Positions 1 through 64,000 of a stretch of DNA of 64,000 nt are shown here, piece after piece; position 1 is the stretch's first letter, and the number at the start of each line of letters is the position of its first letter. The notes below the pieces were generated by a model. The model was not told the origin of the DNA. It searched no databases and was given only the letters and a program-made list of their open reading frames with translations. The translations under genes were made by a program, and so were the position numbers. Origin of the DNA: Fimbriimonadaceae bacterium (GTDB lineage Bacteria > Armatimonadota > Fimbriimonadia > Fimbriimonadales > Fimbriimonadaceae); NCBI GenBank assembly GCA_023957775.1, contig JAMLGR010000012.1, forward strand, positions 62,001 to 126,000, in the 5' to 3' direction.

Positions 1-1131
1 GCGACCCGCGACCGGGTGGATCGCGAAGCGCACGTTCACCTTCTTCGCGCGCAGCGCCTGCGAGATCTCCTGCACCACGTGCTGGGCCTGCGCGACGGCC
101 ATGCCGTATCCGGGGATGATCATGACCTCCTTCGAATCGAGCAGCAGTTCGGCCGTCTCCTCCGCGGAGATGGGAACGACCTCGCCCTGCTCCTCGCCCG
201 AAGCGAGCACCGTGCCTTCGCTCGTGCCGAAGCCGCCTGCGATCACGTGCAGGAACTTGCGGTTCATGGCCTTGCACATGATGTAGCTCAGGATCGCGCC
301 GCTCGAGCCGACCAGGGCGCCGGTGACGATCAGCAGGTCGTTGTTCAACATGAACCCGGTCGCGGACGCCGCCCATCCCGAGTAGCTGTTGAGCATCGAG
401 ACGACCACCGGCATGTCGGCGCCGCCGATCGCCATGACCATGTGGATGCCGAACAGGAGGGCGATCACCGTCATGATGATCAGCGGCTGGAGGCCGGCGC
501 CTGCGGCGGATTGCACGACGAACTCGCGCCCGAACCAGATCGCGGCGACCAGCAGGATGAGGTTCAAGTAGTGCCGCGCCGGAAGGATCATCGGCTTGCC
601 GCCGATCTTGCCCGACAGCTTGCCGAAGGCGATGACCGAGCCGGAAAGGGTCACGGCGCCGATCAGGATGCCGACGTAGGTTTCGATGTCGTGGATCGTG
701 AGGTCGACGCCGATGAAGTGCGTGAGCCGCTCCGGGTCCATGAAGTTCGCGAATCCGACGGCGACGGCCGCCAAGCCCACCAGGCTGTGGAGGATCGCAA
801 CGAGTTCCGGCATCTGGGTCATCTGGACGCGCCGGGCGGCGATCAGGCCTATCGCGCCACCGACCACGAGGGCACCCAGAAGGGCCGCATAGTTGTGCGT
901 GACGAATCCCAGAACCGTGGCGACCAGCGCGATCGACATGCCGATGATGCCGTACCAGTTGCCCCTGCGCGAGGTCTCCTGATTGGAGAGTCCCCCCAGA
1001 GCGAGAATGAACAGGATGGTCGCAAGGATGTAGGCGACCGTGATGACTCCCTGGGGGATCGCCTCGTTCGGCAAGTTCGTCTGGACGGTCGCAAGGAGGT
1101 TGGAGATGGTGGCGCTTCCTTCGTAGATCAT
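1..1131 (-). CDS. pntB: NAD(P) transhydrogenase subunit beta, 3' end cut by window edge
   Basis: Membrane subunit of the proton-translocating transhydrogenase, which uses proton re-entry to drive hydride transfer from NADH to NADP+. Translation from the ATG at 1131 gives [13 protein letters not shown], then a run of hydrophobic helices (for example [20 protein letters not shown]). The visible part ends at [11 protein letters not shown], a stretch typical of the start of the NADP-binding domain in PntB. 377 codons are present and the remainder lies beyond the left edge; E. coli PntB is about 460 residues. The start lies 7 nt after the pntA stop, so the two are one operon in the usual A-B order. 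Family assignment is secure; the missing C-terminus cannot be checked. Confidence 0.95.
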
Positions 1132-1138
1132 GACGGTC

Positions 1139-2668
1139 TTACTTCCTGAACATCTCGAGCATGCGGCGGGTGACGGCAAAGCCGCCAAAGATGTTGATGC
1201 TCGCAATCAACACCGTCCCGGCTGCGATCCAGCCGATGAGCTGTTCGCTCGAACTGATCTGCAGCAGGGCTCCGATGATGATCACGGAGGAGATGGCGTT
1301 GGTCACGCTCATCAGCGGCGTGTGCAGGGCGGCCGTGACGTTCCAGATCACCATGTAGCCGACGAAACACGCCAGCACGAACACCGTGAAGTGCGCCATG
1401 AACGCGGGCGGGGCGACGGCTCCCAAGCCCAGCAGGGCCACACCCGCGATCGCCATGCCGACAAATCCGCCGAGAGGCGAGGGTTTGGGCTTCGCGACCG
1501 CCGGCGCGGGGGCGGGCGCGGGCTTCGCCGGGGCCATCGAGAGCGTCGGGGCCGGCGGCGGCCACGTGATCTCCTTGTCCTTGCAGACCGTCGCGCCACG
1601 GAAGACCTCGTCCTCCATGTTCACCACGATCTCGCCGTTCTTCTCGGGGGTCAGGTCGGTGAGGAGGTGGCGCAGGTTCGTCGCGTAGAGCTGGCTGGCC
1701 TGGGCGGCCAGGCGGCTCGGCATGTCGGTGTAGCCGATGAGCGTCACGCCGTTGTGGACGACGACCTTGCCGGGCTGGGTCAGTTCGCAGTTGCCGCCCT
1801 GTTCGGCGGCGAGGTCGACGATGACGCTGCCGTTCTTCATCGACTCGACCATGGCCTTGGAAATCAGTTTGGGGGCGGGTTTGCCGGGGATCAGCGCCGT
1901 GGTGATGATGATGTCGACTTCTTTCGCCTGATCGGCGAACAGCGCCATCTCCGCTTTGATGAACTCCTCGCTCATCACCTTGGCGTAGCCGCCCTCGCCG
2001 GCCCCGTCCTCGCCCTCGAAGTCGAGCATGAGGAACTCGGCATCCATGCTCTCGATCTGCTCTTTGACCTCGGGTCGGGTGTCGAACGAGCGCACGATCG
2101 CGCCCATGCTCTTGGCGGCACCGATGGCCGCCAGGCCGGCGACGCCCGCGCCGATGACCAGCACCTTCGCCGGCGGCACTTTGCCCGCGGCGGTGATCTG
2201 GCCGGTGAAGAAGCGCCCGAAGTGCTGCGCGGCCTCGACGACGGCGCGGTATCCGGCGATGTTCGCCATCGAGCTGAGGGCGTCCACCTTCTGGGCGCGC
2301 GAGATGCGCGGCACGCAGTCCATCGCCATGGCCGTGACGCCGCGGTCGGACAGCTCCTTGAGAAGTTCCGCGTTTTGAGCCGGCCAAAGGAAGCTGATGA
2401 GGGTCTGTCCCGCCTTCAGCTTGGCCGCCTCCTCCTCGTTCGGGCCCCGAACCTTGAGGATGATGTCGGACCCGGTCCACACCTCGCCCTCGGTGGCGAT
2501 GGTGCAACCCGCGGCCTGGTAAGCCTCGTCGGAGAAGCTTGCCTCCGCGCCCGCTCCAGACTCTACGGACACCTCGAAGCCAAGCTTGATCAACTGGGCC
2601 GCGACGTCGGGCGTCGTCGCCACGCGCCGTTCGCCCGGGAAGGTCTCCCTCGGTACGCCAATCTTCAT
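1139..2668 (-). CDS. pntA: NAD(P) transhydrogenase subunit alpha (fused form)
   Basis: 509 residues, the length of the single-chain E. coli-type PntA rather than the split PntAA/PntAB form. Residues 1-370 form the NAD(H)-binding alanine-dehydrogenase-like domain: [17 protein letters not shown] at the N-terminus and the nucleotide-binding [21 protein letters not shown] Pro/Ala-rich linker follows near 375-400, then hydrophobic helices for the membrane part. The upstream sequence contains GGAG about 9 nt before the ATG, so this start is reasonable. It partners with pntB immediately downstream to supply NADPH from the proton gradient. Confidence 0.96.
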
Positions 2669-2889
2669 GATTTCACTCCGCTGGGGGTAAGGATGGATGC
2701 GGGCGGCCCACTTGGAGGGTGGGCCGAGTCGGGACCCGGCATCATTGGCCGGCCGCCAAGGTGTGGTTCCGTTGGCTCTCCGACGCTCAAATTCTCTCCC
2801 TCACTTCTCCCGTATCCGATGACAAGATACCGGATGCCCAGGCTCGGAGGTGTCCTTCCAATCCTTGACGGAGAAGCGACGACAGGTGC

Positions 2890-2910
2890 CACGCCCGCTC
2901 GACGGGCGTG
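2890..2910. repeat. dispersed palindromic element, copy 1
   Basis: Perfect 8-bp inverted repeat CACGCCCG / CGGGCGTG around the 5-nt loop CTCGA, in the 265-bp gap between pntA and the next minus-strand gene. The flanks (GGTGC and CTACC) extend it imperfectly. Closely matching elements occur near 11112 and 37612, all outside genes. I saw nothing else assignable in this gap. Confidence 0.7.
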
Positions 2911-2933
2911 CTACCACCGTTGAAACAAACAAG

Positions 2934-3857
2934 TTAGGAGGCGTCGGCTGCGCGGTAGGCGTCGATCACGGCCTGATCGCCCTCCTTTCCGCGTCTCGAA
3001 TTGCCGTGCTCCATTCCCACCACGCCCTCGTAACCCTTGCCGTGGAGGTGTCGGAAGATGTTGTGGTAGTTCATCTCGCCCGTGCCCGGTTCGTTGCGGC
3101 CGGGGTTGTCCCCCAACTGGAAGTAGGCGATCTCGGACCACGCCGCGTCGATGTTGGGGATGATGTTTCCCTCCGTGATCTGCTGGTGGTACATGTCGAA
3201 CAAGATCTTGCACGCGGGCGAGTTCACCGCGCGACAGACCATGAATGCCTGCGGGATCTTCGAAAGGAACATGCCCGGGTGGTCGCGGTACGGGTTCAAC
3301 GCCTCCAGCACCATCACCAAACCCTCGGGCTCGAAGACCTCGGCCATCGCGCGCAGGCTGTCGATCACGTTCGCCGTCTGGAAGTCCCACGCCAGCCGCT
3401 TGTCGTACGGCCCCGGCACGACGGTCATCCACTTCACCTGCGTGCGTTTGGCGACCTCCACCGCGGCTTTGGCCTGGGCGACCAGCGCCGCGCGGTTCTC
3501 GGCGCCGCCCAACGCGTAGGTGGGATTGTTCCATTCGGCATGGGCTACGAAGACGCCCATCGTCATCCCCAGGTCGCGCATCGCCTTGGCGATCCGCTCC
3601 TGCTCGGGCACCGGGCGGCCCATCATGCCGTTGTCCTCCCACGCGGTGAATCCCTGGTCGGCCGCGAACTTGAGCTGGTCCACCGGATCCGGACCCGCCA
3701 GGTTCTGGAACATGCCGAAATGGGGGGCGTATTTGAGCTTGAACGGCGCGGGCATGGGTGTACTGCTCCTTGCGGCGCCGGCGCGCGCCGCCGCCAAGCC
3801 GGCACCCGCCGCGGCGGTCGATGCGATCAGAGCGCGGCGGGTGATCTTCTTGGCCAT
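2934..3857 (-). CDS. Tat-exported sugar isomerase-like TIM barrel (hydroxypyruvate isomerase/xylose-isomerase superfamily)
   Basis: 307 residues. The N-terminus MAKKITRRALIASTAAAGAG is a twin-arginine signal, so the folded protein should be exported. The rest matches the AP-endonuclease-2/hydroxypyruvate isomerase barrel: residues suited to metal binding appear in VLEALNPYRDH (Glu), KILFDMYHQQ (Asp, His) and GVVGMEHG (Glu). The substrate is probably a small sugar or hydroxy-ketoacid but cannot be named. The ATG lies 4 nt after the stop of the Tat-exported Gfo/Idh/MocA protein, an arrangement that suggests joint carbohydrate modification outside the cytoplasm. Confidence 0.85.
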   Translation of the reverse strand: MAKKITRRALIASTAAAGAGLAAARAGAARSSTPMPAPFKLKYAPHFGMFQNLAGPDPVDQLKFAADQGFTAWEDNGMMGRPVPEQERIAKAMRDLGMTMGVFVAHAEWNNPTYALGGAENRAALVAQAKAAVEVAKRTQVKWMTVVPGPYDKRLAWDFQTANVIDSLRAMAEVFEPEGLVMVLEALNPYRDHPGMFLSKIPQAFMVCRAVNSPACKILFDMYHQQITEGNIIPNIDAAWSEIAYFQLGDNPGRNEPGTGEMNYHNIFRHLHGKGYEGVVGMEHGNSRRGKEGDQAVIDAYRAADAS

Positions 3858-3861
3858 GGCG

Positions 3862-5106
3862 CTAGTGGAACTCGGTCCGGCCCGGAACCGCGACCGGAGG
3901 AACCGGCATCGGCCCGAACTCGAGGTGGTCGGGGTAGAGGTTTTCGGTGGAGTTGAGGATCTGCTCGCGGGTGACCTCTTTGCCGGTGTAGCATGCGGTG
4001 CGGCCGAGGATCGCGGTCATCGTGCTCTCCGCCACGCGCCGTCCCTCGTTGAGGGGCTTGCCGGCGCGGATGCTCGCGACGAGGTCCCGGTGCTCGAGCA
4101 TGTACGGGTTGGGTCGCTCGCCGTCCCAGCGCCACGCGTTCTCACCCGTGATGCGTGTGTTGGCGTCCGAAACGCCCTTGGAACCCACGATCTGCTCCGA
4201 CACGTTGCTGGCGGTGCCATCGATCTGGCGGCAGTAGCTGTGGCACTTCACCCCGTTCGCATACTGGAACTCGGTGGCGAAGTGGTCGAAGATGTGGCCG
4301 TAGCTCGGGTCGGTGCGAACCTGCCGGCCACCGAGGGAAACGGCTTTGACCGGGTACGCGTCCATTGCCCAGTTCACGACGTCGATGTTGTGGATGTGCT
4401 GCTCGCAGATGTGGTCGCCCGAGAGCCACGTGAAGTACAGCCAGTTGCGCATCTGCCACTCGAGGTCGCTCCATTCTGCCTTGCGCTGGTTCATCCAAAG
4501 ACCGCCTTGGTTCCAGTAGCAGGATGCGGCCACGATGTCGCCGAGCTGGCCGTCGTGGATCCGCTTCATGGCCTCGTTGTAGGCGAGGTCGTGTCGGCGC
4601 TGGGTGCCGGCGACGATCGCGAGATTCTTGGTCTTGGCGAGATCGCTCGCTTCGAAGACCGTGCGGATGCCAGGTCCGTCGACGGCGACCGGCTTCTCCA
4701 TGAACACGTTCTTTCCCGCGTCGATCGCCGCCTTCAGGTGCGCGGGGCGGAATCCGGGAGGGGTCGCGAGGATGACCAGATCCACATCCGTCGCCAGCAC
4801 GCCCTTGTAGGCGTCGAGCCCGACGAAGGAGCGCGCAGGCGTGACCTGGTAGGCGTCTTTGAGAGAGTCCTTGAGCTGGTTTTGCGAGCCCTGAAGGCGG
4901 TCGGCAAACGCGTCGCCCATCGCCCAAAGCACGACGCCGGGGCTGGACGTGAAGTTGTCGATCGCGGCGCCGGTTCCTCGGCCGCCGCACCCGATCAAGC
5001 CCACCTTGAGGGTCGCGTTGGCCTGGGTGAAAGCGCCGAACGAGCGGGGCACGGTCAGGGCCGCTCCGGCAAGGGCGGACTTGGCAAGGAAATCTCTGCG
5101 GGTCAT
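3862..5106 (-). CDS. Tat-exported Gfo/Idh/MocA family oxidoreductase
   Basis: 414 residues from the ATG at 5106, chosen because CAGGAGGAAGAG sits directly upstream and because it begins with a twin-arginine signal, MTRRDFLAKSALAGAALT. The Rossmann nucleotide-binding loop is VGLIGCGGRGTGAA and the family hallmark EKP is seen in GKNVFMEKPVAVDG. Members oxidise or reduce sugars and cyclitols with NAD(P), and exported ones usually carry a tightly bound cofactor, often nicotinamide loaded before Tat export. A reading frame stays open further upstream, but it overlaps the neighbouring SUMF1-type gene and has no start signal. Confidence 0.9.
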   Translation of the reverse strand: MTRRDFLAKSALAGAALTVPRSFGAFTQANATLKVGLIGCGGRGTGAAIDNFTSSPGVVLWAMGDAFADRLQGSQNQLKDSLKDAYQVTPARSFVGLDAYKGVLATDVDLVILATPPGFRPAHLKAAIDAGKNVFMEKPVAVDGPGIRTVFEASDLAKTKNLAIVAGTQRRHDLAYNEAMKRIHDGQLGDIVAASCYWNQGGLWMNQRKAEWSDLEWQMRNWLYFTWLSGDHICEQHIHNIDVVNWAMDAYPVKAVSLGGRQVRTDPSYGHIFDHFATEFQYANGVKCHSYCRQIDGTASNVSEQIVGSKGVSDANTRITGENAWRWDGERPNPYMLEHRDLVASIRAGKPLNEGRRVAESTMTAILGRTACYTGKEVTREQILNSTENLYPDHLEFGPMPVPPVAVPGRTEFH

Positions 5107-5141
5107 CTCTTCCTCCTGTACGGGGTCATTGTGCATCAAAC

Positions 5142-5891
5142 TCAGCGCTCGCACACCAGCCGCATGCCGATGAACGGACCATCCGAAAGCCACCACTTGC
5201 TTTTCGGCTTCTGCGGATCGCGCTCCTGCCACTTGATCGAGTACTTCCAGCGGGCCCCGGGTGTGATCGTCGCCTCCTTGTCCCAGTAGGAGCCGCCGAC
5301 CGTCACCGCCTCGCCGTCGAGCCCCTCGCACCACTCGCGCGCGTTGCCCCACATGTCGTAGAGACCGAACGCATTCGGCTTCTTCGTGGCGACGGGGTGG
5401 GTGGTGTCCTCGCCGTTTTCCCACGTCCACGCCTCGGCGGCGAAATCTCCAGGCTTGCCTGCGGCATAAATCCACTCGGCTTCCGTCGGCAGGCGATACT
5501 TGCGGCCGCTCTTCTGGCTGAGCCACTCGCAGAACCGGACCGCCGCCTGGTGCGCCATCCCCAGGGCCGGATAGCCCTGGTGGCCGAAGCCTCGGTCCGG
5601 GGCGCCGTACGGGCGGCTGGGCCGCGACTCAGCATCGACCCCCCGCTGCAGCTCCTCCTGGGTGAGGTCGAGGCGGAACGTCCAGACGTCGAACAGGTCC
5701 CACGTGACCTCGGTCTTTCCGATCCAGAGGTTCTTCACCTCGATTGTCTTATCGCCCACGGTGACGGACCCGTCGGGAACGCGCACCATCGTGAACTCGA
5801 CGAGCGTCTTGTCGAGCTTCTGCACGAACGTTTCGGGGGTCTGGGCATGGGAGGCGACGGTGGCGAGAGCGGCGAGGGCAAGGGTAAGCAT
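5142..5891 (-). CDS. secreted SUMF1/EgtB-type (formylglycine-generating-like fold) protein
   Basis: 249 residues with a short Sec-type signal ending near ASHAQ. The body shows FGE-sulfatase-domain landmarks: YRLPTEAEWIYAAG, NAFGLYDMWGNAREWCEG, and a C-terminal GPFIGMRLVCER in place of the usual GFR. The segment GGSYWDKEAT lacks the cysteine pair used by true formylglycine-generating oxidases, so oxidase activity is unlikely; the fold is often reused in secreted proteins of unknown role. First gene of a three-gene minus-strand operon, 35 nt before the Gfo/Idh/MocA gene. A TATAAT ends 11 nt upstream of the start codon on the minus strand. Confidence 0.85.
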   Translation of the reverse strand: MLTLALAALATVASHAQTPETFVQKLDKTLVEFTMVRVPDGSVTVGDKTIEVKNLWIGKTEVTWDLFDVWTFRLDLTQEELQRGVDAESRPSRPYGAPDRGFGHQGYPALGMAHQAAVRFCEWLSQKSGRKYRLPTEAEWIYAAGKPGDFAAEAWTWENGEDTTHPVATKKPNAFGLYDMWGNAREWCEGLDGEAVTVGGSYWDKEATITPGARWKYSIKWQERDPQKPKSKWWLSDGPFIGMRLVCER

Positions 5892-5910
5892 GGCTTGCCG
5901 GAATTATACG

Positions 5911-5942
5911 GTTGGTCGCGAGTCGTTTGTGGTTCGTTGTTC
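5911..5942. repeat. degenerate 7-bp tandem units
   Basis: Four adjoining 7-nt units resembling TTGGTCG, CGAGTCG, TTTGTGG and TTCGTTG lie between the divergent genes at 5891 and 6001. They look like a decayed copy of the heptad arrays better preserved near 34587, 42082 and 44366. The match is weak because the units are not identical. Confidence 0.35.
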
Positions 5943-6000
5943 AGCAGTGCGGCTGGGACCGTGGGGAACGATGGCCTTGCGAGGGCGTCTAAAGGGTGTG

Positions 6001-6552
6001 ATGATCCGCAAACTTCTTCGACTTTCCGTGGCCTTCGCAGCCCTGGCCGTGATGGTGCTTCCCGCCTCTGCGCAGCGCGATATCCGTGACATCTTCCGAA
6101 GCGGCAAACGCGAGGATGTGCGCAAGGAAACCGAGCGTCAGGAAGTGATGCTCACCGTCGAGGCGAACCGGATCCGTGCGAAGTTGCGCCAGATGGATCG
6201 CGAGAAGGACGAGACGGGGCGCAACCCGATCTACACCTGGGAGACGTATCGCGACGGCTCCGAGATCAAGTTCATCCGGGAGCGAGAGCAGCGTGGCAAG
6301 AACCTCGTCGCCACGCGCGAGTATTTCTTCAAGCGCGGCAAGCTCTTCGCGTTCTTCGAGGAGCGCGACGAGTCGGTCCCCGTCTTCGGCCGCCGCGACG
6401 CGCGCAAGGAGAAGCTCGAGCAGCGCTTCTTCCTCGACGAGGATGGCCGCCTCGTGGCCTCCCACCGAACCCTGAACGGTCGGGCGAGCACCATGTCGGG
6501 ATCGGATGTGTCTTACTTCACAAGGCGAGGATTAGACTTTTTCAAGAAGTAG
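6001..6552 (+). CDS. secreted protein of unknown function
   Basis: 183 residues from the ATG at 6001. MIRKLLRLSVAFAALAVMVL followed by PASAQ is a classical signal peptide with a clear cleavage site. The mature part is very rich in Arg, Glu and Lys and alternates charged residues, for example in KREDVRKETERQEVML. I recognise no domain. The 3' end overlaps the end of the convergent DinB gene by 11 bp, leaving no room for a terminator between them. An in-frame extension upstream has no start signal and would destroy the signal peptide. Confidence 0.7.
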   Translation: MIRKLLRLSVAFAALAVMVLPASAQRDIRDIFRSGKREDVRKETERQEVMLTVEANRIRAKLRQMDREKDETGRNPIYTWETYRDGSEIKFIREREQRGKNLVATREYFFKRGKLFAFFEERDESVPVFGRRDARKEKLEQRFFLDEDGRLVASHRTLNGRASTMSGSDVSYFTRRGLDFFKK

Positions 6553-7012
6553 CACCCCTCGCGCCCCACTCCCACATTCCGTAAGCGACCTTGTCTGAAA
6601 GGGGCAAGCCCGCTTGGCGCAGACCGAGCTCCACCTGGGCGCGGTGGAAGGACTCGTGGGCGATGAGGTAGCCCACGAACCCGGCGCAGTGCGGTTTGAA
6701 CCCCTTCACCCGGCCCTCGGGGGTTTCCGCCCGTTCGATCAGCGTCCCGATGCGGTCGGCGGATCGCCCAAGGGCTTCGCGAAGAGCCGCGCCATCCGCG
6801 GCCTTGGGATCCAGTTTCTCAACACCCTCCAGCAGCTCTTCGGCCGCGGCTTTCAGCCACATGAGCCTCACGTTGTGTACGTGCGCCAGATGACCCACAG
6901 CGGTCTTGCCCTTTGCCACCGGGGCGACCAGTTGTTCCGGTGAGAGGGCGTCGAGGAGGTAGAGGTTGATGCAGGCGTTGATGCGCCACGTTTCCACCAG
7001 GGCGTCGTTCAT
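6542..7012 (-). CDS. DinB family protein
   Basis: 156 residues from the ATG at 7012. Small four-helix metal-binding protein of the DinB/YfiT type. The three histidines expected for the metal site are visible in GHLAHVHN and AHESFHRAQVELGLR. Members include thiol transferases and damage-inducible proteins, and the specific role here is unknown. I prefer the ATG at 7012 over that at 7021 because TAGAAT (7020-7025, minus strand) ends 7 nt before 7012 and overlaps the other ATG. Confidence 0.88.
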   Translation of the reverse strand: MNDALVETWRINACINLYLLDALSPEQLVAPVAKGKTAVGHLAHVHNVRLMWLKAAAEELLEGVEKLDPKAADGAALREALGRSADRIGTLIERAETPEGRVKGFKPHCAGFVGYLIAHESFHRAQVELGLRQAGLPLSDKVAYGMWEWGARGATS

Positions 7013-7019
7013 CACCCCC

Positions 7020-7025
7020 ATTCTA
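7020..7025 (-). promoter_or_regulatory. -10 box of a leaderless transcript (DinB gene)
   Basis: TAGAAT on the minus strand, 7 nt before the ATG at 7012. No Shine-Dalgarno sequence separates them. Confidence 0.6.
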
Positions 7026-7085
7026 ATGGGGGAGTGCGCCCATTCATCCGACTCTCACCGCGGGATGCCTATGCCTCGGCGGAAA

Positions 7086-10000
7086 TCACAGCGCGGATGA
7101 ACTCCGCGCCGTCCCAGTGGGTTCCAGGTTCAGGCGGACGTGCAGGTCCGACGCCTCGCGCACGTTCAAGCGCTCGCCGAACGCCAGGCGCACGCTGGCA
7201 CCTTTGGTCGACATCGAAACCCGACAGCCTTTGCCGCCCAGCGTGCACACGGCGTCCACGGCCCGGAAACCCTCGGGCCGTTCGAGCGTGAGCGCTTCGA
7301 CGCCCACGGAACCGTGGCGGACCTGGAGCGTGGCCTCGAGACGCCTGCCACGAAGGGTCTGCGAGTACGTGCCCCAACCCTCGGCCGCAGTGAACGGGGC
7401 ACGGAACTCATCGGGCGTCAGCTTGGGCGCAAACCCGATCTCGCCCTTGGGGCCGTGGTAGCGAAACCCGCACATTGTGAGGAAGACGCCATACGCCGCC
7501 ATCGAACGCGCGTAGTGGTCGCCGCACTCGATCTCGTTGAAGGGATTGCGTTTCTCCGGGCCGTACCGATCGTGGATCGTGCGTACGATCGCAAGCCCCT
7601 CGTCGACCAGCCCTTCCGCGATCATATGCGCGGCGGCCTGGTACTCGAAGCCGTTCATGCACTCGTTGAAGTACCCCACCACCCAGTCGGCATGGCCCTT
7701 GCCCTTGGCCTCTTGCGCCCCGCCCCGGGGGAAGGAGGTCATCACCAGCCCGGCCTCGCCCGGCATCGCGTACCAGCGCCCGCCCTTGATCACCGCCTGC
7801 ATCGCGTTCATGTACTGGCCCGCATCCGGCGCGAAGTTGTACTTCCACAGAGACTTGAGCGCCGTCCGCACCTGCTCGCGCGGGAGCACCGGTTCGAGCC
7901 CCACCTGGTGCAGCCAACTGTCGCCGAGCACCTGGTCCACGTGGCAACCGGGCCCGTAGCCGATGCTCTCAGGGTGGCTGGGATCGCGCTCCATGGCGAA
8001 GTACTCGCCGTTGAACAGCTGCTCGGTGACGCTCGCGCCGCCCTTGGCGACCACGGCCTCGAGCTCCTCCGCGTAGGCTGCTTCCCCCACATCGCGTGCC
8101 ATCGCCGCGCCAGCCCGAAGGGCCGCGAGATAGACGCTCGAGATCCAGGAGATCTTGCCCGCCCAGGCGGCGTCCAGGGTGTTGTACTGCCAGCCTTCCA
8201 AAACGCCATCGCCATCGGCGTCCTCTCTTCGAAGGCGCTCGATCGAACCCTTCACCTTCGGCCACACTCGGCGAAGGAAGGCGCCGTCGGTGGCCATCGT
8301 GTGCTCTCGGTAGGCGCGCACGATCGTGCCGGCCTGGCCGTCGTGGGCGATCTGTTTGCCGCTCTCCGCGCGGTAGAAGATCGTGCCGTCGGGCTGCCAT
8401 GCGAGCCCGAAGTCCACGCGCTCGCGCACGTCGCGCTCAAGTTCGGGGAAGAGCCGCGCTGCGGCCTGCGCGTAGTTCCACACGTGCTGGCACGTGCCCG
8501 GGCAGCAGTACACACCCTCCCACCCGTAGAAGCGCCCGTTGTCGAACCGATGCGCGGTGCCCGTTGCGAGGCAGTCCACGGAGACGAGCGTGCGTTCGAG
8601 AAACCAGTGCGGAAGGGTCGAGTCGAACCACGTGTCGACCCACTTCAGGGTCTCGCCGCGGAGCCGCGGCGCTTCGCGGGCGTAGGCGTGCACCGCCTCT
8701 CGCGCCGAGTCGCTGCGCAGCGAATAGTGCTTCTTGAGGTTCGGGAGGTCCTCGATGGCACCGAACTCGCCTTGCGGCGGCCCGTAGTTGGGAAAGTGCC
8801 ACGCGAGCACGAACTCGAGCGTTTGGGACTCGCCGGGAGGAATGGCGAAAGGAGCCTCGATCACCCCCAGCAGCACGCCCGGATCGGACCTGGAGGCTCG
8901 AAGGAGCACCCGTTCGAACATCTCCTCGCGCTTCTCTTCCGAGGCGGTCGCGGGCACTGGCTCGATGACATTCGGAGGGCCGGTCCACGCCCTGGTCCCC
9001 GCGGGCCTGTCCAGGATCGCCAGCGCCATGGAGCCGTAGTCGGGCAACTTGTCCCACTCGACGTCATCCCTCCAAGGCGTGTCGGAGAACACGATCTGAT
9101 CCACGCAGATGTGACCCCAGCCACCGGTCACGGCATCCACAATCCGCAGGACGGCGCGCTTGCCCGCAAACTCGCGCACGTCGAAGCTCGCGGGGCGCAT
9201 CGGATTGGAGTTGCGACCCGAGGCGGTGCGCACGACCTTGCCGTCGATCAGCAGGTCAAGGCTGGTCTGGCCCTTGTGGCCGCCACCCCCGATCAGGAAG
9301 TTGACGTATCCGCGCTCGATCGTGAACTCGGGGCTCGTGAGGGTGCCCGTAGGCAGGTCGCTCGCGGCGGATTCCTCGCCGTGGCGCGATTCGTGGGTGT
9401 TGACCAGGTACTCGCCGTGCGCCTTGGTCTCGCTCTTGCGCTCCGGCATCTGGCTTCGGGGGAAGGGACCGTCGCCGAAGGCCGTGCCGGTCGAGATCCA
9501 GGGCGCGTAGGTCGCTCGCTCGAAGTCTTCGAACGCGATGTCGGGCCGTCCGGTGGAGCTGGCGGGGTGAAGCGGCGTCGCAACGCACTCGACCATCACC
9601 GTGTCGCCGTCGTAACGCACCCGGTTCACACGCTTGAACAGATCCTGGTGGCCTGAGAACCCGGCGATGCGATTGTCCAGACTTGCGAGAACCTTGCCGC
9701 GCATGGGCTTGTCGGTCGGGTTGTGCAGGGTGTACCGAAGCACGGAGAGAGGTTGGCTCGAATCGTCGGTTTGAAGAGGAATGAACGGAGAAAACGCCTC
9801 GAGTTCGATACGGAGAGGAACCTCCGGGTCCGAGTAGCGGACCACGCCCACCGGATAGCGGTTCTCGAATTCGATCGTTCGCATGGTGCCCAAATCGAAG
9901 CCGGGCATGTCGCCGCCCCGACCCTCCAACACGAACTCAAAGCGCTGCTCGAATGGGGAGCGCACCTCCATCGGCTCGGCGTAGTGCCCCCCTCGCGACG

Positions 10001-10319
10001 AGAACTGGTAGTCGGAGGACATCTGGGGTGAGAAGACGTCCCAGTGCCACAGTTTGCCGTCCCCGCCCAGGTACACCTGACCCGCGCAGAGCCCGCCTAC
10101 CGGCATTCCAATCCACTTCAGGCCCTTGCCCCGCATGAGGGTGGGTTGCCCCCTCTCGCGGAGTCCTCTGAACCAAGCGGGCGAAAGTCCTTTGTCGGCC
10201 GGGATCAGCGACGCTTGTTGGAGCTTGGACGAGCGCAGCAAACCCTCAACACCCAGGGGGAGTCCCATCCCGATGGCCAGAGAACCGGCACGAGAGAGGA
10301 ACGAGCGTCTGGTGATCAC
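7086..10319 (-). CDS. Tat-exported GH116-like glycoside hydrolase (GBA2-type)
   Basis: 1077 residues, starting at GTG with a twin-arginine signal (MITRRSFLSRAGSLAIGMGL). The layout fits glucosylceramidase-2-like GH116 enzymes: an N-terminal beta-rich half with IPLGGLCAG-like PVGGLCAGQVYLGGDGKLW, an insert near residues 330-400 that resembles a carbohydrate-binding jelly roll, and an alpha/alpha-barrel half carrying WQYNTLDAAW and SVYLAALRAGAAMA. GH116 enzymes cleave beta-glucosides or beta-xylosides with retention; the actual substrate is not evident. The catalytic acids were not confirmed by alignment. It stands alone, divergent from the DUF3298-like gene. Confidence 0.85.
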   Translation of the reverse strand: MITRRSFLSRAGSLAIGMGLPLGVEGLLRSSKLQQASLIPADKGLSPAWFRGLRERGQPTLMRGKGLKWIGMPVGGLCAGQVYLGGDGKLWHWDVFSPQMSSDYQFSSRGGHYAEPMEVRSPFEQRFEFVLEGRGGDMPGFDLGTMRTIEFENRYPVGVVRYSDPEVPLRIELEAFSPFIPLQTDDSSQPLSVLRYTLHNPTDKPMRGKVLASLDNRIAGFSGHQDLFKRVNRVRYDGDTVMVECVATPLHPASSTGRPDIAFEDFERATYAPWISTGTAFGDGPFPRSQMPERKSETKAHGEYLVNTHESRHGEESAASDLPTGTLTSPEFTIERGYVNFLIGGGGHKGQTSLDLLIDGKVVRTASGRNSNPMRPASFDVREFAGKRAVLRIVDAVTGGWGHICVDQIVFSDTPWRDDVEWDKLPDYGSMALAILDRPAGTRAWTGPPNVIEPVPATASEEKREEMFERVLLRASRSDPGVLLGVIEAPFAIPPGESQTLEFVLAWHFPNYGPPQGEFGAIEDLPNLKKHYSLRSDSAREAVHAYAREAPRLRGETLKWVDTWFDSTLPHWFLERTLVSVDCLATGTAHRFDNGRFYGWEGVYCCPGTCQHVWNYAQAAARLFPELERDVRERVDFGLAWQPDGTIFYRAESGKQIAHDGQAGTIVRAYREHTMATDGAFLRRVWPKVKGSIERLRREDADGDGVLEGWQYNTLDAAWAGKISWISSVYLAALRAGAAMARDVGEAAYAEELEAVVAKGGASVTEQLFNGEYFAMERDPSHPESIGYGPGCHVDQVLGDSWLHQVGLEPVLPREQVRTALKSLWKYNFAPDAGQYMNAMQAVIKGGRWYAMPGEAGLVMTSFPRGGAQEAKGKGHADWVVGYFNECMNGFEYQAAAHMIAEGLVDEGLAIVRTIHDRYGPEKRNPFNEIECGDHYARSMAAYGVFLTMCGFRYHGPKGEIGFAPKLTPDEFRAPFTAAEGWGTYSQTLRGRRLEATLQVRHGSVGVEALTLERPEGFRAVDAVCTLGGKGCRVSMSTKGASVRLAFGERLNVREASDLHVRLNLEPTGTARSSSAL

Positions 10320-10368
10320 TTCTCAGGATTCGGCGATGGAAGGGGATCTCCTCCGGGGCCCGCTTTGG

Positions 10369-10374
10369 TAGTCT
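10369..10374 (+). promoter_or_regulatory. -10 box of a leaderless transcript (gene at 10381)
   Basis: TAGTCT followed by exactly 6 nt (CAGAGC) and the ATG at 10381. There is no Shine-Dalgarno sequence. Confidence 0.55.
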
Positions 10375-10380
10375 CAGAGC

Positions 10381-11103
10381 ATGAACCTCGCCCTCGCCCT
10401 GCTCGTCGGTCTCGTGGCGGCCCCCCAAGGGCCCGGCTATGCAAACCCCACCACGGTGAAGGTGAAGATTCCCATGGTCGGGAAAGTCGCGGCCAACGTC
10501 GGCCTGGTCCAGTTCGCAACCAGCGCGCCGCTGTGCGACTTTGCCGAGCAGACCGTGCGTGACTCGGAGTTGCACCTCGCGCGACTCTGGGTCCGGGAAT
10601 CGAAGGAAATGATGCGGGAGGTGCTCCAGGACCGTCCCAAGATGGAGCAGTACCTCAGCTACGAGGGCGATACGGCGCTCAAATACGATTCCAAGCAGCT
10701 GTTGAGCGTCTGGGCGCACGCGGAGTACTACTCGGGTGGCGCGCACGGCATGCGCAACACGCGAACGTACAACTTCGCGCTGGCCGCCGGCAAGCCCGTG
10801 CGGTTCGGCGTCAAGGAGGCGTTCCTTCGCGACAAGGCGTCTCGCGTGGCCCTGCAGTCGCTGCTGGTGCAGCGTGCCGGCATGCTCGAGGGCACGATGT
10901 GGATCGCCGAGGGGCAGGTGAAGTACCTCTCGGACGAGCAACTCGATCGATTCTGGGTGGACCAGGACGCGCTGGTGTGGGAGTTCGACCCCTACGAGCT
11001 TGGGCCGTACTCTTCCGGTCCCTACACGCTGTCGATTCCCCGGATGGACGTTCAGACGCACATTCGGCCGGACGGGCCGCTCGGTTTTTGGGCGAGGCAG
11101 TAG
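10381..11103 (+). CDS. secreted DUF3298/DUF4163 (RsiV/PdaC-like) protein
   Basis: 240 residues with an N-terminal signal (MNLALALLVGLVAAPQG). The segment AEYYSGGAHGMRNTRTYNF matches the Y-GGAHG signature of DUF3298, found in extracytoplasmic RsiV and PdaC-like proteins. A preceding DUF4163-type region starts near residue 30. Members bind lysozyme or peptidoglycan, or have unknown roles; no anti-sigma helix is present here. The stop falls beside a repeat element at 11099. The 60-bp gap to the GH116 gene holds a TAGTCT box 6 nt before the ATG. Confidence 0.75.
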   Translation: MNLALALLVGLVAAPQGPGYANPTTVKVKIPMVGKVAANVGLVQFATSAPLCDFAEQTVRDSELHLARLWVRESKEMMREVLQDRPKMEQYLSYEGDTALKYDSKQLLSVWAHAEYYSGGAHGMRNTRTYNFALAAGKPVRFGVKEAFLRDKASRVALQSLLVQRAGMLEGTMWIAEGQVKYLSDEQLDRFWVDQDALVWEFDPYELGPYSSGPYTLSIPRMDVQTHIRPDGPLGFWARQ

Positions 11104-11176
11104 CTGCCGGACACGCCCGTCGAGCGGGCGTGGCACCCTGGGTTAGCGAGGGAGTAGCTGCCGGACACGCCCGTCG
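11099..11176. repeat. dispersed palindromic element, copy 2, inside a direct duplication
   Basis: Positions 11112-11132 hold the perfect palindrome CACGCCCG-TCGAG-CGGGCGTG. A 24-bp segment at 11099-11122 (beginning AGTAGCTGCCGGACACGC) is repeated exactly at 11153-11176, so the second copy carries only the left half of the palindrome. The element lies between two convergent genes. Confidence 0.75.
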
Positions 11177-11200
11177 CCGCTGGACTCCTGAGCCGAGACG

Positions 11201-12166
11201 CTAACCCCTCCGCCGCATCTTGTCGAGGGCCACGGAGAGCACGATGATCGCGCCGGTCACGATCTCCTGAATCCAGTTCGCCCAGCCCATGTGCGAACCG
11301 CCAGCCCGAATCGTGGTCATGATCGCGGCGCCCAGAAGCGCTCCGGCGATGGTGCCCTGTCCCCCGGAGAGGCTCGCACCGCCGATCACCACCGCGGCGA
11401 TCACCTCCAACTCCAGTCCTTGCGCCACGGTGGGATCGCCCACCGTGAGGCGCGAGAACTGCATCAGCCCCGCAAGTCCGGCGAACAGCCCGCCCACGAC
11501 GTACACGCTCAGCTTCACCCGATCGACCGGGACGCCGCACAGTCGGGCGGCATTCTCGTTGGACCCGATCGCCACCAGATGGCGGCCGAAACGCGTTCGC
11601 CTCAGCACCAGCGCCATCAGGGCGGCGAAGACCAGCATCGTCCACACCCCGATCGGAACGAGCATCCACCGCTGCTCCTTGCCCAGGGTCGCGAGCACGT
11701 CCGCCAACCAGGTCATCGGGGCGTCGATCTTTTGCTCGTTCGCCAAGCCCTTGGCCAGTCCGCGGATCACCAAGAGGGTGCCGAGCGTCACCACGAACGG
11801 CCCCACGCGGAGGCGGGTGACCAGCAGGCCGTTGCACACTCCGCACGCCACCGCCGCCCCGATGCCGCCCAGAAGGGCGACCCACGGCCCCTGCCCGCGA
11901 TCGAGGAGCCACGCGATCACAACCGTGGTGAAGGCGACCGTCGAACCCACGGAGAGGTCCAACCCGCCGCTCACGATCACGTAGGTCATCCCGATGGCCG
12001 CCATGGCCACGATCGTTCCTTGCCGGGCCAGGGTCTCGAGATTGGCGGCGGTGGGGAACGTCTCGGGCCGCAGGAGCGCGAACAGTCCGAACACGGCCAT
12101 CCAGGCGACCACGAGGCCGACCAGGCCCAGTGCGGGGCTGCGCGAAATCCGCTGGAGGAGGCTCAC
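11201..12166 (-). CDS. ribose-type sugar ABC transporter permease (set 1)
   Basis: 321 residues from the GTG at 12166. This start is preferred because AGGAGG lies 10 nt upstream and the GTG overlaps the TGA of the ATPase gene (GTGA); the ATG at 12205 would lie 43 bp inside the ATPase gene. RbsC/BPD_transp_2 family: about ten hydrophobic helices, with the signatures GMTYVIVSGGLDLSVGSTVA and VVIGGASLSGGQGTIAGALL. It forms the inner-membrane pore for sugar uptake with the ATPase and binding protein encoded directly upstream. The sugar is unknown. Confidence 0.92.
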   Translation of the reverse strand: MSLLQRISRSPALGLVGLVVAWMAVFGLFALLRPETFPTAANLETLARQGTIVAMAAIGMTYVIVSGGLDLSVGSTVAFTTVVIAWLLDRGQGPWVALLGGIGAAVACGVCNGLLVTRLRVGPFVVTLGTLLVIRGLAKGLANEQKIDAPMTWLADVLATLGKEQRWMLVPIGVWTMLVFAALMALVLRRTRFGRHLVAIGSNENAARLCGVPVDRVKLSVYVVGGLFAGLAGLMQFSRLTVGDPTVAQGLELEVIAAVVIGGASLSGGQGTIAGALLGAAIMTTIRAGGSHMGWANWIQEIVTGAIIVLSVALDKMRRRG

Positions 12167-13623
12167 GATCCCGTCGCCTCCTGGAGGATCGATTCCGACG
12201 TCCATTCGGAGACGGCCCGCGCCGCTCCCAAAGTCCCCCGGTGCATCACGGCGATCCGGTCGCAGACGCCGAACAGTTCGGGCAGATAGCTACTCGTAAG
12301 GAGCACGGCCTTGCCGGCCACGGCGGCTTCATCGATCATCTCGTAAATGCGGTGCTTGCTCGCCACGTCGATGCCGCGCGTCGGCTCGTCGAGGAGCATC
12401 AGGTCCACCCCGTGGCGGAACAGGCGCGTCAGGGCGACCTTCTGTTGGTTTCCGCCGGAAAGCTCGCGCACCGCCTGCCCCGCGTTTCGGCGCCGAACCC
12501 CCGCGCTCTCAAGCCACGCCTCGGTTTCCGACTCCAGCGCATGTGGGTTCACCAGGGGCGGCAGCTTGGTCAGACACACGTTCTCGGCGAGGCTCATTTG
12601 GAGGGCCAGCCCCTCCTCCTTGCGATCCTCGCTCAGAAAGCCTGCACCCTGGCGCCACCTCGCTTCCGGGCTGGCGCCGCCCGAGAACTCGCCGACCGAA
12701 ACGCGACCGCTGCGCACGGGATCCAAGCCGAAGATCGAGCGCAACAGTTCGGTTCGTCCGCTTCCGTTGAGTCCCGCGACGCCGACCACTTCGCCGCGCC
12801 GAACCGAGAGCGTGGCGCCTTGCGGAGCGCGCGCGCCGCTCAAAGCCTCGACGTCGAGAAGCACGTCGCCCGGTGTATGGGGCGAGCGGGGGTAGGGGTC
12901 CGCAACCTCGCGTCCCGCCATCAGACGCACGAGGGACTCCGGGCTGGCGTCGGCGCCCGCCTCGCCGGCGACGGTACCGTCGCGAAGCACGGTGATGCGG
13001 TCGGCGACGCGGCGCACCTCTTCGAGGAAATGCGACACGTAGAGCACGGATCGCCCCTCGTCTCGCAAGCCCGCGATCACGCCGAACAGGCGCTCCGCAT
13101 CGGCTTCGGAGAGACTGCTCGTGGGCTCGTCGAAGAGCAGCACCTCGCACCCCGTCGCCACGGCGCGCGCGATCTCGACGACCTGCCGCATCGCGATCGA
13201 GAGGGAAGAAAGAGGCGTGTCGGGGTCCAATTGGGGGTGGCCCAAGGAGGCGAGCGCGTCCGCGGCCCTCCGGGTCCGCTCCGCTCGCCGCACCCAGCCC
13301 CAGCGCGTGGCTTCGAGGCCGAGCCCGATGTTCTCCGCCACGGTGAGGTGAGGGCAAAGTGCCAACTCTTGGTGGATCATCGCCACACCCGCATCGCGCG
13401 CCTCCGCGGGAGAGGCGGGCCGGTGCGGACGCCCGTTTCTCTCCATGGTTCCCGCGTCGGGCGCGAACACGCCGGCGATCACGTTCATCAACGTGCTCTT
13501 TCCCGAGCCGTTCTCGCCGACCAGCGCGTGGACCTCGCCGGGTTTCAGCTCGAGGTCCACGCCATCGAGCGCGACCGTGGGGCCAAACCGTTTGGCCAAC
13601 GCCCTGACGCGCAGCGCGCTCAC
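12163..13623 (-). CDS. ribose-type sugar ABC transporter ATP-binding protein (set 1)
   Basis: 486 residues, a tandem-duplicated ATPase of the RbsA/MglA type. The first half has Walker A GENGSGKST and Walker B LLFDEPTSSL. The second half has the degenerate Walker A GLNGSGRTELLR, the signature LSGGNQQKV and LMLLDEPTRGIDV. The GTG start overlaps the TGA of the binding-protein gene (GTGA), so synthesis is coupled. It powers import through the permease encoded next to it. Confidence 0.94.
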   Translation of the reverse strand: MSALRVRALAKRFGPTVALDGVDLELKPGEVHALVGENGSGKSTLMNVIAGVFAPDAGTMERNGRPHRPASPAEARDAGVAMIHQELALCPHLTVAENIGLGLEATRWGWVRRAERTRRAADALASLGHPQLDPDTPLSSLSIAMRQVVEIARAVATGCEVLLFDEPTSSLSEADAERLFGVIAGLRDEGRSVLYVSHFLEEVRRVADRITVLRDGTVAGEAGADASPESLVRLMAGREVADPYPRSPHTPGDVLLDVEALSGARAPQGATLSVRRGEVVGVAGLNGSGRTELLRSIFGLDPVRSGRVSVGEFSGGASPEARWRQGAGFLSEDRKEEGLALQMSLAENVCLTKLPPLVNPHALESETEAWLESAGVRRRNAGQAVRELSGGNQQKVALTRLFRHGVDLMLLDEPTRGIDVASKHRIYEMIDEAAVAGKAVLLTSSYLPELFGVCDRIAVMHRGTLGAARAVSEWTSESILQEATGS

Positions 13624-14615
13624 TGCGGCGGGGCCAGGAGCTTGGCGATCTTGTCTTCCGTCATGTTCTCGGGGGTGACGAGCACGGCCCCGGTATCGAT
13701 GCGCTTCTCGGGCTTCGCCCCGTTGAGGTACTCAAGCATCACCTTGACCCCGAGGTAGCCCATGCGGTGGGGATCCTGCAGAACGAGGGCGTTGAGCTGG
13801 CCCTCCTTCAGACCCTCGACGAGCTTGGCGCTGGAGTCGAATCCGATGAACTTCACTTTGCCCGCCCAACCGCTGTCCTGAAGCACGCGGAGCATGCCGA
13901 ACGTGGACGATTCGTTGGGAGTGAAGATGCCGTCGATCGAGAGCGACCCGTCCGCGTTCTTGTACGCCGCGAGCAGGTTCTCGGCGGCTTGTTGGGCGGT
14001 CTCCGTCGTGGGGCCCGCGAACTGGTTGCTGCTGACGACTTCGATGCCGGGGGCGGCCTTGATGCCGTCGAGGAAGCCCTCCTCGCGATTGTTCGTGCTT
14101 GCGGAACCCTCTTGGTAGCGAAGCACCACGATGCGCCCCTTGCCCCCAAGCAACCGGGCCATCTCGGCACCGGCCATCTCGCCGCCCTTGCGGTTGTCCG
14201 TGGCCACGAAGCTCACGGTCTCCACGTCCTTGAGGTCCGAGTCGATGATCACGACCGGGATGTCCTGCTTCTGGGCGTTCATGACGGGAGTGCGCAGCGC
14301 CTGATCGTCCAACGGGGCTAGGACGATGCCCTGAACTCCCTGCGCCACGAAGTCTTCGACGACCTTGATCTGGCTCTCGCGGTCGTCCTCCTTGATGGGG
14401 CCCTTGAAGATCACGTTGACGCCCAACTCCTTGCCGGCCTCTTCGGCTCCGGCGCGGACGGCCTTCCAGAACTCGTGGGTGGAGCCCTTGGGAATGACGG
14501 CGATGGTGGTCGTCTTGGCCCCGTTTCCGGTGGTGGCGGCGGAATCGCTCTTCGAACCGCAGCCCGAAAGGGCAAGCGCGGCGAAGGCGGCGAAGACGAG
14601 AGAACAAGTGCGCAT
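13620..14615 (-). CDS. sugar ABC transporter substrate-binding lipoprotein (set 1)
   Basis: 331 residues. The N-terminus MRTCSLVFAAFAALALSGCG contains the lipobox LSGC, so the mature protein is tethered by Cys. The rest is a Peripla_BP_4 (RbsB-like) fold: TIAVIPKGSTHEFWKAVRAG, VQGIVLAPLDDQALRTPV and KFIGFDSSAKLVEGLKEG. AGGAGG lies 9 nt before the ATG. First gene of a three-gene operon reading leftward, divergent from the RbsD-like lipoprotein gene across 160 bp that must hold both promoters. Confidence 0.93.
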   Translation of the reverse strand: MRTCSLVFAAFAALALSGCGSKSDSAATTGNGAKTTTIAVIPKGSTHEFWKAVRAGAEEAGKELGVNVIFKGPIKEDDRESQIKVVEDFVAQGVQGIVLAPLDDQALRTPVMNAQKQDIPVVIIDSDLKDVETVSFVATDNRKGGEMAGAEMARLLGGKGRIVVLRYQEGSASTNNREEGFLDGIKAAPGIEVVSSNQFAGPTTETAQQAAENLLAAYKNADGSLSIDGIFTPNESSTFGMLRVLQDSGWAGKVKFIGFDSSAKLVEGLKEGQLNALVLQDPHRMGYLGVKVMLEYLNGAKPEKRIDTGAVLVTPENMTEDKIAKLLAPPQ

Positions 14616-14702
14616 GGCGTGACCTCCTGGTCGGTAACTGATTCTGGTGCAGGTGGGAGGTTTCCTGCTAGCCCCCTCCCGTCATCCTGCCGTGCCCGGG
14701 CC

Positions 14703-14730
14703 GACCAAACCACAAACCACAAGCCAACAC
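14703..14730. repeat. short 7-bp tandem units
   Basis: Two copies of ACCACAA followed by GCCAACA, in the divergent promoter region between the two sugar-transport operons. It may be a degenerate relative of the longer heptad arrays elsewhere in the window; the evidence is weak. Confidence 0.35.
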
Positions 14731-14775
14731 CCCGCGCCAGCAGGGAAACTCCAACATCCCGTCGAAACAAGCACC

Positions 14776-15450
14776 ATGCTTCGCACGCTCTGCCTTTCGC
14801 TCGCCCTTGCCGCGCTTCTTGCCGGGTGCCAGCCGCCCGAGCAGAAGACTTCGACGGCCCAACCTGCCCAAACTCCTGCCGACCAATCCAAACCGATGCA
14901 AGCGACGACCGACGCGCCCGTGTTCTGGCAGGCGAGGCTTAACGCCGTCCTCCCCGAGTTCGGGCACCGCAACTGGATCGTCGTGGCGGACTCCGCCTTT
15001 CCCACCTACACCGACCCTGCGATCGAAACCGTGGTGACCAACGAAGACCATGTGACCGTCGTCGAGGCGGCCATGAAGGCCATCAACGCGTCGATCCACG
15101 TCCGCCCCGTGATCTACCTCGACAAGGAGCTCGAGGCCGTTCCGGACTCCAGCGCGCCTGGGGCCGACGCCTTCCGTGCAAAGTTCGACGAGTTGCGCGC
15201 CGGTGCGGACGTCACGCGAATCCTTCACGAGGAACTGCTCGCCAAGCTGGCGCAGGTGGGCAAAACGTACAAGATCCTCGTGCTCAAGACCAACGGGGTC
15301 GTTCCTTACACCACGGTCTTCATGGAGCTGAACGCCAAGTACTGGTCTGCGAGCCAGGAGGCGGCGCTGAGGGAAGCGCTGGGCCAGAAGCCCCCGACCG
15401 CCGTGCCCAAGCCCGGCGACGCCGCGAACAAGACCCCCGCAAAGCTCTAG
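14776..15450 (+). CDS. RbsD/FucU-like lipoprotein (putative sugar mutarotase)
   Basis: 224 residues. MLRTLCLSLALAALLAGC carries a lipobox, followed by a Thr/Gln/Pro linker to about residue 45. The segment FGHRNWIVVADSAFPTY closely parallels the GHGD-IVIADANFP motif around the catalytic His of ribose pyranase and fucose mutarotase, and YKILVLKTNGV resembles their C-terminal strand. RbsD and FucU are normally cytosolic and about 140 residues; a lipid-anchored version would act before uptake, which is an inference. The gene ends 21 nt before the second transporter ATPase gene, suggesting it presents the right anomer to that importer. Confidence 0.6.
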   Translation: MLRTLCLSLALAALLAGCQPPEQKTSTAQPAQTPADQSKPMQATTDAPVFWQARLNAVLPEFGHRNWIVVADSAFPTYTDPAIETVVTNEDHVTVVEAAMKAINASIHVRPVIYLDKELEAVPDSSAPGADAFRAKFDELRAGADVTRILHEELLAKLAQVGKTYKILVLKTNGVVPYTTVFMELNAKYWSASQEAALREALGQKPPTAVPKPGDAANKTPAKL

Positions 15451-15458
15451 CGCACGGG

Positions 15459-15464
15459 CATAAT
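15459..15464 (+). promoter_or_regulatory. -10-like box before the set 2 ATPase gene
   Basis: CATAAT followed by 7 nt and the ATG at 15472; there is no Shine-Dalgarno sequence. It may give an internal leaderless transcript in addition to readthrough from the RbsD-like gene. Confidence 0.4.
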
Positions 15465-15471
15465 GGCCCCA

Positions 15472-16959
15472 ATGTCGATTCTCGAGGTGCGCTCGATCAC
15501 GAAGGAGTTCCCCGCCGTGCGGGCGCTCGACGACGTGAGTCTGGCGTTCGAAATGGGAGAGGTGCACGGGCTCGTCGGCGAGAACGGGGCGGGCAAGAGC
15601 ACCTTGATGAAGATCCTCTCCGGCCTGGAGCAGCCAACCGCGGGTTCGCTTCTCGCCGCCGGAGTGGAGTTCCACCTGGCGAGCGTCCGCGAGGCGTTGG
15701 ACAAGGGCATCGCCATGATCCACCAGGAGCTGAACCTCGTGGACGATCTCACGGTGGCGGAGAACATTTTCCTCGGCCGGGAGCCCCAGCGCCGCGGAAT
15801 GCTGGACCGCCAAGCCATGCGCACGGAGTCTGCGAAGACGTTGGAGCGGGTCGGAGCGGCGTTCGGGCCAGACGCGAGGGTTGGCGAACTCCGGCTGGCA
15901 GACAAGCAGTTGGTGGAGATCGCCAAAGCCGTGTCGTGCGCGGCGTCGATCCTGATCATGGACGAACCCACAGCGGTGCTCAGCGACCGGGAGTCCGAGT
16001 CGCTGTTTCGGCTGATCGACGAGTTGAAGGGGCAGGGGCTCACCATCGTCTACATCTCCCACCGCCTTGCCGAGATCGAGCGCGTTTGCGATCGCGCGTC
16101 CGTGCTGCGCGACGGGAAACTCGTGGCCACGCTTTCCCGCGGCTCTTTCGATCCGCGCGCCTTGGCGAAGCTGATGGTGGGGCGAGAGCTGGGCGACTTC
16201 TACCCAGAGATTCCTCCGCGTCCCGAAGGGGAGCCGACGCTGGTGGTCAAGGGAGCGCGGGTGCGGGGCATCGTCGAGTCCGCCGATCTCGAGGTGCGGG
16301 CCGGGGAGGTCGTCGGAATCGCCGGTCTGGTCGGTTCGGGACGCACGGAGTTGGCCGAGGCGATCGTCGGCGCGCGGCGCCTGAGCGAAGGGACCGTCAC
16401 CCTGGCCGGCCAACCGGTGCGCACGGGATCCGTCAAGCGCGCCTCGGAACTGGGAATCGCCTACGTCAGCGAGGACCGCAAGGGCACAGGCCTGGTGATG
16501 GAGATGGACGTGGTGGAGAACATCACGCTGGCCAGTCTCCGCGCCTTCTGCAAGCCTCTGGTGTCTCGCAAGGCCGAGCTGGAGGCCGCGGAGCGGTGGA
16601 AGGAGGACCTGGGTATTCGAGCCGGCGACATGCGCGCCGAGGTGCTCTTTCTCTCCGGCGGCAACCAGCAGAAAGTGTCGATCGCAAAGTGGCTGCAGAC
16701 CAAGCCGAGGGTGCTCATCCTCGACGAACCCACGCGCGGAGTGGACGTCGGAGCGAAGCACGAAATCTACACGTTGATCCACCAACTCGCTCGCGAAGGG
16801 TTGGCCGTGGTCGTGATCTCCTCCGAACTGCCGGAGATCATCGGCGTATGCCAACGGGTGGTCGTGATGCGGCAGGGTAGGACGGTGGGTGAATTGGTGG
16901 GACCCGAAATCACAGAAGAGGCGATGATGGTGTTGGCGGCAGGGGTGGACGCGGCGTGA
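15472..16959 (+). CDS. ribose-type sugar ABC transporter ATP-binding protein (set 2)
   Basis: 495 residues from the ATG at 15472; an ATG at 15463 in the same frame overlaps a CATAAT box and is less likely. Duplicated RbsA-type ATPase: first Walker A GENGAGKSTLMK, Walker B ILIMDEPTAVLSD; second half GLVGSGRTELAE, LSGGNQQKVSIAKWL and LILDEPTRGVDVG. The stop overlaps the GTG start of the permease gene (GTGA). It is clearly a homologue of the set 1 ATPase but not a near-identical copy, so the two operons are old paralogues with different substrates. Confidence 0.93.
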   Translation: MSILEVRSITKEFPAVRALDDVSLAFEMGEVHGLVGENGAGKSTLMKILSGLEQPTAGSLLAAGVEFHLASVREALDKGIAMIHQELNLVDDLTVAENIFLGREPQRRGMLDRQAMRTESAKTLERVGAAFGPDARVGELRLADKQLVEIAKAVSCAASILIMDEPTAVLSDRESESLFRLIDELKGQGLTIVYISHRLAEIERVCDRASVLRDGKLVATLSRGSFDPRALAKLMVGRELGDFYPEIPPRPEGEPTLVVKGARVRGIVESADLEVRAGEVVGIAGLVGSGRTELAEAIVGARRLSEGTVTLAGQPVRTGSVKRASELGIAYVSEDRKGTGLVMEMDVVENITLASLRAFCKPLVSRKAELEAAERWKEDLGIRAGDMRAEVLFLSGGNQQKVSIAKWLQTKPRVLILDEPTRGVDVGAKHEIYTLIHQLAREGLAVVVISSELPEIIGVCQRVVVMRQGRTVGELVGPEITEEAMMVLAAGVDAA

Positions 16960-17954
16960 GGAAGTTTTTCCAGGAGTACGGGGTGCTGGTGGCCTTCGTG
17001 CTGCTCTTCGTGATCAACGTCGTCACGCGCGGCGAGAACTTCCTGCAGGCCGAGAACCTGCGCAACCTCGTGGCCCAGAACGCCTACGTGGGGATCATCG
17101 CGGTCGGCATGACGTTCGTGATCATGACCGGCGGGATCGACCTGTCCGTGGGAAGCGTGTTGGCCTTTTGCGGGGCCGTCGCGGTCCTGGTTCTGAACAA
17201 GCAGGAAGCGGGCGGGGCGGCTTCGACCACCGCGATCTTGGTGGCCGGACTGGCCTCGGTGGGCGTCGGCCTCGTCTCAGGGTTGGCCAACGGCATCGCG
17301 ATCGCCTTTGGGCGTGTGGCGCCGTTCATCGTCACCTTGGCGGGATTGGCCGGCTTTCGGTCCTTGGCGCTGGTGCTGGGCGAGGGGGGCGAGATCCGGT
17401 CCCACGTGCCGGCCTTCGGCGATTTCGGATTCGGCGGTCTGCCCATCCCGGGGACCGTGACCCAGAGCGGAGAACCCCTCGTGTTGTATTGGAGTTTCTT
17501 CGCGTTCCTCGGGGTAGCGCTGGCCGCGAGCTTCCTTCTGAATAAGACCCGCTTTGGGCGCTACGTGATCGCGGTTGGCGCGAGCGAGCGCGCGGCCCGC
17601 TACTCGGCGATCAACACGCGATCGGTGAAGATCGCGGCCTACACCCTGATTGGCGGACTGGTCGGATTCGCGGCGTTTTTGAACGCGGCCCGGATGAACT
17701 CGGTGGGCACCGGTTCGGTCGGGCTCTTCTACGAACTGGACGCGATTGCGGCGGTCGTGATCGGGGGGACGAGCCTGCGGGGGGGCAAAGGTAGAATCTG
17801 GGGCACCGTCGTGGGCGTGGTCTTGCTGACGCTGATCGCGAACATGATGACCGCGTACCGCATCGACACGAACTGGCAGGGATTGGTGCGCGGCGCGGTG
17901 ATTCTGGTGGCCGTGCTTCTGCAACGGGGCGGCAAGTCCGCCGACGAGGGATAG
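16956..17954 (+). CDS. ribose-type sugar ABC transporter permease (set 2)
   Basis: 332 residues, starting at GTG overlapping the ATPase stop. RbsC-like membrane protein with GMTFVIMTGGIDLSVGSVLA near the N-terminus and AVVIGGTSLRGGKGRIWGT near the C-terminus, the two conserved patches of this permease family. Several hydrophobic helices are separated by short loops. It is encoded between its ATPase and binding protein, and the substrate cannot be read from the sequence. Confidence 0.93.
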   Translation: MRKFFQEYGVLVAFVLLFVINVVTRGENFLQAENLRNLVAQNAYVGIIAVGMTFVIMTGGIDLSVGSVLAFCGAVAVLVLNKQEAGGAASTTAILVAGLASVGVGLVSGLANGIAIAFGRVAPFIVTLAGLAGFRSLALVLGEGGEIRSHVPAFGDFGFGGLPIPGTVTQSGEPLVLYWSFFAFLGVALAASFLLNKTRFGRYVIAVGASERAARYSAINTRSVKIAAYTLIGGLVGFAAFLNAARMNSVGTGSVGLFYELDAIAAVVIGGTSLRGGKGRIWGTVVGVVLLTLIANMMTAYRIDTNWQGLVRGAVILVAVLLQRGGKSADEG

Positions 17955-17958
17955 GGCG

Positions 17959-18960
17959 ATGATGAAGAACAAATGGATCGGTTGCGTCGCGGTGGCGGCG
18001 ATGGTGTTGGCGATGCTGGCCGGGTGCCAGCCCAAGGGCGGCACGACGACCGCGTCGGGCGGCGCGGGCGGCGGCGACGGCAAGACCTACAAGGTGGGCG
18101 TTTCGATTCCGGCCGCCGACCACGGTTGGACCGCCGGCATCAAGTGGTGGGCGGAAGAGGCCGCAAAGCTCTACCCGAACATCCAGTGGACGATCGAAGA
18201 CGCCAAGGGGCCCGACGAGCAGATCGGCGACCTGCAGAACCTACAGAGCCAGGGCGTGGACGCGCTCGTGATCCTCGCCACCGAGAGCGCGCCGATCACC
18301 CCGATCGCGAAGAAGCTGAAGGAGGCGGGCATCCTCATCATCAACGTCGACCGCGGCTTCACGGAGCCCGTGGCCGACCTGTTCATCGAAGGCGACAACA
18401 AGGCGTTCGGCCGGAAGTCAGCGCAGTACATGGCGCAGAAGCTGAACGGGAAGGGCAACATCGTGATCCTCGAGGGCATTCCCAGCACGGTGAACACCGA
18501 CCGCGTGACGGCCGCCCTGGAGGTCTTCCGCGCCTACCCCGGCATCAAGGTCGTGGCGCAGGACAGCGGCATGTGGAACCGGGAGACGGCCGAGAAGGTC
18601 ATGCAGAACATGCTCGTGGCGCAGCCCGCGATCGATGCGATCTGGGCGAGCGACGACGACATGGCGCTGGGCGTTGAGAACGCGCTGAAAGCCGCCGGCC
18701 GGGACAAGAACATCTGGATTCTCGGCGGCGCCGGCATGAAGGATATCGTGAAGCGCGTGATGGACGGCGACCCCATGTACCCCGCGGACATCACCTACCC
18801 GCCCTCGATGATCGCCGTCGGCATCCACGAAGCCGCCTCGATCCTCACCGCGGGTCGCGAGAAGACCCTCCAGTTCATGCCCAAGCACCTCGTGCTAGAC
18901 GTGGACCTGATCACCCCGGAGAACGCGAAGGACTACTACTTCCCGGAAAGTGCTTATTAG
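17959..18960 (+). CDS. sugar ABC transporter substrate-binding lipoprotein (set 2)
   Basis: 333 residues. The N-terminus has the lipobox LAGC followed by a Gly/Thr-rich linker. The Peripla_BP_4 domain starts at YKVGVSIPAADHGWTAGIKW and includes GVDALVILATESAPITPIAK and AIDAIWASDDDMALGVENAL. It begins 4 nt after the permease stop. Set 2 places the binding protein last whereas set 1 places it first. The gene ends directly at a heptad repeat array that separates it from the convergent aldolase gene. Confidence 0.93.
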   Translation: MMKNKWIGCVAVAAMVLAMLAGCQPKGGTTTASGGAGGGDGKTYKVGVSIPAADHGWTAGIKWWAEEAAKLYPNIQWTIEDAKGPDEQIGDLQNLQSQGVDALVILATESAPITPIAKKLKEAGILIINVDRGFTEPVADLFIEGDNKAFGRKSAQYMAQKLNGKGNIVILEGIPSTVNTDRVTAALEVFRAYPGIKVVAQDSGMWNRETAEKVMQNMLVAQPAIDAIWASDDDMALGVENALKAAGRDKNIWILGGAGMKDIVKRVMDGDPMYPADITYPPSMIAVGIHEAASILTAGREKTLQFMPKHLVLDVDLITPENAKDYYFPESAY

Positions 18961-19026
18961 CGTGAGGCGTGAGGCGTGAGGCGTGAGGCGCTTTACGCTT
19001 CACGCTTCACGCTTTACGCTTTACGC
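18961..19026. repeat. heptad array (GCGTGAG type), hairpin-forming
   Basis: Four 7-bp units CGTGAGG are followed by CGC and five units TTTACGC/TTCACGC. Read on the other strand the right arm is GCGTGAA/GCGTAAA, so the arms pair with G-U and a few mismatches. The right end lies inside the aldolase gene and encodes its last residues and stop. Being between convergent genes it could act as a two-way transcription barrier. Confidence 0.75.
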
Positions 19027-19780
19027 CCAAAACGCCCTGCCGATAGTGCTCATCCGGCCTTCGGTGGATGCGCTCGATCTGCTCGGGGGTCAGGGTGACC
19101 GGCTCTTGGCCGGTGCCCAGTGCGTGCAGCCAGACCTGGGCGGCCTTCACCGCCATGTGCGTCGCGGCCTCCACCGACGCGGGGGTGTCTCCGAGCGCGA
19201 AGAGGCCGTGGTTTTGAAGCCAGAGGATCTTTGGGGCCCCCCGGTGCGACTCGATGTGCGCCTGCACCCGGTCCCTAAGTTCACGCCCTAACGGGAGACC
19301 CGGGTCGACGTAGGGAATCCAGCACGTCGCGGGTCCGCAGCAGACGATCTCGTCGGGAAAGAGCCGGCGCCCCGCGAACTCTTCCGCGCGGGGGGTGCAC
19401 AGCAGCCCGAGGAGCGGGGTGGGGTGCGTGTGCGCGATGAACCGCACGTCGGGCAGGCGCAGCAGCCACGCGTGCAGGAACGTTTCCACGCTGGGCTTCG
19501 GCGCGCGCGGATCCTTGCGCGCTTGTTCGAGGCAGCGCCGAACCGCCTCGTCGTCGAGGTCGGGACCCTCCAGCGCCGCCAGGATCGGGTCGCGGAGGAC
19601 TTCGACGAAACCGCCGGCTTTGATGCCGTGCAACGAGACGCCGCTCGCCTTGATCCACAGGGAGTCGTCTGCCGCCCGGGCGCTCGTGTTCCCCTCGGCG
19701 AGGATCGCGTAGCCCAGTTCCGGCGCGGCCAAGCGGCGACTCATCGCCACAAGATCGACCAGAGTGTCGCGCGGGTTCAC
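19007..19780 (-). CDS. class II aldolase/adducin family protein (FucA/RhaD-like)
   Basis: 257 residues from GTG, which overlaps the stop of the upstream unknown gene (GTGA). Class II aldolase features: EGNTSARAADDSLWIKASG for phosphate binding, AHTHPTPLLGLLC for two zinc histidines and WLQNHGLFALGD for a third. Family members cleave L-fuculose- or L-rhamnulose-phosphate using zinc. The nearby RbsD/FucU-like protein and sugar importers make a deoxyhexose substrate plausible but unproven. The last codons (reading VKRKA, stop) are supplied by the heptad array at 18961-19026. Confidence 0.85.
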   Translation of the reverse strand: MNPRDTLVDLVAMSRRLAAPELGYAILAEGNTSARAADDSLWIKASGVSLHGIKAGGFVEVLRDPILAALEGPDLDDEAVRRCLEQARKDPRAPKPSVETFLHAWLLRLPDVRFIAHTHPTPLLGLLCTPRAEEFAGRRLFPDEIVCCGPATCWIPYVDPGLPLGRELRDRVQAHIESHRGAPKILWLQNHGLFALGDTPASVEAATHMAVKAAQVWLHALGTGQEPVTLTPEQIERIHRRPDEHYRQGVLGVKRKA

Positions 19781-20373
19781 AGCTTATTATGGGGGGACGG
19801 GACTCGGGAATCGGGATTCGGGAATCGGCGCCTCGGGCTCCTTGTGAGGCTCACCTCTCCCGAAAGTGCAACACTGGCATCCCAAGTGACATGAGGGGTG
19901 TGCAGCATCCATCCACTCCCTTGAACCCAAACATCCAAGACGTGATTCCTCGAGAGCGAGATCTTGAGGTCGCCCAAGGCGCTGACTTGAACGCGCCTCA
20001 CCACGAGGCTGGCCCTCTCTACCTCCCGAAAAAACTGTTGGCACACCCTCCAACGGATCGCGTCGTTTGGATCGCCTGGAGGGGTCCGTCGTCGAGGGAG
20101 GGCGACGCGTTGGACGCTCCTGGGGAATTCGAAGTCATCCGAACCCATCACGTACCGGGTTCCGCAACGAATGCGCCAGGAACACTCGACGTTTAGGCTC
20201 ACATCGGCCTTGGTGATTTCCACGCCGCGCTTGTTGAGTTTTGGCTTCTGCTCGCCGAACTCGAACACGTGGAAGATGGGTTTCCAGTAGTCGCTTAGAG
20301 GCAAGCCAACGAGGAGGCTGCGAAGTGCCTCTTGCAGTTCGCGCTGGGCGATCTGCTCCCAGCGGTCACCCAT
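19777..20373 (-). CDS. protein of unknown function with a repeat-encoded tail
   Basis: 198 residues in the middle of an overlapping operon: its ATG lies 8 nt inside the hydrolase gene and its TGA overlaps the aldolase start. I recognise no family. Residues 1-170 look like a compact soluble alpha/beta protein with many Trp and Arg (for example ECSWRIRCGTRYVMG). The tail FPNPDSRVPSP is encoded by the 7-bp repeats at 19801-19828, so the original stop was probably displaced or the tail was added by repeat expansion. Confidence 0.6.
   Translation of the reverse strand: MGDRWEQIAQRELQEALRSLLVGLPLSDYWKPIFHVFEFGEQKPKLNKRGVEITKADVSLNVECSWRIRCGTRYVMGSDDFEFPRSVQRVALPRRRTPPGDPNDAIRWRVCQQFFREVERASLVVRRVQVSALGDLKISLSRNHVLDVWVQGSGWMLHTPHVTWDASVALSGEVSLTRSPRRRFPNPDSRVPSPHNKL
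19801..19828. repeat. heptad array (GAATCGG type) inside a coding end
   Basis: Four tandem 7-bp units: GACTCGG, GAATCGG, GATTCGG, GAATCGG. Adjacent GAATC and GATTC are complementary and can form a small hairpin. The array is within the last codons of the unknown gene on the minus strand. Confidence 0.7.
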
Positions 20374-21037
20374 CGGGAGGCCCCTCAGGTAGCCACTCCT
20401 CCACGGTACCGGCTACCTCCGCCAGCACTTCGGCATCCGTACGGCCGCTTCGCTTGAGCACGTGGAACGAGTGGTCGGCGTGCTCGAGCCAGTGCATCTG
20501 AAAGCCGGGGCCCAGGCGGGGGAGCACCGCGTCCATCAACTCCTTGTCGCACAGTGGGTCCTGCGTGCCGTTGAGGCAGAGCGTCGGCACTTGGATCGCA
20601 GGCAGGTGCGCGTCCCGCAGCTTGTTGAACTGGCCGGGTGGGTGCAGGGGGTAGGCGCAGAGCAACAATCCGTCGCACGCAAACCCCTCGGCCGCCATCA
20701 TCGATGCGCAGCGTCCGCCCATCGAGTGCCCACCGAGGAGGATGCGCTTCGGGGCCAGCCTCTCACGTACCGAAGCGACGACGGAGTTGAAGCACGCCTG
20801 CAGCTTCGGCATGCGATCCGGAATGCTGCGCCCCGACGCTCGGTAGAGGAAGTTGAAGCGCACGACCTCGAGACCCAGTTCCAGGAAGACCTCGGCGAGC
20901 GAGGCCATGTGGCGGTGCTCCATGTGGCCGCCCGCACCGTGCGCAAACACGAGCGTGCCTCGCGGCGCCTCGGGCGTTTGGATGAGAACGGGAGCCTCCT
21001 CGCCCTCGACCCCTACCGTCCACCTCGTTTCGGTCAT
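20366..21037 (-). CDS. alpha/beta hydrolase, KANL3/Tex30-like
   Basis: 223 residues from the ATG at 21037, which overlaps the stop of the upstream peptidase gene (ATGA). Small single-domain hydrolase: LVFAHGAGGHMEHRHM for the oxyanion loop, the nucleophile elbow GGHSMGGRCAS, TLCLNGTQDPLCD for the acid and LEHADHSFH for the histidine. This matches the dienelactone-hydrolase-like Tex30/KANL3 group. Its substrate is unknown. It is cytosolic, as no signal peptide is seen. Confidence 0.85.
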   Translation of the reverse strand: MTETRWTVGVEGEEAPVLIQTPEAPRGTLVFAHGAGGHMEHRHMASLAEVFLELGLEVVRFNFLYRASGRSIPDRMPKLQACFNSVVASVRERLAPKRILLGGHSMGGRCASMMAAEGFACDGLLLCAYPLHPPGQFNKLRDAHLPAIQVPTLCLNGTQDPLCDKELMDAVLPRLGPGFQMHWLEHADHSFHVLKRSGRTDAEVLAEVAGTVEEWLPEGPPDG

Positions 21038-23451
21038 CGGAGCCCGGGCGCGTTCCTCCACGCCTGGTCGCCCGACTCCACCTTCCAATCGTTGCCGTAG
21101 AACCCAGCGCCCCGAATGCCCTGGTTGCCGAGCAACGCCGAGTCGGCGCCGATCACGATCCAGTCCGGATACGCCACGCCGCTCACGAAATAGGGTAATC
21201 GGGTCGCGATCTCCGCGCCCTTCGGACCCGTGGCCGCGACGACTCCCACGAGCGAACCCGAGTCGTTCGTACGCGGAGCAACGAACAGCGCGGCGAGGTC
21301 GTCCCCGGCCACCGAGCGGCCGCCGACGACCACCGATCCCCGCTTGACCACGATCCCACCCTCGCCGAGCACCTTGGGCCACGCCGAATTCGTGTCCGCG
21401 TTCCCGTACAGGATGACGTTCCGGCCGTGGAACCGGACCGGGTCGAACGCCGTGTCGCGCACGATGTCCACCGAGCCGTTCCCCCGGTACTGGAACGTCT
21501 CGCTGTCGTAACGCGCCTTGGCGCTGGCCCACGCGTTCTCCTCGGGGGTGCCCGCGGTCCCGACCACGAACACCATGCGGTTCTTGAACGCCTCCTTGAA
21601 GGGTCCGGAGCGGTCGGCCCGCTTCACGTCGCGAGGCAACTCGGGGCGCCGCTCCCACGTGTCGCCCTTGCGCTCGAAGTGAGCGGTCGCGCCCGTCGGA
21701 GGGAGGTTCTCGAAGGTCTGGCCATCCAGCACCGCTCGCGTGAAGCGCGTCAGGCGGCGATCGATCGCCAGCCAGGCGACGTTCTCGGTGGTCCCGCGCA
21801 AGGTGTCTCCGTCCAAGGTGAGCTGAATGCGGCTGGGTTGCAGGGCGTGGATCTGCTGCTCGATGCTCGCCCAGTAGTCGCGGTTCGAAACCGCCGGGTT
21901 CATCGTAGTGAAGTCCACGCTCTTCACCTCCCGCGGCGAAGGGCGTTCGACCGTCTTGAACAGATCGAACATCGGCGGCCAGTCCACGCACTCGCCGCCC
22001 CACCAGTGGCCCGCCCCCGGCTGCTCGTGATACGAGAGCCGCGTGTGCCCCAGCTTCTCGAGCGTCTCCTTCATCAGGCGCGCCTCGCTGACGGGCACGT
22101 TGTCGTCCTTGTCGCCGTGCAGGATGTACACCGCGTCGGACAGGGTGTTGCGGGCCAAGAGCAACGTGTCGCTGGGCGAAACCGCGCGCGTGAGGATCGC
22201 ATCGATCGGGTCGCTCCCTTCGAATCGTGGGGTACCGCCATAACTGAAGAAGCTCGACCAGCCCGCGCTGGGAGCGATCACGCCCCAGAGGTCGGGGAAG
22301 GTGACGCCCATGTGCCACGTGCCATGGCCGCCCATCGAGTGTCCCGTCACATCCACCTTGCGGCGGTCGTGGGGAATCGTGCGCTTGGCGATCTCGAGCA
22401 CCTCGAGGGCGTCCCATCGACCCCAATCCTCCCAATCGAATCCGTACGGGCGGCGGTTCGTCGGCGCGACCAGCGTCGCCCACTCCTTCGAACCGTAAGC
22501 CGCCGCCTGACCCTCGCCCTCCACGCTCGCCCCGTGGAGGGTGAGAATCAGGGTGTTGGAGGTGGCGGGTTTCTGGGCCGGGTTCACGGCAAAGTACTGT
22601 ACGCTCCCGTCGATCGAGCTTTCGAACGTGCGTCGATGCACCTGAAGGGGCGTCCGTACGCGAAGCTTGGTCGAGGCGCGGTTCAAGAGGAGGCGCGATC
22701 GGCCCTCGGTTTGGATGAGGTCCAGCTCCAGAGTCTGTTCGCCCGCCTCGTCCGCCCTGGGCGTCCGGATGGAAAAGGGCACCTTGCGCATCGAGAGGGC
22801 GGCAAGCGTGGGAACCTCGGTCTCCACCGCCTGGTCTCCGACGCGCGCCACGAGACGGGCCCCCACCAAAGGCTCGGCCTTGGCGTTGACCACCACCACC
22901 GCTCCGAGCAAGGGGCGCGACAGCCCGACGAGGACGTCCGGTAGGGTCGGGTCCCCCAGATCCAGGTAAGCGCCGGCGGGCGGTTCGGTCAACGTCGCAT
23001 GGAGTCGTCCCCTTCCGACCGAGAAGAGGAACGCGTTGGTCCCCTGCCGCAGTTGGACCGGCACCTTGAAGTAGCCGAATCCGTAAGGGTCGCCCCCACG
23101 CGGTTCCCCGTTCACGTACACCAAGCTGTGCCCGGCGGCCTCGAGGATCCGGACCTCGGCCTTCGGCGATTCGACGGTCGCGTACGCGTAGCCGCCCCGA
23201 AGTGCGGCGTCTTCCAGCCAACCGTCGGCGTTCGCATGGATGCTCTTCCACGTGGCGTCTCCGCCGCCGAGCCGCGCGACCGTCGCGCCGTCTTGGGGCG
23301 TGCCGAGCGACCCGTCGACAATCTTCGCGAGCACCGCGTCCGCGGGAACGGGAAGCCTCCCTCCCCGGGCGACGCCCCCGATGGCGACAGCATCGACGAT
23401 CGGAATCGGGGCGCCCACGAACAACGTCGAAAGAAGGGCAGCGCACAACAT
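21034..23451 (-). CDS. secreted prolyl-oligopeptidase-type hydrolase (large)
   Basis: 805 residues from the ATG at 23451, giving the signal MLCAALLSTLFVGAPIPIVD. Residues 1-300 are beta-rich and not recognised. An alpha/beta-hydrolase domain follows, with DVTGHSMGGHGTWHMG (nucleophile Ser), ILHGDKDDNVPVSE (acid) and EQPGAGHWWGGE (His). About 290 further residues form a C-terminal beta-rich part. It could be an esterase or peptidase. First gene of a four-gene overlapping operon, divergent from the beta-lactamase-fold gene with only 33 bp between the starts. Confidence 0.8.
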   Translation of the reverse strand: MLCAALLSTLFVGAPIPIVDAVAIGGVARGGRLPVPADAVLAKIVDGSLGTPQDGATVARLGGGDATWKSIHANADGWLEDAALRGGYAYATVESPKAEVRILEAAGHSLVYVNGEPRGGDPYGFGYFKVPVQLRQGTNAFLFSVGRGRLHATLTEPPAGAYLDLGDPTLPDVLVGLSRPLLGAVVVVNAKAEPLVGARLVARVGDQAVETEVPTLAALSMRKVPFSIRTPRADEAGEQTLELDLIQTEGRSRLLLNRASTKLRVRTPLQVHRRTFESSIDGSVQYFAVNPAQKPATSNTLILTLHGASVEGEGQAAAYGSKEWATLVAPTNRRPYGFDWEDWGRWDALEVLEIAKRTIPHDRRKVDVTGHSMGGHGTWHMGVTFPDLWGVIAPSAGWSSFFSYGGTPRFEGSDPIDAILTRAVSPSDTLLLARNTLSDAVYILHGDKDDNVPVSEARLMKETLEKLGHTRLSYHEQPGAGHWWGGECVDWPPMFDLFKTVERPSPREVKSVDFTTMNPAVSNRDYWASIEQQIHALQPSRIQLTLDGDTLRGTTENVAWLAIDRRLTRFTRAVLDGQTFENLPPTGATAHFERKGDTWERRPELPRDVKRADRSGPFKEAFKNRMVFVVGTAGTPEENAWASAKARYDSETFQYRGNGSVDIVRDTAFDPVRFHGRNVILYGNADTNSAWPKVLGEGGIVVKRGSVVVGGRSVAGDDLAALFVAPRTNDSGSLVGVVAATGPKGAEIATRLPYFVSGVAYPDWIVIGADSALLGNQGIRGAGFYGNDWKVESGDQAWRNAPGLR

Positions 23452-23471
23452 GGTTTGGAGTTTGGCACGGC

Positions 23472-23477
23472 TAGACT
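23472..23477 (+). promoter_or_regulatory. -10 box of a leaderless transcript (gene at 23485)
   Basis: TAGACT, then 7 nt (GGGATCC), then the ATG at 23485, without a Shine-Dalgarno sequence. Confidence 0.55.
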
Positions 23478-23484
23478 GGGATCC

Positions 23485-24636
23485 ATGGGATCGATCGCAT
23501 GTCTCCTTGCCTGCGCTTGCGCCGTTGCCCCAGCGCAGACGCCGATTCAGGCCGGCGAAGCAAAAGTCGCGGCGCTGCTCGGGTCGCTTCGGGAAGCGAG
23601 GGGTTTCCCGGGGGCCACGGTGGGCGTCGTCACGCGGGATGGCCAGTCCTTCACGGTCTCCGTCGGAGTCTCCGACGAGCGGACGGGCCGGAAGCTCATT
23701 CCCACCGATCGGATGCTGGCCGGCAGCATCGGCAAGACCTTCCTGGGCGCCCTGGTTCTGCGCGAGGTCGAAGCCGGGCGGCTGTCCCTCGATCAGAAGG
23801 CTGCGTACTGGCTGGGTTCCCAACCGTGGTTCAAGGGCATCCCGAACGCGGGTCGCATCACGCTGGAGCAACTCATGCATCACACGAGCGGCATCCCCGA
23901 ACACGTCGAAGACCCCGCGTTCGTCGCGGAGGCCGAGGCCCACCCGGATCGCGTGTGGACCACGCCCGAGCGCGTCGCGTACATCTCCGGGCGTCCACCC
24001 CTGGCGCCACCCGGCGAGCGGTTCTCGTACGCGGACACCAACTACATCCTCCTCGGCGAGATCTACCAAGAAGAGACCGGTCGCGAGTTCTACGGCGATG
24101 CCCGGGCCTTGCTCCGGTCGCTCCATCTGGAGGGGATCATCCCTTCAGACCGCCGCCGGCTCGAGCGCCTGATCCCCGGCCACGCGCGCCCGATTCCGCC
24201 GTTCTCCCAGCAGGGCCCCACCCTCGTCGATGGGGTCTGTCGGCTCAACCCGCAGTTGGAGTGGACCGGCGGTGGGTTCGCCTCGACCGCCCTCGACTTG
24301 GCGCGATGGGCCCTCGCCTACTTCGGGGGTGACGTGGTGTCACCGGCGATGCGGGCCAAGCTCTTCGAAGGAGTGAAGGCCAACACGGGGCCGAACGAGC
24401 AGTACGGGCTCGGCGTTCAGATCCGCGAAACGAAGTGGGGCCGCAGCTATGGGCACGGCGGGTGGTTTCCCGGCTACCTCTCGGAGATGGAGTACTACCC
24501 CGATCTCGGTCTGGCGGTCGCGGTGCAGTTCAACACCGACGACGGGCGGCGAATCGGCGCCAGAACGCACGGCGTCATCGAGCAGATCGTGGGAGTGTTG
24601 GCCCCCATCCCCCCGCCCGAGCGGCAAGGGGGATGA
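23485..24636 (+). CDS. secreted serine hydrolase of the beta-lactamase/penicillin-binding fold
   Basis: 383 residues with a signal peptide (MGSIACLLACACAVAPAQ). Class C beta-lactamase-type motifs: the SxxK tetrad SIGK in AGSIGKTFLGALV, SYADTNYILLGE at the usual Tyr position (YAD instead of YSN) and YGHGGWFPGY near the C-terminus. LMHHTSGIPEHVED is also typical. Such proteins are usually peptidases or esterases, not resistance enzymes. A TAGACT box lies 7 nt before the ATG, indicating a leaderless message. Confidence 0.88.
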   Translation: MGSIACLLACACAVAPAQTPIQAGEAKVAALLGSLREARGFPGATVGVVTRDGQSFTVSVGVSDERTGRKLIPTDRMLAGSIGKTFLGALVLREVEAGRLSLDQKAAYWLGSQPWFKGIPNAGRITLEQLMHHTSGIPEHVEDPAFVAEAEAHPDRVWTTPERVAYISGRPPLAPPGERFSYADTNYILLGEIYQEETGREFYGDARALLRSLHLEGIIPSDRRRLERLIPGHARPIPPFSQQGPTLVDGVCRLNPQLEWTGGGFASTALDLARWALAYFGGDVVSPAMRAKLFEGVKANTGPNEQYGLGVQIRETKWGRSYGHGGWFPGYLSEMEYYPDLGLAVAVQFNTDDGRRIGARTHGVIEQIVGVLAPIPPPERQGG

Positions 24637-24646
24637 GGGGTTTCGA

Positions 24647-26857
24647 CTAGAACTTGTGGGCGACGTAGAGGTTGAACCGATTGTCGGTTCCGCTCGACAT
24701 GCCCTTCCAGTCCGTGGTCCAGTTGATGTAGTTCAGGCCGATTTCAAGACCTGAGCCCAGGGTCCACTTGTTGTGCACGTACCAGGCGCGGTTTCGGATG
24801 CGGCCTCCAGACGCCACATCGCCATCGCGCGGATCATCGATGGTGTAGCCCACCGCGATGCGGTGGTTGGGAGACGATTTATAGCCCAGTTCGGCCCAAC
24901 CGCCGCTGCTCTGGATCTCGTTCCCAGTGGTGGTGTTGACGCCTTGGCCGATTCCGCCTCGGAAGTCCGAGAGGTTCTCGCCGCTCCACCACTCGCCGCG
25001 GAGATCGCCGCCCCCACCGAGGTTGACCGAAGCGTCGACCCCGATGCCCTTGCTTTGGAACCGGGTCTCTCCGCCAACCGCGGTGGCGGTGCGCTCGGTT
25101 CCCGCCAGGCCCCAGACGCCGCCTTGGACGTTGGCGCCTTTGAACCCGAATCGGGCTTGGACGTGCGGAGCACCGGACTCCTCGCCGTCCCGGGTGCCGT
25201 TCATGTCCATGTCCTTCGCGTCGATCGCTCCCGTGAGGCCCAGGGCCACCGCAAACGTGGTGGGCTGGTTCTCAGGAGCGTAGGTGAATCGGACTTGCGG
25301 ACGCCGATCACCGAGGTTGCCGGCGTTCCACATCATCGTGTCGTCGTTGGGCGAAGGGAAGAGCGGCGAGATCAGATCCCAGTCCTGTCCGATTCTCCAA
25401 CTGGTCGGCCCATTCTTGAGGTCCACGTACAGGATGCGCGCCCGCGGGGTTTCCCGCGACTCGCTGCCCCCGTTTTGGAAGTCCAGCTCGATCTTGCCCG
25501 TGACGTCCCAGCCCTTGACGGCTCCCGACGGGGCCGCCAGGTTGAAACCCAACCGCGTGAGCCGAGGGTGCATCGCGAACTGCGCGTTGCCGGACCCCGC
25601 GGTGGAGTCGGACAAGACCCACTGCGGCGTTTGCGTGCCGCTGGTCTTGTGGCTGTCCGAGATCGCATCGAGGCGGACGAATCCGTACACGCCGATCTTC
25701 TCGCCCGTCGACGGCGCCACGGGAGTTTGGGGCTTCGCCCCGCTCCCGTTCGCGGCTTTGAGCGCGGCGATCTCCGCCTGTTGGCTCATCACGAGCCGAC
25801 GGAGTTCGTCCATCTGTTGCTGCATGTCGCCGCCCTTCAGCTCGAGCACTTTGTACGAGAGCTCCCACGTGGCGTCGATGGTGTTGCCATCAGCCTCGGC
25901 ATAGGGGTAGATGAAGTAGTTCCGCGGCCCCTGCTTTTGCGGGGGAGCCAGCACGAGATCGCGTCCTCGCGACATGGCCACGGCGCTTCGCTCGAGGATC
26001 AAGTTGCCGAACATGTGAGCGCTCGTCCTCGAATCGCCGCTGTCCTTCCAACGACGGCCGTCCGACGCGTCGACGGGCAGCCATCGGTTGTTCTGGTCCT
26101 GGAACCAGGTCCAACAGTGGTAGCCGCCGATCTTGCCCTCCATGGGCAGCGGATTGGCGACGGGCACGCCGGCGATCGGAAACCCATATTCGAGATAGGC
26201 GGGAATCCCTTCGCTGCGCGCGAGTGAAATGAGGTAGCTGTGCAGGTCGGAGCAGTTCCCCTTCTTGTAGTCGCAGACGAAGGGGACGTCCCCATCGCCC
26301 AATTGGGGCGACTCCTTCTTGTAGTCGTACTCCATCGTGGCGACCACGTGGTCGAACTCCGCGCGCACTTTGTCGATCGCGCTGACTTGGCCACTGGTGA
26401 CCTCGTTGGCGATCGTTCCGAACCGGCCCCCGACGGGAACCTTGGCGTCCGGCTCCAAGAAGGCGACCGCCTTCGACGCATCGACTTGGCCGGGAGCGCT
26501 GCCCGCAAGAATGGCCGCTTCCGTCCGCTGGACCGTGAATGCGACCTCGACGGTAAACGGCGCCTTCGCTCCGTCGGCGTGCACGTAGACCATGCGGTTG
26601 TTGAACTTGGGCTCTTGGGTGATCCGGTGCGCGGTCGGACTCGTCACCACCACGTCGGACACGTGCTGGAACGCGTTGTCCGAGGGGAGGGGAAGCCACA
26701 AATCGAGCGCGCGCGCGCCGTTCGGGATCTTGGGGACCACCGCTTTGTAAGTGAACCGGGTGGTGAGGGTCTTGGGCCCGTCGACCGGAGTCGGGGCGGT
26801 TTGGGCCAGCGGGCACGCCGCTAGCGCGAGGACGAGATTCAAGAGGTGACGAGCCAT
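24647..26857 (-). CDS. transglutaminase-like domain fused to an outer-membrane porin barrel
   Basis: 736 residues from the ATG at 26857; GGAGGT lies 7 nt upstream. A signal peptide (MARHLLNLVLALAACPLAQ) comes first. Residues about 30-340 are transglutaminase-like with a Cys-His-Asp set in GNCSDLHSYL, GGYHCWTWF and PVDASDGRRW. A short coiled coil follows (MQQQMDELRRLVMSQQAEIA), then a DcaP-like beta-barrel starting at KIGVYGFVRLDAISDS and ending in LYVAHKF, with the terminal Phe used for outer-membrane insertion. The frame is uninterrupted. The coiled coil is where a DcaP porin would normally begin. Confidence 0.8.
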   Translation of the reverse strand: MARHLLNLVLALAACPLAQTAPTPVDGPKTLTTRFTYKAVVPKIPNGARALDLWLPLPSDNAFQHVSDVVVTSPTAHRITQEPKFNNRMVYVHADGAKAPFTVEVAFTVQRTEAAILAGSAPGQVDASKAVAFLEPDAKVPVGGRFGTIANEVTSGQVSAIDKVRAEFDHVVATMEYDYKKESPQLGDGDVPFVCDYKKGNCSDLHSYLISLARSEGIPAYLEYGFPIAGVPVANPLPMEGKIGGYHCWTWFQDQNNRWLPVDASDGRRWKDSGDSRTSAHMFGNLILERSAVAMSRGRDLVLAPPQKQGPRNYFIYPYAEADGNTIDATWELSYKVLELKGGDMQQQMDELRRLVMSQQAEIAALKAANGSGAKPQTPVAPSTGEKIGVYGFVRLDAISDSHKTSGTQTPQWVLSDSTAGSGNAQFAMHPRLTRLGFNLAAPSGAVKGWDVTGKIELDFQNGGSESRETPRARILYVDLKNGPTSWRIGQDWDLISPLFPSPNDDTMMWNAGNLGDRRPQVRFTYAPENQPTTFAVALGLTGAIDAKDMDMNGTRDGEESGAPHVQARFGFKGANVQGGVWGLAGTERTATAVGGETRFQSKGIGVDASVNLGGGGDLRGEWWSGENLSDFRGGIGQGVNTTTGNEIQSSGGWAELGYKSSPNHRIAVGYTIDDPRDGDVASGGRIRNRAWYVHNKWTLGSGLEIGLNYINWTTDWKGMSSGTDNRFNLYVAHKF

Positions 26858-26886
26858 CGGGCGCACCTCCGGGTTGTCGTTTGCAT
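26839..26886 (-). CDS. possible 15-residue leader peptide
   Basis: ATG at 26886 has an excellent ribosome site, AAGGAG with 5-nt spacing, and encodes MQTTTRRCARWLVTS before a TGA at 26841-26839. It is out of frame with the transglutaminase-porin gene and overlaps its first 19 bases. It may be a coupling leader, or the ribosome site may really serve the downstream ATG. Low confidence that the peptide matters. Confidence 0.35.
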   Translation of the reverse strand: MQTTTRRCARWLVTS

Positions 26887-26934
26887 GATGTCTCCTTGAT
26901 ATGAGAGCGAGCGTTTCCGCAAGCCTCTCGCAAT

Positions 26935-26940
26935 TATAAT
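26935..26940 (+). promoter_or_regulatory. -10 box upstream of the UroD-family gene
   Basis: Perfect TATAAT, 41 nt before the ATG at 26982. A -35 candidate (GTTTCC) lies 16 nt upstream but is a poor match. Confidence 0.45.
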
Positions 26941-26981
26941 GGGATGAGGCAGAACGTGGTGCCCGGCCACCCCTGAACGGA

Positions 26982-27983
26982 ATGAACTCCCTCGAACGCA
27001 CCCTCCTATTTCTTCGCGGAGAAACCGTGGACCGTGTGCCGTTTCACCCGATCGTCATGCGGTTTGCCGCACTCCACGCAGGGGTCCCGTACAGGGCCTT
27101 CTGCCTCGATCCGGAGGCCCATGTCGAGGCCATGGCACGGACTGCCGCCGACTTCGGAATGGACTGGGTCAACGTCATGTCCGATCCCTATGCGGAGGTC
27201 GAGGCGTTTGGCATGGAGGTGCGGTATCCCGAAAACGGACTGCCGCATGAAACGGGCCCGCTCGCAGCAACTGCAGCGGAGGTGGAGACCCTTCGCGCGC
27301 CTCAGGACCTCACCCACCCTCGGCTGGACGGGCGGATTTGTCAGATCGAGCGCTTTGCCCGTCGCTTCGGCGACCAGCAGTTCATCGTGGGATGGGTGGA
27401 GGGACCCTTCGCGGTGTACTCGTTGTGGCGGGGTTTGGCGGACGCGTGTATGGACCTGTACGACGATCCCGCGGCCGTCGGGCGGGGCGTGGAGATCGCA
27501 GTCGCCTTCGCCAAGCGGTTTGCGGAGGCGCAGGTGCGGGCCGGAGCCCACGCGATCGGGATGGGGGATGCCGCGTGCTCCCAAATCGGCCCCGAGCAGT
27601 ACCGCGAGTTCTTCCTCGAAGGGGAGAAAGAGATCGTGGCCCACGTGCACTCGCTCGGGGCGCTGGCGAAGCTGCACATTTGCGGGAACACCTCCCGGCT
27701 GCTGCCCGACATGATCGACACTGGGGCCGACATCGTCGATGTGGATCATCTCGCCGGCTCGATGGCCCCCCACGCGGCGTTGTTGGCGCCACACCAGGTG
27801 TTCTGCGGCTCTTCCGATCCGGTCGGTGTCGTGCGCGACGCGACACCGGAGGCGGTGTTCGCCTCCGCGCGGCGGTGCCGTGAGGAGGCCGGGGAACGCG
27901 CGATCGTCTCCGCGGGGTGCGAGATTCCGCCCGACACCAGCGACGCGAACGTCCGCGCCCTGGCGCGCGCGGCGGCCCTTTGA
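26982..27983 (+). CDS. uroporphyrinogen decarboxylase family protein (MtaA/CmuA-like methyltransferase group)
   Basis: 333 residues. URO-D superfamily barrel, with the subgroup that works on corrinoid or thiol substrates suggested by the zinc-type ligands HIC in AKLHICGNTSRLLPDM and the Cys in IVSAGCEIPPDTSD. True HemE motifs (RQAGR near the N-terminus) are absent, so haem synthesis is unlikely. Other marks are RTLLFLRGETVDRVPFHP and GMGDAACSQIGPEQYREFFL. Likely first gene of an operon with the PLP enzyme and the PqqB-like hydrolase. Confidence 0.8.
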   Translation: MNSLERTLLFLRGETVDRVPFHPIVMRFAALHAGVPYRAFCLDPEAHVEAMARTAADFGMDWVNVMSDPYAEVEAFGMEVRYPENGLPHETGPLAATAAEVETLRAPQDLTHPRLDGRICQIERFARRFGDQQFIVGWVEGPFAVYSLWRGLADACMDLYDDPAAVGRGVEIAVAFAKRFAEAQVRAGAHAIGMGDAACSQIGPEQYREFFLEGEKEIVAHVHSLGALAKLHICGNTSRLLPDMIDTGADIVDVDHLAGSMAPHAALLAPHQVFCGSSDPVGVVRDATPEAVFASARRCREEAGERAIVSAGCEIPPDTSDANVRALARAAAL

Positions 27984-28023
27984 TTGGGAAGGGACCCGGG
28001 CGGGTGTGTCGAACTCCAACGGC

Positions 28024-29298
28024 ATGTTGAGCCGCCGTGCCTTTCTGGGGTCCGCGATCGCCGCCGGAGCGTTTCGCGACGACACCCTCGACCTTGTCGC
28101 CAAACTCGTCAGCAAAGCCGACGGCGTGCCCGAATTGTGTGCCGAGGACGAGGATTTCTGGATCCAGATTCAGCAGGCGTTCACCCTCGACCGCAACTTC
28201 GCGAACTTCAACAACGGGGGCGTCTGCCCGTCCCCGCGGGTGGTGCTCGAGGCGCTCGAACGGCAGTTGGAGTACTCCAACCAGGGGCCGAGCTACCTGA
28301 TGTGGCGGCACCTGGAGCCTGAAATCGAGTCGGTCCGACGTCGGTTGGCCGCGGTGTTCGGATGCGACCCCGAAGAGATGGCCATCACCCGGAACGCGTC
28401 CGAGGCGCTGGAGATCTGCCTCCTCGGGTTCGACCTCGAGCCCGGGGACGAAGTGCTCACCAGCGACCTGGACTACCCGCGCATGGTCACCACGATCAAG
28501 CAGCGCGAGCGACGCGATGGAATCAAGCTCGTGCAGGTCGAGGTGCCACCCGTCGTGCGGTCCACCTCGGAGATCGTGAAGCGGTTCGAGCAAGGAATCA
28601 CCCCCCGGACGAGACTGATCTTGGTGTCGCAGGTGGTCTTCCTCAACGGACAGATCAACCCGGTGCGCGAAGTCTGCCTGTTGGGTCGCAAGCGCGGCAT
28701 CCCCGTCATCGTCGATGGCGCGCACGCGTTCGCCCAGTTCCCGTTCACGCGCGACGGGCTGCAGTGCGACTACTACGGGTGCTCGCTGCATAAGTGGCTG
28801 ATGGCCCCCATCGGCACCGGCTTCCTCTCCGTGAGGAAGGAGAAGATCGCGGGCCTGTGGCCGATGATGGCCGCGGCGGAGGAGCAGACGGAGAACATCC
28901 GCAAGTTCGAGGAGATCGGGACGCATCCCGCCGCGAACCACAACGCGATCGCGGAGGCGCTGACCTTCCACGAGCTGATCGGAGTCGAGCGCAAGGCCGC
29001 GCGCCTGCGGGCCCTGCGGTCCCGATGGACGCGGGTCCTCGCCGACGAGCCCAAGGTGCGCTTCCACACCAACCTCCAGCCAGCGCACTCGTGCGGCCTG
29101 ACCACCGTCGAGGTGGTGGGGATCGAGCCCGGGGACCTCGCAGGTTGGTTGCTCGATAAGCACGGGGTGTTCGTCACCGGCATCAACCACCCGAGCTTCA
29201 AGGGCATCCGCGTGACCCCGAACGTCTACACCACGTTCGAAGAGATCGACCGCTTCGCCGCGGCCATGCGCATCGCCGCGCGGGAGGGGATCGCGTGA
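28024..29298 (+). CDS. Tat-exported aminotransferase class V-fold PLP enzyme
   Basis: 424 residues from ATG; an in-frame GTG at 28006 would add six residues and is also possible. MLSRRAFLGSAIAAGAF is a twin-arginine signal, consistent with export after PLP loading in the cytoplasm. Class V features: NFANFNNGGVCPSP, MAITRNASEALEIC, IVDGAHAFAQFPF and the PLP lysine in YGCSLHKWLMAP. Related exported proteins resemble isopenicillin-N epimerases, but the substrate is unknown. Its TGA overlaps the GTG of the next gene. Confidence 0.87.
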   Translation: MLSRRAFLGSAIAAGAFRDDTLDLVAKLVSKADGVPELCAEDEDFWIQIQQAFTLDRNFANFNNGGVCPSPRVVLEALERQLEYSNQGPSYLMWRHLEPEIESVRRRLAAVFGCDPEEMAITRNASEALEICLLGFDLEPGDEVLTSDLDYPRMVTTIKQRERRDGIKLVQVEVPPVVRSTSEIVKRFEQGITPRTRLILVSQVVFLNGQINPVREVCLLGRKRGIPVIVDGAHAFAQFPFTRDGLQCDYYGCSLHKWLMAPIGTGFLSVRKEKIAGLWPMMAAAEEQTENIRKFEEIGTHPAANHNAIAEALTFHELIGVERKAARLRALRSRWTRVLADEPKVRFHTNLQPAHSCGLTTVEVVGIEPGDLAGWLLDKHGVFVTGINHPSFKGIRVTPNVYTTFEEIDRFAAAMRIAAREGIA

Positions 29299-30128
29299 TC
29301 CTCGCGGCACTCGCCGGACTCGTCCTCGCCCCGCGGTGGGAGCTGGTGGTGCTCGGTGTCGCCCAGGATGCGGGCATGCCCCACTTGGGCTGCATGAAGG
29401 GCGCGTGCAAAGAGGTCCACGACGGGTTGCGGAAGCCGGAGAAGGTCGCTTGCCTCGGCCTGATCGACCGCACGACCGGCACGAACTACCTCTTCGACGC
29501 GACCCCCGACATGTCGGAACAACTCTACGCCCTCAATGGCGGACACCCGCCCGACGGCGTGTTCCTGACGCACGCCCACCTCGGACACTACACGGGCTTG
29601 ATGTACTTCGGCCGGGAGTCGATCGGCGCGAAGAAAGTGCCGGTATGGGGCACCGAGCGGATGCGGAAGTTCCTGGCGGACAACGGGCCATGGAGTCTGC
29701 TGGTGACCCTCGGGAACATCGACCTGAACCCCTTGGTGCCCGACGAGGGCGTCGCGCTTCCCGGTGGGGTCACGGTGACACCCTTCCTCGTGCCGCATCG
29801 CGACGAGTTCACGGACACCGTGGGCTTTCGCATCGACGGTCCCAACCGAAAGGCCGTGTTCATTCCCGACATCGATCAGTGGGAGCGATGGAACCGCTCG
29901 ATCCGAGACCTTGCGGACAAGGTGGATCTGCTGTTCGTGGACGGCACGTTCGGCGAGCCCGCCGAGATCGGGCGCAACCTCGCGGAAATCCCGCACCCGA
30001 TGGTGCCGCACACGCGCGAACTCCTGCGCGGAGCCCGCGCCAAGCTATGGTTCATCCATCTCAACCACACCAACGCCGAGCGCGACGCGCCCGACGCGGT
30101 GAAGGAAGGCATGCGCTTCGAGTTATGA
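29295..30128 (+). CDS. secreted PqqB-like metallo-beta-lactamase-fold hydrolase
   Basis: 277 residues from GTG (GTGA overlap with the PLP enzyme gene), with a short signal (ILAALAGLVLAPRW). VLGVAQDAGMPHLGCMKGAC resembles the N-terminus of PqqB. The metal motif reads THAHLGHYTGL, so the aspartate of the usual HxHxDH is replaced by Gly. Later ligands are in VPHRDEF, FIPDID and WFIHLNHTN. It is probably a PqqB-type protein of unknown substrate and not a PQQ gene, since no other pqq genes are near. The 3' end overlaps the convergent CocE gene by 6 bp. Confidence 0.8.
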   Translation: MILAALAGLVLAPRWELVVLGVAQDAGMPHLGCMKGACKEVHDGLRKPEKVACLGLIDRTTGTNYLFDATPDMSEQLYALNGGHPPDGVFLTHAHLGHYTGLMYFGRESIGAKKVPVWGTERMRKFLADNGPWSLLVTLGNIDLNPLVPDEGVALPGGVTVTPFLVPHRDEFTDTVGFRIDGPNRKAVFIPDIDQWERWNRSIRDLADKVDLLFVDGTFGEPAEIGRNLAEIPHPMVPHTRELLRGARAKLWFIHLNHTNAERDAPDAVKEGMRFEL

Positions 30129-32429
30129 CTTTGGCAATTCGTGGAACCGCAGGGCGCTCGGCCGCGCGACGTCGTGGAAGATCGTCTGGTGCGCGGTGAC
30201 CATGCGCGTCCCCGTCGTCACCGGCTCCCCCGTGTTGAGGTTCCTGGCGTAGTTCGGGAACATCGCGCTGGTCACGATCACGCCGATGCGGTGTCCCGGC
30301 TTGAAGGCGTGGGCGGTGTCCCACAGGTCCAACGTCAACGAGTAGAGGTGCCCGGGTTCGAGCAACTCGGGGCGGTCCATGTTGTGCCGATACTGAGCAC
30401 GCAGTTTCCCCGGCATCCCGACCAACCGCATGACGCCCTTCTCGTCGAAGTCCACCAGCATCGCAAAGAAGTCGGTGTCCACGACGTCGGTCTTGAAGTA
30501 GAGGTCCACCGAAAGCGGCCCTCCGACGAGTGTCTCCTCCTTGAGGGGCTCGGTCTTGAAGAGCGCGTAGTCGTCCTTGGTGCGAGCCTCCAACACGGTG
30601 CTTCCGCCGCCCGTACCGATCTCCAGCGTGTCCTGGAGCTTGAAGTCCGAGGGGTCGTAGGTGTAGGTGGTGGGCTTTGGCATGCCCTGCTTCTGTTCGC
30701 TCAGGAGGCCGTCGGCGGCGAAGTACAGGGTCGTCTCCGGCGCCTCCTTGGGCGGCCAGTCGGCGAACGTGCGCCACTCGTTGTCGCCGGTCACGAAGAT
30801 CTTCACCTTCGGCAGGGCGTCGAGAACGGGCTTGTCCTTGAGCCATCGGTCGAACCACCGCAGGTAGACGGAGTTCAGCTCGAGGATGGCCCCGGGCCCA
30901 TAGTCGACGTCGCCCATGCTGGACGTCGTGTTGAACAGGTGCGTCCACGGGCCGTAGATCAGGTACTGGTTGGGCTTGTGCAAGGCGCGCATCCGCTCCC
31001 AGTTGGTCTTCGTGCCGATGCCGTCCCCATCCCACCATCCGCTGATCATCAGGGCGGGGATGTCCACGTTCTTGAGGTCGCTTTGGAAGTTGCCCGGGGC
31101 GAACGCCTTGTTGGTCGTGCGGGTCCACCAATCGTCCACGAAGGGCACGTCGTAGCCGAGCACGGCGTCGTCGGCCTTCGTGATCGGCAGGCTGAGGAGG
31201 CCGCTGAAGTGGGTGACGGGAGCGAACGCCCCACCGACCCCTTCTTGGCCCTGCACCACCCGGGCCCACCAGATCGAGCCGAAGAGGAACGGGATTCCGT
31301 GGTCCCACGGGATGTTGTAGAACATGTCGGGCGGAGACACTTGCGGCACGATGCACTTGAGCGCGGGCGGCTTCTCGACCGCGGCCTGCCACTGCACCAT
31401 GCCGAGGTACGAGCCCCCGATCATGCCGACCTTGCCGTCGCTCCAAGGCTGCTTCGAGATCCACTCGATCGTGTCGAAACCGTCCGCGCGCTCGGGCATG
31501 AACGGGTTCCAGTCGCCCTTGCTGTCGCCGCGCCCGCGCACGTCCTGCGCGATGAAAACGTAGCCGCGCTTGGCCCACCATTCGGCCTCGATCGCGGACG
31601 CCGCCCGCCCGTAGGGCGAGCGGACGAGGATCGCGGGGTACTTGCCTTCGGCCGTCGGGCGTGCCATGTCCGCGGCGAGCTCCACCCCGTCGCGCACGGG
31701 AATCTTCACCCCGCGCTCGACCTTGGCGGTGAACGTGGGCTGGCTGAGCTCGGGCATCTTGGTCGTCGGGTCCACAAACAAGGCCTCGTACCCCTTGGCG
31801 CCCACGTCGAGGCGCTGCGTCGGGACGAGCCAGCCCACGACCTCCTTCTTCGGGTTCAGAAAGACGTCGATCTCGACGTTGGGGAGCTTGACGCGGTAGG
31901 CGTCGATCACCTCGGCCTTGCCGCCGACCTCGATGCTCTTCGTGGCGAGGCGCACGATCTCGAAGGGCATCTCGGCAAGGGCTTCGGGGAGGAAGGTGGA
32001 GACCTTCTGGGAAGGGGGGCCATCCGGATTGAACTGCCCGATGGCCGTCGAGAGAATCCACGGATGGTAGTTCGAGAACACCGCGCTGGGAGGGGTGAAC
32101 TTGCCCTCGGTCGTCTTGTCGTTGACCGTGACCCGGGTCTTGCCGTCCGCTCCCGTGAGGACGGCCTTCTGCGGGCCGGCCTCCTGCTCGAGTCGGAACT
32201 CGACCAGCTTGCCGTCGACGAACCGGCCGGTCAGCACGCTGTCGATCTTCTGTGTCGCCACCGAGAGGTGTGTCTCCGAGCGGAACGTCCCGTCGGCGTG
32301 GCGCTCGTACACCGTGGTGGCGATCTGGGACTCGGCGACACGCCACACGAGCTCCTTGGGTTGCCCCACGGCGATGGCCGCAAGCAGGGTCGCAAGGGTT
32401 GGGAGAAGCCAGCGCAAAGACCGCATCAT
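30123..32429 (-). CDS. secreted CocE/NonD family hydrolase
   Basis: 768 residues with a signal peptide (MMRSLRWLLPTLATLLAAIA). Residues 25-240 are an unassigned beta-rich N-terminal region. The X-Pro dipeptidyl-peptidase/cocaine-esterase-like catalytic domain follows: VRSPYGRAA, VFIAQDVRGRGDSKGDWNPF, nucleophile Ser in GMIGGSYLGMVQW and the His in YGPWTHLF. A C-terminal jelly roll (PLSVDLYFKTDVVDTDFFAM) completes the family layout. It probably cleaves esters or acyl-peptides in the periplasm. A leaderless-type TAGACT lies 6 nt before the ATG. Confidence 0.9.
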   Translation of the reverse strand: MMRSLRWLLPTLATLLAAIAVGQPKELVWRVAESQIATTVYERHADGTFRSETHLSVATQKIDSVLTGRFVDGKLVEFRLEQEAGPQKAVLTGADGKTRVTVNDKTTEGKFTPPSAVFSNYHPWILSTAIGQFNPDGPPSQKVSTFLPEALAEMPFEIVRLATKSIEVGGKAEVIDAYRVKLPNVEIDVFLNPKKEVVGWLVPTQRLDVGAKGYEALFVDPTTKMPELSQPTFTAKVERGVKIPVRDGVELAADMARPTAEGKYPAILVRSPYGRAASAIEAEWWAKRGYVFIAQDVRGRGDSKGDWNPFMPERADGFDTIEWISKQPWSDGKVGMIGGSYLGMVQWQAAVEKPPALKCIVPQVSPPDMFYNIPWDHGIPFLFGSIWWARVVQGQEGVGGAFAPVTHFSGLLSLPITKADDAVLGYDVPFVDDWWTRTTNKAFAPGNFQSDLKNVDIPALMISGWWDGDGIGTKTNWERMRALHKPNQYLIYGPWTHLFNTTSSMGDVDYGPGAILELNSVYLRWFDRWLKDKPVLDALPKVKIFVTGDNEWRTFADWPPKEAPETTLYFAADGLLSEQKQGMPKPTTYTYDPSDFKLQDTLEIGTGGGSTVLEARTKDDYALFKTEPLKEETLVGGPLSVDLYFKTDVVDTDFFAMLVDFDEKGVMRLVGMPGKLRAQYRHNMDRPELLEPGHLYSLTLDLWDTAHAFKPGHRIGVIVTSAMFPNYARNLNTGEPVTTGTRMVTAHQTIFHDVARPSALRFHELPKS

Positions 32430-32435
32430 GGGCCC

Positions 32436-32441
32436 AGTCTA
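32436..32441 (-). promoter_or_regulatory. -10 box of a leaderless transcript (CocE gene)
   Basis: TAGACT on the minus strand, then GGGCCC (6 nt), then the ATG at 32429. Confidence 0.55.
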
Positions 32442-32508
32442 TCCCGCCCGCGAGGACCCGTACAGTCCTCCGATGGAGGGACGTGCCGTCGTGCGGCGGA
32501 CCCCGGCG

Positions 32509-32514
32509 TAGAAT
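32509..32514 (+). promoter_or_regulatory. uvrB: -10 box of a leaderless transcript (uvrB)
   Basis: TAGAAT, then 6 nt (GAACGG), then the ATG at 32521. No Shine-Dalgarno sequence and no obvious LexA-type palindrome are present. Confidence 0.6.
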
Positions 32515-32520
32515 GAACGG

Positions 32521-34587
32521 ATGATCGTCTCCTACGACAGGCCCATCAAGCTGAGCCAAGACTTCTCTCCCAAGGGCGATCAGGCCGCGGCGATCGAAGG
32601 GTTGGTCGAGGGCCTCGATTCGGGGTACCGCTTCCAGACCCTGCTGGGCGCGACCGGCACCGGCAAGACCTACACGATGGCGAGCATCATCGCCAAGTCC
32701 CAGCGTCCCGCCCTCGTGATGGCGCACAACAAGACGCTGGCCGCCCAGTTGTGCCAGGAGTTCCGCGCGTTCTTTCCCGACAACGCGGTGCACTACTTCA
32801 TCAGCTACTACGACTACTATCAGCCCGAGGCGTACGTGCCCCAGTCCGACACATACATCGAGAAGGACTCGAGCACCAACGACGAGATCGACCGGCTGCG
32901 CCATGCCGCGACCCAGGCGCTGCTGGAGCGGCGCGACGTGATCGTCGTGGCTTCGGTGTCGTGCATCTACGGCTTGGGCTCGCCGAGCGAGTACGCGGAG
33001 TCGGTGATCACGTTTGAGAGCGGGCTGCCGTTCGACCTCGACGCCGCGCTGAAGAAGCTGGTGCAGATGCAGTTCGTGCGCAACGAGATGGCGTTGGAGC
33101 GCGGCACGTTCCGCGTGCGCGGCGACACGCTGGAGGTGCAGCCCAAGGACGAGGAGGTCGTGACCCGGATCGAGTTCTTCGGCGACTCGGTCGAGCGGAT
33201 TCGGCTCTTCGATCCCCTCACGCAGGAAGTGCTGGACGAACCCACGAAGGTCAGCATCTTTCCCGCGACGCACTACGTGACGCCGTGGGAGCGCCTCGAC
33301 GCGGTGATCGAACAGATCGAGGAGGAGCTGGAGCAGCAGTGCGCCGCGTTCACGCAGCAGAACAAGCTGCTCGAGGCGCAACGGCTTCGCCAGCGCACCG
33401 AGTTCGATCTTGAGATGATGCGGGAACTGGGCTACTGCAGCGGCATCGAGAACTACTCGCGCTACTTCGACGGGCGGGCGCCCGGCACCGCGCCGTACAC
33501 GCTGCTCGACTTCCTTCCCAGCGACGCCGTGGTGTTCATCGACGAGAGCCACCAGACCCTGCCGCAGATCCGGGCGATGTACAACGGGGACCAGCAGCGC
33601 AAGTCGGTGCTCGTCGACTACGGCTTTCGTTTGCCGTCGGCGCTCGATAACCGGCCGCTCAAGTTCGAGGAGTTCCTGACCCGGGTCAAGCAGGTGATCT
33701 TCGTGAGTGCGACCCCCGGCCCGTTCGAGGCCGAGAACGAGAGCAACCGCGTCGAGCAGATCATCCGCCCGACGTACCTGCTGGACCCCGAGGTCGTGGT
33801 GCGGCCGACCAAGGGCCAGATCGACGATCTCATGGCCGAGATCCAGACGCGGGTCGCGAAGAAGCAGCGCGCGCTCGTCACGACGCTCACCAAGAAGATG
33901 GCCGAGGATTTGACCGGTTATCTACAGGATTTGGGAGTGAAGGTGCAATACATTCACTCCAACGTGCATTCCTTGGAGCGCCCGGAGATTCTCCGCGATC
34001 TAAGACTGGGCGTCTACGACGTGATCGTGGGCGTGAACCTCTTGCGCGAGGGCCTCGACCTGCCGGAGGTCACGCTCGTCGCGATCCTGGACGCGGACAA
34101 GGAGGGCTTTCTTCGATCCGAGACGTCGCTGGTGCAGACCATTGGACGGGCCGCGCGCAACGTGGACGGGACCGTGATCCTCTATGCCGATCAGATGACC
34201 GGTTCAATGGAGCGGGCGATCGACGAGACGAACCGCCGCCGCGCGATCCAAGCCGCGTACAACGAGGAGCACGGTGTGGCTCCGGAGACGGTGAAGAAGG
34301 TCGTCCGCGAGACCGTGCGCTCCTACGACGCCGTGGCCGAGGTCGTGGCGCAGTACGGAGAGGGCATCGTCGATCCCGACAACCCCATCCGCCTCGAGGA
34401 TCTGCCTCTGCTGGTCAACGCGATGGAGCAGGAGATGAAAGACCTCGCCAAGGCGATGGAGTTCGAGAAGGCGGCCGCCCTCCGCGACGAGATCGCCGCC
34501 TTGCGCAAAAACCTCGGGGCCGTCGACGGCAAGTTGGGCGTGAGTTCGAAGAGGAAGCTTCCCGGCCGGCACGGCCGGGAGCGCTGA
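32521..34587 (+). CDS. uvrB: excinuclease ABC subunit B
   Basis: 688 residues, the full length for UvrB. Helicase-like damage-verification subunit of nucleotide excision repair. Walker A is [15 protein letters not shown], the beta-hairpin that clamps DNA is in [15 protein letters not shown], helicase motifs include [15 protein letters not shown] and [11 protein letters not shown], and [12 protein letters not shown] is motif VI. The C-terminal UVR domain that contacts UvrC is seen in [16 protein letters not shown]. It stands as a single gene closed by a perfect hairpin made of 7-bp repeats; uvrC, at 44449, also adjoins such an array. Confidence 0.98.
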
Positions 34588-34633
34588 TCGTTGGTCGTTT
34601 GTCGGGGAGAGCCGTCGACAAACGACCAACGAT
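34587..34633. repeat. heptad hairpin after uvrB
   Basis: A perfect 18-bp stem, 34587-34604 pairing with 34616-34633, with an 11-nt loop GGGAGAGCCGT. The stem is built from 7-bp units (TGGTCGT, TTTGTCG on one side; ACGACAA, ACGACCA on the other). It starts on the last base of the uvrB stop codon and lies between convergent uvrB and hsp20. There is no T-run, so it is not a standard intrinsic terminator. Confidence 0.85.
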
Positions 34634-34650
34634 AGACGACTAGCGGGCGC

Positions 34651-35091
34651 TTACGAAGTCGCCTGCTTATTGATCGGGACCTTGCGACCCACGACGCCCG
34701 GCGCCTTCGGCACCAACACGGTGAGCACGCCGTGCTCGTAGGATGCCTCGACCTTCTCGCGATCGACCGGAATGTCGATGGTGAACGAGCGCTGGAAGGA
34801 ACCGTAGCTCCGCTCGATTCGAACGTAGTCCTCGCGATTCTCTTCCTTGGCGAACTCTCGCTCGCCTCGAATCGTGAGGACGTCGCCGACGAGCTCCACC
34901 TCGATCTTCTCCTCGTCCATGCCGGGCAGTTCGGCGACGAACTTCAGCGCCTCGGCCGTCTCCTTGATGTCCACAGCGGGCATCCAGGTGCCGCGCACTT
35001 CGTCGGACGCCCCGCCAAACATCTCGTCCATCATCTTGCCGAAGCGGTCGATGTCGCGAAGGCGTGCAAAGGGTGTGTAGCGGGTAATCAT
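34651..35091 (-). CDS. small heat shock protein Hsp20/IbpA family
   Basis: 146 residues from the ATG at 35091. A TTG at 35100 is only 3 nt from GGAGGT, while the ATG is 12 nt from it; neither spacing is ideal. The alpha-crystallin domain covers about residues 40-135: WMPAVDIKETAEALKFVAEL, GMDEEKIEVELVGDVLTIRG and ASYEHGVLTVLVPKAPG. ATP-independent holdase of unfolded proteins. It has its own strong promoter with an inverted repeat around it, suggesting stress control. Confidence 0.93.
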   Translation of the reverse strand: MITRYTPFARLRDIDRFGKMMDEMFGGASDEVRGTWMPAVDIKETAEALKFVAELPGMDEEKIEVELVGDVLTIRGEREFAKEENREDYVRIERSYGSFQRSFTIDIPVDREKVEASYEHGVLTVLVPKAPGVVGRKVPINKQATS

Positions 35092-35118
35092 CGTTCTCAA
35101 TTGACCTCCATTTTCGCC

Positions 35119-35165
35119 ACTTGAGTGTGGCTATATCATATAACAACCCTATTATGCGCTCAAGT
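35119..35165 (-). promoter_or_regulatory. hsp20 promoter with flanking inverted repeat
   Basis: On the minus strand TTGAGC (35163-35158), a 17-nt spacer and TATGAT (35140-35135) form the best sigma-70-type promoter in the window. The 7-bp inverted repeat ACTTGAG (35165-35159) and CTCAAGT (35125-35119) overlaps the -35 box and lies just after the -10, a position suitable for a repressor. It is not the CIRCE sequence. Confidence 0.65.
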
Positions 35166-35211
35166 TCCAAGAATCTCAAGATTTTCTGACGGGCACGGGT
35201 AGTGTTGGCTG

Positions 35212-36393
35212 GTGTTCACGATCGATCGGATCGAGATTTTGCTCCTGATCGCCGCGGTGGTGTCGATTCTCGCGCGCCGCGTGCGGTTGCCCTACACGAT
35301 CGGTCTGGTTCTCACGGGAGGGGCGATGGCGGTCTTCCAGTGGGACTCGGGGATCCGGGTCACGAAGGAGCTGATCTTCACCCTCTTCCTGCCGCCTCTG
35401 ATCTTCGAGGCGGCGCTGGCCATTCGCTGGGGCGAGTTGAAGCGGGACATCGCGCCCTTGGCGGCGATGGCCACCGTCGGGGTTTTGTTGGCGAGTCTGT
35501 GCGTGTTCGCGGGCATGCACTACGCGCTCGGCTGGGATTGGCGTCCCGCGCTGATGTTCGGCGTCCTCATTTCGGCGACCGATCCCGTTTCGGTCATCGC
35601 GATGATGAAGGAGGCGAACGTCCAGGGGCGGTTGAAGCTGCTGGTCGAGGGCGAGAGTCTGCTCAACGACGGCGCCGCCGCGGCATTCTTCGCCGTCGCG
35701 TTGGTGGCGGTCACAGGAGAGGCTCCCACGGCGGTCGAGGCGGCCGGCTCGTTCTTGGTCACGGCTGGCGGAGGCATCGCGGTGGGCGCGCTCGTGGGCG
35801 GAGCATGCCTGCTGCTGATGGGCCGGACAACCGACCACCTGGTGGAGGTGACCATCACCACGGTGGCGGCGTTCGGAGCGTTCCTTGGCGCGGAGCACCT
35901 CCACCTTTCGGGGGTGCTGGCCACGCTCGTCTCGGGGCTGATTCTCGGGAATTGGGGACCGCTCAAGGCGCTCACGGCCCGAGGGCGGGACGATGCCGAG
36001 ACGTTCTGGGAGTTTGCGGCGTTCGTGGCCAACTCGCTGGTGTTCCTTCTGATGGGGACGCGTTTGGCGCAACCCGATTACGCGCTGGTTTGGGTCGCCT
36101 CCTTGTCGGGCATCGGATTCGTGCTCTTGGGGCGCGCGGTCTCCGTCTACGCGGTCTGCGCGCTCTTCGCCCGCACGGGCAAACGGGTGCGGGGCCTGCA
36201 CCAGCACATCCTCTTTTGGGGCGGGTTGCGCGGTGCGCTCGCCCTCGCGCTGGCCCTCGCGCTGCCCGAGTCCCTGCCGGGGCGGCACGAAGTGGTGACG
36301 GTGGCGTTCGCCGTGGTCGCGTTCTCGGTGGTCGTGCAGGGGTTGACGGTGAAGCCCCTGCTCGCGCGCATTCCCGCCGACCAGTGCGATTAG
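35212..36393 (+). CDS. CPA1-type sodium/proton antiporter
   Basis: 393 residues from GTG. About twelve hydrophobic helices. The NhaP-type core is visible: LPYTIGLVLTGGAMAVFQWD, FLPPLIFEAALAIRW, the ion-binding region LISATDPVSVIAMMKE and LVEGESLLNDGAAAAFF. GGLRGALALALALALP is the conserved late helix of this family. It exports sodium (or potassium) in exchange for protons. The long C-terminal cytosolic tail found in some members is absent. Stands alone between hsp20 and a selenoprotein candidate. Confidence 0.93.
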   Translation: MFTIDRIEILLLIAAVVSILARRVRLPYTIGLVLTGGAMAVFQWDSGIRVTKELIFTLFLPPLIFEAALAIRWGELKRDIAPLAAMATVGVLLASLCVFAGMHYALGWDWRPALMFGVLISATDPVSVIAMMKEANVQGRLKLLVEGESLLNDGAAAAFFAVALVAVTGEAPTAVEAAGSFLVTAGGGIAVGALVGGACLLLMGRTTDHLVEVTITTVAAFGAFLGAEHLHLSGVLATLVSGLILGNWGPLKALTARGRDDAETFWEFAAFVANSLVFLLMGTRLAQPDYALVWVASLSGIGFVLLGRAVSVYAVCALFARTGKRVRGLHQHILFWGGLRGALALALALALPESLPGRHEVVTVAFAVVAFSVVVQGLTVKPLLARIPADQCD

Positions 36394-36417
36394 CCTCTGT
36401 CGAGGGCCCGACAAACG

Positions 36418-36423
36418 TACAAT
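36418..36423 (+). promoter_or_regulatory. -10 box of a leaderless transcript (gene at 36430)
   Basis: TACAAT, then exactly 6 nt (GAAGGC), then the ATG at 36430. Confidence 0.55.
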
Positions 36424-36429
36424 GAAGGC

Positions 36430-37602
36430 ATGTTTGCGCTTTTCGCGGCGATGTTCGCGCTCTCCGGCCTCCAGAACCCGAGCCTGGACCAACGTGTGGC
36501 TTCGGTTCTCCCGACCGCCGCGGAAGACGCTTGGTTGAAGATTCCGTGGCGCGTCGACCTGATGCAGGCGCGGCGCGAGGCGGCGGAACTGCACAAGCCG
36601 CTCTTCCTCTGGACGATGAACGGCCACCCGCTCGGCACCACGTGAACCAAGGGGCAGATCGGCCGTGCGTCGATCTTCAGCCAACCCGAAGTGATCGAGC
36701 GACTCCGGCGCGATTTCGTGCCGGTGGCGGGGAACCTTCGCGAACTGCAGGGGCCCGACACCCCGGTCGCGCACTGGTTCGTGGCCATGGCCCGGAAGCT
36801 CAACTACCACGTGGACATGGGCGAGGAGGCCGAGGGCTACTACGTGTTCGGGCCCGACGGGGCGCCGTTCGCCTTCACCGACTGGCAATCCGCCGAGAAA
36901 GTGGTCGAAACTCTGGACGAAGGACTGTCGGCATCGCGCAAGCACCCTTCGGCGAATCCCGATTTCGGTGGTCCGTCCCCTCGACCGAAGCCGCCCGCCG
37001 AAACCGGGACGTCGGTGCTTCGCTCCTACGCCCGCATCCGACCGGTGCCGGAGGGGGCGAACCCCATCAACCGAAGCATCGGACGCGACCACATTTGGGT
37101 GTATCCGGAAGAGATCGCCGCTCTCTCCGCCCACCAAGTCGGCGATGCGTTCGATCTGCCCGCGACCTTTGCCGCGCGCCTCGCCCGCTTTCACTTGATC
37201 GACAACGTGCGTGGGGAGCCCGACATGTGGCTGCCGGAAGAGGTGCGCAAAGCCTCGTTCCAGGTGCATGTGCTCGCCCGGGAAGGTTCGGTGCTGCGTT
37301 TCGGACTCGAGGGGGAGTTTGCGCAACAGAACGCCGCGGGGAATCGCGGGCAGAGCGGAACGCTCGCGGCCGAGTTCGCCATCGACACCGCCGCGCGGAG
37401 GATCGTGCGGTTTCGAGGGTACAGCGAAGGGATCGCCTGGGGCTCGGCGATCGGGACGAAGTGCACCGAACTCGCACCGCCGGGCAAATACCCGTTGATC
37501 ATCGCACTGGTGGAGACGGACGATCCGGTCGCGCAACTGGTGCCGCCGCAAGCCGCCTCTCTCGCAGGAGAGTATCGCAAGCCTCGGATCGGGAGTCGCT
37601 GA
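36430..37602 (+). CDS. candidate selenoprotein, thioredoxin-like N-terminal region, UGA at codon 72
   Basis: 391 codons with a TGA at 36643-36645 as codon 72. The same frame stays open for 318 codons after it. The N-terminus is a signal (MFALFAAMFALSGL). Residues 50-100 look thioredoxin-like: AAELHKPLFLWTMNGHPLG before the UGA, then RASIFSQPEV and RLRRDFVPVAGN after it. A hairpin of bacterial SECIS type starts 10 nt after the UGA. The rest (residues 180-390, VLRSYARIRPVPEG onward) is unassigned. The alternative is a nonsense-mutated pseudogene, but the neighbouring Sec-thioredoxin gene makes recoding more likely. No Cys lies within three residues of the UGA. Confidence 0.75.
36656..36676 (+). 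promoter_or_regulatory. putative bacterial SECIS element
   Basis: 8-bp stem AGATCGGC (36656-36663) with GTCGATCT (36669-36676), including one G-U pair, and the 5-nt apical loop CGUGC. The loop begins 18 nt after the UGA and has G as its second base. Both facts agree with the published bacterial SECIS model (loop 16-37 nt from UGA, G among its first two bases). Confidence 0.65.
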
Positions 37603-37611
37603 ACGTCTTGG

Positions 37612-37632
37612 CACGCCCGTCGAGCGGTCGTG
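37612..37632. repeat. dispersed palindromic element, copy 3
   Basis: CACGCCCG-TCGAG-CGGTCGTG, one mismatch from the perfect palindrome at 11112-11132, lying 9 bp after the selenoprotein candidate and between convergent genes. Confidence 0.65.
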
Positions 37633-37659
37633 GGACTCAATGGGGCACGCAGATGGAAT

Positions 37660-38190
37660 TCAGGGTTCGGGAGAGCCGAGCGATCGCCAGTGGGCCAACG
37701 CCTCCGAGCACGTCGGGCACAGGGACCATTCGGACATTTCGGGGTCGTTGGGGCGGGTTCCTGGACTCACCCACTCCTCCCCCATCTGGGTGAATAGGCA
37801 CACCGAGCACGTGGGAATCCGGCGGCCTGGCCGCGGGGTCGGACGTTCGGCCATGGCCGACTCTTCCAGCAGGACCCCCTGGTAACGCAGCACGCCGTCG
37901 TCCAGGGCCTCGATCTCCAACTCCATCAGCCGCACCCGATCGGCGGAGTCGCAACGAAAAGGGACGATGACCGTCCGCTTGGTTCTCCGTACGCCGGCTG
38001 CGATTTCGCGATAGAGCTGGACGAGGGTCGGGTCGCCAAAGAAGCGGTAGAGCTCTTCGCCGATCACGCTCTCCGGCAGGTGCGGCGCCCCGTTTTCGAT
38101 GGCGAACTGGCACCAGTTGGGATCGACCTGCAATATGCGGTCGTCGGCGTCGACGAGGTAGGTGTACCGTGTTTCCGGATGGTCTTCCAC
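37660..38190 (-). CDS. PAS-domain protein with C-terminal CxxC pair
   Basis: 176 residues from the GTG at 38190, whose first base is the last base of the VOC gene stop (TAGTG). Residues 8-110 look like a PAS fold: YTYLVDADDRILQVDPNW, then YRFFGDPTLVQLYREIAAGV. The C-terminus has CSVC and CPTC separated by about 26 residues, suitable for one zinc. No kinase, cyclase or DNA-binding output domain is attached, so it probably signals by protein contact. Third gene of the operon led by the Sec-thioredoxin, hinting at redox sensing. Confidence 0.7.
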   Translation of the reverse strand: MEDHPETRYTYLVDADDRILQVDPNWCQFAIENGAPHLPESVIGEELYRFFGDPTLVQLYREIAAGVRRTKRTVIVPFRCDSADRVRLMELEIEALDDGVLRYQGVLLEESAMAERPTPRPGRRIPTCSVCLFTQMGEEWVSPGTRPNDPEMSEWSLCPTCSEALAHWRSLGSPEP

Positions 38191-38567
38191 TACAGGTCGG
38201 CCTTCTTGACCCCTAACTGAACGGCTTGGATCGGGTTCCCGTCGGGATCCCGAAAGGTGAGCGAAGTGCCTTGGGGAAGCTCGTAGTAGTCCGCATCGAC
38301 GTCGGCGCCGGCGGCGACGAGCTTCTCGCGCAACGCCTTCACGTCCGGGGTTCGAACACCGACGACCCATCCCTTCTTGGCCACCGCATACGGGGCGGAC
38401 GCCCCTTCGAGGGGAGGGTGCAGGCCCAGCGCCCCGCCCTCCAGCTCGAAGTGCGACCAGTACGGACTCACGACCGCGGGCTTCAGCCCGAGCACGTCGC
38501 GGTAGAAGGCCACCGAGCGATCCATGTCGGATGTCTGGCACCACGTGGTCTCAAACCCCGCGATCAC
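38190..38567 (-). CDS. VOC family (glyoxalase/bleomycin-resistance fold) protein
   Basis: 125 residues from GTG, overlapping the stop of the Sec-thioredoxin gene (GTGA). Two beta-alpha-beta-beta-beta modules: the first begins MIAGFETTWCQTSDMDRSVA and FYRDVLGLKPAVV, the second includes VVGVRTPDVKALREKL and ends SLTFRDPDGNPIQAVQLG. Metal-binding positions are plausible but unverified. Members isomerise, cleave or bind small molecules, and the function here is unknown. Confidence 0.88.
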   Translation of the reverse strand: MIAGFETTWCQTSDMDRSVAFYRDVLGLKPAVVSPYWSHFELEGGALGLHPPLEGASAPYAVAKKGWVVGVRTPDVKALREKLVAAGADVDADYYELPQGTSLTFRDPDGNPIQAVQLGVKKADL

Positions 38568-39121
38568 CGAAGCCCGCCTCTCTTTTGCGCCTTGAGAAAC
38601 GCCTCCAACTTGTCGAGTTCGGCCTTGGTGGCGCGGGGCGCCCCTTTGCGAACCATCTCCATGAAGTGCGCGATCTCTTCGGGTTCCATCGGATGCCCGA
38701 TGTTGCCGCCCTTCTCGCCGGGGCGGATCGAGTTGAGGATCATCTTGCCGTCCGCGTCGAGCATCGCGGTGAACGGCAATCCGGCTTTGTCTCCCCCAAG
38801 GTCGGCCATCAGCTTGGCCCCTCCTGGGTTCTCGGTAGCCTTCTTGTCCCCGCTTTCCAAGACGGTGACATACACTCGTACGAAGTATCGATCGAAAAAC
38901 GGTTTGAACTGCTCCTGGTTCAAAACGGCATCCAGCCGTTTGCACCACCCTCACCACGAGGCGTGGAAGATGACGAAAAGGCTCTTCTTCTGGGCGCGGG
39001 CCTCTTGCTTGGCCGCCGCAAGGAGAACGTCCGTGCTCTTGGGCTTGGAAGGCGTCTGGCTCATCGCGCTTCCCACAAGGACCAGCAACACGGCGAGCGT
39101 GGAGAGTGGGCGGATCTTCAT
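38564..39121 (-). CDS. candidate selenoprotein: secreted thioredoxin-like protein with UGWC active site
   Basis: 186 codons from the ATG at 39121, with TGA at 38953-38951 as codon 57. Signal peptide: MKIRPLSTLAVLLVLVGSAM. The thioredoxin-like core reads KSLFVIFHASW, then UGA, then GWCKRLD, so the UGA replaces the first Cys of a CGWC redox motif and the second Cys (residue 60) is intact. The frame continues to a normal stop, ending LEAFLKAQKRGGLR. A 7-bp SECIS-type hairpin follows at 16-nt spacing. It probably acts as an extracytoplasmic thiol oxidoreductase. First gene of an operon with VOC and PAS genes; a leaderless TAAAAT box lies 6 nt upstream. Confidence 0.82.
38923..38941 (-). promoter_or_regulatory. 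putative bacterial SECIS element
   Basis: On the minus strand AAACGGC (38941-38935), loop TGGAT (38934-38930) and GCCGTTT (38929-38923) form a perfect 7-bp stem. The loop starts 16 nt after the UGA and has G as its second base, at the lower limit of the published bacterial SECIS spacing. Confidence 0.7.
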
Positions 39122-39127
39122 GGCCCC

Positions 39128-39133
39128 ATTTTA
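39128..39133 (-). promoter_or_regulatory. -10 box of a leaderless transcript (Sec-thioredoxin gene)
   Basis: TAAAAT on the minus strand, then GGGGCC (6 nt), then the ATG at 39121. Confidence 0.55.
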
Positions 39134-39146
39134 GGCGACTTCGGTC

Positions 39147-39152
39147 CATAAT
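39147..39152 (+). promoter_or_regulatory. -10 box of a leaderless transcript (gene at 39160)
   Basis: CATAAT followed by 7 nt and the ATG at 39160. Together with the TAAAAT box at 39128-39133 it makes a compact divergent promoter pair. Confidence 0.45.
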
Positions 39153-39159
39153 GGGCACC

Positions 39160-39546
39160 ATGTTTCGCCTGATCCTTGCGATCGTCGCGGCTGCGAGCCT
39201 GTTTGCTGCCGTTTCGGCGCAGAAGGCACCCACCGCGGACCGCATGGACGAGGTGATTCACAAGCTCGAAGCGTCCCGAAGATCCCAGGCGAAGATGCTG
39301 TTGGCCCGGGCGTCGGGCACGGGGCGGAGTGTGCTCCGATCGGCGCTCGTGGCCGCAGGGAAGATCCCGCCGCAGCCGACCAAACCCGCCTTGTGGTCGG
39401 ACAAGAAGGCCCTGCAACTCACTTACGCCCAGTTGGGCAAGTCGCAACGAGACCTGTTCGCGAGCGTGCACGCGGCGATGTCGAAGTCGGATCAGGCGCT
39501 GCTCGTCGAGATGCTTCGGGTGCGTGCGGCGCTCCCTCGGAAGTGA
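39160..39546 (+). CDS. small secreted protein of unknown function
   Basis: 128 residues from the ATG at 39160 (an ATG at 39151 in the same frame overlaps the -10 box). Signal MFRLILAIVAAASLFAAVSA, then a helical, Lys/Arg-rich region: DEVIHKLEASRRSQAKMLLA and LGKSQRDLFASVHAAMSKSD. No domain is recognised and no Cys is present. Divergent from the Sec-thioredoxin gene with only 38 bp between the start codons, so expression of the two may be linked. Confidence 0.65.
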   Translation: MFRLILAIVAAASLFAAVSAQKAPTADRMDEVIHKLEASRRSQAKMLLARASGTGRSVLRSALVAAGKIPPQPTKPALWSDKKALQLTYAQLGKSQRDLFASVHAAMSKSDQALLVEMLRVRAALPRK

Positions 39547-39629
39547 CCCGGATCCGCCCTTGGGGGAAACAGCCCTTCCGTCGGGATTGGCGACCTTGCT
39601 AGAATCGTTGCTTGGAGGGTTTCCAACCA

Positions 39630-42071
39630 ATGAGTTTTCCCACGCGCGGCTTGGTGCCGCTGATCGTCGCCGTCCTCATGCCCGCCGTCTGGGCGCAAAC
39701 GTCGCCCCCGACGGAGCCGCCACCCCAACGCGAGGCCCCCAAGGAGCAGCGGCAGACGTCGAAGCCCGGTGAACCGAAGCCGTACAAAGAGGTCGTCACG
39801 GCCGAAGCCAAGACCCAAACCGGTCTGTTCGCCGTTCACCGCATTGGGGACAAAGTGCTCTTCGAAATCCCCAAGCAGGCTCTGGGAGCCGAAATGCTCT
39901 GGACGACGGAGATCGCCGAGAGCCCGCTGGGCGGATTCGGCGGAACCCAACTGGGAGACAACGTCGTGCGCTGGACGCGCCGCGAGAACAAGATCTTCCT
40001 CCGCAAAGTCAGCCACAGCATCCGAGCCGCCGACGACGCCGCGATCAAGATCGCCGTCGCAGCCGCCTCCGTCGAGCCGATCATCGCGGCGTTCGACGTC
40101 GAGGCCGAGGGAGAGGGCGGATCGGCCGTGATCGACGTCACGAAGTTCTTCACGAGCGACCCCCAGGACTTTTCCGCCAAGCGCGCGGTCAACGGTGGGA
40201 ACGTGGACGCCTCCCGCTCGTACATCGACTCGGTCAAGGCTTTCCCCACGAACATCGAGACCCGCTCGCTGCTCACCTTCAACGCCGCGCCGCCCGCCGC
40301 ACCTAGCCCGTTTGGCGGACGGGGCGCGGGAGGGGCCCGCAACACGGCCTCCAGCGCGACGGCACTGGTGCACTATTCGATGGTCCTCCTCCCGGAAACG
40401 CCGATGCACCCGCGCGAATACGACTCCCGCGTGGGCTACTTCAGCGTGGGCTTCCAAGAGTACGGGGCACCCGAGAACCGGGTGATGGACAAGCGGTACA
40501 TCTCGCGGTTCCGCTTGGAGAAGAAGGACCCCGCCGCGGCGGTCTCCGAGCCCGTCAAGCCGATCGTCTTCTATTTGAGCCGGGAGGTGCCCGAGAAGTG
40601 GCGCGCCCCGATGAAGCAGGGCATCGAATGGTGGAACAAGGCGTTCGAGACCGCGGGTTTCCGCAACGCGATCGTCGCCCGCGACGCGCCGACCGCAGCG
40701 GAAGATCCCAACTGGGACCCTGAGGACGCGCGCTACTCGGTCGTGCGCTGGGCGCCCACACCCACGGAGAACGCCATGGGGCCGAGCGTTCAGGACCCGC
40801 GCAGCGGGGAGACGATCTCCGCGCACATCATCGTTTGGCACAACGTGCTGAACCTCGCGCAGATGTGGTACTTCGTGCAGGCTTCGCCCAACGATCCCTC
40901 CGCCCAACGGTTGCCTCTTCCCGACGAGCTGACCGGCCGGCTGATCGAGTACGTCGTCGCCCACGAGGTCGGGCACACCCTCGGATTGCAGCACAACTTC
41001 CGGGGCTCGTCGACCTACTCGATCGCTCAACTGCGCGACCCCAAGTTCACCGAGCAGTACGGAACCGAGGCGTCCGTGATGGACTACGGGCGCTTCAACT
41101 ACGTCGCCCAACCCGGCGACGGGGCTCGCCTCATTCCAACCCTCGGACCCTACGATCTCTTCGCGATCGAGTGGGGCTACAAACCGATCCTCGGCAACGC
41201 GTCCCAGGAGAAGACCGAGCTCGATAAGATTGCCGCGCGACAGGTGACGAACCCGATGCTGCGGTTCGGCGGCGGCATGCGCGAGGATCCGACCCAACAG
41301 TCGGAAGATCTCGGCGACGACGCCTTGGAAGCGACCCGGCTCGGCTTGTTGAACCTCGAGCGCGTGATGAAGTACCTCGTGGCGGCCACCACCAAACCGG
41401 GCGAGGATTACTCGTTCCTGCAGGAGGTCTACCAGCGCGTGCTGGGGCAGCGCTCGATGGAGCTGAACCACGTGACGCGCCTCGTCGGCGGCGTCGTCGA
41501 GACGAACTGGCACGCAGGCCGCGGCGGGGACGTGTTCGTGCCGGTGCCGAAGGCCCGCCAGGCCGCGGCGATCGCGTTCCTGAACGAGCATGCGTTCGCC
41601 ACCCCCGAGCCGTTCCTCGATCCGGGGGTGTTGCTCAAGATCGACCCAGCCGGCTGGACCGAGCAGGTCGTGGGCACGCAGCGAGGGCTGTTGGCCTCGC
41701 TCCTTTCGGACGACCGGATCAACCGGATGACCGACAACGTGGCGATGATCGGCGATCGAGCCTATCCGATCACGGAGATGGTCGCCGACCTGCAGAACGG
41801 CATCTGGCGCGAGCTGCTGACCACGGCGCCGGTGATCGACGAGTATCGAAGAAGCCTCCAGCGGGCCTATCTCGAGATCTATCGGGGCAAGCTGGTGGGG
41901 GATGCCGCCACAACGACCGAACTGCGCGGCGTGGCCGTGTGGGCGCTCAAGGGTCTGGCGGCGACGATCGACCGAGCCCTTCCCAAGGTCAAGGACAAGC
42001 TGACGATCCTGCACCTTCAGGATTGCCGACGAACCATCGACCGCATCCTGGACCCGAACAAGGGAGGCTAG
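39630..42071 (+). CDS. secreted zinc-dependent metalloprotease (DUF5117/DUF5118 zincin type)
   Basis: 813 residues from the ATG at 39630, with GGAGGG 11 nt upstream and a signal peptide ending near AVWAQ. Residues 50-330 match the DUF5118/DUF5117 region that precedes the catalytic domain (RIGDKVLFEIPKQALGAEML). The zinc site is AHEVGHTLGLQHNF, the extended HExxHxxGxxH of metzincins, and SVMDYGRFNY supplies the Met-turn. The C-terminal helical part includes GMREDPTQQSEDLGDDALEA. It is probably an extracytoplasmic peptidase of unknown target. A TAGAAT 25 nt upstream of the start may be its -10 box. Confidence 0.9.
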   Translation: MSFPTRGLVPLIVAVLMPAVWAQTSPPTEPPPQREAPKEQRQTSKPGEPKPYKEVVTAEAKTQTGLFAVHRIGDKVLFEIPKQALGAEMLWTTEIAESPLGGFGGTQLGDNVVRWTRRENKIFLRKVSHSIRAADDAAIKIAVAAASVEPIIAAFDVEAEGEGGSAVIDVTKFFTSDPQDFSAKRAVNGGNVDASRSYIDSVKAFPTNIETRSLLTFNAAPPAAPSPFGGRGAGGARNTASSATALVHYSMVLLPETPMHPREYDSRVGYFSVGFQEYGAPENRVMDKRYISRFRLEKKDPAAAVSEPVKPIVFYLSREVPEKWRAPMKQGIEWWNKAFETAGFRNAIVARDAPTAAEDPNWDPEDARYSVVRWAPTPTENAMGPSVQDPRSGETISAHIIVWHNVLNLAQMWYFVQASPNDPSAQRLPLPDELTGRLIEYVVAHEVGHTLGLQHNFRGSSTYSIAQLRDPKFTEQYGTEASVMDYGRFNYVAQPGDGARLIPTLGPYDLFAIEWGYKPILGNASQEKTELDKIAARQVTNPMLRFGGGMREDPTQQSEDLGDDALEATRLGLLNLERVMKYLVAATTKPGEDYSFLQEVYQRVLGQRSMELNHVTRLVGGVVETNWHAGRGGDVFVPVPKARQAAAIAFLNEHAFATPEPFLDPGVLLKIDPAGWTEQVVGTQRGLLASLLSDDRINRMTDNVAMIGDRAYPITEMVADLQNGIWRELLTTAPVIDEYRRSLQRAYLEIYRGKLVGDAATTTELRGVAVWALKGLAATIDRALPKVKDKLTILHLQDCRRTIDRILDPNKGG

Positions 42072-42081
42072 GCCGTCTCGC

Positions 42082-42218
42082 CTGTCGTCTATCGTTTGTC
42101 GTTTGTCGTTTGTCGTTTGTCGGGGAGAGGGGCACCCTCCGACGACAAACGATCAACGACCAACGATCAACGACCAACGACCAACGACCAACGATCAACG
42201 ACCAACGATCAACGACGA
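42082..42218. repeat. large heptad array (TTGTCGT / ACGAYCA)
   Basis: Left arm: six 7-bp units (CTGTCGT, CTATCGT, three TTGTCGT, TTGTCGG). Central segment: GGGAGAGGGGCACCCTCCG. Right arm: eleven units alternating ACGACCA and ACGATCA, led by ACGACAA and ended by ACGACGA. The arms are roughly complementary with about one mismatch per unit. The array fills most of the 250-bp gap between the metalloprotease and the repeat-protein gene; the remaining 100 bp before 42322 show only a ribosome site. Confidence 0.85.
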
Positions 42219-42321
42219 AACGGCTTCGTTGGGAACATTTCGTCCTCCGTAATCTTCTGTGTTGGTAGTTATCCGCCCCGCGGAACGGAAGGGCCCCCGA
42301 ACCGGGGGCGGGGAGGATGCG

Positions 42322-44361
42322 ATGAAACTGAAGAACAGCACCTTGGCGACGCTCGCCGTCGCCGCTTTCGTCTTAGGCGCGGGCCCCCGGGCTTTCGCCT
42401 CGCCGTGGCAAGAGCCGCAACAGTCCGGTACGACCGTCAAGGCCGATGGGTCGCGAATCGAGGTCAAGGAGACCAAGAACGGGGACGGGACCACCACCCG
42501 GACCGAGTCCGAGTACGACAAGAAGGGCACCCTGCGCAAGCAGAGCTCGAAGACCGTGAACGCCAAGGGCGAAACCGTCGAGGAGACGGAGTTCGAACGC
42601 GACGCGAAGGGCAAGACGACCGAGACCCACACGAAAGGGGACTCCTCCAGCACCCGCGAGGAGTACACCGACAAGAACGGCACCAAACAGGTCAAGGAAA
42701 CCGACCGCGAGAAGGGAAAGGTCGTGCGCGAAAAGACCACGACGACGGACGCCAATGGCAACTACGAGGAGGAGGAGACCGATAAGAAAGCCAAGACGAA
42801 GCGCGTCTCCAAGGGGACTTCGAAGGACGGAAAGAAGGTCACCGAAGATAAGACCGAGGTGAAGGCGAACGGGACCTCCACCCGCACGAAGACCGAGTAC
42901 TACCCGGACGGCAAGCCCAAGAAGGTGGACGACGTCTCGCCCGACGGGCGCAAGACCACGAGTTCGACCGAGTACGACAAGGACGGCAAGCCCAAGAAGA
43001 AGACCGAGTACGACGGCCAAGGCCGCAAGAGCTCCGAGACCGAGTACGGTCCCGATGGCAAGCCCGTCAAGAAAACCGACTACGACCCATCGGGCAGGCC
43101 CACCTCCACAGAGGAGACCGACAAGGACGGAACGCATCGCAAGACGGAGTACAAGAACGGCCACAAGGTGCGCGAGATCGAGGAGCACCCGGACGGAAGC
43201 CGCACCGAGACCGAGTACAAGAACGGCAAGCCGGTGAAGACGACCAAGTTCGACAAGAACGGCAAGCCGATGGCTTCGCTCGGTGCGAACAGCGGCACGT
43301 TGACCGGCGTCGTGGTCGCGGTGCCCGACCAGGTCGTCGCAGGGGCGCCGATGGTGTTCTCCGCCGCGACCCTCTCGGGAAACGTGATCGCCCCTGACGC
43401 CGTCCAGGTCACCGATGGGCAAGGGCAGGCCCTTCCCGTGACGCGTCGAGACGACGGCTCGTGGGTCGCCGAGGTGCCTTCAGGGTCCTCGACCGCGCAT
43501 GTCCGCATCGGCGACGTACTCGTCTCGGCGCTGGTGGTCGGTGCGGGAACCCTGATCGACGGCAAGCCCTCGATCCGCAACGCGCCGAAGTACGCGCTGC
43601 CCGGCAGCGTCGTTTCTCTCGGCGGCTCGTTCGGCCCTTCGAACCCGGTGGTCAAAGTCAACGACCGGGTCGTCCCGGTCCTGGCTTCGTCGCCCGCGTC
43701 GATCAAGTTCGCGGTGCCGGCAGACGTGACACCCGGCTCGGCCTCGATCGTGGTGGAGGCGGACGGGATCGCAAGCGCGCCCGCGACGCTTCAAACCCTC
43801 GCGATCGCTTGGGACGCCGCGCCGACGACGCTCGTGCTTGGGCAAGCCGCCCGGCGCAACCTGCGGGTGATCGGGACCACCGAGCCGGTCGCCGTGATGA
43901 TCGAGGACCCTTCGGACGACGCGGCCACGATCCGTTCGCGCGGCGTGAAGCGGTCCACCGGAGGCGCGACGAACGTCGTCGCGATCGAACTCGTCGCCAC
44001 GCGGATCGGCGCTTACTCGGTCCAAGCGACGCTTGCCGACGGCGAGAGCGCCGTCCAGAAAGATCGCGGCAACGCGGAGGCGGCCCGAGCCGACGCTGCG
44101 GGCTGGCGCGAGTCGGCGAAGGGCGAGACCAACGCCGAGCGCGCGCAGCAGAAGCGGAACGCCGCCGCGAACGCCTACCACGCCGCCGAGGACTGGGACG
44201 CCGCCGCCAAGGCGCGCGAGGCCGGAGATCTCGAGAAGGCGCAAGCCCTCGAAGAGGCCGCCCGCCACCGGGAAGACGCCGCGCGGGCTTGGGGCAGCAG
44301 CGGAGACGCCGACGCGGCCGCAAAGTCGGAGAAAGCCGCCAAGGAGTTGGACGGCCGGTAA
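42322..44361 (+). CDS. secreted YD/MORN-like repeat protein with alanine-rich helical tail
   Basis: 679 residues; GGAGG sits 6 nt before the ATG. After a signal (MKLKNSTLATLAVAAFVLGA) come about 290 residues of short degenerate repeats with cores such as TEYDKDGKPKKKTEY and TEYGPDGKPVKKTDY, resembling the YwqK/RHS-type repeats that form beta-sheets. Residues 330-580 look like IPT/TIG-type immunoglobulin domains (VVSLGGSFGPSNPVVKVNDR). The last 90 residues are Ala/Glu helical (AANAYHAAEDWDAAAKAREA). It is probably a cell-surface protein, role unknown. Heptad arrays lie on both sides. Confidence 0.7.
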   Translation: MKLKNSTLATLAVAAFVLGAGPRAFASPWQEPQQSGTTVKADGSRIEVKETKNGDGTTTRTESEYDKKGTLRKQSSKTVNAKGETVEETEFERDAKGKTTETHTKGDSSSTREEYTDKNGTKQVKETDREKGKVVREKTTTTDANGNYEEEETDKKAKTKRVSKGTSKDGKKVTEDKTEVKANGTSTRTKTEYYPDGKPKKVDDVSPDGRKTTSSTEYDKDGKPKKKTEYDGQGRKSSETEYGPDGKPVKKTDYDPSGRPTSTEETDKDGTHRKTEYKNGHKVREIEEHPDGSRTETEYKNGKPVKTTKFDKNGKPMASLGANSGTLTGVVVAVPDQVVAGAPMVFSAATLSGNVIAPDAVQVTDGQGQALPVTRRDDGSWVAEVPSGSSTAHVRIGDVLVSALVVGAGTLIDGKPSIRNAPKYALPGSVVSLGGSFGPSNPVVKVNDRVVPVLASSPASIKFAVPADVTPGSASIVVEADGIASAPATLQTLAIAWDAAPTTLVLGQAARRNLRVIGTTEPVAVMIEDPSDDAATIRSRGVKRSTGGATNVVAIELVATRIGAYSVQATLADGESAVQKDRGNAEAARADAAGWRESAKGETNAERAQQKRNAAANAYHAAEDWDAAAKAREAGDLEKAQALEEAARHREDAARAWGSSGDADAAAKSEKAAKELDGR

Positions 44362-44365
44362 TCTC

Positions 44366-44439
44366 TGATCGTTGGTCGTTTATCGTCTATCGTTCATCGT
44401 CTGCACGACAAACGACAAACGACAAACGACCAACGATCA
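44366..44439. repeat. heptad hairpin before uvrC
   Basis: Left arm of five 7-bp units (TGATCGT, TGGTCGT, TTATCGT, CTATCGT, TCATCGT), loop CTGC, right arm of five units (three ACGACAA, ACGACCA, ACGATCA). The outer two units pair perfectly, the inner three with one to three mismatches. It lies between the repeat-protein stop and the uvrC start at 44449, so a uvrC message starting upstream would carry it in the 5' leader. Confidence 0.85.
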
Positions 44440-44448
44440 ACGCTCCCC

Positions 44449-46374
44449 ATGCCCCGCCAAGTCCACGAACACGTCGCCAAAAAGCTCAAGGGCCTCTCCG
44501 CCCAGCCGGGCTGCTACGTGTTCCGCGACGAGAAGGGCGAGGTGCTCTACGTGGGCAAGGCCCTCGTGCTGAAGAACCGGGTGCGAAGCTACTTCCAGGC
44601 CTCCACCCGGCACAGCACGCGCATCGCGCGGATGGTCGCGCGCGTGCGGGACATCGAAACGTTCGTCGTGGACTCGGAACTCGAGGCCCTCGTGCTCGAG
44701 TGCAACCTCATCAAGCGCCACCGCCCGCCCTACAACGTGCGCCTGCGCGACGACAAGAGCTACCCCTACATCACCATCACCAACGAGAAGTTCCCGCGCG
44801 TCCTGTTCACCCGGCGGGTCCGGAAGGACGGGGCGCGCTACTTCGGACCCTACACCAGCGCGTGGGCGGTGCGCGAGACGCTCCAAATCCTCCACAAGGT
44901 GTTCCCGCTGATCCCCTGCGGCAAGAGCTGGAGCGGCCGAGCCGAACAACGGCCGTGCCTCTACCATCACCTGGGCCAGTGCTTCGCCCCGTGCGCCGGC
45001 CTCGCGGACCGCGACGCGTACAAGGCCGTCGTCAAGCAGGTGGAGCAGTTTCTTTCCGGCAAAGAGGAGGGGCTGCTCAAAGGGATGCGCACGGAGATGG
45101 GCGAAGCGGCCGACGCCCTCGACTTCGAGCGGGCGGCCAAGATCCGGGACCAGATCGCCTCGCTGGAATCGATCCTTCAGCGCCAGAAGGTGCTCTCCAC
45201 CAACCAGGTGGACCAGGACGTGATCGCCGTCGTGAAGGACGAGCGCGGTTCCGCAATCCAGATGCTCTACGTCCGCAGCGGCAAACTGATCGGCCAGCGC
45301 CAGTTCTATCTCGACGGGAGCAGCGAGGCCGCGCCCGGCGAGGCCGTGCAGGAGTTTGTCAAGCAGTACTACTCCGATGCGCCCGAGGTGCCTCGCGAGG
45401 TGCTGCTTCCGGTGGAAATCGAGGAGCGCGCGATCGTGGAGCAGTGGCTGCGGTCCAAGCGGGGATCGGCGGTCAAGCTCGAAGTCCCACGGGGCGGCGG
45501 ACGGTTGCGCCTCGTCGAACTGGCGGCCGACAACGCGGAACAGGCGCTGGCGGTCTTCAGCGAGGAGATCGAGCGCAAGGAGGCTTGGGCGGAGCAGGCG
45601 ATGACCGAGTTGCAGGAGGCGTTGGACCTTCCTGCGCCGCCCGTCCGCGTGGAGGGGTACGACATCTCCAATATCCAAGGCACCGCGCCCGTGGGCTCGA
45701 TGGTCGTCGTCGAGAGCGGCGAGCCGGCGAAGAACGAGTACCGGAGGTTCAAGATCCGCTACCACCCGGAGAGCCCGAACGACTTCGCCATGATGCACGA
45801 GGTGCTGCTGCGCCGGTTCCGGGCGTTCCTCGACAAGGACGAGAAGTTCCGCCAACTGCCCGACCTCGTGATGATCGACGGGGGCAAGGGGCAACTTTCC
45901 GCAGCGCTCAAGGCGCGCGACGACTTGGGACTCACGGTGCCGATGGTGGGCCTGGCCAAGCGCATGGAACTGGTTTACGTGCCCATCCCGATCGAAGAGG
46001 CGCAGCCGCACGAGCGGGTCTTGATCGATGAGAACGGGGTGTTGGAGTACGCCTACGACGGGCCGGACGGGGGGCGCTACGGGTATCGGGCGATCGAGCT
46101 GCCGATGCACTCCCCGGGCCTGCTGCTGCTGCGCAGACTCCGCGACGAGGCGCACCGGTTCGCCCTCACCTACCACCGAAAGGTGCGCGACAAACGGTTC
46201 ACCGGATCCGCGCTCGAAGAGGTGCCCGGCGTCGGTCCTCGGCGCAAGCGGCTGCTCCTGAGGAGCTTCGGGTCCGTCGCAGCGATCCGTCGCGCGACCG
46301 TCGATGAGATCGCCGCGGTCCCCACCATGACGCGCCGTCTGGCGGAGACGGTGAAAGAGTGTCTGGGCGAATAG
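44449..46374 (+). CDS. uvrC: excinuclease ABC subunit C
   Basis: 641 residues, normal UvrC length. Dual-incision nuclease of nucleotide excision repair. GIY-YIG domain at residues 15-95 (GCYVFRDEKGEVLYVGKALV) makes the 3' cut. A UVR domain near 215-230 (ALDFERAAKIRDQIASLESI) binds UvrB. The RNase-H-like domain for the 5' cut includes RVEGYDISNIQGTAPVGSMV and DLVMIDGGKGQLSAALKA. Tandem helix-hairpin-helix motifs end the protein (EEVPGVGPRRKRLLLRSFGS). No ribosome site is obvious before the ATG; the heptad hairpin ends 9 nt upstream. Confidence 0.98.
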   Translation: MPRQVHEHVAKKLKGLSAQPGCYVFRDEKGEVLYVGKALVLKNRVRSYFQASTRHSTRIARMVARVRDIETFVVDSELEALVLECNLIKRHRPPYNVRLRDDKSYPYITITNEKFPRVLFTRRVRKDGARYFGPYTSAWAVRETLQILHKVFPLIPCGKSWSGRAEQRPCLYHHLGQCFAPCAGLADRDAYKAVVKQVEQFLSGKEEGLLKGMRTEMGEAADALDFERAAKIRDQIASLESILQRQKVLSTNQVDQDVIAVVKDERGSAIQMLYVRSGKLIGQRQFYLDGSSEAAPGEAVQEFVKQYYSDAPEVPREVLLPVEIEERAIVEQWLRSKRGSAVKLEVPRGGGRLRLVELAADNAEQALAVFSEEIERKEAWAEQAMTELQEALDLPAPPVRVEGYDISNIQGTAPVGSMVVVESGEPAKNEYRRFKIRYHPESPNDFAMMHEVLLRRFRAFLDKDEKFRQLPDLVMIDGGKGQLSAALKARDDLGLTVPMVGLAKRMELVYVPIPIEEAQPHERVLIDENGVLEYAYDGPDGGRYGYRAIELPMHSPGLLLLRRLRDEAHRFALTYHRKVRDKRFTGSALEEVPGVGPRRKRLLLRSFGSVAAIRRATVDEIAAVPTMTRRLAETVKECLGE

Positions 46375-46378
46375 TCCG

Positions 46379-46966
46379 CTAGACGCGGGCCCTTTCGCGG
46401 TCCCGCGGATTCACCACCGCGGTGTCGGGCTTATGGATCTCGCCCTTGCCCCGCTCGATCGCGGTCATGACCTTGCCGACGACCCCTTCGAGCTGCGTCA
46501 GCATGTCGTAGGCGTACTTGTCGGCGCCGCGCCGCATCTGCACCGCGTCCCGGTCCGCGCTGTTCCGAATCTCTTCGGCTTGGGCCTTGGCCAGTTTGAG
46601 GACCTCGCTCTCGGCCACCATGCGCTCTTGCTGGGAGCGGCCTGCTTCCACGATGCGTTCGGCCTCGTGCTTCGCTTCCTGGAGGATCTTGTCGGCCGTC
46701 GCCTTGGCGTCCTGAAGGATCCGCTCGCCCTCCTTCTTCGAGTTGGTGAGGGTCATCGTGGCGTCCTCGCGGGCCGTGTCCACGATGCGCTCCGATTCGC
46801 GAACGGTCACCGCGGCGACCTTGAGTTCGTTGGGCAGGGAAGCGCGGACCTTCGCGATCTGCATCGCGATCTCTTCCTTGTTCAAGCCGAACGTGACGCC
46901 AAGGTAGGTCCTGGGCTGCTCCACGGCCAGATCGTTCAATTGCTCGAGCATGCGTAGAATGTCCAC
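46379..46966 (-). CDS. coiled-coil ATPase-subunit-H/DivIVA-like protein
   Basis: 195 residues from the GTG at 46966, chosen because GGAGG is 8 nt upstream; a TTG at 46981 coincides with the ribosome site. The N-terminus VDILRMLEQLNDLAVEQPRT resembles a protein group often encoded beside coaD. Residues 75-160 form a long charged coiled coil rich in heptads such as ILQDAKATADKILQEAKHEA. It may be a membrane-associated scaffold, with no known enzymatic role. It is convergent with uvrC with a 4-bp gap and is downstream of coaD on the same strand. Confidence 0.7.
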   Translation of the reverse strand: MDILRMLEQLNDLAVEQPRTYLGVTFGLNKEEIAMQIAKVRASLPNELKVAAVTVRESERIVDTAREDATMTLTNSKKEGERILQDAKATADKILQEAKHEAERIVEAGRSQQERMVAESEVLKLAKAQAEEIRNSADRDAVQMRRGADKYAYDMLTQLEGVVGKVMTAIERGKGEIHKPDTAVVNPRDRERARV

Positions 46967-47028
46967 GAATTCCGCCTCCAAGACCCGCGCGCGCGGGCCG
47001 CGCCGCGCTCCTATTGTGACATGACGGG

Positions 47029-47056
47029 TTCGAGGGTCATGCAGGATTCCCTCGAA
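47029..47056. other. inverted repeat between coaD and the coiled-coil gene
   Basis: Perfect 8-bp inverted repeat TTCGAGGG (47029-47036) and CCCTCGAA (47049-47056) with a 12-nt loop. There is no T-run, so a factor-independent terminator is unlikely. Confidence 0.5.
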
Positions 47057-47065
47057 TCGTGCGAG

Positions 47066-47074
47066 TTATCCACA
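47066..47074 (+). promoter_or_regulatory. single perfect DnaA box
   Basis: TTATCCACA, identical to the consensus high-affinity DnaA box, lies 6 bp after the 3' end of coaD. No second box or AT-rich unwinding region is nearby, so it is not an origin; it could titrate DnaA or be a chance match. Confidence 0.4.
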
Positions 47075-47079
47075 ACCCG

Positions 47080-47562
47080 CTAGGGAGAACGCAACGCTTG
47101 CGCCAACACCTCGGCGACGGGCTCGGGCACCATCGACGTGTAGTCTCCTCCGAGGGTCGCCAACTCGCGCACGATGCTGCTGCTCAAGTAGGAGTACTCC
47201 CACTTGGTCATGAGAAACACCGTCTCCAGCTCTTCGCGCAGCCGGCGGTTGACCATCGCCATCTGAAACTCGTACTCGAAATCCGCGGTCGCGCGCAGGC
47301 CCCTCACAATGGCGCGGGCCCCGGTGCGTTCGGCGAAATCGATGAGCAGGCCCTCGAACGTCTCCACCCGCACGTTGGGCAGGCTGGAACAGCTCTTTTG
47401 CAGGGCCTCGACCCGGTCCGTCGCCTCGAGCAACGGTTTCTTGGCCCGGTTGATTCCCACGCCCACGATCAGCGTGTCGAAAAGCCGCGCGGCCCGTTCG
47501 ATCACGTCCATGTGCCCGAGCGTCGGGGGATCGAACGATCCCGGGTAGATCGCGAGCTTCAT
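47080..47562 (-). CDS. coaD: phosphopantetheine adenylyltransferase
   Basis: 160 residues, normal for CoaD. Transfers AMP to 4'-phosphopantetheine, the fourth step of CoA synthesis. The nucleotidyltransferase signature is [19 protein letters not shown] (TLGH is the HxGH-type motif), with [20 protein letters not shown] for substrate binding and [16 protein letters not shown] near the C-terminus. TACAAT ends 5 nt before the ATG on the minus strand, pointing to a leaderless message. Divergent from icd across 75 bp containing half of a heptad array. Confidence 0.97.
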
Positions 47563-47567
47563 GGTTC

Positions 47568-47573
47568 ATTGTA
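47568..47573 (-). promoter_or_regulatory. coaD: -10 box of a leaderless transcript (coaD)
   Basis: TACAAT on the minus strand, then GAACC (5 nt), then the ATG at 47562. Confidence 0.5.
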
Positions 47574-47606
47574 TCGTTTGTCGGCGGTCGTTTGTCGTTC
47601 GTCGTG
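47572..47606. repeat. one-armed heptad array between coaD and icd
   Basis: Five tandem 7-bp units: TATCGTT, TGTCGGC, GGTCGTT, TGTCGTT, CGTCGTG. They match one arm of the arrays near 42082 and 44366, but there is no complementary arm, so no hairpin forms. The array occupies the shared promoter region of coaD and icd. Confidence 0.65.
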
Positions 47607-47637
47607 GCGGCACGCAGTCGGTAAACTCCGGGCAATC

Positions 47638-48855
<1,218 letters not shown>

Positions 48856-48862
48856 GTCGGGG

Positions 48863-49561
48863 CTAGCCTGCCTTTAGCGCTCGCTGCATGGCCTTGGTGG
48901 CCGCCTCGGCGATCTTCTCGATGTCGGGGCGGGCGTACTTGTCCTTGGCCATGCCGGCGAGCGATTTGAGGTCTGCGACCAACTCCTTGTCGGCACCCTT
49001 GGGCGCCTTGTCGGCCTTCTCACCGAGACCCTTGAGGTTCTTCGTGAGGTCGGTGGCGAGCGACTCCTCCTCCTGCATGTAGATCCACAGGGTGAGGTTC
49101 GTGCCGAGTTCGCCAAGCCCCGCGCCCACGAAGTACTCCCACTGCGGCACACCGCCCAGCTTGGTGAACCGCTCGGCGTGGGCGATGGTGCCCAGATTGA
49201 GCTTGGAGCGCTCGTCGTCCGTGAGCGTGGCGGGTTCGTCGGGTTTGGCGCGGTCGGCGATGGCGGCCATGGCTTTGCCCAGATCGGGGTCCCAAACGCC
49301 CAAGCCCAGCGCGGCGACCTTGAACTGCAGCGCCTCGTAGGTCGAGAAGAGGAACGGCGCCATGCCGCGCATCTTCCAGCCGGTGAGGCCGAGCGCGAAA
49401 GGCTCGATCCGCGCTTTGGCATTGGGGTCCTTTTGGACCGCCGTGAGCGCCCCCACGACGAACGGTCGCACGCCGTCGTCGATCGGTTTGCCCAGGTCGA
49501 CCTCCTGCCCGAACGCGGGAAGGGCCAAGAACGCGAGGAGTGCGAGGAGAGCGGTCCGCAT
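48863..49561 (-). CDS. secreted protein of unknown function
   Basis: 232 residues with a signal peptide (MRTALLALLAFLALPAFGQE). The mature part is mainly alpha-helical: FVVGALTAVQKDPNAKARIE, then GNLTLWIYMQEEESL-like helices and a Lys/Ala-rich C-terminal stretch (DIEKIAEAATKAMQRALKAG). I recognise no family. It lies downstream of the PEP-CTERM gene but is separated from it by a good terminator, so it has its own promoter, which I could not identify. It is convergent with icd, with 7 bp between the stops. Confidence 0.65.
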   Translation of the reverse strand: MRTALLALLAFLALPAFGQEVDLGKPIDDGVRPFVVGALTAVQKDPNAKARIEPFALGLTGWKMRGMAPFLFSTYEALQFKVAALGLGVWDPDLGKAMAAIADRAKPDEPATLTDDERSKLNLGTIAHAERFTKLGGVPQWEYFVGAGLGELGTNLTLWIYMQEEESLATDLTKNLKGLGEKADKAPKGADKELVADLKSLAGMAKDKYARPDIEKIAEAATKAMQRALKAG

Positions 49562-49612
49562 ACCCCTACAGACGCACGACGGGGCCGCGAGTTGCTCAAG
49601 GGGGACGGGTCC

Positions 49613-49651
49613 TAAAACAAAGAAGACCGGGCTCCTTGCGGAACCCGGTCT
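49613..49651 (-). terminator. intrinsic terminator after the PEP-CTERM gene
   Basis: On the minus strand AGACCGGG pairs with CCCGGTCT (8 bp, 12-nt loop), followed by a T-rich run CTTCTTTGTTTT. It lies 22 bp after the PEP-CTERM stop and is the clearest standard terminator in the window. Confidence 0.85.
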
Positions 49652-49673
49652 CCCCAAAAGGCAACGAAGAACG

Positions 49674-50297
49674 TTAGGCCTTCTTGCGTCGCCGCAGCAT
49701 GGCCGCCGCGCCGAGTCCGAGCGCCAGCATGGAAGCGGGCTCGGGGACGGGGGCGTGGTAGCCCGCGCCGGTCAGGGCGATCGAGTAGTCGCCGGCGGTC
49801 GTGCCGGTGCCGGCCCAGCTCGAGAGAGGTCCTCCCGCACCGGGGCCGTCGGGAGCCCGCTCGACGCCGTACGGTGTGTCAAGCCAGATCTCTCCGCCGG
49901 CGCTGTTGGCATCGTAGTCCCAGCGCGAGATCCCGAGGAAGTACGTCCCAGGTCCCGGAACGAACGCGCCCGTGATCTTCGACTGGAGGCCAGTCCCGGC
50001 AGGATCGTCGTCGTCGAACGTGACGCCAAAGCCGCTGGAGTTGAACAAGAAGAGCTGCGTGTCCAGCGTCGTGCCGCCAACCGTCGAAGCGCTGAACGCA
50101 CCCGGGTCGGTGATCGTGATGCAGTAGACGTCGGCGTTCGTCGTGGCGTCAAAAGAGCCGCGAATCGTCGTCAACGGGCCCGAACCGAGGGTCAACTGCC
50201 CGGGAAGGAGTTCCGGCGCATCCCCAACCTCGACCCACACTTGGCCGAAGGACGACGCGCACACCGCAAGAAACGTCAATGTTAAGAGTCTTTTCAT
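49674..50297 (-). CDS. PEP-CTERM sorting-domain protein
   Basis: 207 residues with a signal peptide (MKRLLTLTFLAVCASSFGQ). The C-terminus VPEPASMLALGLGAAAMLRR plus RKKA is a textbook PEP-CTERM tail: the PEP motif, a hydrophobic helix and a basic end, recognised by an exosortase in organisms that make exopolysaccharide. The mature region is a beta-rich extracellular domain (DVYCITITDPGAFSASTVGG, FVPGPGTYFLGISRWDY) like the pre-peptidase-type domains of other PEP-CTERM proteins. Two adjoining palindromes lie in its upstream region. No exosortase is present in the window. Confidence 0.9.
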   Translation of the reverse strand: MKRLLTLTFLAVCASSFGQVWVEVGDAPELLPGQLTLGSGPLTTIRGSFDATTNADVYCITITDPGAFSASTVGGTTLDTQLFLFNSSGFGVTFDDDDPAGTGLQSKITGAFVPGPGTYFLGISRWDYDANSAGGEIWLDTPYGVERAPDGPGAGGPLSSWAGTGTTAGDYSIALTGAGYHAPVPEPASMLALGLGAAAMLRRRKKA

Positions 50298-50319
50298 CTT
50301 TAATGTATCCCCTGAAATT

Positions 50320-50341
50320 GCCGATCGGCGGGGCATGCCCC
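50320..50341. promoter_or_regulatory. two back-to-back perfect palindromes upstream of the PEP-CTERM gene
   Basis: GCCGATCGGC (50320-50329) is directly followed by GGGGCATGCCCC (50330-50341). Both are perfect and lie 23-44 bp before the PEP-CTERM start, where an operator would sit. Confidence 0.45.
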
Positions 50342-50491
50342 TGTCGCAAGCAACTCAATGATCTGCTGAGAGAACGGCAGTCGTTCTACCAGCTCCACTG
50401 TAACACGATTGGGTCGCGGTTGCAAGAAAATCCCATTGTAGACCAGCAGTTTTGCCGGGACGGCGACGGCGGTAAACTCTGGCCTCGCCGT

Positions 50492-50566
50492 GGGGGCATA
50501 GCTCAGTGGGAGAGCGCCTGCTTTGCAAGCAGGATGTCGGGGGTTCGAATCCCCCTGCCTCCACCA
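50492..50566 (+). tRNA. tRNA-Ala (anticodon UGC)
   Basis: 75 nt including an encoded CCA. Acceptor GGGGGCA pairs with TGCCTCC, the D arm is GCTC/GAGC, the anticodon stem CCTGC/GCAGG encloses TTTGCAA with anticodon TGC, and the T arm GGGGG/CCCCC holds TTCGAAT. TAAACT lies 12 nt upstream as a possible -10 box. It is a lone tRNA, not within an rRNA operon. Confidence 0.97.
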
Positions 50567-50660
50567 GACTCCGCCAAGGCTTCGTCTGGCTTCGCCGTTG
50601 CCGGGGCTTCGCCCAAACGGCAGGACACCGTCCGCCGAAGCTTCAGCGAAGGCGGATGAA
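50567..50660. repeat. hairpin-rich repeat directly after tRNA-Ala
   Basis: Starting at the base after CCA: a hairpin with GCCGT/ACGGC and an inner GGGC-TTC-GCCC, then an imperfect palindrome with arms TCCGCC and GGCGGA around GAAGCTTC. Several short GGCTTCG units recur. The last 18 bp lie inside the 3' end of the S10 peptidase gene and include its stop codon. Confidence 0.6.
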
Positions 50661-52118
50661 CTCGGCCACGTCGCGCGCGAGCTTCTCTCTGGACGCCCTC
50701 TCGATGTACATCATGTGCCCGGCGGTGTAGTACTGCCAGGAGATTCTCGAAAGGGCCTGGTCGTTCAGGTCCATGTGGTTCAGTGTGTAGTGAGCCGCTC
50801 CGAACGGGCAGGCGAGGTCGTACCACCCGTAGCACATCAGCAGGCGCATGTGGGGGTTGCGCACGAGCGCCGACCGCAGGGCCTCGCTCGTGTCGACGTA
50901 ACCGCCGGCGTCCCCCTCGTCCCAACCCCCTCCGTCGGTGTTGCGAATCCGGTACTTGAGCTCGGTGTGGTAGTTCAACTCCTGGCTGAGCGTGTCGCAG
51001 ATGCACGCGTAGAAGACCGGGCCCGTGGCCGCGTCGCTGGGGTCGTAGTCCGGACGATCTCCGACCTGCAGCGCGTCGGTTCCGGTCAGTCGGGCGTCGT
51101 AGCGCCCGGTCGTCTTGTTCTCGTCGCGCATCAGCTCTTTGAAGAAGCGGCCGTCGGACACGCGAAGGTGGGCTTGTCGGATGAAGGTCTCCGAGAGCCC
51201 CGTGAGCGCGCTCATCCGTTTCACGACCTGGGTCTCCTCCGCGGGGTCGATCGAGGTGCCCTGGAGCAGCGCGGCCGCGTACTCCCCCTTTGCGAACGCC
51301 TCGGCTTGGGCCGCGATCTGGTCGACGGTCAGTTTCTGCAACGCGGGCGAGAGCTTCTTGTGGTACCAGGCGGTCGTGGCGTAACTGGGGAGGAAACCGA
51401 TGAAGGGGAGGTCGTTGCCACGCGCTGCGTCGAGGGTGGCGTAGTTCATCGTCCCCGAGATGATGATCGCTCCGTTCAAGGCGATTCCCGAGCGCAGCAG
51501 CGAGGCGCTGAGTCCGGCCGTGCGGATGCCCCCGTAGCTCTCGCCGGCGAGGTAGACCGGCGAGCGGAACCGGTTGTATTTGGTCAAGAACGCCCGCACG
51601 AATTCGGTGAATGCCCGCAGATCCTGCTGCACCCCGTAGAACCGGCTCCCAAACTCGGGTTTGGCCAGGCGGCTGTAGCCCGTGCCCATGGCATCGACCA
51701 TCACGATGTCCGTCGACGGCAGCCAGGTGTCCTCGTTGTCCACCGCGTGGTACGGCGGCGCGGGCATGCTCCCATCGTCGTTCATCGCGACGCGCTTCGG
51801 GCCGATCGCACCCATGTGCAGCCAGAGCGAGGCCGAACCGGGACCGCCGTTGTAAGCGAACGTGATCGGCCGGCTCCCGACGTCCGCGCCGTCCTTGAAA
51901 TAGGCCGCGTAGAACATCTGCCCCTCGAGTTCGCCCGCGTCGCTGCGGATCGGGATGTGCCCGGCAACGGCCGTGTAATCGATCGTCTCTCCGCGCACCT
52001 GGATCGAGTGGCTCGTCTTGGCGACATAGCCGTCCAGCGCGTCGACGGCCATCGGCCCAGACTGCGCACCGCAGGTCGTAACGAGGAGAAGGACGGGTCC
52101 AAGCAGTCCGGCTCTCAT
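50643..52118 (-). CDS. secreted S10 family serine carboxypeptidase
   Basis: 491 residues with a signal-like N-terminus (MRAGLLGPVLLLVTTCGAQ). Carboxypeptidase-Y-type alpha/beta hydrolase: oxyanion region FAYNGGPGSASLWLHMGAIG, nucleophile Ser in YLAGESYGGIRTAG, Asp in MCYGWYDLACPFG, His in YYTAGHMMYIE. Removes C-terminal residues from peptides at acidic pH in characterised relatives. TAACCT ends 8 nt before the ATG. The stop codon lies in the hairpin repeat that follows tRNA-Ala. Confidence 0.93.
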   Translation of the reverse strand: MRAGLLGPVLLLVTTCGAQSGPMAVDALDGYVAKTSHSIQVRGETIDYTAVAGHIPIRSDAGELEGQMFYAAYFKDGADVGSRPITFAYNGGPGSASLWLHMGAIGPKRVAMNDDGSMPAPPYHAVDNEDTWLPSTDIVMVDAMGTGYSRLAKPEFGSRFYGVQQDLRAFTEFVRAFLTKYNRFRSPVYLAGESYGGIRTAGLSASLLRSGIALNGAIIISGTMNYATLDAARGNDLPFIGFLPSYATTAWYHKKLSPALQKLTVDQIAAQAEAFAKGEYAAALLQGTSIDPAEETQVVKRMSALTGLSETFIRQAHLRVSDGRFFKELMRDENKTTGRYDARLTGTDALQVGDRPDYDPSDAATGPVFYACICDTLSQELNYHTELKYRIRNTDGGGWDEGDAGGYVDTSEALRSALVRNPHMRLLMCYGWYDLACPFGAAHYTLNHMDLNDQALSRISWQYYTAGHMMYIERASREKLARDVAEFIRLR

Positions 52119-52156
52119 AGAGTCGCAGGTTACCCACCGCCCCGATTCCCGTCCCC

Positions 52157-52195
52157 CTTAACCCACTCTTAACGAATCGCTAACGTCGCCTTAAT
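52157..52195 (+). promoter_or_regulatory. Pho-box-like operator (four repeats, 11-bp period)
   Basis: CTTAAC (52157), CTTAAC (52168), GCTAAC (52179) and CTTAAT (52190) recur at an exact 11-bp period with 5-nt spacers. This is the layout bound by PhoB/PhoP-type regulators, and TTAACA-type hexamers are the known Bacillus PhoP half-sites. It stands about 60-75 bp upstream of a phosphate-porin-like gene. Confidence 0.7.
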
Positions 52196-52268
52196 CGCCC
52201 GCCCCGAAACTCCCAAGCGTCCGCATCGTCGGCAGAAGCCGGCGAAGACGAGCATGGGGGTGCTCTTA

Positions 52269-53597
52269 ATGAACAGGAAACTCATCTGGTTGGGACTTGC
52301 CGCCGTCGCGGCGCTCGCGAACGCGCAGGGAACCACCGCCGATCCGTCCCTTGACAAACAGCAGGCCAGGGCCCTGCTCGAACAGCGCCAGTCGGAAGTC
52401 CGAGAACTCTCGGCAGGCGCGAGGGAGGTCTCGAGAAAGATCGGCGAACTGGCGATCAAGGGCGATGTCGCGACCGACAAAGGCGCCTTGGACGAGTTGA
52501 AGAAGCTCGTCGCCGAACTTCAGGAGATCAACGAGCGACTGGCCAAGGTCGAAGACGCCGTCGCCGGCATCCACGACTGGATCGATGCCCGTCCGACGGC
52601 GCCCAAGGCCGAGGACGAGGATGCGAAGAAGCTCAAGCTTTCGAACTACCTGCAGTTCCAGTACCGGGACAGCGGCGAAGAGGGCAAAGAGCAGAGCTCG
52701 TTCAATCTCCGCCGATTGCGCATGGGATTCGGCTACCAAGCCGATGCCCGAACGAGCGCCAAAGTCAGCTTCGACCTCGCCACGGGCAGCTCCCAGACCG
52801 CTGCCGAGCTGAAGGACGCGTACATCACCTATGTGGCGAGCGAGGGCGCCGGAGGGCCGACGGAGTTCCGAGCCGGCCAATTCGATCTCCCGATGGGCTA
52901 CGAGATCGGTCGCTCGTCCAGCCAGCGCGAATTCCCGGAGCGCTCGAAGTACAACCGAACCCTCTGGGACGGCGAGCGCGTGCGCGGCGTGCAGGTCAAG
53001 CATGGCGTCGGCGACCACACGTCCCTCGTCGCCGGTCTGATCAACTCCCTGTCGGTCAAGGATAAGGAGTCGGCGTTCGCCAGCCCGGACGGAGGCGCCC
53101 AGTCGGGGTACGTGGGAGTCCGGTACGAGACCAACCGCACGACGGCCGGCATCGGATACCTTCGCGGCGATCGTCCCGCGTTCACCGGAGGCGGAGGCAC
53201 TTCGCCCAAGGTCGATGACCGTTACTACCTTTACGCGGACGTGCAGCACAACGGACTGCTGGATCCCAACGTCTTCGTGCGCGCCGAGGCGATGGTGGGC
53301 AAGGATCGGGTGCCGAGTGCGACGGGGAGCGCGGGCCGCACGGCCAACAAACTGGGTGGTTACCACCTCCTTGTGGGCTACAACGTAAACGCCCGAAACC
53401 AGATCTTCGCCCGCTATGGGACGTTCGATCCCGATCGCGACACCGACGGCGATCTGTTCAAGGAGTACGGGCTCGGTTATCGGTACTTCATCAACGCGGC
53501 GACGATGGTGACCCTCACCCACGAGGTGATGGAGGACCCCTCGCTCTCCACCACGCGCTACAACGTGACGACGCTGCGCTGCCAGTTCAAGTTCTAG
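52269..53597 (+). CDS. outer-membrane porin, phosphate-selective OprO/OprP-like
   Basis: 442 residues from the ATG at 52269; an ATG at 52254 in the same frame would add five residues before the signal MNRKLIWLGLAAVAALANAQ. Residues 30-110 form a coiled coil (ELKKLVAELQEINERLAKVE). The barrel runs from LSNYLQFQYRDSGEEG and includes RRLRMGFGYQADARTSAKVS and FRAGQFDLPMGYEIGRSSSQ, the pattern of OprO/OprP porins, and it ends in RCQFKF with terminal Phe. The Pho-box-like repeats upstream support phosphate uptake and induction on phosphate starvation. Confidence 0.85.
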   Translation: MNRKLIWLGLAAVAALANAQGTTADPSLDKQQARALLEQRQSEVRELSAGAREVSRKIGELAIKGDVATDKGALDELKKLVAELQEINERLAKVEDAVAGIHDWIDARPTAPKAEDEDAKKLKLSNYLQFQYRDSGEEGKEQSSFNLRRLRMGFGYQADARTSAKVSFDLATGSSQTAAELKDAYITYVASEGAGGPTEFRAGQFDLPMGYEIGRSSSQREFPERSKYNRTLWDGERVRGVQVKHGVGDHTSLVAGLINSLSVKDKESAFASPDGGAQSGYVGVRYETNRTTAGIGYLRGDRPAFTGGGGTSPKVDDRYYLYADVQHNGLLDPNVFVRAEAMVGKDRVPSATGSAGRTANKLGGYHLLVGYNVNARNQIFARYGTFDPDRDTDGDLFKEYGLGYRYFINAATMVTLTHEVMEDPSLSTTRYNVTTLRCQFKF

Positions 53598-53637
53598 CGC
53601 CTCCACGGGTCCAGGGCGAGGGTACGCTCGGCGAACC

Positions 53638-54939
53638 ATGCATGGGATCGCTCGCGCGTCGCTCGCCCTGGTTGCGCTGGCCCTTGGAGGACAGCAGGCT
53701 CCCTTCAAAAACGTCCAGGTCGGGCCGCTGGAAGGCAATGGGACCGGGTTCGAACCCAGCGTCGCCGTCAGCCGCAAGAACCCGCGCAACATCCTGACCG
53801 CCACCATGCAGACCGCGGTGTCCACCGCCAACCGAGGCGAGTCGTGGCGGTCGGTTCCCATGAAGTCCAGCCTCGGCGAGGCGGGAGACCCCGCGCTCCT
53901 CTCCGACGCCGATGGCAATTTCTACTTCTTCCACCTCTCCAACGGCAGCCAACCGAACGGGTGGCTTGACCGCATCGTGTGCCAGAAGTCCAAAGACGGG
54001 GGCCTGACGTGGTCCGACGGCGCGTCGATCGGGTTCAACCACCCCGCCGATCAGGACAAGGCGTGGCCGGCCGCCCACCCGACGAAACCGTTCCTATGCG
54101 TCTCGTGGACGCAGTTCGACAAGTACGGCTCGCGCGCCCCGACCGACCACTCCAATATCCTGTTTAGCGCGAGCGGCGACGCGGGCGAGACGTGGAGTCC
54201 CGCGGTGAGGATCAACGACCTCTCCGGAGACTGCTTGGACGGCGACGACACGACCGAAGGCGCCGTCCCGGCCATCGACGCGGCGGGCAACGTCTACGTG
54301 GCGTGGTCGCTGAGCGGAACGCTCTACTTCGACCGCAGCGCGGACGGAGGCAAGACGTGGCTGAAGAAGGACGTCGTCGTCGGCCCCCAGGTCGGCGGGT
54401 GGGACATGACGATTCCCGGCATCGGGCGCGCCAACGGGATGCCCGTCCTCATGGTGGACAACAGCAAAGGACCCCACGCGGGAACGCTCTACATCCTGTG
54501 GGCCGACCAGCGGGCGGGCGAAAACGACACCGACGTGTTTCTCACGCGATCGACCGACCGGGGCGACACGTGGTCCAAACCCCTGCGCGTGAACAAGGAC
54601 GGCCCCGGCAAGCACCAGTTCTTCCCGTGGCTGGCCGTGGACGATGCCACGGGCTACCTCTACGCGGTCTACTACGACCGCCGCGCCTACGACGACCTTC
54701 GAACCGACGTCGTGGTGGCGCACTCGACCGACGGGGGCGCCACGTTCAAGGAGACCGTGGTCAGCGAGAAGCCGTTCACCCCGGGGACCGGCGCGTTCTT
54801 CGGCGACTACAACAACATCTCCGCCCACCGGGGCACGATCGTGCCGATCTGGACGCGCATGGACGGGCGGCGCACGACGGTGTGGACGACGATCCTCTCG
54901 CACGAGGATCTCGTGTCGGGGGCGCCCGCCCGCCGGTAG
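53638..54939 (+). CDS. secreted sialidase-like (BNR/Asp-box) protein
   Basis: 433 residues with a signal (MHGIARASLALVALALGGQ). Several Asp-box beta-propeller motifs: SKDGGLTWSDGASI, SGDAGETWSPAVRI, SADGGKTWLKKDVV, STDRGDTWSKPLRV, STDGGATFKETVVS, spaced as in a six-bladed propeller. The Arg triad and Tyr of true sialidases were not confirmed, so this may only be a propeller with another role. It lies between the porin and the hisN operon with its own short upstream region. Confidence 0.83.
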   Translation: MHGIARASLALVALALGGQQAPFKNVQVGPLEGNGTGFEPSVAVSRKNPRNILTATMQTAVSTANRGESWRSVPMKSSLGEAGDPALLSDADGNFYFFHLSNGSQPNGWLDRIVCQKSKDGGLTWSDGASIGFNHPADQDKAWPAAHPTKPFLCVSWTQFDKYGSRAPTDHSNILFSASGDAGETWSPAVRINDLSGDCLDGDDTTEGAVPAIDAAGNVYVAWSLSGTLYFDRSADGGKTWLKKDVVVGPQVGGWDMTIPGIGRANGMPVLMVDNSKGPHAGTLYILWADQRAGENDTDVFLTRSTDRGDTWSKPLRVNKDGPGKHQFFPWLAVDDATGYLYAVYYDRRAYDDLRTDVVVAHSTDGGATFKETVVSEKPFTPGTGAFFGDYNNISAHRGTIVPIWTRMDGRRTTVWTTILSHEDLVSGAPARR

Positions 54940-54942
54940 AAT
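54937..54942 (+). promoter_or_regulatory. -10 box of a leaderless transcript (hisN-ruvX-mltG-yqeG-aroE-sua5 operon)
   Basis: TAGAAT, then TGCCGA (6 nt), then the ATG at 54949. The box overlaps the stop codon of the preceding gene. Confidence 0.55.
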
Positions 54943-54948
54943 TGCCGA

Positions 54949-55701
54949 ATGTCGCCACGGCTCGAATTCGCCCTGGATGCGGTCGTCAAAGCCGGGCGCG
55001 GCACCCTCGCCCACTTTCAAATCGGGACCCCGGTGGAGCTTAAGGCCGACGCGTCGCCGGTGACCGTCGCGGATCGAGAAGCCGAAACCACCGTGCGCGC
55101 GATGCTGGCTCGGGCCTATCCGGGAGAGGCGATCCTCGGCGAGGAGGAGGGGGCCTCGGGCTCGGGCGCGGGCCGCTGGGTGCTCGACCCCATCGATGGG
55201 ACCAAATCCTTCATCAGCGGCGTGCCGCTCTTTGCGACCCTGCTCGCCTACGAGATCGAGGGCGTGCCCCAACTGGGGGCGTGCTACTTTCCCGCGCTCG
55301 ACGAGATGGTCCATGCGGAGCGCGGCCAAGGCGCGTTCTGGAACGGCCGCCCGTGCCGGGTCTCCGCCCAAAGCGATTTGGCGAGCGCCGTGCTCGCGTG
55401 CGGGAGCCACAAGGCCTTCGACGAGCACGGACGCCTGGACGGCCTCATCGACCTCGCGCACCGCACGCGCGCCACGCGCACGTGGGGCGACGCCTTCGGG
55501 TACGCGCTCGTGGCCACGGGAAGGGTCGAGGCGATGATCGACCCGATCGTCGCGCGCTGGGATCTGGCCGCGATGGAAGTGATCGTCGAAGAGGCCGGAG
55601 GGCGCTTCACCGACTTCGACGGCGGCCTCCACCCGAGCACGTGCGCGGTGGCCTCGAACGGATGGCTCCACGAGTCGGTGCTCGAGGCTTTCCGCAGATG
55701 A
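54949..55701 (+). CDS. inositol-monophosphatase family phosphatase, HisN-like
   Basis: 250 residues. Mg-dependent Li-sensitive phosphatase fold: ILGEEEG, WVLDPIDGTKSFISGVPLFA and WDLAAMEVIVEEAGGRFTDF carry the metal ligands. DGTKSFISG with the following VPLFATLLA is the form seen in histidinol-phosphatases of this family (HisN), so histidine synthesis is the likely job, although inositol-phosphatase activity cannot be excluded. First gene of a six-gene overlapping operon; its stop overlaps the ruvX ATG. Confidence 0.82.
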   Translation: MSPRLEFALDAVVKAGRGTLAHFQIGTPVELKADASPVTVADREAETTVRAMLARAYPGEAILGEEEGASGSGAGRWVLDPIDGTKSFISGVPLFATLLAYEIEGVPQLGACYFPALDEMVHAERGQGAFWNGRPCRVSAQSDLASAVLACGSHKAFDEHGRLDGLIDLAHRTRATRTWGDAFGYALVATGRVEAMIDPIVARWDLAAMEVIVEEAGGRFTDFDGGLHPSTCAVASNGWLHESVLEAFRR

Positions 55702-56108
55702 GGGTCGTGGCCGTGGATTTCGGTTCGAAGCGCATCGGGCTGGCGGTCGGCGACTCCGACCTGCGCGTGGCCTCACCGCTCGAAACCCTGGCGGCTTCCG
55801 GCTCGCTCCAACGCGACGCCCGTGCGATCGACGAAGTGGCGCGGCGCGAGGAGGCCGGGGCGCTGGTCGTGGGCTTGCCGTTGGACGAGCGGGGCGAGTC
55901 CACGGCGATGTCGCGGGTCTGCGCGCAGCTCGCCGAGCGTTTGGAAGAGTTGAAGTGGACCGTACACACCCAGGACGAGTCGATGAGCAGCATCCAGGCC
56001 GAAGCGGGCCTGGTCTACGACAAGGCGAGCCAGCGGCGCCGGCGCCGGGACGCGGCGGCGGCGTGCGTGATCCTCGAGAGGTTTTTTGATGCCCAAGGCG
56101 CGTCGTAA
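55698..56108 (+). CDS. ruvX: RuvX/YqgF family nuclease
   Basis: 136 residues. RNase-H-like fold: VVAVDFGSKRIGLAVGDSDL contains the first catalytic Asp, GALVVGLPLDERGE the second motif, and RRRRDAAAACVILERFF the C-terminal Asp. The usual DER-T motif reads DESMSSIQAEA here. The family trims pre-16S rRNA ends and was first named a Holliday resolvase. The ATG overlaps the hisN-like stop (ATGA), and the gene end overlaps mltG by 20 bp. Confidence 0.9.
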   Translation: MRVVAVDFGSKRIGLAVGDSDLRVASPLETLAASGSLQRDARAIDEVARREEAGALVVGLPLDERGESTAMSRVCAQLAERLEELKWTVHTQDESMSSIQAEAGLVYDKASQRRRRRDAAAACVILERFFDAQGAS

Positions 56109-57090
56109 GGTCGGACGGTGGATCGTCGTCGCCGCGCTCATGGCGCTCGCGGGCGCCGCGCTGTGGCTCCAGCGAGAGATCGAACCCACCGCCCCCGGCC
56201 CCGCCTTCTACGTGCGCATCGATCGCGCCACCCCATTGGAGCGCGTTCTGGCGGACCTGCAGGCCAAGGGGGCGGTGCGCAACGCGGCGGCGATGCGCTT
56301 CTACGCCCTGCTGCGCCGCAAGGCGCAGGACGTGGGCACAGGCACCTTCGAGTTGCGGCCGGGCCTGAGGCCGGACCCCCTCCTGGCCGCGCTCCGCAAG
56401 CCGGTGCGGCAGATGGTGCGCATACCCGAGACGAACTGGAGCACCCGCACCGCGAACATCCTCGAGCGGGAAGGGGTCACCACCGCCGCCCAGTACAACG
56501 AGTGGGTGGCCAAACCCGAGGCGTTCGAGGGGTACGTGCAGTTCCCGCTGCCGAAGGACAGCCTCGAGGGCTACCTGTACCCCGACACCTACGACCTGCC
56601 GCCTCTCCTCGGGGCCGAGCAGGTGGTGAGGCGCCAGTTGAAGAACTTTGAGAAGCGGGTGTGGACGGGGCTCGACCGGCCCAAGGACCTGCACCGGGTG
56701 CTCACCGTGGCGTCGCTCGTCGAGCTGGAGGTCATGCGCGACGAGGAGCGCCCGATCGTGGCGGGTGTCATCGAGAATCGGCTCGCCCGAAACATGCGTC
56801 TCCAGATCGACGCGACCGTGTTGTTTGCGATGAAGAAGTGGCAGAACCTGACGTTCAAGCAGATTCGGGAGACGGACTCGCCCTACAACACGTATCTCCA
56901 CGCCGGGCTGCCCCCGGGACCGATCTGCTCGCCGAGCGTGAAGAGCATCGAAGGCGCGCTGCACCCCGCGAAGCACAACTACCTCTACTACGTGGCGCTG
57001 CCCGACGGCCGCCACCTCTTCTCGGCGACCTACTCGGAACACCTTAAGAACATCCAGAAGCGGAAGGCGGCTCTGGCGGAGCGGCCGTGA
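56089..57090 (+). CDS. mltG: endolytic transglycosylase MltG
   Basis: 333 residues from the ATG at 56089, with GAGAGG 7 nt upstream inside ruvX. One N-terminal membrane helix (IVVAALMALAGAALWLQ) anchors it facing the periplasm. YceG-type domain: FEGYVQFPLPKDSLEGYLYP, catalytic Glu in VASLVELEVMRDEE, LQIDATVLFAM, SPYNTYLHAGLPPGPICSPS. It cleaves nascent glycan strands and so sets their length during wall synthesis. The overlap with ruvX and linkage to aroE are widespread in bacteria. Confidence 0.93.
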   Translation: MPKARRKVGRWIVVAALMALAGAALWLQREIEPTAPGPAFYVRIDRATPLERVLADLQAKGAVRNAAAMRFYALLRRKAQDVGTGTFELRPGLRPDPLLAALRKPVRQMVRIPETNWSTRTANILEREGVTTAAQYNEWVAKPEAFEGYVQFPLPKDSLEGYLYPDTYDLPPLLGAEQVVRRQLKNFEKRVWTGLDRPKDLHRVLTVASLVELEVMRDEERPIVAGVIENRLARNMRLQIDATVLFAMKKWQNLTFKQIRETDSPYNTYLHAGLPPGPICSPSVKSIEGALHPAKHNYLYYVALPDGRHLFSATYSEHLKNIQKRKAALAERP

Positions 57091-58187
57091 GCGGCTTTCC
57101 CATCGGCGATTTCGATCGCTCCGCCGTGCCGTTCCTGCTCCGGCGCGTGTGTCCCCTCCAGTCGGTCGAAACGCTCGTGGACGTGGATCTGGACCAACTT
57201 CACGCCAAGGGGAAGACGCTGATTCTGCTCGACGTGGACAACACCCTTCTCCCGTGGCGGGGTCTCGAGATTCCCGCGACCACCCGTGCCTGGATCGCCC
57301 ACGCGCGACAGTTGGGGTTCAAGATGTGCATCCTGAGCAACACCCGCCACCCCGAGCGGTTGGAGCGTCTCGCGGGAGAGCTGGACATCGCCTTCCGGCG
57401 CGGGCGGTTCAAACCCAGCACCCACATGTACCAGATGGCGCTCGACGAGTTCGGGGTCGAGGCGGACGAAGCCGTGATGATCGGCGACCAGCTCTTCACG
57501 GACGTGCTGGGTGCGAACCGCGCAGGCATCGACTCCGTGTGGGTGCGCCCGATGACGGGGCGGGACTTCATCGGCACGAAGGTGAGCCGCATGGGCGAGT
57601 TCCTGGTGCGCCGGACGTTCCACCGCGCCCTGCGGAAAGAGGGGGATTTGATGCAGAATGGCGCGGTGTCCGCAACCTCCTCGCTGATGGGGCGGCCGGT
57701 GGTCCGCCAGTTCATCAAGTTCTGCATCGTGGGTGGAACCTCCACCGTGATCGACGTGGGGTTGCACTACGTGCTGATGTTCGTGCTCACGGTGAACGGC
57801 GAGCTGCTCTCGCTCGCGTTCGGCCGCTGGCTCCTCACCGCGACCGGCAGCGTGGCTCCCGACGCGGGCGACGCGACGCAGATCAGCTTCACCGTGTTCA
57901 AGGTGGTGTCCGCGAGCGTCGCGATCCTCAACTCCTTCATCTGGAATCGGCGGTGGACCTTCCGCATCCGCGGCAAGGAGGACCGGCACCGGCAGTTGGT
58001 GAAGTTCGTGGCCGTGGCCGTGATCGGGATGGTGCTGAACACGCTGATCGCTTCGGGCCTGAACTCGGTGATCCCGGGCCATCCCAAGCGGTCTTGGGCC
58101 ATCGCGACCGCGGTCGCCACCGTCGCCGTCGCCTTCTGGAACTTCATGGGGCAGAAGCTCTGGACCTTCCGCGCCAAGCCGCAATGA
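57087..58187 (+). CDS. YqeG-type HAD phosphatase fused to a GtrA-like membrane domain
   Basis: 366 residues from GTG (GTGA overlap with mltG). Residues 1-175: HAD subfamily IIIA phosphatase with LILLDVDNTLLPWRG, ILSNTRHPERLERL and AVMIGDQLFTDVLGANRAG, as in YqeG/phosphatidylglycerolphosphatase-like proteins. Residues 205-366: GtrA-like four-helix membrane domain starting VVRQFIKFCIVGGTSTVIDV and including NSFIWNRRWTFRI. GtrA proteins are linked to lipid-linked sugar movement. An internal ATG at 57651 could also give the membrane part alone. The pairing suggests action on a membrane lipid phosphate. Confidence 0.85.
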   Translation: MSGFPIGDFDRSAVPFLLRRVCPLQSVETLVDVDLDQLHAKGKTLILLDVDNTLLPWRGLEIPATTRAWIAHARQLGFKMCILSNTRHPERLERLAGELDIAFRRGRFKPSTHMYQMALDEFGVEADEAVMIGDQLFTDVLGANRAGIDSVWVRPMTGRDFIGTKVSRMGEFLVRRTFHRALRKEGDLMQNGAVSATSSLMGRPVVRQFIKFCIVGGTSTVIDVGLHYVLMFVLTVNGELLSLAFGRWLLTATGSVAPDAGDATQISFTVFKVVSASVAILNSFIWNRRWTFRIRGKEDRHRQLVKFVAVAVIGMVLNTLIASGLNSVIPGHPKRSWAIATAVATVAVAFWNFMGQKLWTFRAKPQ

Positions 58188-58993
58188 GCGTCTTCGAGTG
58201 GCGGGACGCGCCCGATGGGCTGGCGTACGCCGTTCTCGGCGATCCGGTGGGGCACTCCTGGTCGCCCGCGATGCACAACGCGGCGTTCGAGGCGTTGGGG
58301 ATGCGCGAGCGCTACGGCGCGATCCGCGTGCCGTCCGGGGAGTTGCGGGCAGCCCTGGAACGGCTGGCCGCTCAGGGGGCGCGAGGGGTGAACATCACGG
58401 TGCCGCTGAAGGCCGAGGCGTTGGCGTGGGCGTCCCATCCCGATGCGCTCGCCGTGCGCGTCGGCGCGGCGAACACGTTGGACTTGGCGGCGGGAAGGGC
58501 GACCAACACCGACGTGCCGGGCTTTAGGGAGGCTTTGGAGGGGCTGGATCCCCTGCCGCGCTCGGTGGCGGTGCTCCTGGGGGCCGGAGGCGCCGCGCGG
58601 GCCGCAGCGGTGGCCCTGGCCGACGCGGGCTTCGAGCTGCGCGTGTTCAACCGAACGCGCGCGCGCGCCGAGCAGATGTTGGCGGAGCTGGGGCTGGACG
58701 GCACCGTGTTGGAGGAGCCCAACGCCCGGGATGCGGGAGTGGTGGTGAACGCGACCTCGGGCGGGCTGCATGGCGATGGCGTGGCGGTCGATTGGGACGG
58801 TCTGGCGCCGGGCGCCGTGGCGATGGACCTCGCCTACGGACCCGCCGCGGAGCCCTTCGTCCGTGCCGCGACGGGGCGGGTCGCTCGCGTGGCCGACGGC
58901 AAATCGATGTTGGTGGCCCAGGGGGCGCTCTCTTTTGAGTGGTGGACGGGCATTCGGGCGCCCCGAGAAGTCATGCTTAGAGCGATTCCATGA
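58184..58993 (+). CDS. aroE: shikimate dehydrogenase
   Basis: 269 residues. Reduces 3-dehydroshikimate to shikimate with NADPH in aromatic amino acid synthesis. The substrate domain shows LGDPVGHSWSPAMHNAAFEA and the catalytic Lys in GVNITVPLKAEAL; the cofactor domain has VLLGAGGAARAAAVALADAG and FNRTRARAEQ (NADP-type), then VVNATSGGLHGDG. ATGA overlaps at both ends link it to the yqeG::gtrA and sua5 genes. Confidence 0.95.
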   Translation: MSVFEWRDAPDGLAYAVLGDPVGHSWSPAMHNAAFEALGMRERYGAIRVPSGELRAALERLAAQGARGVNITVPLKAEALAWASHPDALAVRVGAANTLDLAAGRATNTDVPGFREALEGLDPLPRSVAVLLGAGGAARAAAVALADAGFELRVFNRTRARAEQMLAELGLDGTVLEEPNARDAGVVVNATSGGLHGDGVAVDWDGLAPGAVAMDLAYGPAAEPFVRAATGRVARVADGKSMLVAQGALSFEWWTGIRAPREVMLRAIP

Positions 58994-59913
58994 AGATCCT
59001 GGCCCCGACCCCCGAGAACATCGCGCTGGCCGCCGCCGCTCTCCAGCGAGGCGAGCTGGTGGTGATCCCGACCGAGACCGTCTACGGGCTGGCCGCCGAC
59101 GCGACCAACCCCGACGCGATCCGACGCGTGTACGAGGCCAAGGGTCGGCCGAAGGAGAACCCTTTGATCGTGCACCTGGCCGCGCCGGACCAGCTCAACG
59201 AAGTGGGCAGCGAGGTGCCCGAGATCGCGCACCAGCTCGCGGAGCGCTTCTGGCCCGGCCCGCTCACCCTGGTCGTGCCCAAACACCCGGACCTGCCGCT
59301 GGACGTCACCGGTGGATTGGACACGGTGGCGGTGCGCATGCCGGACCACGGGGTCGCGCTCGCGCTGTTGGCGATGGCGAACCGTCCGGTCGCCGCGCCC
59401 AGCGCCAACCAGTACATGCACCTTTCGCCGACCAAAATAGAACATATCGACGAAGGGATCGCGAAGCATGCGAGTTTGGCGCTGAACGGGGGCCCTTGCT
59501 CGGTGGGCGTGGAGTCCACCGTGATCGACCTCACGTGCGACCCGCCTCGGCTGCTGCGTCCCGGAGGGGTTTCGCGAGGCGATCTCCAAGCGGCGTTGGG
59601 CGGACCCCTGAGCGCGGCGCCTCCCAACGGGCCCCGGCGCTCGCCAGGCATGGCCGAGCGCCACTACGCGCCCAACGCGGAGCTGCGGCTCGTGGATTTG
59701 TTGGACGACGAGGATGCGGGGCTCTGCTTCGCGGATCCCGCGGGGCCGCACCAGATCGAGATGCCGGAGGACCCCCAAGCCTACGCCGCCGCCCTCTACG
59801 GAGCGCTGCACGCCCTGGACGGCATGGCCGGCGTGATCTGCGTGGAGAGTCCCCCCGAAACGCCCGAGTGGGAAGCCGTCTGGGACCGCCTCCGCCGCGC
59901 CAGCGCCAAGTAG
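58990..59913 (+). CDS. L-threonylcarbamoyladenylate synthase, Sua5 type
   Basis: 307 residues. Makes threonylcarbamoyl-AMP from Thr, bicarbonate and ATP for tRNA t6A37. The YrdC domain has IPTETVYGLAADATNPDAIR, KGRPKENPLIVHLA and APSANQYMHLSPT. After residue 200 a linker (PNGPRRSPGMAERHYAPNAE) leads to the Sua5 C-terminal domain, so it is the long Sua5 form and not TsaC. Last gene of the operon; its stop directly abuts that of the convergent STAS-USP gene, with no terminator between them. Confidence 0.94.
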   Translation: MKILAPTPENIALAAAALQRGELVVIPTETVYGLAADATNPDAIRRVYEAKGRPKENPLIVHLAAPDQLNEVGSEVPEIAHQLAERFWPGPLTLVVPKHPDLPLDVTGGLDTVAVRMPDHGVALALLAMANRPVAAPSANQYMHLSPTKIEHIDEGIAKHASLALNGGPCSVGVESTVIDLTCDPPRLLRPGGVSRGDLQAALGGPLSAAPPNGPRRSPGMAERHYAPNAELRLVDLLDDEDAGLCFADPAGPHQIEMPEDPQAYAAALYGALHALDGMAGVICVESPPETPEWEAVWDRLRRASAK

Positions 59914-60699
59914 CTACTGGGCGCCGCGGACGAAGACGACGATGTCGGCGACCTTCTCCAGAACCGAACGGACGAGCTTCTGGTTCGCCTCCATCTTCAC
60001 CGGATCCGGCGAGAGCGGCACGACCACGTGCGACGTGTTGATCTCGTTCGCGACCTCCTGGACCGCCGAGGCGAGATCGCGGCCGCGCTCCAGCCTTGCG
60101 GTGGCGTTGATGTTCCGCTCCGCCAGGTAGGCCTTGCCGTGGTCGATGGCCTTCGCGGCCAGCTCCTCATCCTCCGGCATCGGCGCCTGCAGGGGAAGGT
60201 CCCGAGGCATCAGCACGACGTAGACGAGCACGATGCGTGCGAGCAGCGTGTCCGCGATCTTCGAACCGAGGTGCAGGGCCGCGCGGTCGTTGTCGTCGCC
60301 GAAGAGGCACACCAGCACCTGCTCGTCCGTGGAAGGGGGCGCCTGCTTCTTCTTCTTGGGCTCCTCGACGAGCAGGTCGAGCGAGCGCCGCGCCTCTTCC
60401 ACGGAGGCGGCGATGGGGAGTTGGGAGCGCACTTCGGGGACGGTCTTCAGCACCTCGAGGATCGGCGCGGGCACCGCGGCGACGATGATGCGCGCGTCGT
60501 GCTCCTTGATGAAGTCCATCGCGTCGTGGAACGTCTCGGCGCCCTCGGGGGTGGCTTCGGTCAGGCCCGAGCAGTCGATGATCACGCCGGTGGGATGCCG
60601 CTTCAAGGTGAGCGAGATGGCGGTGTGGATCGTGTCCCAGAAGTTCGAGCGCAAGGCTCCGGACAGGACGATCACGTCTTCATACGATTCGACGATCAT
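59914..60699 (-). CDS. STAS-like domain fused to a universal-stress-protein domain
   Basis: 261 residues from the ATG at 60699, overlapping the transporter stop (ATGA). Residues 1-100 resemble a STAS domain (DVIVLSGALRSNFWDTIHTA, GVIIDCSGLTEATPEGAETF). Residues 125-261 are USP-like (VLVCLFGDDNDRAALHLGSK, SHVVVPLSPDPVKMEANQKL), but the Gly-rich ATP loop of classic UspA proteins is not evident. A Lys-rich linker joins the two. Coupling with a KimA-like potassium importer suggests it regulates that transporter, which is an inference from context. Confidence 0.7.
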   Translation of the reverse strand: MIVESYEDVIVLSGALRSNFWDTIHTAISLTLKRHPTGVIIDCSGLTEATPEGAETFHDAMDFIKEHDARIIVAAVPAPILEVLKTVPEVRSQLPIAASVEEARRSLDLLVEEPKKKKQAPPSTDEQVLVCLFGDDNDRAALHLGSKIADTLLARIVLVYVVLMPRDLPLQAPMPEDEELAAKAIDHGKAYLAERNINATARLERGRDLASAVQEVANEINTSHVVVPLSPDPVKMEANQKLVRSVLEKVADIVVFVRGAQ

Positions 60700-62549
60700 T
60701 TCAGGAAGTACCTCACGTTGGTGATCACGACGTTCTTGCGGCTGCGCAGGGCCATCTTGAGCCCCACCGCCGCGTTGTTGTGCAGCAGGCCCTGCCACCA
60801 CCGCTTGGGCACGGCCTGGGGCACGATGACTGTGATGATGTGGTCGGGCTCCTCTGCGAGATACTGGTCGATGTAGTCCGTGATGGGTTCGATCAGCGAT
60901 CGGTAGGGCGATTCGAGGATCACGAGCGGAATGTCCGCCCCGAACCGGTTCCAATCGCTCTTCACTTGATCGACGGTCGCGGGGTCCAGGGTCACGTGGA
61001 TCGCGCGGCAGTCCTCGGCCATCGATTTCGCGTACGCGATGGCCTGCAGGATGCCCCGGTGCAGGCGTGGGGCGAGGAGGAGGACGGTGGTTTTGACCGG
61101 CACGAGGGCGTCGCGGGGGCGGAGCGAAAGCTGGTTCGCCAGGTACAGGTAGTGCCTTCGGATGCCCCAGAACACGACCATCATCACTGACAGCGCGATG
61201 AGCAGGATGTACGCGCCTTCGGCGAAGCGCGTGACCAGCAGGATCAGCGTCACGAGGCCCGTGGTGAGGGCGCCGAATGCGCTCACGTACGTCTTCCACG
61301 TGACCTGCTTGGCGCGCACCCACTTGGCGACCATGCCGGACTGGCTGAGCGTGAACGAGAGGAAGACGCCCGCGGCGTAGAGCGGGATGAGCGAGTGCGT
61401 GTTCGCGTTGAAGAGCAGAATCAGCGCGACGGAGAGCACGGCCAGCACGATGATGCCGTTCTGGTAGACGAGCTTGTCGCCGACCGAGGTGAGCTGGCGG
61501 GGAAGGTATCCGTCGCGCGCGATGAACTGAGAGAGGCGCGGGAAGTCGGCGAACCCGGTGTTCGCCGCGAGGAACAGGATCATGGCCGTGACTGTAAGGA
61601 TCGCAAAGGAGCCCGGCCCCTCCCCCCACACGGCGAACGCGATCTGCGCCACGACGGTTCGGTAGCCCTCCTCGTGGAAGTCCATGGGGGTGATGCCGAA
61701 GTGCTGGGCGCTCCAACTGATGCCGAGCACCAGGGACGTGAGCAGCGCGGCCATCAGCAGCAGCGTGCGGGAGGCGTTCTTGGCCTCCGGGGGGCGGAAC
61801 GCCTGAACCCCGTCTGCGATCGCCTCGGTGCCGGTCAGCGCGGTGCACCCGGCGGCGAAGGCCCGGATGAGCAGGTAAGCGCCGAGGGCCAGGCTGGGCT
61901 CGTGGCCGAGGGGCAGGGTATGCGGCTGGGGCGGATGCCCTCCGGCGGTGCCCTTGTAGAAGCCCCAACCCACGAGGGCGAGCACGAGCACGACGAACGA
62001 GTAGGTCGGCACCGCGAAGATGATCCCGCTCTCCTTCGCCCCGCGCAGGTTCAGGATCATGAGCACGAGCACCGCGAAGCTGGCCATCGCCGCCCCGAAG
62101 GGCTGCAGCTCGGGGGCCATCGAAACGATGGCGGCCGCGCCGGCCGAGACGGACACCGCGACCGTGAGGACGTAGCCGATCAGGAGCGCCGCGCCCGCGA
62201 CGAGCCCGAACCAGGGACCGAGGTTTTCGGACGAGACGCGGTACGAGCCGCCGCCCTGCGGGTAGGCCTGGATCGTCTGGATGTAGCTGAACACCACGAT
62301 CCACAGCAACGCGATGAGGGCCAGCGAAATGGGGACGAGGTAGAGCAGCGACTCGGGCCGAAGCTGGGTTGCCGAAGCGGCCAACACCAGCACGAGGAGG
62401 ATCTCCTCGCTGGCGTACGCGACCGAAGAGAGCGCGTCGGAAGCGAAGACGGGAAGGCCGAAGATGATCGGGAGCCGTTCGTGGTGCGCATGCTTCGTCG
62501 CGATCGGCTTGCCCACCAGCAGCCGCTTCAAAGTGCTCCACATACTCAT
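60696..62549 (-). CDS. KimA-like APC-superfamily transporter (probable potassium importer)
   Basis: 617 residues, close to B. subtilis KimA (about 607). Twelve or so helices follow LPIIFGLPVFASDALSSVAYAS, and QAYPQGGGSYRVSSENLG and GAKESGIIFAVPTYSFVVLV are typical of the KimA/YdaO branch. The last 190 residues are a soluble cytosolic domain (KTTVLLLAPRLHRGILQAIAY, EEPDHIITVIVPQAVPKRWW). Characterised KimA is a proton-coupled potassium importer inhibited by c-di-AMP. No ydaO-type riboswitch was identified upstream. Encoded 32 bp after nagA and coupled to a STAS-USP protein. Confidence 0.85.
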   Translation of the reverse strand: MSMWSTLKRLLVGKPIATKHAHHERLPIIFGLPVFASDALSSVAYASEEILLVLVLAASATQLRPESLLYLVPISLALIALLWIVVFSYIQTIQAYPQGGGSYRVSSENLGPWFGLVAGAALLIGYVLTVAVSVSAGAAAIVSMAPELQPFGAAMASFAVLVLMILNLRGAKESGIIFAVPTYSFVVLVLALVGWGFYKGTAGGHPPQPHTLPLGHEPSLALGAYLLIRAFAAGCTALTGTEAIADGVQAFRPPEAKNASRTLLLMAALLTSLVLGISWSAQHFGITPMDFHEEGYRTVVAQIAFAVWGEGPGSFAILTVTAMILFLAANTGFADFPRLSQFIARDGYLPRQLTSVGDKLVYQNGIIVLAVLSVALILLFNANTHSLIPLYAAGVFLSFTLSQSGMVAKWVRAKQVTWKTYVSAFGALTTGLVTLILLVTRFAEGAYILLIALSVMMVVFWGIRRHYLYLANQLSLRPRDALVPVKTTVLLLAPRLHRGILQAIAYAKSMAEDCRAIHVTLDPATVDQVKSDWNRFGADIPLVILESPYRSLIEPITDYIDQYLAEEPDHIITVIVPQAVPKRWWQGLLHNNAAVGLKMALRSRKNVVITNVRYFLK

Positions 62550-62581
62550 CGACGGGTGTTAGTTTGGCACGACGGGAGACC

Positions 62582-63637
62582 CTAGACGCGTTCTCTGATG
62601 CGCCGATCGAGGATCTCGTAGTCGAGGCTCATTTCGATATAGGCGCGGGCTCGGCCTTTCCACCCCAACAACTTGCGGGGGTTGAGGCAGCAGAGCCGAA
62701 CCGCGGTTTCGGTGCCGAAATCGTCCGCGATGTTTCGGAACGCGTCGAGCAAGGTGATCGCGCTGCCGGCCAAGGCCCCGGAATCGGCGAGGCGGACCTC
62801 GCCACGGGTGGTCTCGCACCGGTGTCCCCACATCTCGATGTACTGGCCGGGCGGCATGCCGCTGGCCATCGTGCTGTCGCTCACGGCCACGACGTTGTCC
62901 TCGGGCTTGACGCTGAGGAGCAGCGCGGCGGCCTCCTTGGAAACGTGGCTGCGGTCGTAGATGAGTTCGGACATCAGGTCGCGGTTGGCGAGCGCGTAGC
63001 CGACGGCGCCCGCCTCGCGGTGGTGGAATCCGCGCATCGCGTTGAACGTATGGGTCGTGTGCGTCGCGCCGAACTCGTAGCCGTGCCGCGCTTCGTCGTA
63101 GGTGGCGTTGGTGTGCCCCATGCCCACGCGTACGTCGCGGGAGGTCAGGCGCCGGATGAGGTCGAGGGCGTTCGGGCGCTCCGGAGCGAGGGTGACGACC
63201 TTCAGCTTCGGATGATCGAGAATGGCGTCCCACTCGCCAGGCGCAACGGGGGGATCGATGATCGCCTCCGGCGGCTGCGCTCCGGGGAAGTCTGGGCTCA
63301 GGAACGGGCCCTCGAGGTGGAATCCGCCGATCAGCGGATCGTCGGGGAGCTGGTCGATCGCCCTTTGGACATCCGACGCCGGGGCGGTGACCGTGGTCGG
63401 CAGAAACGCCTCGTAGCCGCACCCTTCGAGGCGTCGGCAAAGGGTGAGCAGGTCGGCCTGCGTCGCGCTCATGAAGTCGATGCCGAAGGCGCCGTGGATG
63501 TGGATGTCGACGAATCCGGGAACGAGCAGCAGCTCCGGCGGGCGGCTGACCCGTTCGAACGAAGGCACACTGGTGCTCCAGTCCACCTCGTAGGTCCCAA
63601 AGCCGCTCGGCCCGAGAAAGTCCGCAATATATTTCAT
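62582..63637 (-). CDS. nagA: N-acetylglucosamine-6-phosphate deacetylase
   Basis: 351 residues. Amidohydrolase-fold enzyme removing acetate from GlcNAc-6-phosphate during amino-sugar recycling. The metal and catalytic residues are visible: DIHIHGAFGIDF, GGFHLEGPFLSPDF (Glu), VGMGHTNATYDEA (His), TTHTFNAMRGFHHRE (His) and VAVSDSTMASGM (catalytic Asp). The ATG overlaps the dprA stop (ATGA). Placement between dprA and a potassium transporter is not a typical nag operon; no nagB or PTS gene is nearby. Confidence 0.92.
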   Translation of the reverse strand: MKYIADFLGPSGFGTYEVDWSTSVPSFERVSRPPELLLVPGFVDIHIHGAFGIDFMSATQADLLTLCRRLEGCGYEAFLPTTVTAPASDVQRAIDQLPDDPLIGGFHLEGPFLSPDFPGAQPPEAIIDPPVAPGEWDAILDHPKLKVVTLAPERPNALDLIRRLTSRDVRVGMGHTNATYDEARHGYEFGATHTTHTFNAMRGFHHREAGAVGYALANRDLMSELIYDRSHVSKEAAALLLSVKPEDNVVAVSDSTMASGMPPGQYIEMWGHRCETTRGEVRLADSGALAGSAITLLDAFRNIADDFGTETAVRLCCLNPRKLLGWKGRARAYIEMSLDYEILDRRIRERV

Positions 63638-64000
63638 GGTTTGCGCGCGTATCCCCCCTGCTCGCGCAGGACGTGGCCGGAGAGCTCCAGCATGGTGAGC
63701 TCCACCATGACTTCCGAGGCGTCCAGTCCCGACCGGTCCACCACATGTTCGGCGGATTGAGGGGTTGTTGCCAAGGTGTCGAGAATACGCTTCTGCACTT
63801 TGGTCAGCGTATCGGGAGACTTTTCTTGCGAAAAGGGTTCCAAGCCCAGGCTTTCCAGCACCTGGTCCGGGTGGTCGACGAGCGACGCGCCGTCGCGGAT
63901 CAAGGCGTGCGAACCGCGAAACTTGAGGTTCTCGATGTTGGCGGGGACGACGAACACGGGGCGGCCCAGGTCGTTGGACGCGTGCGCGGTGGAAAGGGCC
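63634..64000 (-). CDS. dprA: DNA-processing protein A, C-terminal part, cut by window edge
   Basis: About 122 codons of the C-terminal end. The visible Rossmann-like segment reads STAHASNDLGRPVFVVPAN and RGSHALIRDGASLVDHP, matching the end of the DprA/Smf core that loads RecA on incoming single strands in transformation. A C-terminal winged-helix domain follows (LTKVQKRILDTLATTPQSAE, SEVMVELTMLELSGHV). The N-terminal part is outside the window. It overlaps nagA by 4 nt. Confidence 0.88.
   Translation of the reverse strand, partial: ALSTAHASNDLGRPVFVVPANIENLKFRGSHALIRDGASLVDHPDQVLESLGLEPFSQEKSPDTLTKVQKRILDTLATTPQSAEHVVDRSGLDASEVMVELTMLELSGHVLREQGGYARKP

Follow-up and report, generated by a model that had tools for sequence, protein, structure and literature searches.

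A UGA-containing gene and its surroundings

The window analyzed here, a 64,000-nucleotide stretch of a Fimbriimonadaceae contig (JAMLGR010000012.1), contains on its plus strand a reading frame at 36430-37602 in which 71 codons are followed by TGA as codon 72 (36643-36645), 318 further open codons, and a terminal TGA at 37600-37602, just as the first-pass annotation, made from the sequence alone, had described. Considering this frame with its one internal TGA and the TGA at the same column in homologues (see below), we regard it as a selenoprotein gene encoding 390 residues, with selenocysteine (Sec) at position 72. The product starts with a hydrophobic N terminus, MFALFAAMFALSGLQ, at about residues 1 to 19 (36430-36486), a probable export signal that has its counterpart in a hydrophobic start in relatives. 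This is followed by a thioredoxin-fold domain at about residues 30 to 174 (36517-36951) and a C-terminal beta-barrel domain at about residues 186 to 390 (36985-37599). A SECIS-like hairpin, with its stem at 36656-36663/36669-36676 and the loop CGUGC at 36664-36668, lies downstream of the UGA on the same strand. In addition, a GTG at 36691 opens its own 303-codon frame; because this frame stands alone, a gene in two pieces was conceivable, and homologues decide the matter.

The annotation had counted this gene as the second with an in-frame UGA, which is right, given that a Thioredoxin_7 domain selenoprotein gene with an in-frame TGA (38951-38953; HASWUGWCKR, UxxC) occurs on the minus strand at 38564-39118. 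The latter is presumably the first of the two, and it is closely followed on its strand by a glyoxalase-like gene. Judging from its position, the UGWC thioredoxin is a possible partner of the selenoprotein at 36430-37602. Profile comparison of the family with this neighbor returned nothing, and the contigs of the closest relatives end at the family genes.

Homologues, Sec machinery and the downstream hairpin

To place the gene among its relatives, homologues were collected, with matches in 18 of the 41 genomes searched (its own and 40 relatives) and, in a class-wide search, in 54 of 113 genomes. Nearly all strong homologues hold exactly one TGA, aligned to one column, and most full-length homologues have TGA at that column, as does a paralogue that the genome carries at C1:142290-143384 (45% identity). 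The class-wide search gave 56 UGA hits, one of which was a chance match, leaving 55 UGA members. The homologue comparison proposed in the first-pass annotation revealed proteins that run through as one, with UGA, and once Cys, at the column, so that the in-frame UGA is conserved and aligns with Sec or Cys as in bacterial selenoproteins. The only Cys homologue seen is L009 (CDDC), whose genome also carries UGA copies. Ser occupies the Sec column in L200 and L202, and Asp occupies it in L018, the remainder of the protein being retained; all three genomes are without detected SelA. Asp is also found at this column in L017, although its genome has SelA. The occurrence of Ser or Asp instead of Cys in three SelA-less genomes suggests that Cys substitutes poorly for Sec here, and these replacements make the value of selenium at the site testable.

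Among the 55 UGA members of the class, 43 carry Cys at -2 (C-T-U) and 9 carry Cys at -1 (HCU or ACU), while neither Cys is present in three, namely, the window gene (Thr), L026 (Ser), and L022 (Met). The annotation had described TTU followed by Thr, with no nearby Cys; this holds for the window gene but not as a family motif, which is typically GHPxxCTUNNG with CxU, and the window member is an exception within its family. Phylogenetically, the window gene clusters with L026 and L204, though with only moderate support (95/45), the L204 sequence beginning just past the UGA column, so that its own -2 residue lies outside it. Moreover, a subfamily in which Cys has moved beside Sec (FGDPRGHCUQNG) comprises L025, L192, L194 to L199, L201, and L203.

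The search for tRNA-Sec and Sec machinery suggested in the annotation found all components present in the genome, including tRNA-Sec (76.5 bits; UCA anticodon by ARAGORN), SelB (365 bits), SelA (505 bits), and a Sec-type SelD with its own UGA in CAGUATK, consistent with a bacterial selenoprotein. Across the 113 class genomes, the UGA form was almost wholly limited to those with SelA, being found in 34 of 60 SelA-positive genomes versus 1 of 53 others (Fisher P = 2e-11, with kinship ignored), and the sole UGA-form genome without SelA, G041, is 73% complete. Furthermore, on three planctomycete contigs (L066, L075, and L123), SelD fusion, SelA, and SelB genes are found close to the family gene, and on a fourth (L163), SelD fusion and SelA genes are; the fusion combines a pyridine-nucleotide oxidoreductase with SelD, and representatives of these neighbors were confirmed with Pfam. 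Beyond the Sec-machinery genes of these four contigs, a search for recurrent neighbors hinting at function returned only small groups of common-looking families.

The claimed hairpin proved exact, with 8 bp, the loop CGUGC, and a loop start 18 nt past the UGA. In the window gene alone, the hairpin is not significant, as 9% of synonymous recodings also give all eight pairs, and z-scores against shuffled sequences ranged from +0.5 to -2.0, varying with the stretch folded. Because single-sequence fold z-scores are too weak for proving a SECIS, a register test was used instead, based on a gapless alignment from the UGA of 129 non-redundant members and on synonymous recoding as the null, which preserves the protein and the codon usage of the gene. 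Results revealed that the register with stem 15-20/26-31 and loop 21-25 (U = 0) had 77% of cells paired, versus 60% after recoding, and was the best of the hairpin registers at z 13.5, the next best reaching 8.0; G22 of the loop was invariant among the 129 members. Taken separately, the other phyla give z 10.0 for this register, and the class itself gives a weaker z of 4.0. A folding-energy test of 156 members gave a modest shift (mean z of -0.50 versus -0.12 in control windows; P = 1e-5). The SECIS-like hairpin is family-wide, with one register conserved beyond coding constraint, and it stands shortly after the UGA, where bacterial selenoproteins have theirs.

Decoding of the UGA as Sec, the family, and the fold described below are all supported by computation. 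We consider it highly probable that 36430-37602 encodes a two-domain selenoprotein, likely exported, in which UGA-72 is decoded as Sec via the hairpin and which would have a redox role.

Predicted fold and active site

The joined protein, with Cys standing in for Sec, was modeled with a mean pLDDT of 92.7. Its N-terminal domain (residues 30 to 174) has a thioredoxin fold, with VIA Z scores of 13.5 for 3f9u (the highest, over 126 residues), 12.7 for ERp18, 11.9 for AGR3, and 9.9 for DsbD-gamma. The thioredoxin-like stretch noted in the annotation was borne out by the structure check that it had proposed, residue 72 sitting between core strand 58-63 and helix 73-82, immediately ahead of the latter. 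The distance separating Sec from F-S-x-P-x-V suggests that Sec-72 replaces the first Cys of CxxC, with Gly in place of the second, the exact correspondence of the active sites being a prediction from motif spacing. The motif is UTKG in the window protein and UNNG in most relatives, unlike a classical CxxC with two redox-active residues. With a chalcogen kept at the first CxxC position only, the protein may work in a thioredoxin-like manner without being a classical CxxC member. This UxxG, a lengthened loop ahead of the active site, and the additional C-terminal domain distinguish it from the DsbD-gamma, ERp18, and AGR-type proteins, whose fold the N-terminal domain shares (Z of 9.9 to 12.7).

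The C-terminal barrel was modeled alone with a pLDDT of 94.2. Its best structural matches, OmpA (Z of 5.9) and Rv2717c (Z of 5.4), are within the usual noise, and structure comparison found no clear solved relative. Kinship of the barrel with OmpA, nitrobindin, or lipocalins is not claimed at Z scores under 6.

Based on these features, a mechanism can be proposed. SelB with Sec-tRNA would decode UGA-72 as Sec, with the hairpin that follows at 18 nt as its guide, and Sec would substitute for the N-terminal, attacking Cys of the thioredoxin active site, yielding UxxG in place of CxxC. The selenol would then attack an extracytoplasmic substrate, either a disulfide or a peroxide. For most relatives (C-T-U), the Cys two residues upstream could close a selenenylsulfide, which another thioredoxin-type protein would subsequently reduce, while the window protein (T-T-U), without that Cys, would act through its single selenol, with a thiol from outside the protein completing the resolution step. 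Conceivably, the C-terminal barrel binds the substrate or a partner.

Alternatively, the protein could be a selenoprotein whose Sec binds a metal or a selenium species and performs no redox catalysis. Absence of a resolving Cys from the window copy and the rarity with which Cys stands in for Sec would fit such a role, but the thioredoxin fold, the Sec at the usual active-site position, and the presence of CxU or CU in 52 of the 55 class members speak against it, making it unlikely.

Known families, distribution and alternative readings

Comparison with known families returned no Pfam match for the window protein, and three of 27 family members touch Thioredoxin_7 (best E value, 0.003). NCBIfam gave only matches far below cutoff, to the VPGUxxT and Trx7/PDZ families. 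A sequence search of the PDB with the family profile returned nothing. The Trx7/PDZ family (NF041199) is similar in having a Thioredoxin_7-like domain with Sec plus an additional C-terminal domain, but its listing (PMC13188914) gives CxxU and a PDZ domain; the window protein did not match it, one of the 27 members matched below cutoff (E value, 0.001), and PDZ models matched none of them. Similarly, the thioredoxin-like selenoprotein Sec.1 (CxU, PF13192; PMC13188914) shares CxU in a thioredoxin-like protein, but PF13192 was matched by 0 of 27 members. Moreover, the GHPxxCTUNNG signature characterizes none of the 119 prokaryotic selenoprotein families inventoried in 2026 (PMC13188914) and none of the nine new deep-Sep families (PMC12013277). 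Literature searches for the motif in the texts accessible returned nothing relevant, and an earlier mention elsewhere is conceivable.

Could the gene instead belong to a remote branch of the known VPGUxxT family (NF041382 and NF041383; OS_HP5 in PMC13188914)? Both are thioredoxin-like with a single Sec, and the weak NCBIfam matches, reflecting weak profile similarity around Sec, do cover the Sec-containing stretch. However, the window protein scored at best 16.7 bits against a cutoff of 275, the best E value among the 27 members was 4e-6, the VPGUxxT type 2 cutoff was reached by 0 of the 291 genomes of the phylum, and the alignment extends over only about 60 of the 287 profile positions. In addition, the present family differs in its GHPxxCTUNNG motif and in its longer protein with a C-terminal barrel. 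Membership in VPGUxxT is thus distinctly improbable.

To describe the range of the family, we scanned a genome collection with an exact DNA pattern for H/N-P-x-x-C-T-U-N-N-G; a single-sequence search for related loci had found no relative, whereas this pattern, running through the TGA, did. The signature was detected in at least 116 contigs, whose records bear names from Planctomycetota, Verrucomicrobiota, Armatimonadota/Fimbriimonadales, Chloroflexota, Poribacteria, Latescibacteria, and others, and among the matches listed, all 117 occurrences lie in frames with the same surroundings. As the pattern demands Cys at -2, the scan is uninformative on the frequency of that Cys. Metagenome bins account for many of the records, and the naming is doubtful in a few cases; for instance, a record named Methanoregulaceae archaeon (L127) carries a Fimbriimonadia-type copy with the same motif-region sequence as class genome G011 and is probably a misnamed or mixed bin. 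On one planctomycete contig (L077), two family copies share a strand and are separated by about 1.1 kb.

The annotation's suggestion of a new selenoprotein family is supported by the UGA homologues, the Sec machinery, the SelA dependence, the conserved hairpin, and the lack of any Pfam or NCBIfam model above threshold. It is probable that the gene represents a large family, apparently without a name so far, of exported selenoproteins with a thioredoxin fold, GHPxxCTUNNG, and a C-terminal beta-barrel. This family would extend across several phyla and have kept Sec where the partner Cys was displaced (CxU to CU) or disappeared (TTU, STU, and MTU). If so, these variants would offer a natural series for testing the capacity of a lone selenol, and the selenoproteins known from Planctomycetota, Verrucomicrobiota, Armatimonadota, and Chloroflexota would be joined by genes that ordinary gene callers would split at the UGA.

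Two further readings dispense with Sec. UGA-72 might be a true stop in a split or decaying gene whose downstream part starts at GTG 36691, as the 303-codon frame from there and the commonness of long chance frames in this 66% GC window would allow, but this is very improbable, given that dozens of divergent homologues retain both halves and share the single TGA at the same column, and given the dependence of the UGA form on SelA. Hardly credible at all is translation of the UGA as another residue by general reassignment or suppression, for which a frame open through the UGA would look identical, since the window gene itself ends in TGA, the Sec machinery is complete, and aligned members have no Trp at the column, the sole thiol-keeping one having Cys.

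Besides the selenoprotein family represented at 36430-37602, another thioredoxin-like frame with an in-frame TGA (DDEFCUTNARTLRA) was observed in L205 (G032:C10:4374-6583). In its relatives L207, L208, and L212, a Cys appears aligned with the U (CANARTLRA), and this group may constitute a further selenoprotein family.

Follow-up and report, generated by a model that had tools for sequence, protein, structure and literature searches.

Most known bacterial selenoproteins have many cysteine-containing relatives, and the methods that predict them depend on these. According to the authors of deep-Sep, selenoproteins without Cys homologues may be missed (PMC12013277); in bacteria such proteins are rare, the selenoprotein A of glycine reductase (GrdA) being the cited case (PMC1794560). 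The other described systems closest to the locus studied here are thioredoxin-like. They comprise the thiol:disulphide interchange proteins of the Thioredoxin_2 type (PF13098) with a UxxC site (PMC13188914, Table 1), the VPGUxxT selenoproteins (NF041382, NF041383; OS_HP5) with selenocysteine (Sec) in the active-site region, and the group of Thioredoxin_7, DsbH, the DsbD C-terminal domain and ERp18-AGR, whose typical members harbor CxxC.

We analyzed a window of 64,000 nucleotides from a Fimbriimonadaceae bacterium (order Fimbriimonadales). As the original prediction had proposed, two genes in it, hereafter A and B, each contain an in-frame UGA followed by a hairpin, and they read towards each other: their frames are convergent, with 3' ends 961 bases apart. 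It is very probable, from what the sequences tell, that both UGAs encode Sec, that B is of the Thioredoxin_7 type and A a member of an unnamed family whose window copy lacks a Cys, and that the two genes are neighbors by chance. This explanation draws on the Sec machinery, the site-specific conservation of the UGA, the hairpins, the translation signature downstream, the predicted folds and the lack of a shared neighborhood.

Table 1. Features of genes A and B and of the genes between them (positions in the window)
Feature	Position	Strand	Remark
-10-like box TACAAT directly upstream of the gene A start codon	36418..36423	+	Sequence
Gene A, putative exported Trx-fold selenoprotein, 390 aa	36430..37602	+	TGA read as Sec (predicted)
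In-frame UGA of gene A, Sec72 (GHPLGTT-U-TKGQ)	36643..36645	+	Nearly every homologue aligns here with a UGA
SECIS-like hairpin of gene A with 8 bp; its loop CGUGC is centred at +23 from the U of the UGA	36656..36676	+	
C-terminal beta-rich domain of gene A	residues ~190-390		
Protein with two C-terminal CxxC pairs (earlier "PAS")	37660..38190	-	Start overlaps glyoxalase stop (TAGTG)
Glyoxalase-family protein	38190..38567	-	Start overlaps gene B stop (GTGA)
Gene B, putative exported selenoprotein of the Thioredoxin_7 type with 185 aa and the active site WUGWCK	38564..39121	-	TGA read as Sec (predicted)
SECIS-like hairpin of gene B with a UGGAU loop and a U bulged out on its 3' side	38916..38947	-	
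In-frame UGA of gene B, Sec57 (HASW-U-GWCK)	38951..38953	-	

The source genome (3.5 Mb, 96.6% complete) encodes SelA (505 bits), SelB (365 bits) and a tRNA-Sec with the anticodon TCA (76.5 bits). Its SelD gene (L077, G000:C4:95494-96399) carries one in-frame TGA, and SelD is therefore probably a selenoprotein too. In the mechanism that we propose, SelB and tRNA-Sec would read both UGAs as Sec, directed by the hairpin right behind each codon. That two genes within 3 kb contain a UGA could also be explained if UGA stood for an amino acid throughout this genome, but the probability of such a general reassignment is close to nil, since neighboring genes, such as gene B and the gene once labelled PAS, end with UGA where expected, the internal UGAs lie at active sites, and a dedicated tRNA-Sec is present together with SelB.

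Gene B matches Thioredoxin_7 (PF13899) with 43.8 bits, above the gathering threshold of 27. Most of its relatives in the order that were read harbor CGWC, and the UGA aligns with the conserved catalytic Cys, the first of this motif. The UGWC form was found in five genomes (the window genome, G006, G037, G059 and G060), and all five encode SelA. Additional Sec-form candidates in G052, G053 and G034 were discarded, as these genes simply terminate at the TGA and their active site reads CGWC or CPWC. When the 39 bases from the UGA were compared with synonymous shuffles, the mean folding z was -1.94 for Sec-form genes (n = 5) and 0.09 for Cys-form genes (n = 26; one-sided p = 0.0009, Sec versus Cys). 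The product, which has an N-terminal hydrophobic segment, would be an exported UxxC thiol-disulphide oxidoreductase with Sec replacing the first Cys of CGWC. Gene B is an ordinary UxxC selenoprotein, that is, a new Sec-bearing member and no new kind. In the 35-base gap between gene B and the divergent gene at 39157 (window 39100-39170), TAAAAT and CATAAT boxes lie a short distance from the two starts, which suggests leaderless transcripts.

Homologues of gene A were found in 39 of the 113 genomes of the order, most of them with exactly one TGA. The family motif is MNGHPLGC[T/V]UNNG; in the TGA-bearing homologues of the order that were aligned, the TGA is always at the same site, and all but one of the order-level homologues aligned across that site have UGA there. 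A motif scan of species genomes, in which any codon was allowed at the Sec site, matched at least 119 contigs. Among the matches listed, TGA occupied the site in 119 of 119 contigs; the pattern leaves the Sec codon free, but it fixes the Cys before it, so the scan is uninformative on that Cys. In all loci of the scan on long enough contigs, the reading frame continues to about 400 aa. The family extends over Planctomycetota, Armatimonadota, Chloroflexota, Poribacteria, Latescibacterota, Gemmatimonadota, Fidelibacterota and Verrucomicrobiota. Distant subfamilies (L225, L226, L227, L228, L229, L232 and L233) have the Cys directly before the Sec and not Cys-x-Sec, as in GACUQNG, GRCUGGA and APCUVGG. 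One contig, JADZEW010000008.1 (L132, 469815 bases), is titled Methanoregulaceae archaeon and contains the same family A sequence as G064:C8, which belongs to a genome of the window's family, so the title looks wrong.

A profile search of 291 Armatimonadota genomes gave 82 matches above 100 bits spanning the site, as counted from the match list, and 79 of these had TGA. The exceptions carry Cys (G007:C4), Ser (G078) and Asp (G079), and two weaker matches have Asp (G044) and Ser (G045); the residue was read directly only in the retrieved loci. The four Ser/Asp members (L218 from G078, L219 from G079, L220 from G044 and L221 from G045) have no Cys before the site, and SelA was detectable in G044 and in none of the other three genomes. 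Within the order, 34 of 35 genomes that carry a UGA-form A encode SelA, versus 26 of 78 others (Fisher p = 2e-11), and the one UGA-form genome without it is 73% complete. Family A nearly always retains Sec, and Cys is very rarely found in its place. We would put at about even the chance that Sec is not readily replaced by Cys in this family and that, once lost, it gives way to Ser or Asp more often than to Cys.

Taken singly, the hairpins in the window are not extreme. Against synonymous shuffles, the hairpin of gene A alone gave p 0.017 in the best folding window and ~0.11 in the plain 13-codon window (0.017-0.12 depending on the window), and that of gene B 0.004 and ~0.13, respectively. It is the family statistics that make both convincing. 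Across 119 A genes, 39-base windows fold best, compared with synonymous shuffles, when they lie at the UGA (mean z -0.98 ± 0.09), and z lies above zero six to sixteen codons past it. Two main registers were found, their loops being centred +23 and +27 nt past the U. In 39 of 132 distinct A sequences, the +23 register is paired at each of its six positions, compared with none for adjacent registers. Covariation of the stems, a check suggested at the outset, was indeed observed for family A, as pairs of the +23 register show compensatory changes. The window copy forms its eight pairs in this register, and its loop is the commonest one there.

The genome harbors a canonical second copy of family A (C1:142284-143384; G000, L198:4276-5409), with GCTUNNG and one TGA. 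The window copy matches the family profile over its full length (410 bits, model positions 7-392); this profile has 40 rows including the window copy, and independent support comes from the 43% identity of the window copy to the C1 paralogue. Instead of the Cys two residues before the Sec, the window copy has Thr70 (GTTUTKG), and NNG has been lost too; it is the only UGA-bearing member read without Cys at -2 or -1. It lies in the same clade as the C1 copy, on the longest branch (1.1 versus 0.32 to 0.96). By these measures, it is a second, fast-evolving paralogue.

In ordinary members of the family, Cys and Sec would most likely pair as a selenenylsulphide in turnover. The Sec of the window copy, which has no such Cys, would need a different thiol for its resolution or would act by itself. 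The protein could run a one-Sec cycle with another thiol as the resolving partner, or it could be drifting to a Ser/Asp state; in the family A relatives that share the TT, the Sec is replaced by Ser or Asp. Given the loss of Cys and NNG and the branch length, the window copy might be in the process of becoming non-functional. One may tentatively go further and see it as still recoded but turning into a non-redox pseudo-enzyme, in which the Sec may go after the Cys, as in the four Ser/Asp genomes. We find this possible but doubtful: the likeness of GTTUTKG to GTTSSHG (G078) and STTDAHG (G079), together with the longest branch of the clade, points that way, whereas the hairpin is intact with its common loop kept and the Sec has been retained despite its cost.

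Judging from an excess of differences at codon position 3 and from GC3, the codons downstream of both UGAs are translated. In gene A, 318 codons follow without a further stop, GC3 is 0.80, and differences from the C1 paralogue amount to 0.44, 0.39 and 0.56 at codon positions 1, 2 and 3. In gene B, the corresponding values are 128 codons, 0.78, and 0.37, 0.22 and 0.56 relative to the G006 relative. Were A and B pseudogenes interrupted by nonsense mutations, the loss of Cys and NNG in A could be taken for relaxed constraint. This is very improbable, since UGA is found at this codon in several phyla, neither gene has another stop downstream, codon-position bias and GC3 persist behind the UGA, and the full Sec machinery is present. 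The proposal of two selenoprotein genes is supported by the conservation of the UGA, by the hairpins and by the presence of SelA, SelB, SelD and tRNA-Sec.

The claims made about the surroundings of the two genes fared less well. Convergent operons had been proposed; gene B does probably form one transcription unit with the glyoxalase and CxxC genes, as the overlaps between the three suggest, but gene A has its own TACAAT box directly before its start, pointing to a leaderless-type promoter, and need not belong to an operon. The PAS label given to the CxxC protein had to be dropped, as no Pfam PAS model matched it; a PDB sequence search with this protein was also without match. The genes had further been seen as a selenium-dependent extracytoplasmic redox cluster, in which A, B and the CxxC protein would act together and be kept together. 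Indeed, A and B lie close together here, both have a Trx fold and an N-terminal hydrophobic segment, and a nearby UxxC protein could be the reductant of an A protein without resolving Cys. We nevertheless consider such a cluster unlikely. Co-location of A and B, which was to be looked for in related genomes, is absent from all relatives examined, none of which belongs to the window's own genus: A and B are on different contigs in G006, G037 and G038, and several genomes have just one of them, such as G059 and G060, with a Sec-form B and no A. In the window's genome, the A paralogue is on another contig (C1:142284). None of the other window genes was found in the retrieved stretches around A or B of relatives, an all-against-all comparison of the neighbors of 134 A loci revealed no recurrent neighbor across distant genomes, and the middle protein is without a PAS match. 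The original prediction would have been given up if relatives carried the genes far apart and had sense codons other than Cys at both UGA positions. The genes were found far apart, but such codons were not found at both sites, as relatives of B carry Cys and those of A have UGA nearly everywhere. In our reading, A and B would be adjacent by chance. Elsewhere in the window, short tandem-like repeats at 42090-42260 (NDQRPTTNDQRST in translation) lie between a met-zincin gene and the next gene.

To place the two proteins functionally, we infer their export, chemistry and partners. Gene A, like gene B, encodes an N-terminal hydrophobic segment, and its product would be an exported two-domain protein, with a Trx fold in which Cys-x-Sec heads the active-site helix and a C-terminal beta domain. 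The AlphaFold model of A has a mean pLDDT of 93.6. In it, Sec72 lies directly before helix 73-82 and after strand 58-63, the position of the thioredoxin active site. Compared with Trx-fold domains, modelled residues 30-173 gave Z scores of 13.6 for 3f9u (over 130 residues), 12.8 for 1sen (ERp18-type), 10.9 for DsbH and 9.8 for the DsbD C-terminal domain. The C-terminal domain of A predicted alone reached a pLDDT of 94.8; it had no Foldseek match in the PDB at E<=0.001, and its best Z of 6.6 may reflect only a common barrel-like arrangement.

Family A is a widespread and apparently undescribed selenoprotein family. The window copy matched no Pfam family, Thioredoxin_7 included, for which the C1 paralogue scored 11.9 bits against the gathering threshold of 27. 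Eight members searched against Pfam and NCBIfam (June 2026) gave no family above cut-off, a May 2026 review that tabulates 119 prokaryotic selenoprotein families (PMC13188914) was not found to list it, and its motif spellings occur in no open-access paper searched. If our reading is right, it would point to a family A chemistry that depends on selenium and to a selenoprotein class so far missed because discovery methods look for Cys homologues; the window copy would be a naturally occurring variant that lacks the partner Cys. The family, which spans several phyla with Sec nearly throughout and lies outside the searched models and table, would be an example of such a blind spot. Furthermore, a single protein, compared with naturally occurring relatives that have Ser, Asp or Cys, would allow a test of what Sec can do that Cys cannot.

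Compared with known systems, gene B shares the UxxC site of the Thioredoxin_2-type interchange proteins but scores best with Thioredoxin_7. For family A, GrdA is a precedent as a bacterial selenoprotein without known Cys homologues; unlike A, it is a protein of amino-acid metabolism with CxxU, and the two are unrelated. The VPGUxxT proteins are, like A, thioredoxin-like with Sec in the active-site region, and of all NCBIfam models, theirs alone responded to family A, with E 0.0045-0.03 for a stretch of ~60-70 residues about the site. However, A scored 16.7 bits where their cut-off is 275, the motif is VPGU as opposed to GCTU (GTTU in the window copy), and these models matched nothing in the C-terminal half of A. 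The N-terminal domain of A has the same fold as the Thioredoxin_7/DsbH/DsbD C-terminal domain/ERp18-AGR group (Z 9.8-13.6 over 109-130 residues), from whose CxxC-bearing typical members A differs by its CxU (TxU in the window copy) and by the extra C-terminal domain.

Follow-up and report, generated by a model that had tools for sequence, protein, structure and literature searches.

A predicted Thioredoxin_7-like selenoprotein with an in-frame UGA at its redox motif in a Fimbriimonadaceae bacterium

The gene and its in-frame UGA

In a thioredoxin-like gene of a Fimbriimonadaceae bacterium, a TGA stands where the first Cys of a CGWC motif would be expected, which raises the question of whether this codon is translated as selenocysteine (Sec), is read as an ordinary amino acid or ends translation. 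The gene lies in the window, that is, the whole stretch of 64,000 nucleotides that was analyzed. According to our analysis, it very probably encodes an exported thioredoxin-fold oxidoreductase in which UGA-encoded Sec takes the place of the nucleophilic Cys, as far as nucleotide and protein sequences can tell, and assembly error, decay and a reassigned genetic code are very unlikely explanations of the TGA. Since the UGA is conserved, bears a SECIS hairpin, coincides with the redox Cys and occurs in a genome with the complete Sec machinery, the gene counts as a selenoprotein gene by the usual computational criteria. Its features are as follows.

38564..39121, minus strand: candidate selenoprotein gene encoding an exported thioredoxin-like (PF13899) protein of 185 residues, with Sec at position 57 and a terminal TGA
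39056..39121, minus strand: probable N-terminal export signal MKIRPLSTLAVLLVLVGSAMSQ, judged by eye, with a modelled helix at residues 6-18
38951..38953, minus strand: in-frame TGA, codon 57, predicted selenocysteine and first redox residue of UGWC
38942..38944, minus strand: TGC, codon 60, resolving cysteine of UGWC

The gene is read on the minus strand from 39121 to 38564, the preliminary description of this DNA having given no strand. When the UGA is left open, translation yields 185 residues with MKIRPLSTLAVLLVLVGSAMSQ at the N terminus, and the only stops in the gene are the interior TGA at codon 57 and the terminal TGA at codon 186. The preliminary description had placed the sole interruption at the first Cys of CGWC, within FHASW-UGA-GWCKRLD, with the second Cys intact and the coding continuing on both sides; translation bears this out, as codon 60 is TGC (38944-38942) and the frame is open on either side of the TGA in the window gene and conserved in its relatives. 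In this frame, the mechanical list of open reading frames (ORFs) holds merely a 119-residue piece downstream of the UGA. Gene callers that take UGA as a stop would split the candidate selenoprotein gene and lose its catalytic site.

Protein family, fold and predicted function

With the UGA read as Cys, the protein matches Pfam PF13899 (Thioredoxin_7) at 43.8 bits, the gathering cut-off being 27, and PF13098 (25.8 bits versus 27) and PF00085 fall narrowly below their cut-offs; a search of the window protein against NCBIfam returned no family above cut-off. The motif FHASWCGWC is invariant in a 53-row alignment in which the window protein is likewise read as Cys. The structure model is a confident one with a thioredoxin fold (mean pLDDT 92.3, pTM 0.84). 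At the head of its Foldseek ranking stands DsbH (2ju5), followed by 3fk8, a disulfide isomerase of Xylella; C-terminal domains of DsbD come lower in the first twenty. By this model, DsbH and DsbD-gamma are structurally nearest, as weak matches (TM-scores of 0.3-0.65). These fold neighbours, together with an N terminus that looks signal-like by eye, indicate an exported thiol-disulfide oxidoreductase, and we predict the window protein to be an exported oxidoreductase of the Thioredoxin_7 (PF13899) family, whose extracytoplasmic Sec-Cys pair would most likely reduce or exchange disulfides much as DsbH or DsbD-gamma does.

It is conceivable, albeit rather unlikely, that Sec is translated and that the protein serves mainly as an oxidase or isomerase, or in the handling of peroxides or metals, instead of as a disulfide reductase. 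PDI chains stand high in the sequence search, and selenothiol chemistry suits several reactions, but the best structural neighbours include DsbH and the C-terminal domains of DsbD, at a similarity too weak to fix the direction of the reaction. As to the disulfide-reducing or -exchanging role that we favour, DsbH, the top Foldseek match, is a thioredoxin-like disulfide reductase with a Cys pair. The window model resembles it at TM-scores of 0.46/0.58 and 20% identity, and the window protein scores 24.5 bits with the DsbH family NF043050, whose cut-off is 190.

Relatives with UGA or Cys in the same column

The contig scan kept 80 of 299 loci (L017-L096) as encoding a relative of the window protein. 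They come from Fimbriimonadaceae, other Armatimonadota, Bacteroidota and Acidobacteriota, belong to the same family with the CGWC motif and, in the 52 of the 80 that were aligned, are 34-49% identical to the window protein. All 80 have a Cys codon in place of the UGA, in a scan that was biased to Cys forms because FHASWCGW was among the search words.

The phylum search detected a homologue at E <= 1e-12 in 77 of 291 genomes. Eighty rows were read, five of which scored below 200 and were left out of the 75-row hairpin count reported below, namely, the paralogues with TGA L134, L135 and L137 and the Cys rows L133 and L136. Among the 75 homologue rows scoring >= 200, the column holds TGA in seven and TGC or TGT in 68, so that, in answer to the alignment check suggested in the preliminary description, only Cys or TGA occurs in the homologue rows read. 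The TGA rows are those of the host genome G000 and of G006, G037, G059, G060, G122 and G150, and these genomes are spread over four family groups (f1, f2, f10 and f12). The proteins of the UGA relatives are 42-54% identical to the window protein, with coding sequence on both sides of the TGA. Since six further assemblies have TGA in this column too, a local sequencing error is excluded.

A DNA word for W-UGA-G-W-C-K occurs at 13 places in 12 of the 291 phylum genomes, and the reversed control word at 1. Five of these matches belong to the window gene family (L185, L186, L187, L188 and L192), seven represent a second UGWC family described below, and L182 looks like a chance match; the copies in G122 and G150 deviate from the word and were found by the homologue search instead.

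The gene selA exceeds its cut-off in 60 of the 113 genomes of the class and in 11 of the 19 further phylum genomes that hold a homologue. Among the 77 homologue genomes, it is present in 7/7 with UGA versus 43/70 others (Fisher p 0.042, with relatedness uncorrected and with G014, G130, G133 and G134 scored as non-UGA from 'none' stop entries, not from codon reading), a modest association that we regard as supportive only.

A predicted SECIS hairpin goes with the UGA form

Immediately downstream of the UGA, the following elements were recognized.

38923..38941, minus strand: predicted bacterial SECIS upper hairpin with a 7-bp stem and the loop UGGAU (38934-38930)
38916..38947, minus strand: extended SECIS hairpin including the lower stem UGGU/ACCA

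The 7-bp hairpin, the loop UGGAU with G in second position and the 16-nt spacing between the UGA and the start of the loop are all present in the sequence as previously described (AAACGGC-UGGAU-GCCGUUU, stem of 7, loop of 5, -9.0 kcal/mol). With the lower stem UGGU/ACCA included, 44 nt reach a minimum free energy (MFE) of -14.5 kcal/mol, at a z of only -1.81. The bacterial SECIS model, as set out in the accessible part of PMC13188914, has a loop of 3-9 nt, a stem of 4-16 bp, G in the first two loop positions, a spacing of 16-37 nt and an MFE of <= -7.5 kcal/mol; the window hairpin conforms to it, its spacing being the lower limit of the model. When the 20 codons after the UGA were synonymously recoded, as good a model-fitting hairpin arose in only 2 of 2000 recodings, and for six of the seven UGA genes synonymous recoding alone equals the observed hairpin in ~1-6% of trials.

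Under one rule throughout, a model-fitting hairpin of <= -7.5 kcal/mol is found in 6/7 TGA rows versus 0/68 Cys rows, and the two sets differ in hairpin strength (Mann-Whitney p 6e-5, relatedness uncorrected); the bacterial-model hairpin thus goes with the UGA form. In the seventh TGA row, L105, the stem is interrupted by one mismatch, and 45 nt fold at -8.2. Two types of hairpin can be distinguished, one with a UGGAU or UGGAC loop 16 nt after the UGA (G000, G006, G122 and G150) and one with an AGUU loop 22 nt after it (G037, G059 and G060). Both sides have changed in 2/7 pairs of the UGGAY type and in 1/8 pairs of the AGUU type, the slid controls giving 0 or 1 double change; the observed score was reached by 42/500 shuffles of the UGGAY set and 163/500 of the AGUU set, and we take this covariation as supportive only because the samples are four and three sequences, respectively. 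The Rfam family RF00031 (SECIS_1), a model of the eukaryote-type SECIS, had no match in the genome but matched 0/14 controls likewise, so that its silence carries no weight.

In light of these data, it is highly improbable that the TGA is a true stop, brought into an ordinary CGWC thioredoxin gene by a nonsense mutation or a sequencing error. TGA is one base away from TGC and TGT, and most homologues have Cys at this place, but six other genomes have TGA at the same codon of genes that continue to code on both sides of it, hairpins of the SECIS model go with TGA only, and the window gene is free of any other interior stop.

The preliminary description had further argued against decay from the position of the gene at the head of an overlapping operon with VOC and PAS genes, which we annotate as follows.

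38190..38567, minus strand: VOC/glyoxalase-family gene (Pfam PF00903, 43.1 bits), overlapping downstream, whose GTG start overlaps the terminal TGA
37660..38190, minus strand: third overlapping ORF, labelled PAS in the preliminary description

The overlap between the candidate gene and the VOC gene (GTGA) and the Glyoxalase assignment of the latter hold, but Pfam does not confirm the PAS label, the third ORF having no match at E <= 0.001. Around seven relatives, six with UGA and one with Cys (loci of 1.7-3.5 kb), tblastn gave no match to the VOC neighbour at E <= 1. The operon argument against decay is weakened by the lack of a VOC match in the short flanks of the six UGA relatives and by the unconfirmed PAS label.

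Sec machinery and genetic code of the host genome

The host genome (3.5 Mb in 27 contigs, 96.6% complete) contains all four of the genes selA, selB, selC and selD, a search for which had been recommended in the preliminary description. The scores are 504.8 bits for selA (cut-off, 267.9), 365.5 bits for a full-length selB (cut-off, 242.25; positions 2-579 of 581), 349.9 bits for selD (cut-off, 125) and 76.5 bits for tRNA-Sec (gathering cut-off, 47), which ARAGORN reports as tRNA-SeC with the anticodon tca. The GC content of these loci, 0.64-0.67, is similar to that of the window, 0.659. One in-frame TGA interrupts selD itself (locus L097, 1498-2490; G000:C4) and lies in CAG-U-ATK, in agreement with the UxxK motif that Table 1 of PMC13188914 gives for SelD selenoproteins. 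Since selD contains a UGA, the supply of selenophosphate in this genome would in turn require the decoding of Sec.

Genome-wide reassignment of UGA to an ordinary amino acid, e.g., Trp or Gly, could account for an in-frame UGA that is evidently translated, but we give it next to no chance. The gene ends in a TGA that overlaps the next start, and TGA terminates 19 of the 44 long window ORFs selected by GC3, which makes UGA otherwise a normal stop. Moreover, the column is otherwise Cys and not Trp or Gly, and the genome carries a tRNA-Sec with the anticodon UCA along with the enzymes that serve it. Under the Sec reading, SelB with Sec-tRNA(Sec) would bind the hairpin just 3' of UGA-57 during translation, and Sec would be inserted at UGA-57 to give FHASW-U-GWC; we infer this insertion, together with the export of the protein and the direction in which its redox reaction runs.

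Probable exchange of Sec and Cys within the family

In a tree of 74 rows, from which rows below 230 were left out, the seven UGA rows need five state changes, a rough count, and at least three changes are forced by well-supported branches, the bootstraps being unsettled. The window protein pairs with that of G006 (86/91). Repeated exchange, of Sec for Cys or of Cys for Sec, is thus probable in this family. L101, a Cys form from G038, whose genus label is that of G037, has at nearly the same place a hairpin CUCGAU-GUUUUC-AUCGAG of -5.3 kcal/mol, which may be the relic of a lost SECIS. We advance only tentatively, as somewhat more doubtful than probable, a fuller scenario of at least three Sec/Cys swaps, in which the SECIS would have arisen independently at two places with two loops (UGGAY at 16 nt and AGUU at 22 nt) and L101, a Cys form related to the AGUU group, would have ceased only recently to be a selenoprotein and would still carry the relic of its SECIS. 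With Sec, Cys and possible relic-SECIS forms side by side, this small family offers a usable system for the gain and loss of Sec.

Comparison with known selenoproteins

A 2026 review inventories 119 selenoprotein families or subfamilies (PMC13188914), and PF13899 is absent from the accessible text of that inventory, whose nearest entries there are the PF13098 'thiol:disulfide interchange protein' with UxxC and the CxxU Trx7/PDZ protein. The window protein shares with the former, as listed in Table 1 of that review, a thioredoxin-like domain, an N-terminal redox Sec and the UxxC motif, here UGWC, but is set apart by profile score, falling below PF13098 and above PF13899 cut-offs as given above. 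The Trx7/PDZ selenoprotein (NF041199) has the Thioredoxin_7 (pfam13899) domain in common with it, according to the accessible part of PMC9312934, and differs in having CxxU plus, by its name, a PDZ domain, whereas the window protein has UxxC and scores 21.2 bits with NF041199, whose cut-off is 300.

The accessible part of the deep-Sep paper PMC12013277 makes no mention of thioredoxin or the phylum, and in PMC4807772 the accessible mentions of the phylum relate to genes for sulfatase and fucosidase and to the colours of a tree. In the non-subscription literature searched, we found no report of an Armatimonadota selenoprotein, although annotation in protein databases is possible. The window protein is predicted to be of a conventional selenoprotein type, previously unreported in the literature searched. 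With it, a little-studied lineage gains a predicted selenoprotein that is well supported, together with evidence that Sec decoding is an active trait there.

Other UGA-containing thioredoxin-like genes

The second UGWC family comprises L135 / L189 in the host genome (G000:C1:57647-57664, minus strand), L180, L181, L183, L184, L190 and L191. Its proteins join a TPR-like C-terminal part to a thioredoxin domain (PF13098, 64.3 bits), and in seven phylum genomes, that of the host included, UGA takes the place of the first Cys codon. A hairpin that fits the bacterial SECIS model is lacking in six of the seven and reaches only -4.8 kcal/mol in the other; the SECIS of this family may be atypical. In two further thioredoxin-like genes, L134 (G035) and L137 (G066), the position of the first Cys is likewise occupied by an in-frame TGA, within ADW-UGA-GFC and AEW-UGA-HWC, respectively.

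Follow-up and report, generated by a model that had tools for sequence, protein, structure and literature searches.

The inverted heptamer array at 42082-42218 of the window, the whole 64,000-nucleotide stretch analysed here, belongs to a set of intergenic repeats that are exclusively of period 7, come in several unit families and often begin at stop codons with a G/T-rich sense strand. Where two opposite arms are paired, the G-rich arm comes first, and the array at 42082-42218 is foldable. We explain these arrays as heptanucleotide simple repeats that grew by 7-nt slippage and are kept at, or biased to, the 3′ ends of genes. We give even chances to this explanation, for which about half of the mechanism is what we infer.

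The array proved to have a 41-bp left arm, a 19-base centre and a 77-bp right arm, in agreement with the initial annotation, which had described six left and eleven right units around a G-rich centre. Its parts are as follows.

42082-42122, minus strand: left arm, six TTGTCGT-type units, the reverse complement of ACGAYMA
42123-42141, no strand assigned: centre or loop, G-rich, 19 bases, GGGGAGAGGGGCACCCTCC
42142-42218, plus strand: right arm, ten to eleven ACGAYMA units with a 14-bp higher-order period

The outer two units of the left arm are degenerate (..CTGTCGTCTATCG). The right arm contains 10.7 units by TRF, as its eleventh unit, ACGACGA, is degenerate. TRF favours a 14-bp period over a 7-bp period in this arm (95% vs 86% matches), a preference consistent with blocks of two units having been duplicated. 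The ACCA/ATCA alternation, earlier called non-random, is not significant, because the variable position in nine consecutive right-arm units reads T C T C C C T C T, making 7 runs with an exact P of ~0.21.

A two-unit pattern, ACGAYMAACGAYMA, allowed up to 2 mismatches, has 42 matches in the window, against a mean of 3.25 and a maximum of 8 in shuffled sequences. With the longer pattern AACGAYMAACGAYMAACGA, 79 matches were found across the 3.5-Mb genome and 0 with the reversed control. Thus, the array is neither a chance product nor a single assembly accident, and the further arrays predicted elsewhere in the genome are present.

The array folds much more stably than shuffled sequences on both strands (z of -5.0 and -5.9), but no T-run follows the hairpin, so the initial annotation was right that it is not a simple terminator. 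It was also right in excluding a CRISPR, since the units stand head-to-tail with no unique spacers between them. The Rfam search of the window returned a single tRNA only, and hence no tRNA-Leu intron.

The array lies between two genes of the same strand, and the window contains several other arrays, which the initial annotation had missed.

39630-42071, plus strand: upstream gene, a DUF5117/DUF4953 met-zincin, with its stop 6-10 bp ahead of the array at 42082-42218
42322-44361, plus strand: downstream gene for a repetitive, secreted-looking protein without a Pfam family, beginning ~100 bp past the array
44366-44445, plus strand: sister inverted array of the ACGAYMA unit (left arm 44366-44400, right arm 44405-44445), filling the gap between the gene at 42322-44361 and uvrC
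34585-34642, plus strand: sister inverted array of the ACGAYMA unit, between a convergent uvrB-like gene (32521-34587) and HSP20 (34651-35091)
47571-47605, minus strand: short degenerate array of the ACGAYMA unit, between divergent genes
18960-19026, plus strand: inverted array of another heptamer, GCGTGAG then CGCTTYA, beginning at a stop codon with convergent genes on either side
19798-19828, plus strand: short array of CGGGAAT (the GGGAATC unit)

The product of the downstream gene is charged and repetitive with a signal-like N-terminus, and the gene contains a 75-bp DNA repeat at 42891-43030. The right arm of the next array stops 3 bp short of the predicted uvrC start, so that a ribosome-binding site would not fit in between; the true start of uvrC may lie downstream of the predicted one, or the gene may be leaderless.

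Arrays were then counted over the window and twenty further stretches, ~460 kb in total, by self-match at a fixed lag with one threshold for all periods. Period 7 gave 61 arrays, periods 5, 6, 8, 10, 11 and 13 gave 0-3 each, and Markov control sequences gave none. At least six unit families were found: AACGAYM, AACCACA, AATCGGG (GGGAATC), AAGGMCC, GCGTGAG/GCGTAAA and AACCGCA/AACCCCA. Two families can meet at one locus, as GTCGTTT is followed by CCACAAA at L045 5209-5273. Density was ~13 arrays per 100 kb, an upper estimate because most stretches had been chosen around known arrays, and extrapolation from this enriched sample yields a genome total of up to several hundred. The statistics as a whole draw on ~570 kb, mostly from stretches selected in that way. 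With 7-bp units head-to-tail well above chance, dispersed and mainly intergenic, the arrays have the properties of long simple sequence repeats (SSRs).

Placement was examined relative to genes called by a codon model for which the met-zincin and uvrC genes served as seeds; these calls are not a curated annotation. All 93 arms examined were intergenic. Arms with a G-rich sense strand (sense-G) started within 12 bp of a stop codon 47 times, when 21 were expected. Where a spacer offered over 60 bp of free room, the numbers were 22 vs 1.8 expected for sense-G arms and 2 vs 1.8 for sense-C arms, the latter at chance. The initial annotation had proposed comparing location with stops and strand, and it is the G/T-rich sense strand that proved enriched at stop codons. 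At start codons, a clear excess was absent (4 vs 2.5 expected). Near starts, arrays tend to have the opposite sense, with 26 conforming and 3 not when scored by the nearest gene edge.

The ratios of sense-G to sense-C arms at stops were 25:8, 8:3, 3:3, 7:4 and 4:0 in families A to E, respectively. The 3:3 of the GGGAATC family comes from a small sample and is uninformative on the bias, although we count the lack of bias in this sample against our explanation. At a few loci, the unit itself supplies the stop codon (TGA in GTTGATC and GCGTGAG, TAG in TTAGGCC), and the TGA of the uvrB-like gene comes from the first unit of the array at 34585-34642. That arrays generally supply stop codons was rejected, because stop usage beside arrays equals the background (p = 0.23).

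All 17 shared spacers that hold both arm types have the G-rich arm in front. Paired arrays fold, with a mean z of -3.8, whereas single arms do not (mean z of -0.3 and -0.1). Because single-armed arrays are the majority, the hairpin is optional, and an obligatory RNA hairpin was rejected. Variants at variable unit positions are not mirrored between the two arms (0.31 vs 0.34 in the null, p = 0.66), which fits independent slippage of the arms and led us to reject mirror copying by fresh snap-back. Usually, then, the arms share a family yet turn over independently.

The repeats are widespread and sporadic. At least 120 stretches of GTDB species genomes, from at least ten phyla, carry four-unit arrays of ACGAYMA; among the matches listed were Acidobacteria, Bacteroidota, Cyanobacteria, Campylobacterota, Deinococcota, Chloroflexi, Gemmatimonadota, Spirochaetota, Patescibacteria, Actinobacteria, Firmicutes and Proteobacteria. 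In the host phylum, such arrays are present in only 2 of 291 genomes, and a looser pattern finds the unit in 5 of 85 genomes of the host family. The loci of other phyla also carry period-7 arrays of many different units. There, complementary neighbouring arms of opposite type were G-rich first in 13 of 13, and of 128 arms, 26 started where a long ORF stops in the sense-G direction and 10 in the sense-C direction, whereas 534 shifted control positions yielded 23 on one strand and 9 on the other.

Within the family, one member (G066) has arrays of its own units, GTGAATC and TTCAGTG, while its congener G068 has none within 200 kb, so the arrays have no essential function. Another array-rich relative (G058) uses GGGATTC. 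In several array-free relatives, the orthologous met-zincin gene has an ordinary GC hairpin and a T-run after its stop codon, at the site that the array occupies here with no T-run after it. These loci hinted that arrays replace intrinsic terminators, but no such link could be shown genome-wide, as these terminators are rare throughout this genome, and the idea was dropped. Past the stop codon of this gene in another relative (G012) lies a short hairpin of a different heptamer, TCAGCCT (L239 4078-4125).

In kind, the arrays belong with the heptanucleotide repeats known from Xanthomonas and Nostoc. The heptamers that Rehm et al. (2015; PMC4692102) described, GGGAATC for Xanthomonas and GGGGAYT for Nostoc, are intergenic, peak at four units, lie on the sense strand near stop codons and often form convergent inverted pairs. 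Transcripts began or ended at these arrays more frequently than at controls. Positions of 83% of the arrays were conserved between two Xanthomonas species, and in Xanthomonas RNA-seq the G4-capable arrays were rarer in the middles of transcripts and commoner at their starts and stops. The GGGAATC unit, the stop-proximal sense placement and the inverted pairs of one orientation recur here. On the other hand, most units here (GTCGTTK, GGTTTGT, GCGTGAG) lack G3 tracts, one genome has at least six families, and the phylum is different. New in detail are the several units mostly without quadruplex potential, the strict polarity and the anchoring at stop codons.

With the STRR repeats of the cyanobacteria Calothrix and Nostoc, the arrays share several tandem intergenic heptanucleotides per genome, but they lie outside the tRNA-Leu intron and in a GC-rich host that seems not to be a cyanobacterium. 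The likeness to cyanobacterial repeats drawn initially thus stands for the manner of working (period 7, dispersed, intergenic, several units per genome) and falls for the unit, which, in at least ten phyla, is not peculiar to cyanobacteria. The TAACTGA repeats found by MacGregor (2015; PMC4679880) in Beggiatoaceae, cyanobacteria and Bacteroidetes are likewise dispersed, intergenic, heptameric and sporadic in phylogenetic spread. They are direct repeats of one unit situated just upstream of start codons, whereas the arrays here are often inverted, have many units and lie at stops, with placement at starts near chance.

In the explanation we prefer, slipped-strand synthesis would both create the arrays and alter their length, by 7 nt or by blocks of 7 at a time. 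Inverted pairs would start as a fold-back or an inversion, after which the two arms would turn over independently. Coding sequence and promoters would exclude arrays. Persistence at a stop codon would most likely come about because G-rich nascent RNA that has just become untranslated marks or shapes the end of the transcript, by pausing, by an RNA-DNA hybrid or, when arms are paired, by a 3′ hairpin. The period spectrum, the multiple units, the intergenic placement, the strand and polarity rules here and in other phyla, the 4-5-unit length of the unit without quadruplex potential, the unmirrored variants, the folding of the array at 42082-42218 and the Xanthomonas RNA-seq speak for this explanation. 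Against it stand the single arms that do not fold, the congener with no arrays in 200 kb and the link to terminator loss that could not be shown. Slippage alone explains neither the 7-nt step nor the anchoring at stop codons.

The best surviving alternative is that slippage of heptanucleotides is purely neutral and that arrays without any effect are tolerated wherever genes and promoters stay intact. The sporadic spread within the family, with arrays in one congener and none in 200 kb of the other, the many unrelated units and the independent variation of the arms all agree with this. So does the work of Mrazek (2007), as far as cited in PMC4679880, in which heptanucleotides are the commonest class of long SSRs (units of 5-11 nt) in many genomes and slippage is proposed; the strand rule and the stop anchoring set our arrays apart from that description as cited. 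However, neutral slippage predicts no strand preference, and the arms at stops in roomy spacers are 22 sense-G to 2 sense-C. C-first pairs, moreover, were never seen here or in other phyla, and the arm length, instead of falling off steadily, peaks at 4-5 units (for ACGAYMA, 5, 13, 19 and 3 arms with 3, 4, 5 and 6 units, respectively, in one count). We therefore hold neutrality to be possible but doubtful.

Alternatively, expansion may be coupled to transcription. G-rich nascent RNA left bare past the stop codon would re-anneal to the C-rich template as an R-loop, and repair or restart would add 7-nt units, so that the strand and stop bias would be mutational and functionless. This accounts for the strand-specific anchoring at stop codons, for the absence of arrays inside genes and for one rule holding over several phyla and units. 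It also tolerates intact mismatch repair, whose loss was rejected as a cause because MutS is present in 12 of 12 genomes checked, this one included. The opposite sense of arrays near start codons is not predicted by R-loops, and we regard this alternative as unlikely.

That the arrays are G-quadruplex elements, as proposed for the Xanthomonas and Nostoc heptamers, is very improbable. In its favour, (GGGAWTC)3 has 91 matches in this genome, the same unit as in PMC4692102, where the four-unit peak was read as coinciding with the need of a G-quadruplex. However, four G3 tracts were counted in only 16 of the 93 arms sampled from the genome, and the dominant unit, GTCGTTK, contains no GGG and has the same placement and the same length of 4-5 units. 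A unit incapable of quadruplexes that behaves in the same way means that quadruplexes are not the shared cause, and GTCGTTK refutes them as a general one, although they could still hold for the GGGAATC family.

A mobile or enzyme-made element, spread by REP/RAYT-like transposition or extended by a telomerase-like reverse transcriptase, would suit the dispersed copies, the inverted arms of fixed polarity and the one reverse transcriptase match in this genome, but is hardly credible and was rejected in both forms, as this genome has no match to the Y1 transposase (PF01797), array-rich G058 (89% complete) has no reverse transcriptase match, and unit order is not common to both arms.

Incidentally, only one of the 85 family genomes had a canonical SbcD scoring above the cut-off, so the SbcCD hairpin nuclease seems absent or replaced in the family. 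This is perhaps a permissive background that is not specific to array-rich members; being nearly family-wide, it cannot account for the differences in arrays among them.

We conceive, tentatively and at somewhat less than even chances, that the repeats are a single phenomenon general to bacteria, found in many phyla and with any unit, in which the G-rich strand starts at stops in the sense direction and paired arms are always G-first. It would operate through a process of 7-nt addition or through a transcript-end function, acting on the G-rich nascent RNA, or on its template, at the point where translation stops. Because several units, most of them without quadruplex potential, obey one placement rule, the phenomenon is separated from G-quadruplexes. 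Why long simple repeats of bacteria so often span seven bases has been a question since 2007, and the arrays direct attention to the stop codon, to transcription and to the 7-nt step.

Other repeats were seen in the same spacers. A dispersed intergenic sequence of period 8/9, CACGCAAAGAACGCAAAGGGCGCAAGGGG, adjoins heptamer arrays at L050 ~11850-11935, L043 ~7860-7930 and L053 ~2236-2300, and is a second repeat class sharing these spacers. The dispersed intergenic motif TCATCCCGAGCGAAGTCGAGGGA adjoins arrays at L037 8290 and 11030; motifs like it are familiar from many phyla. The centre at 42123-42141 resembles a piece of a dispersed palindrome, CCCCTCGCCCCTCYGGGGGAGAGGGG, which was found beside other arrays (L032 10165, L058 4340, L060 8960-9090 and L066 2100). 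Finally, very long arms of GGTTTGC/GGGGTTT lie ~400 bp apart at L037 18375-18490 and 18887-18990, and their G-rich strand looks telomere-like.
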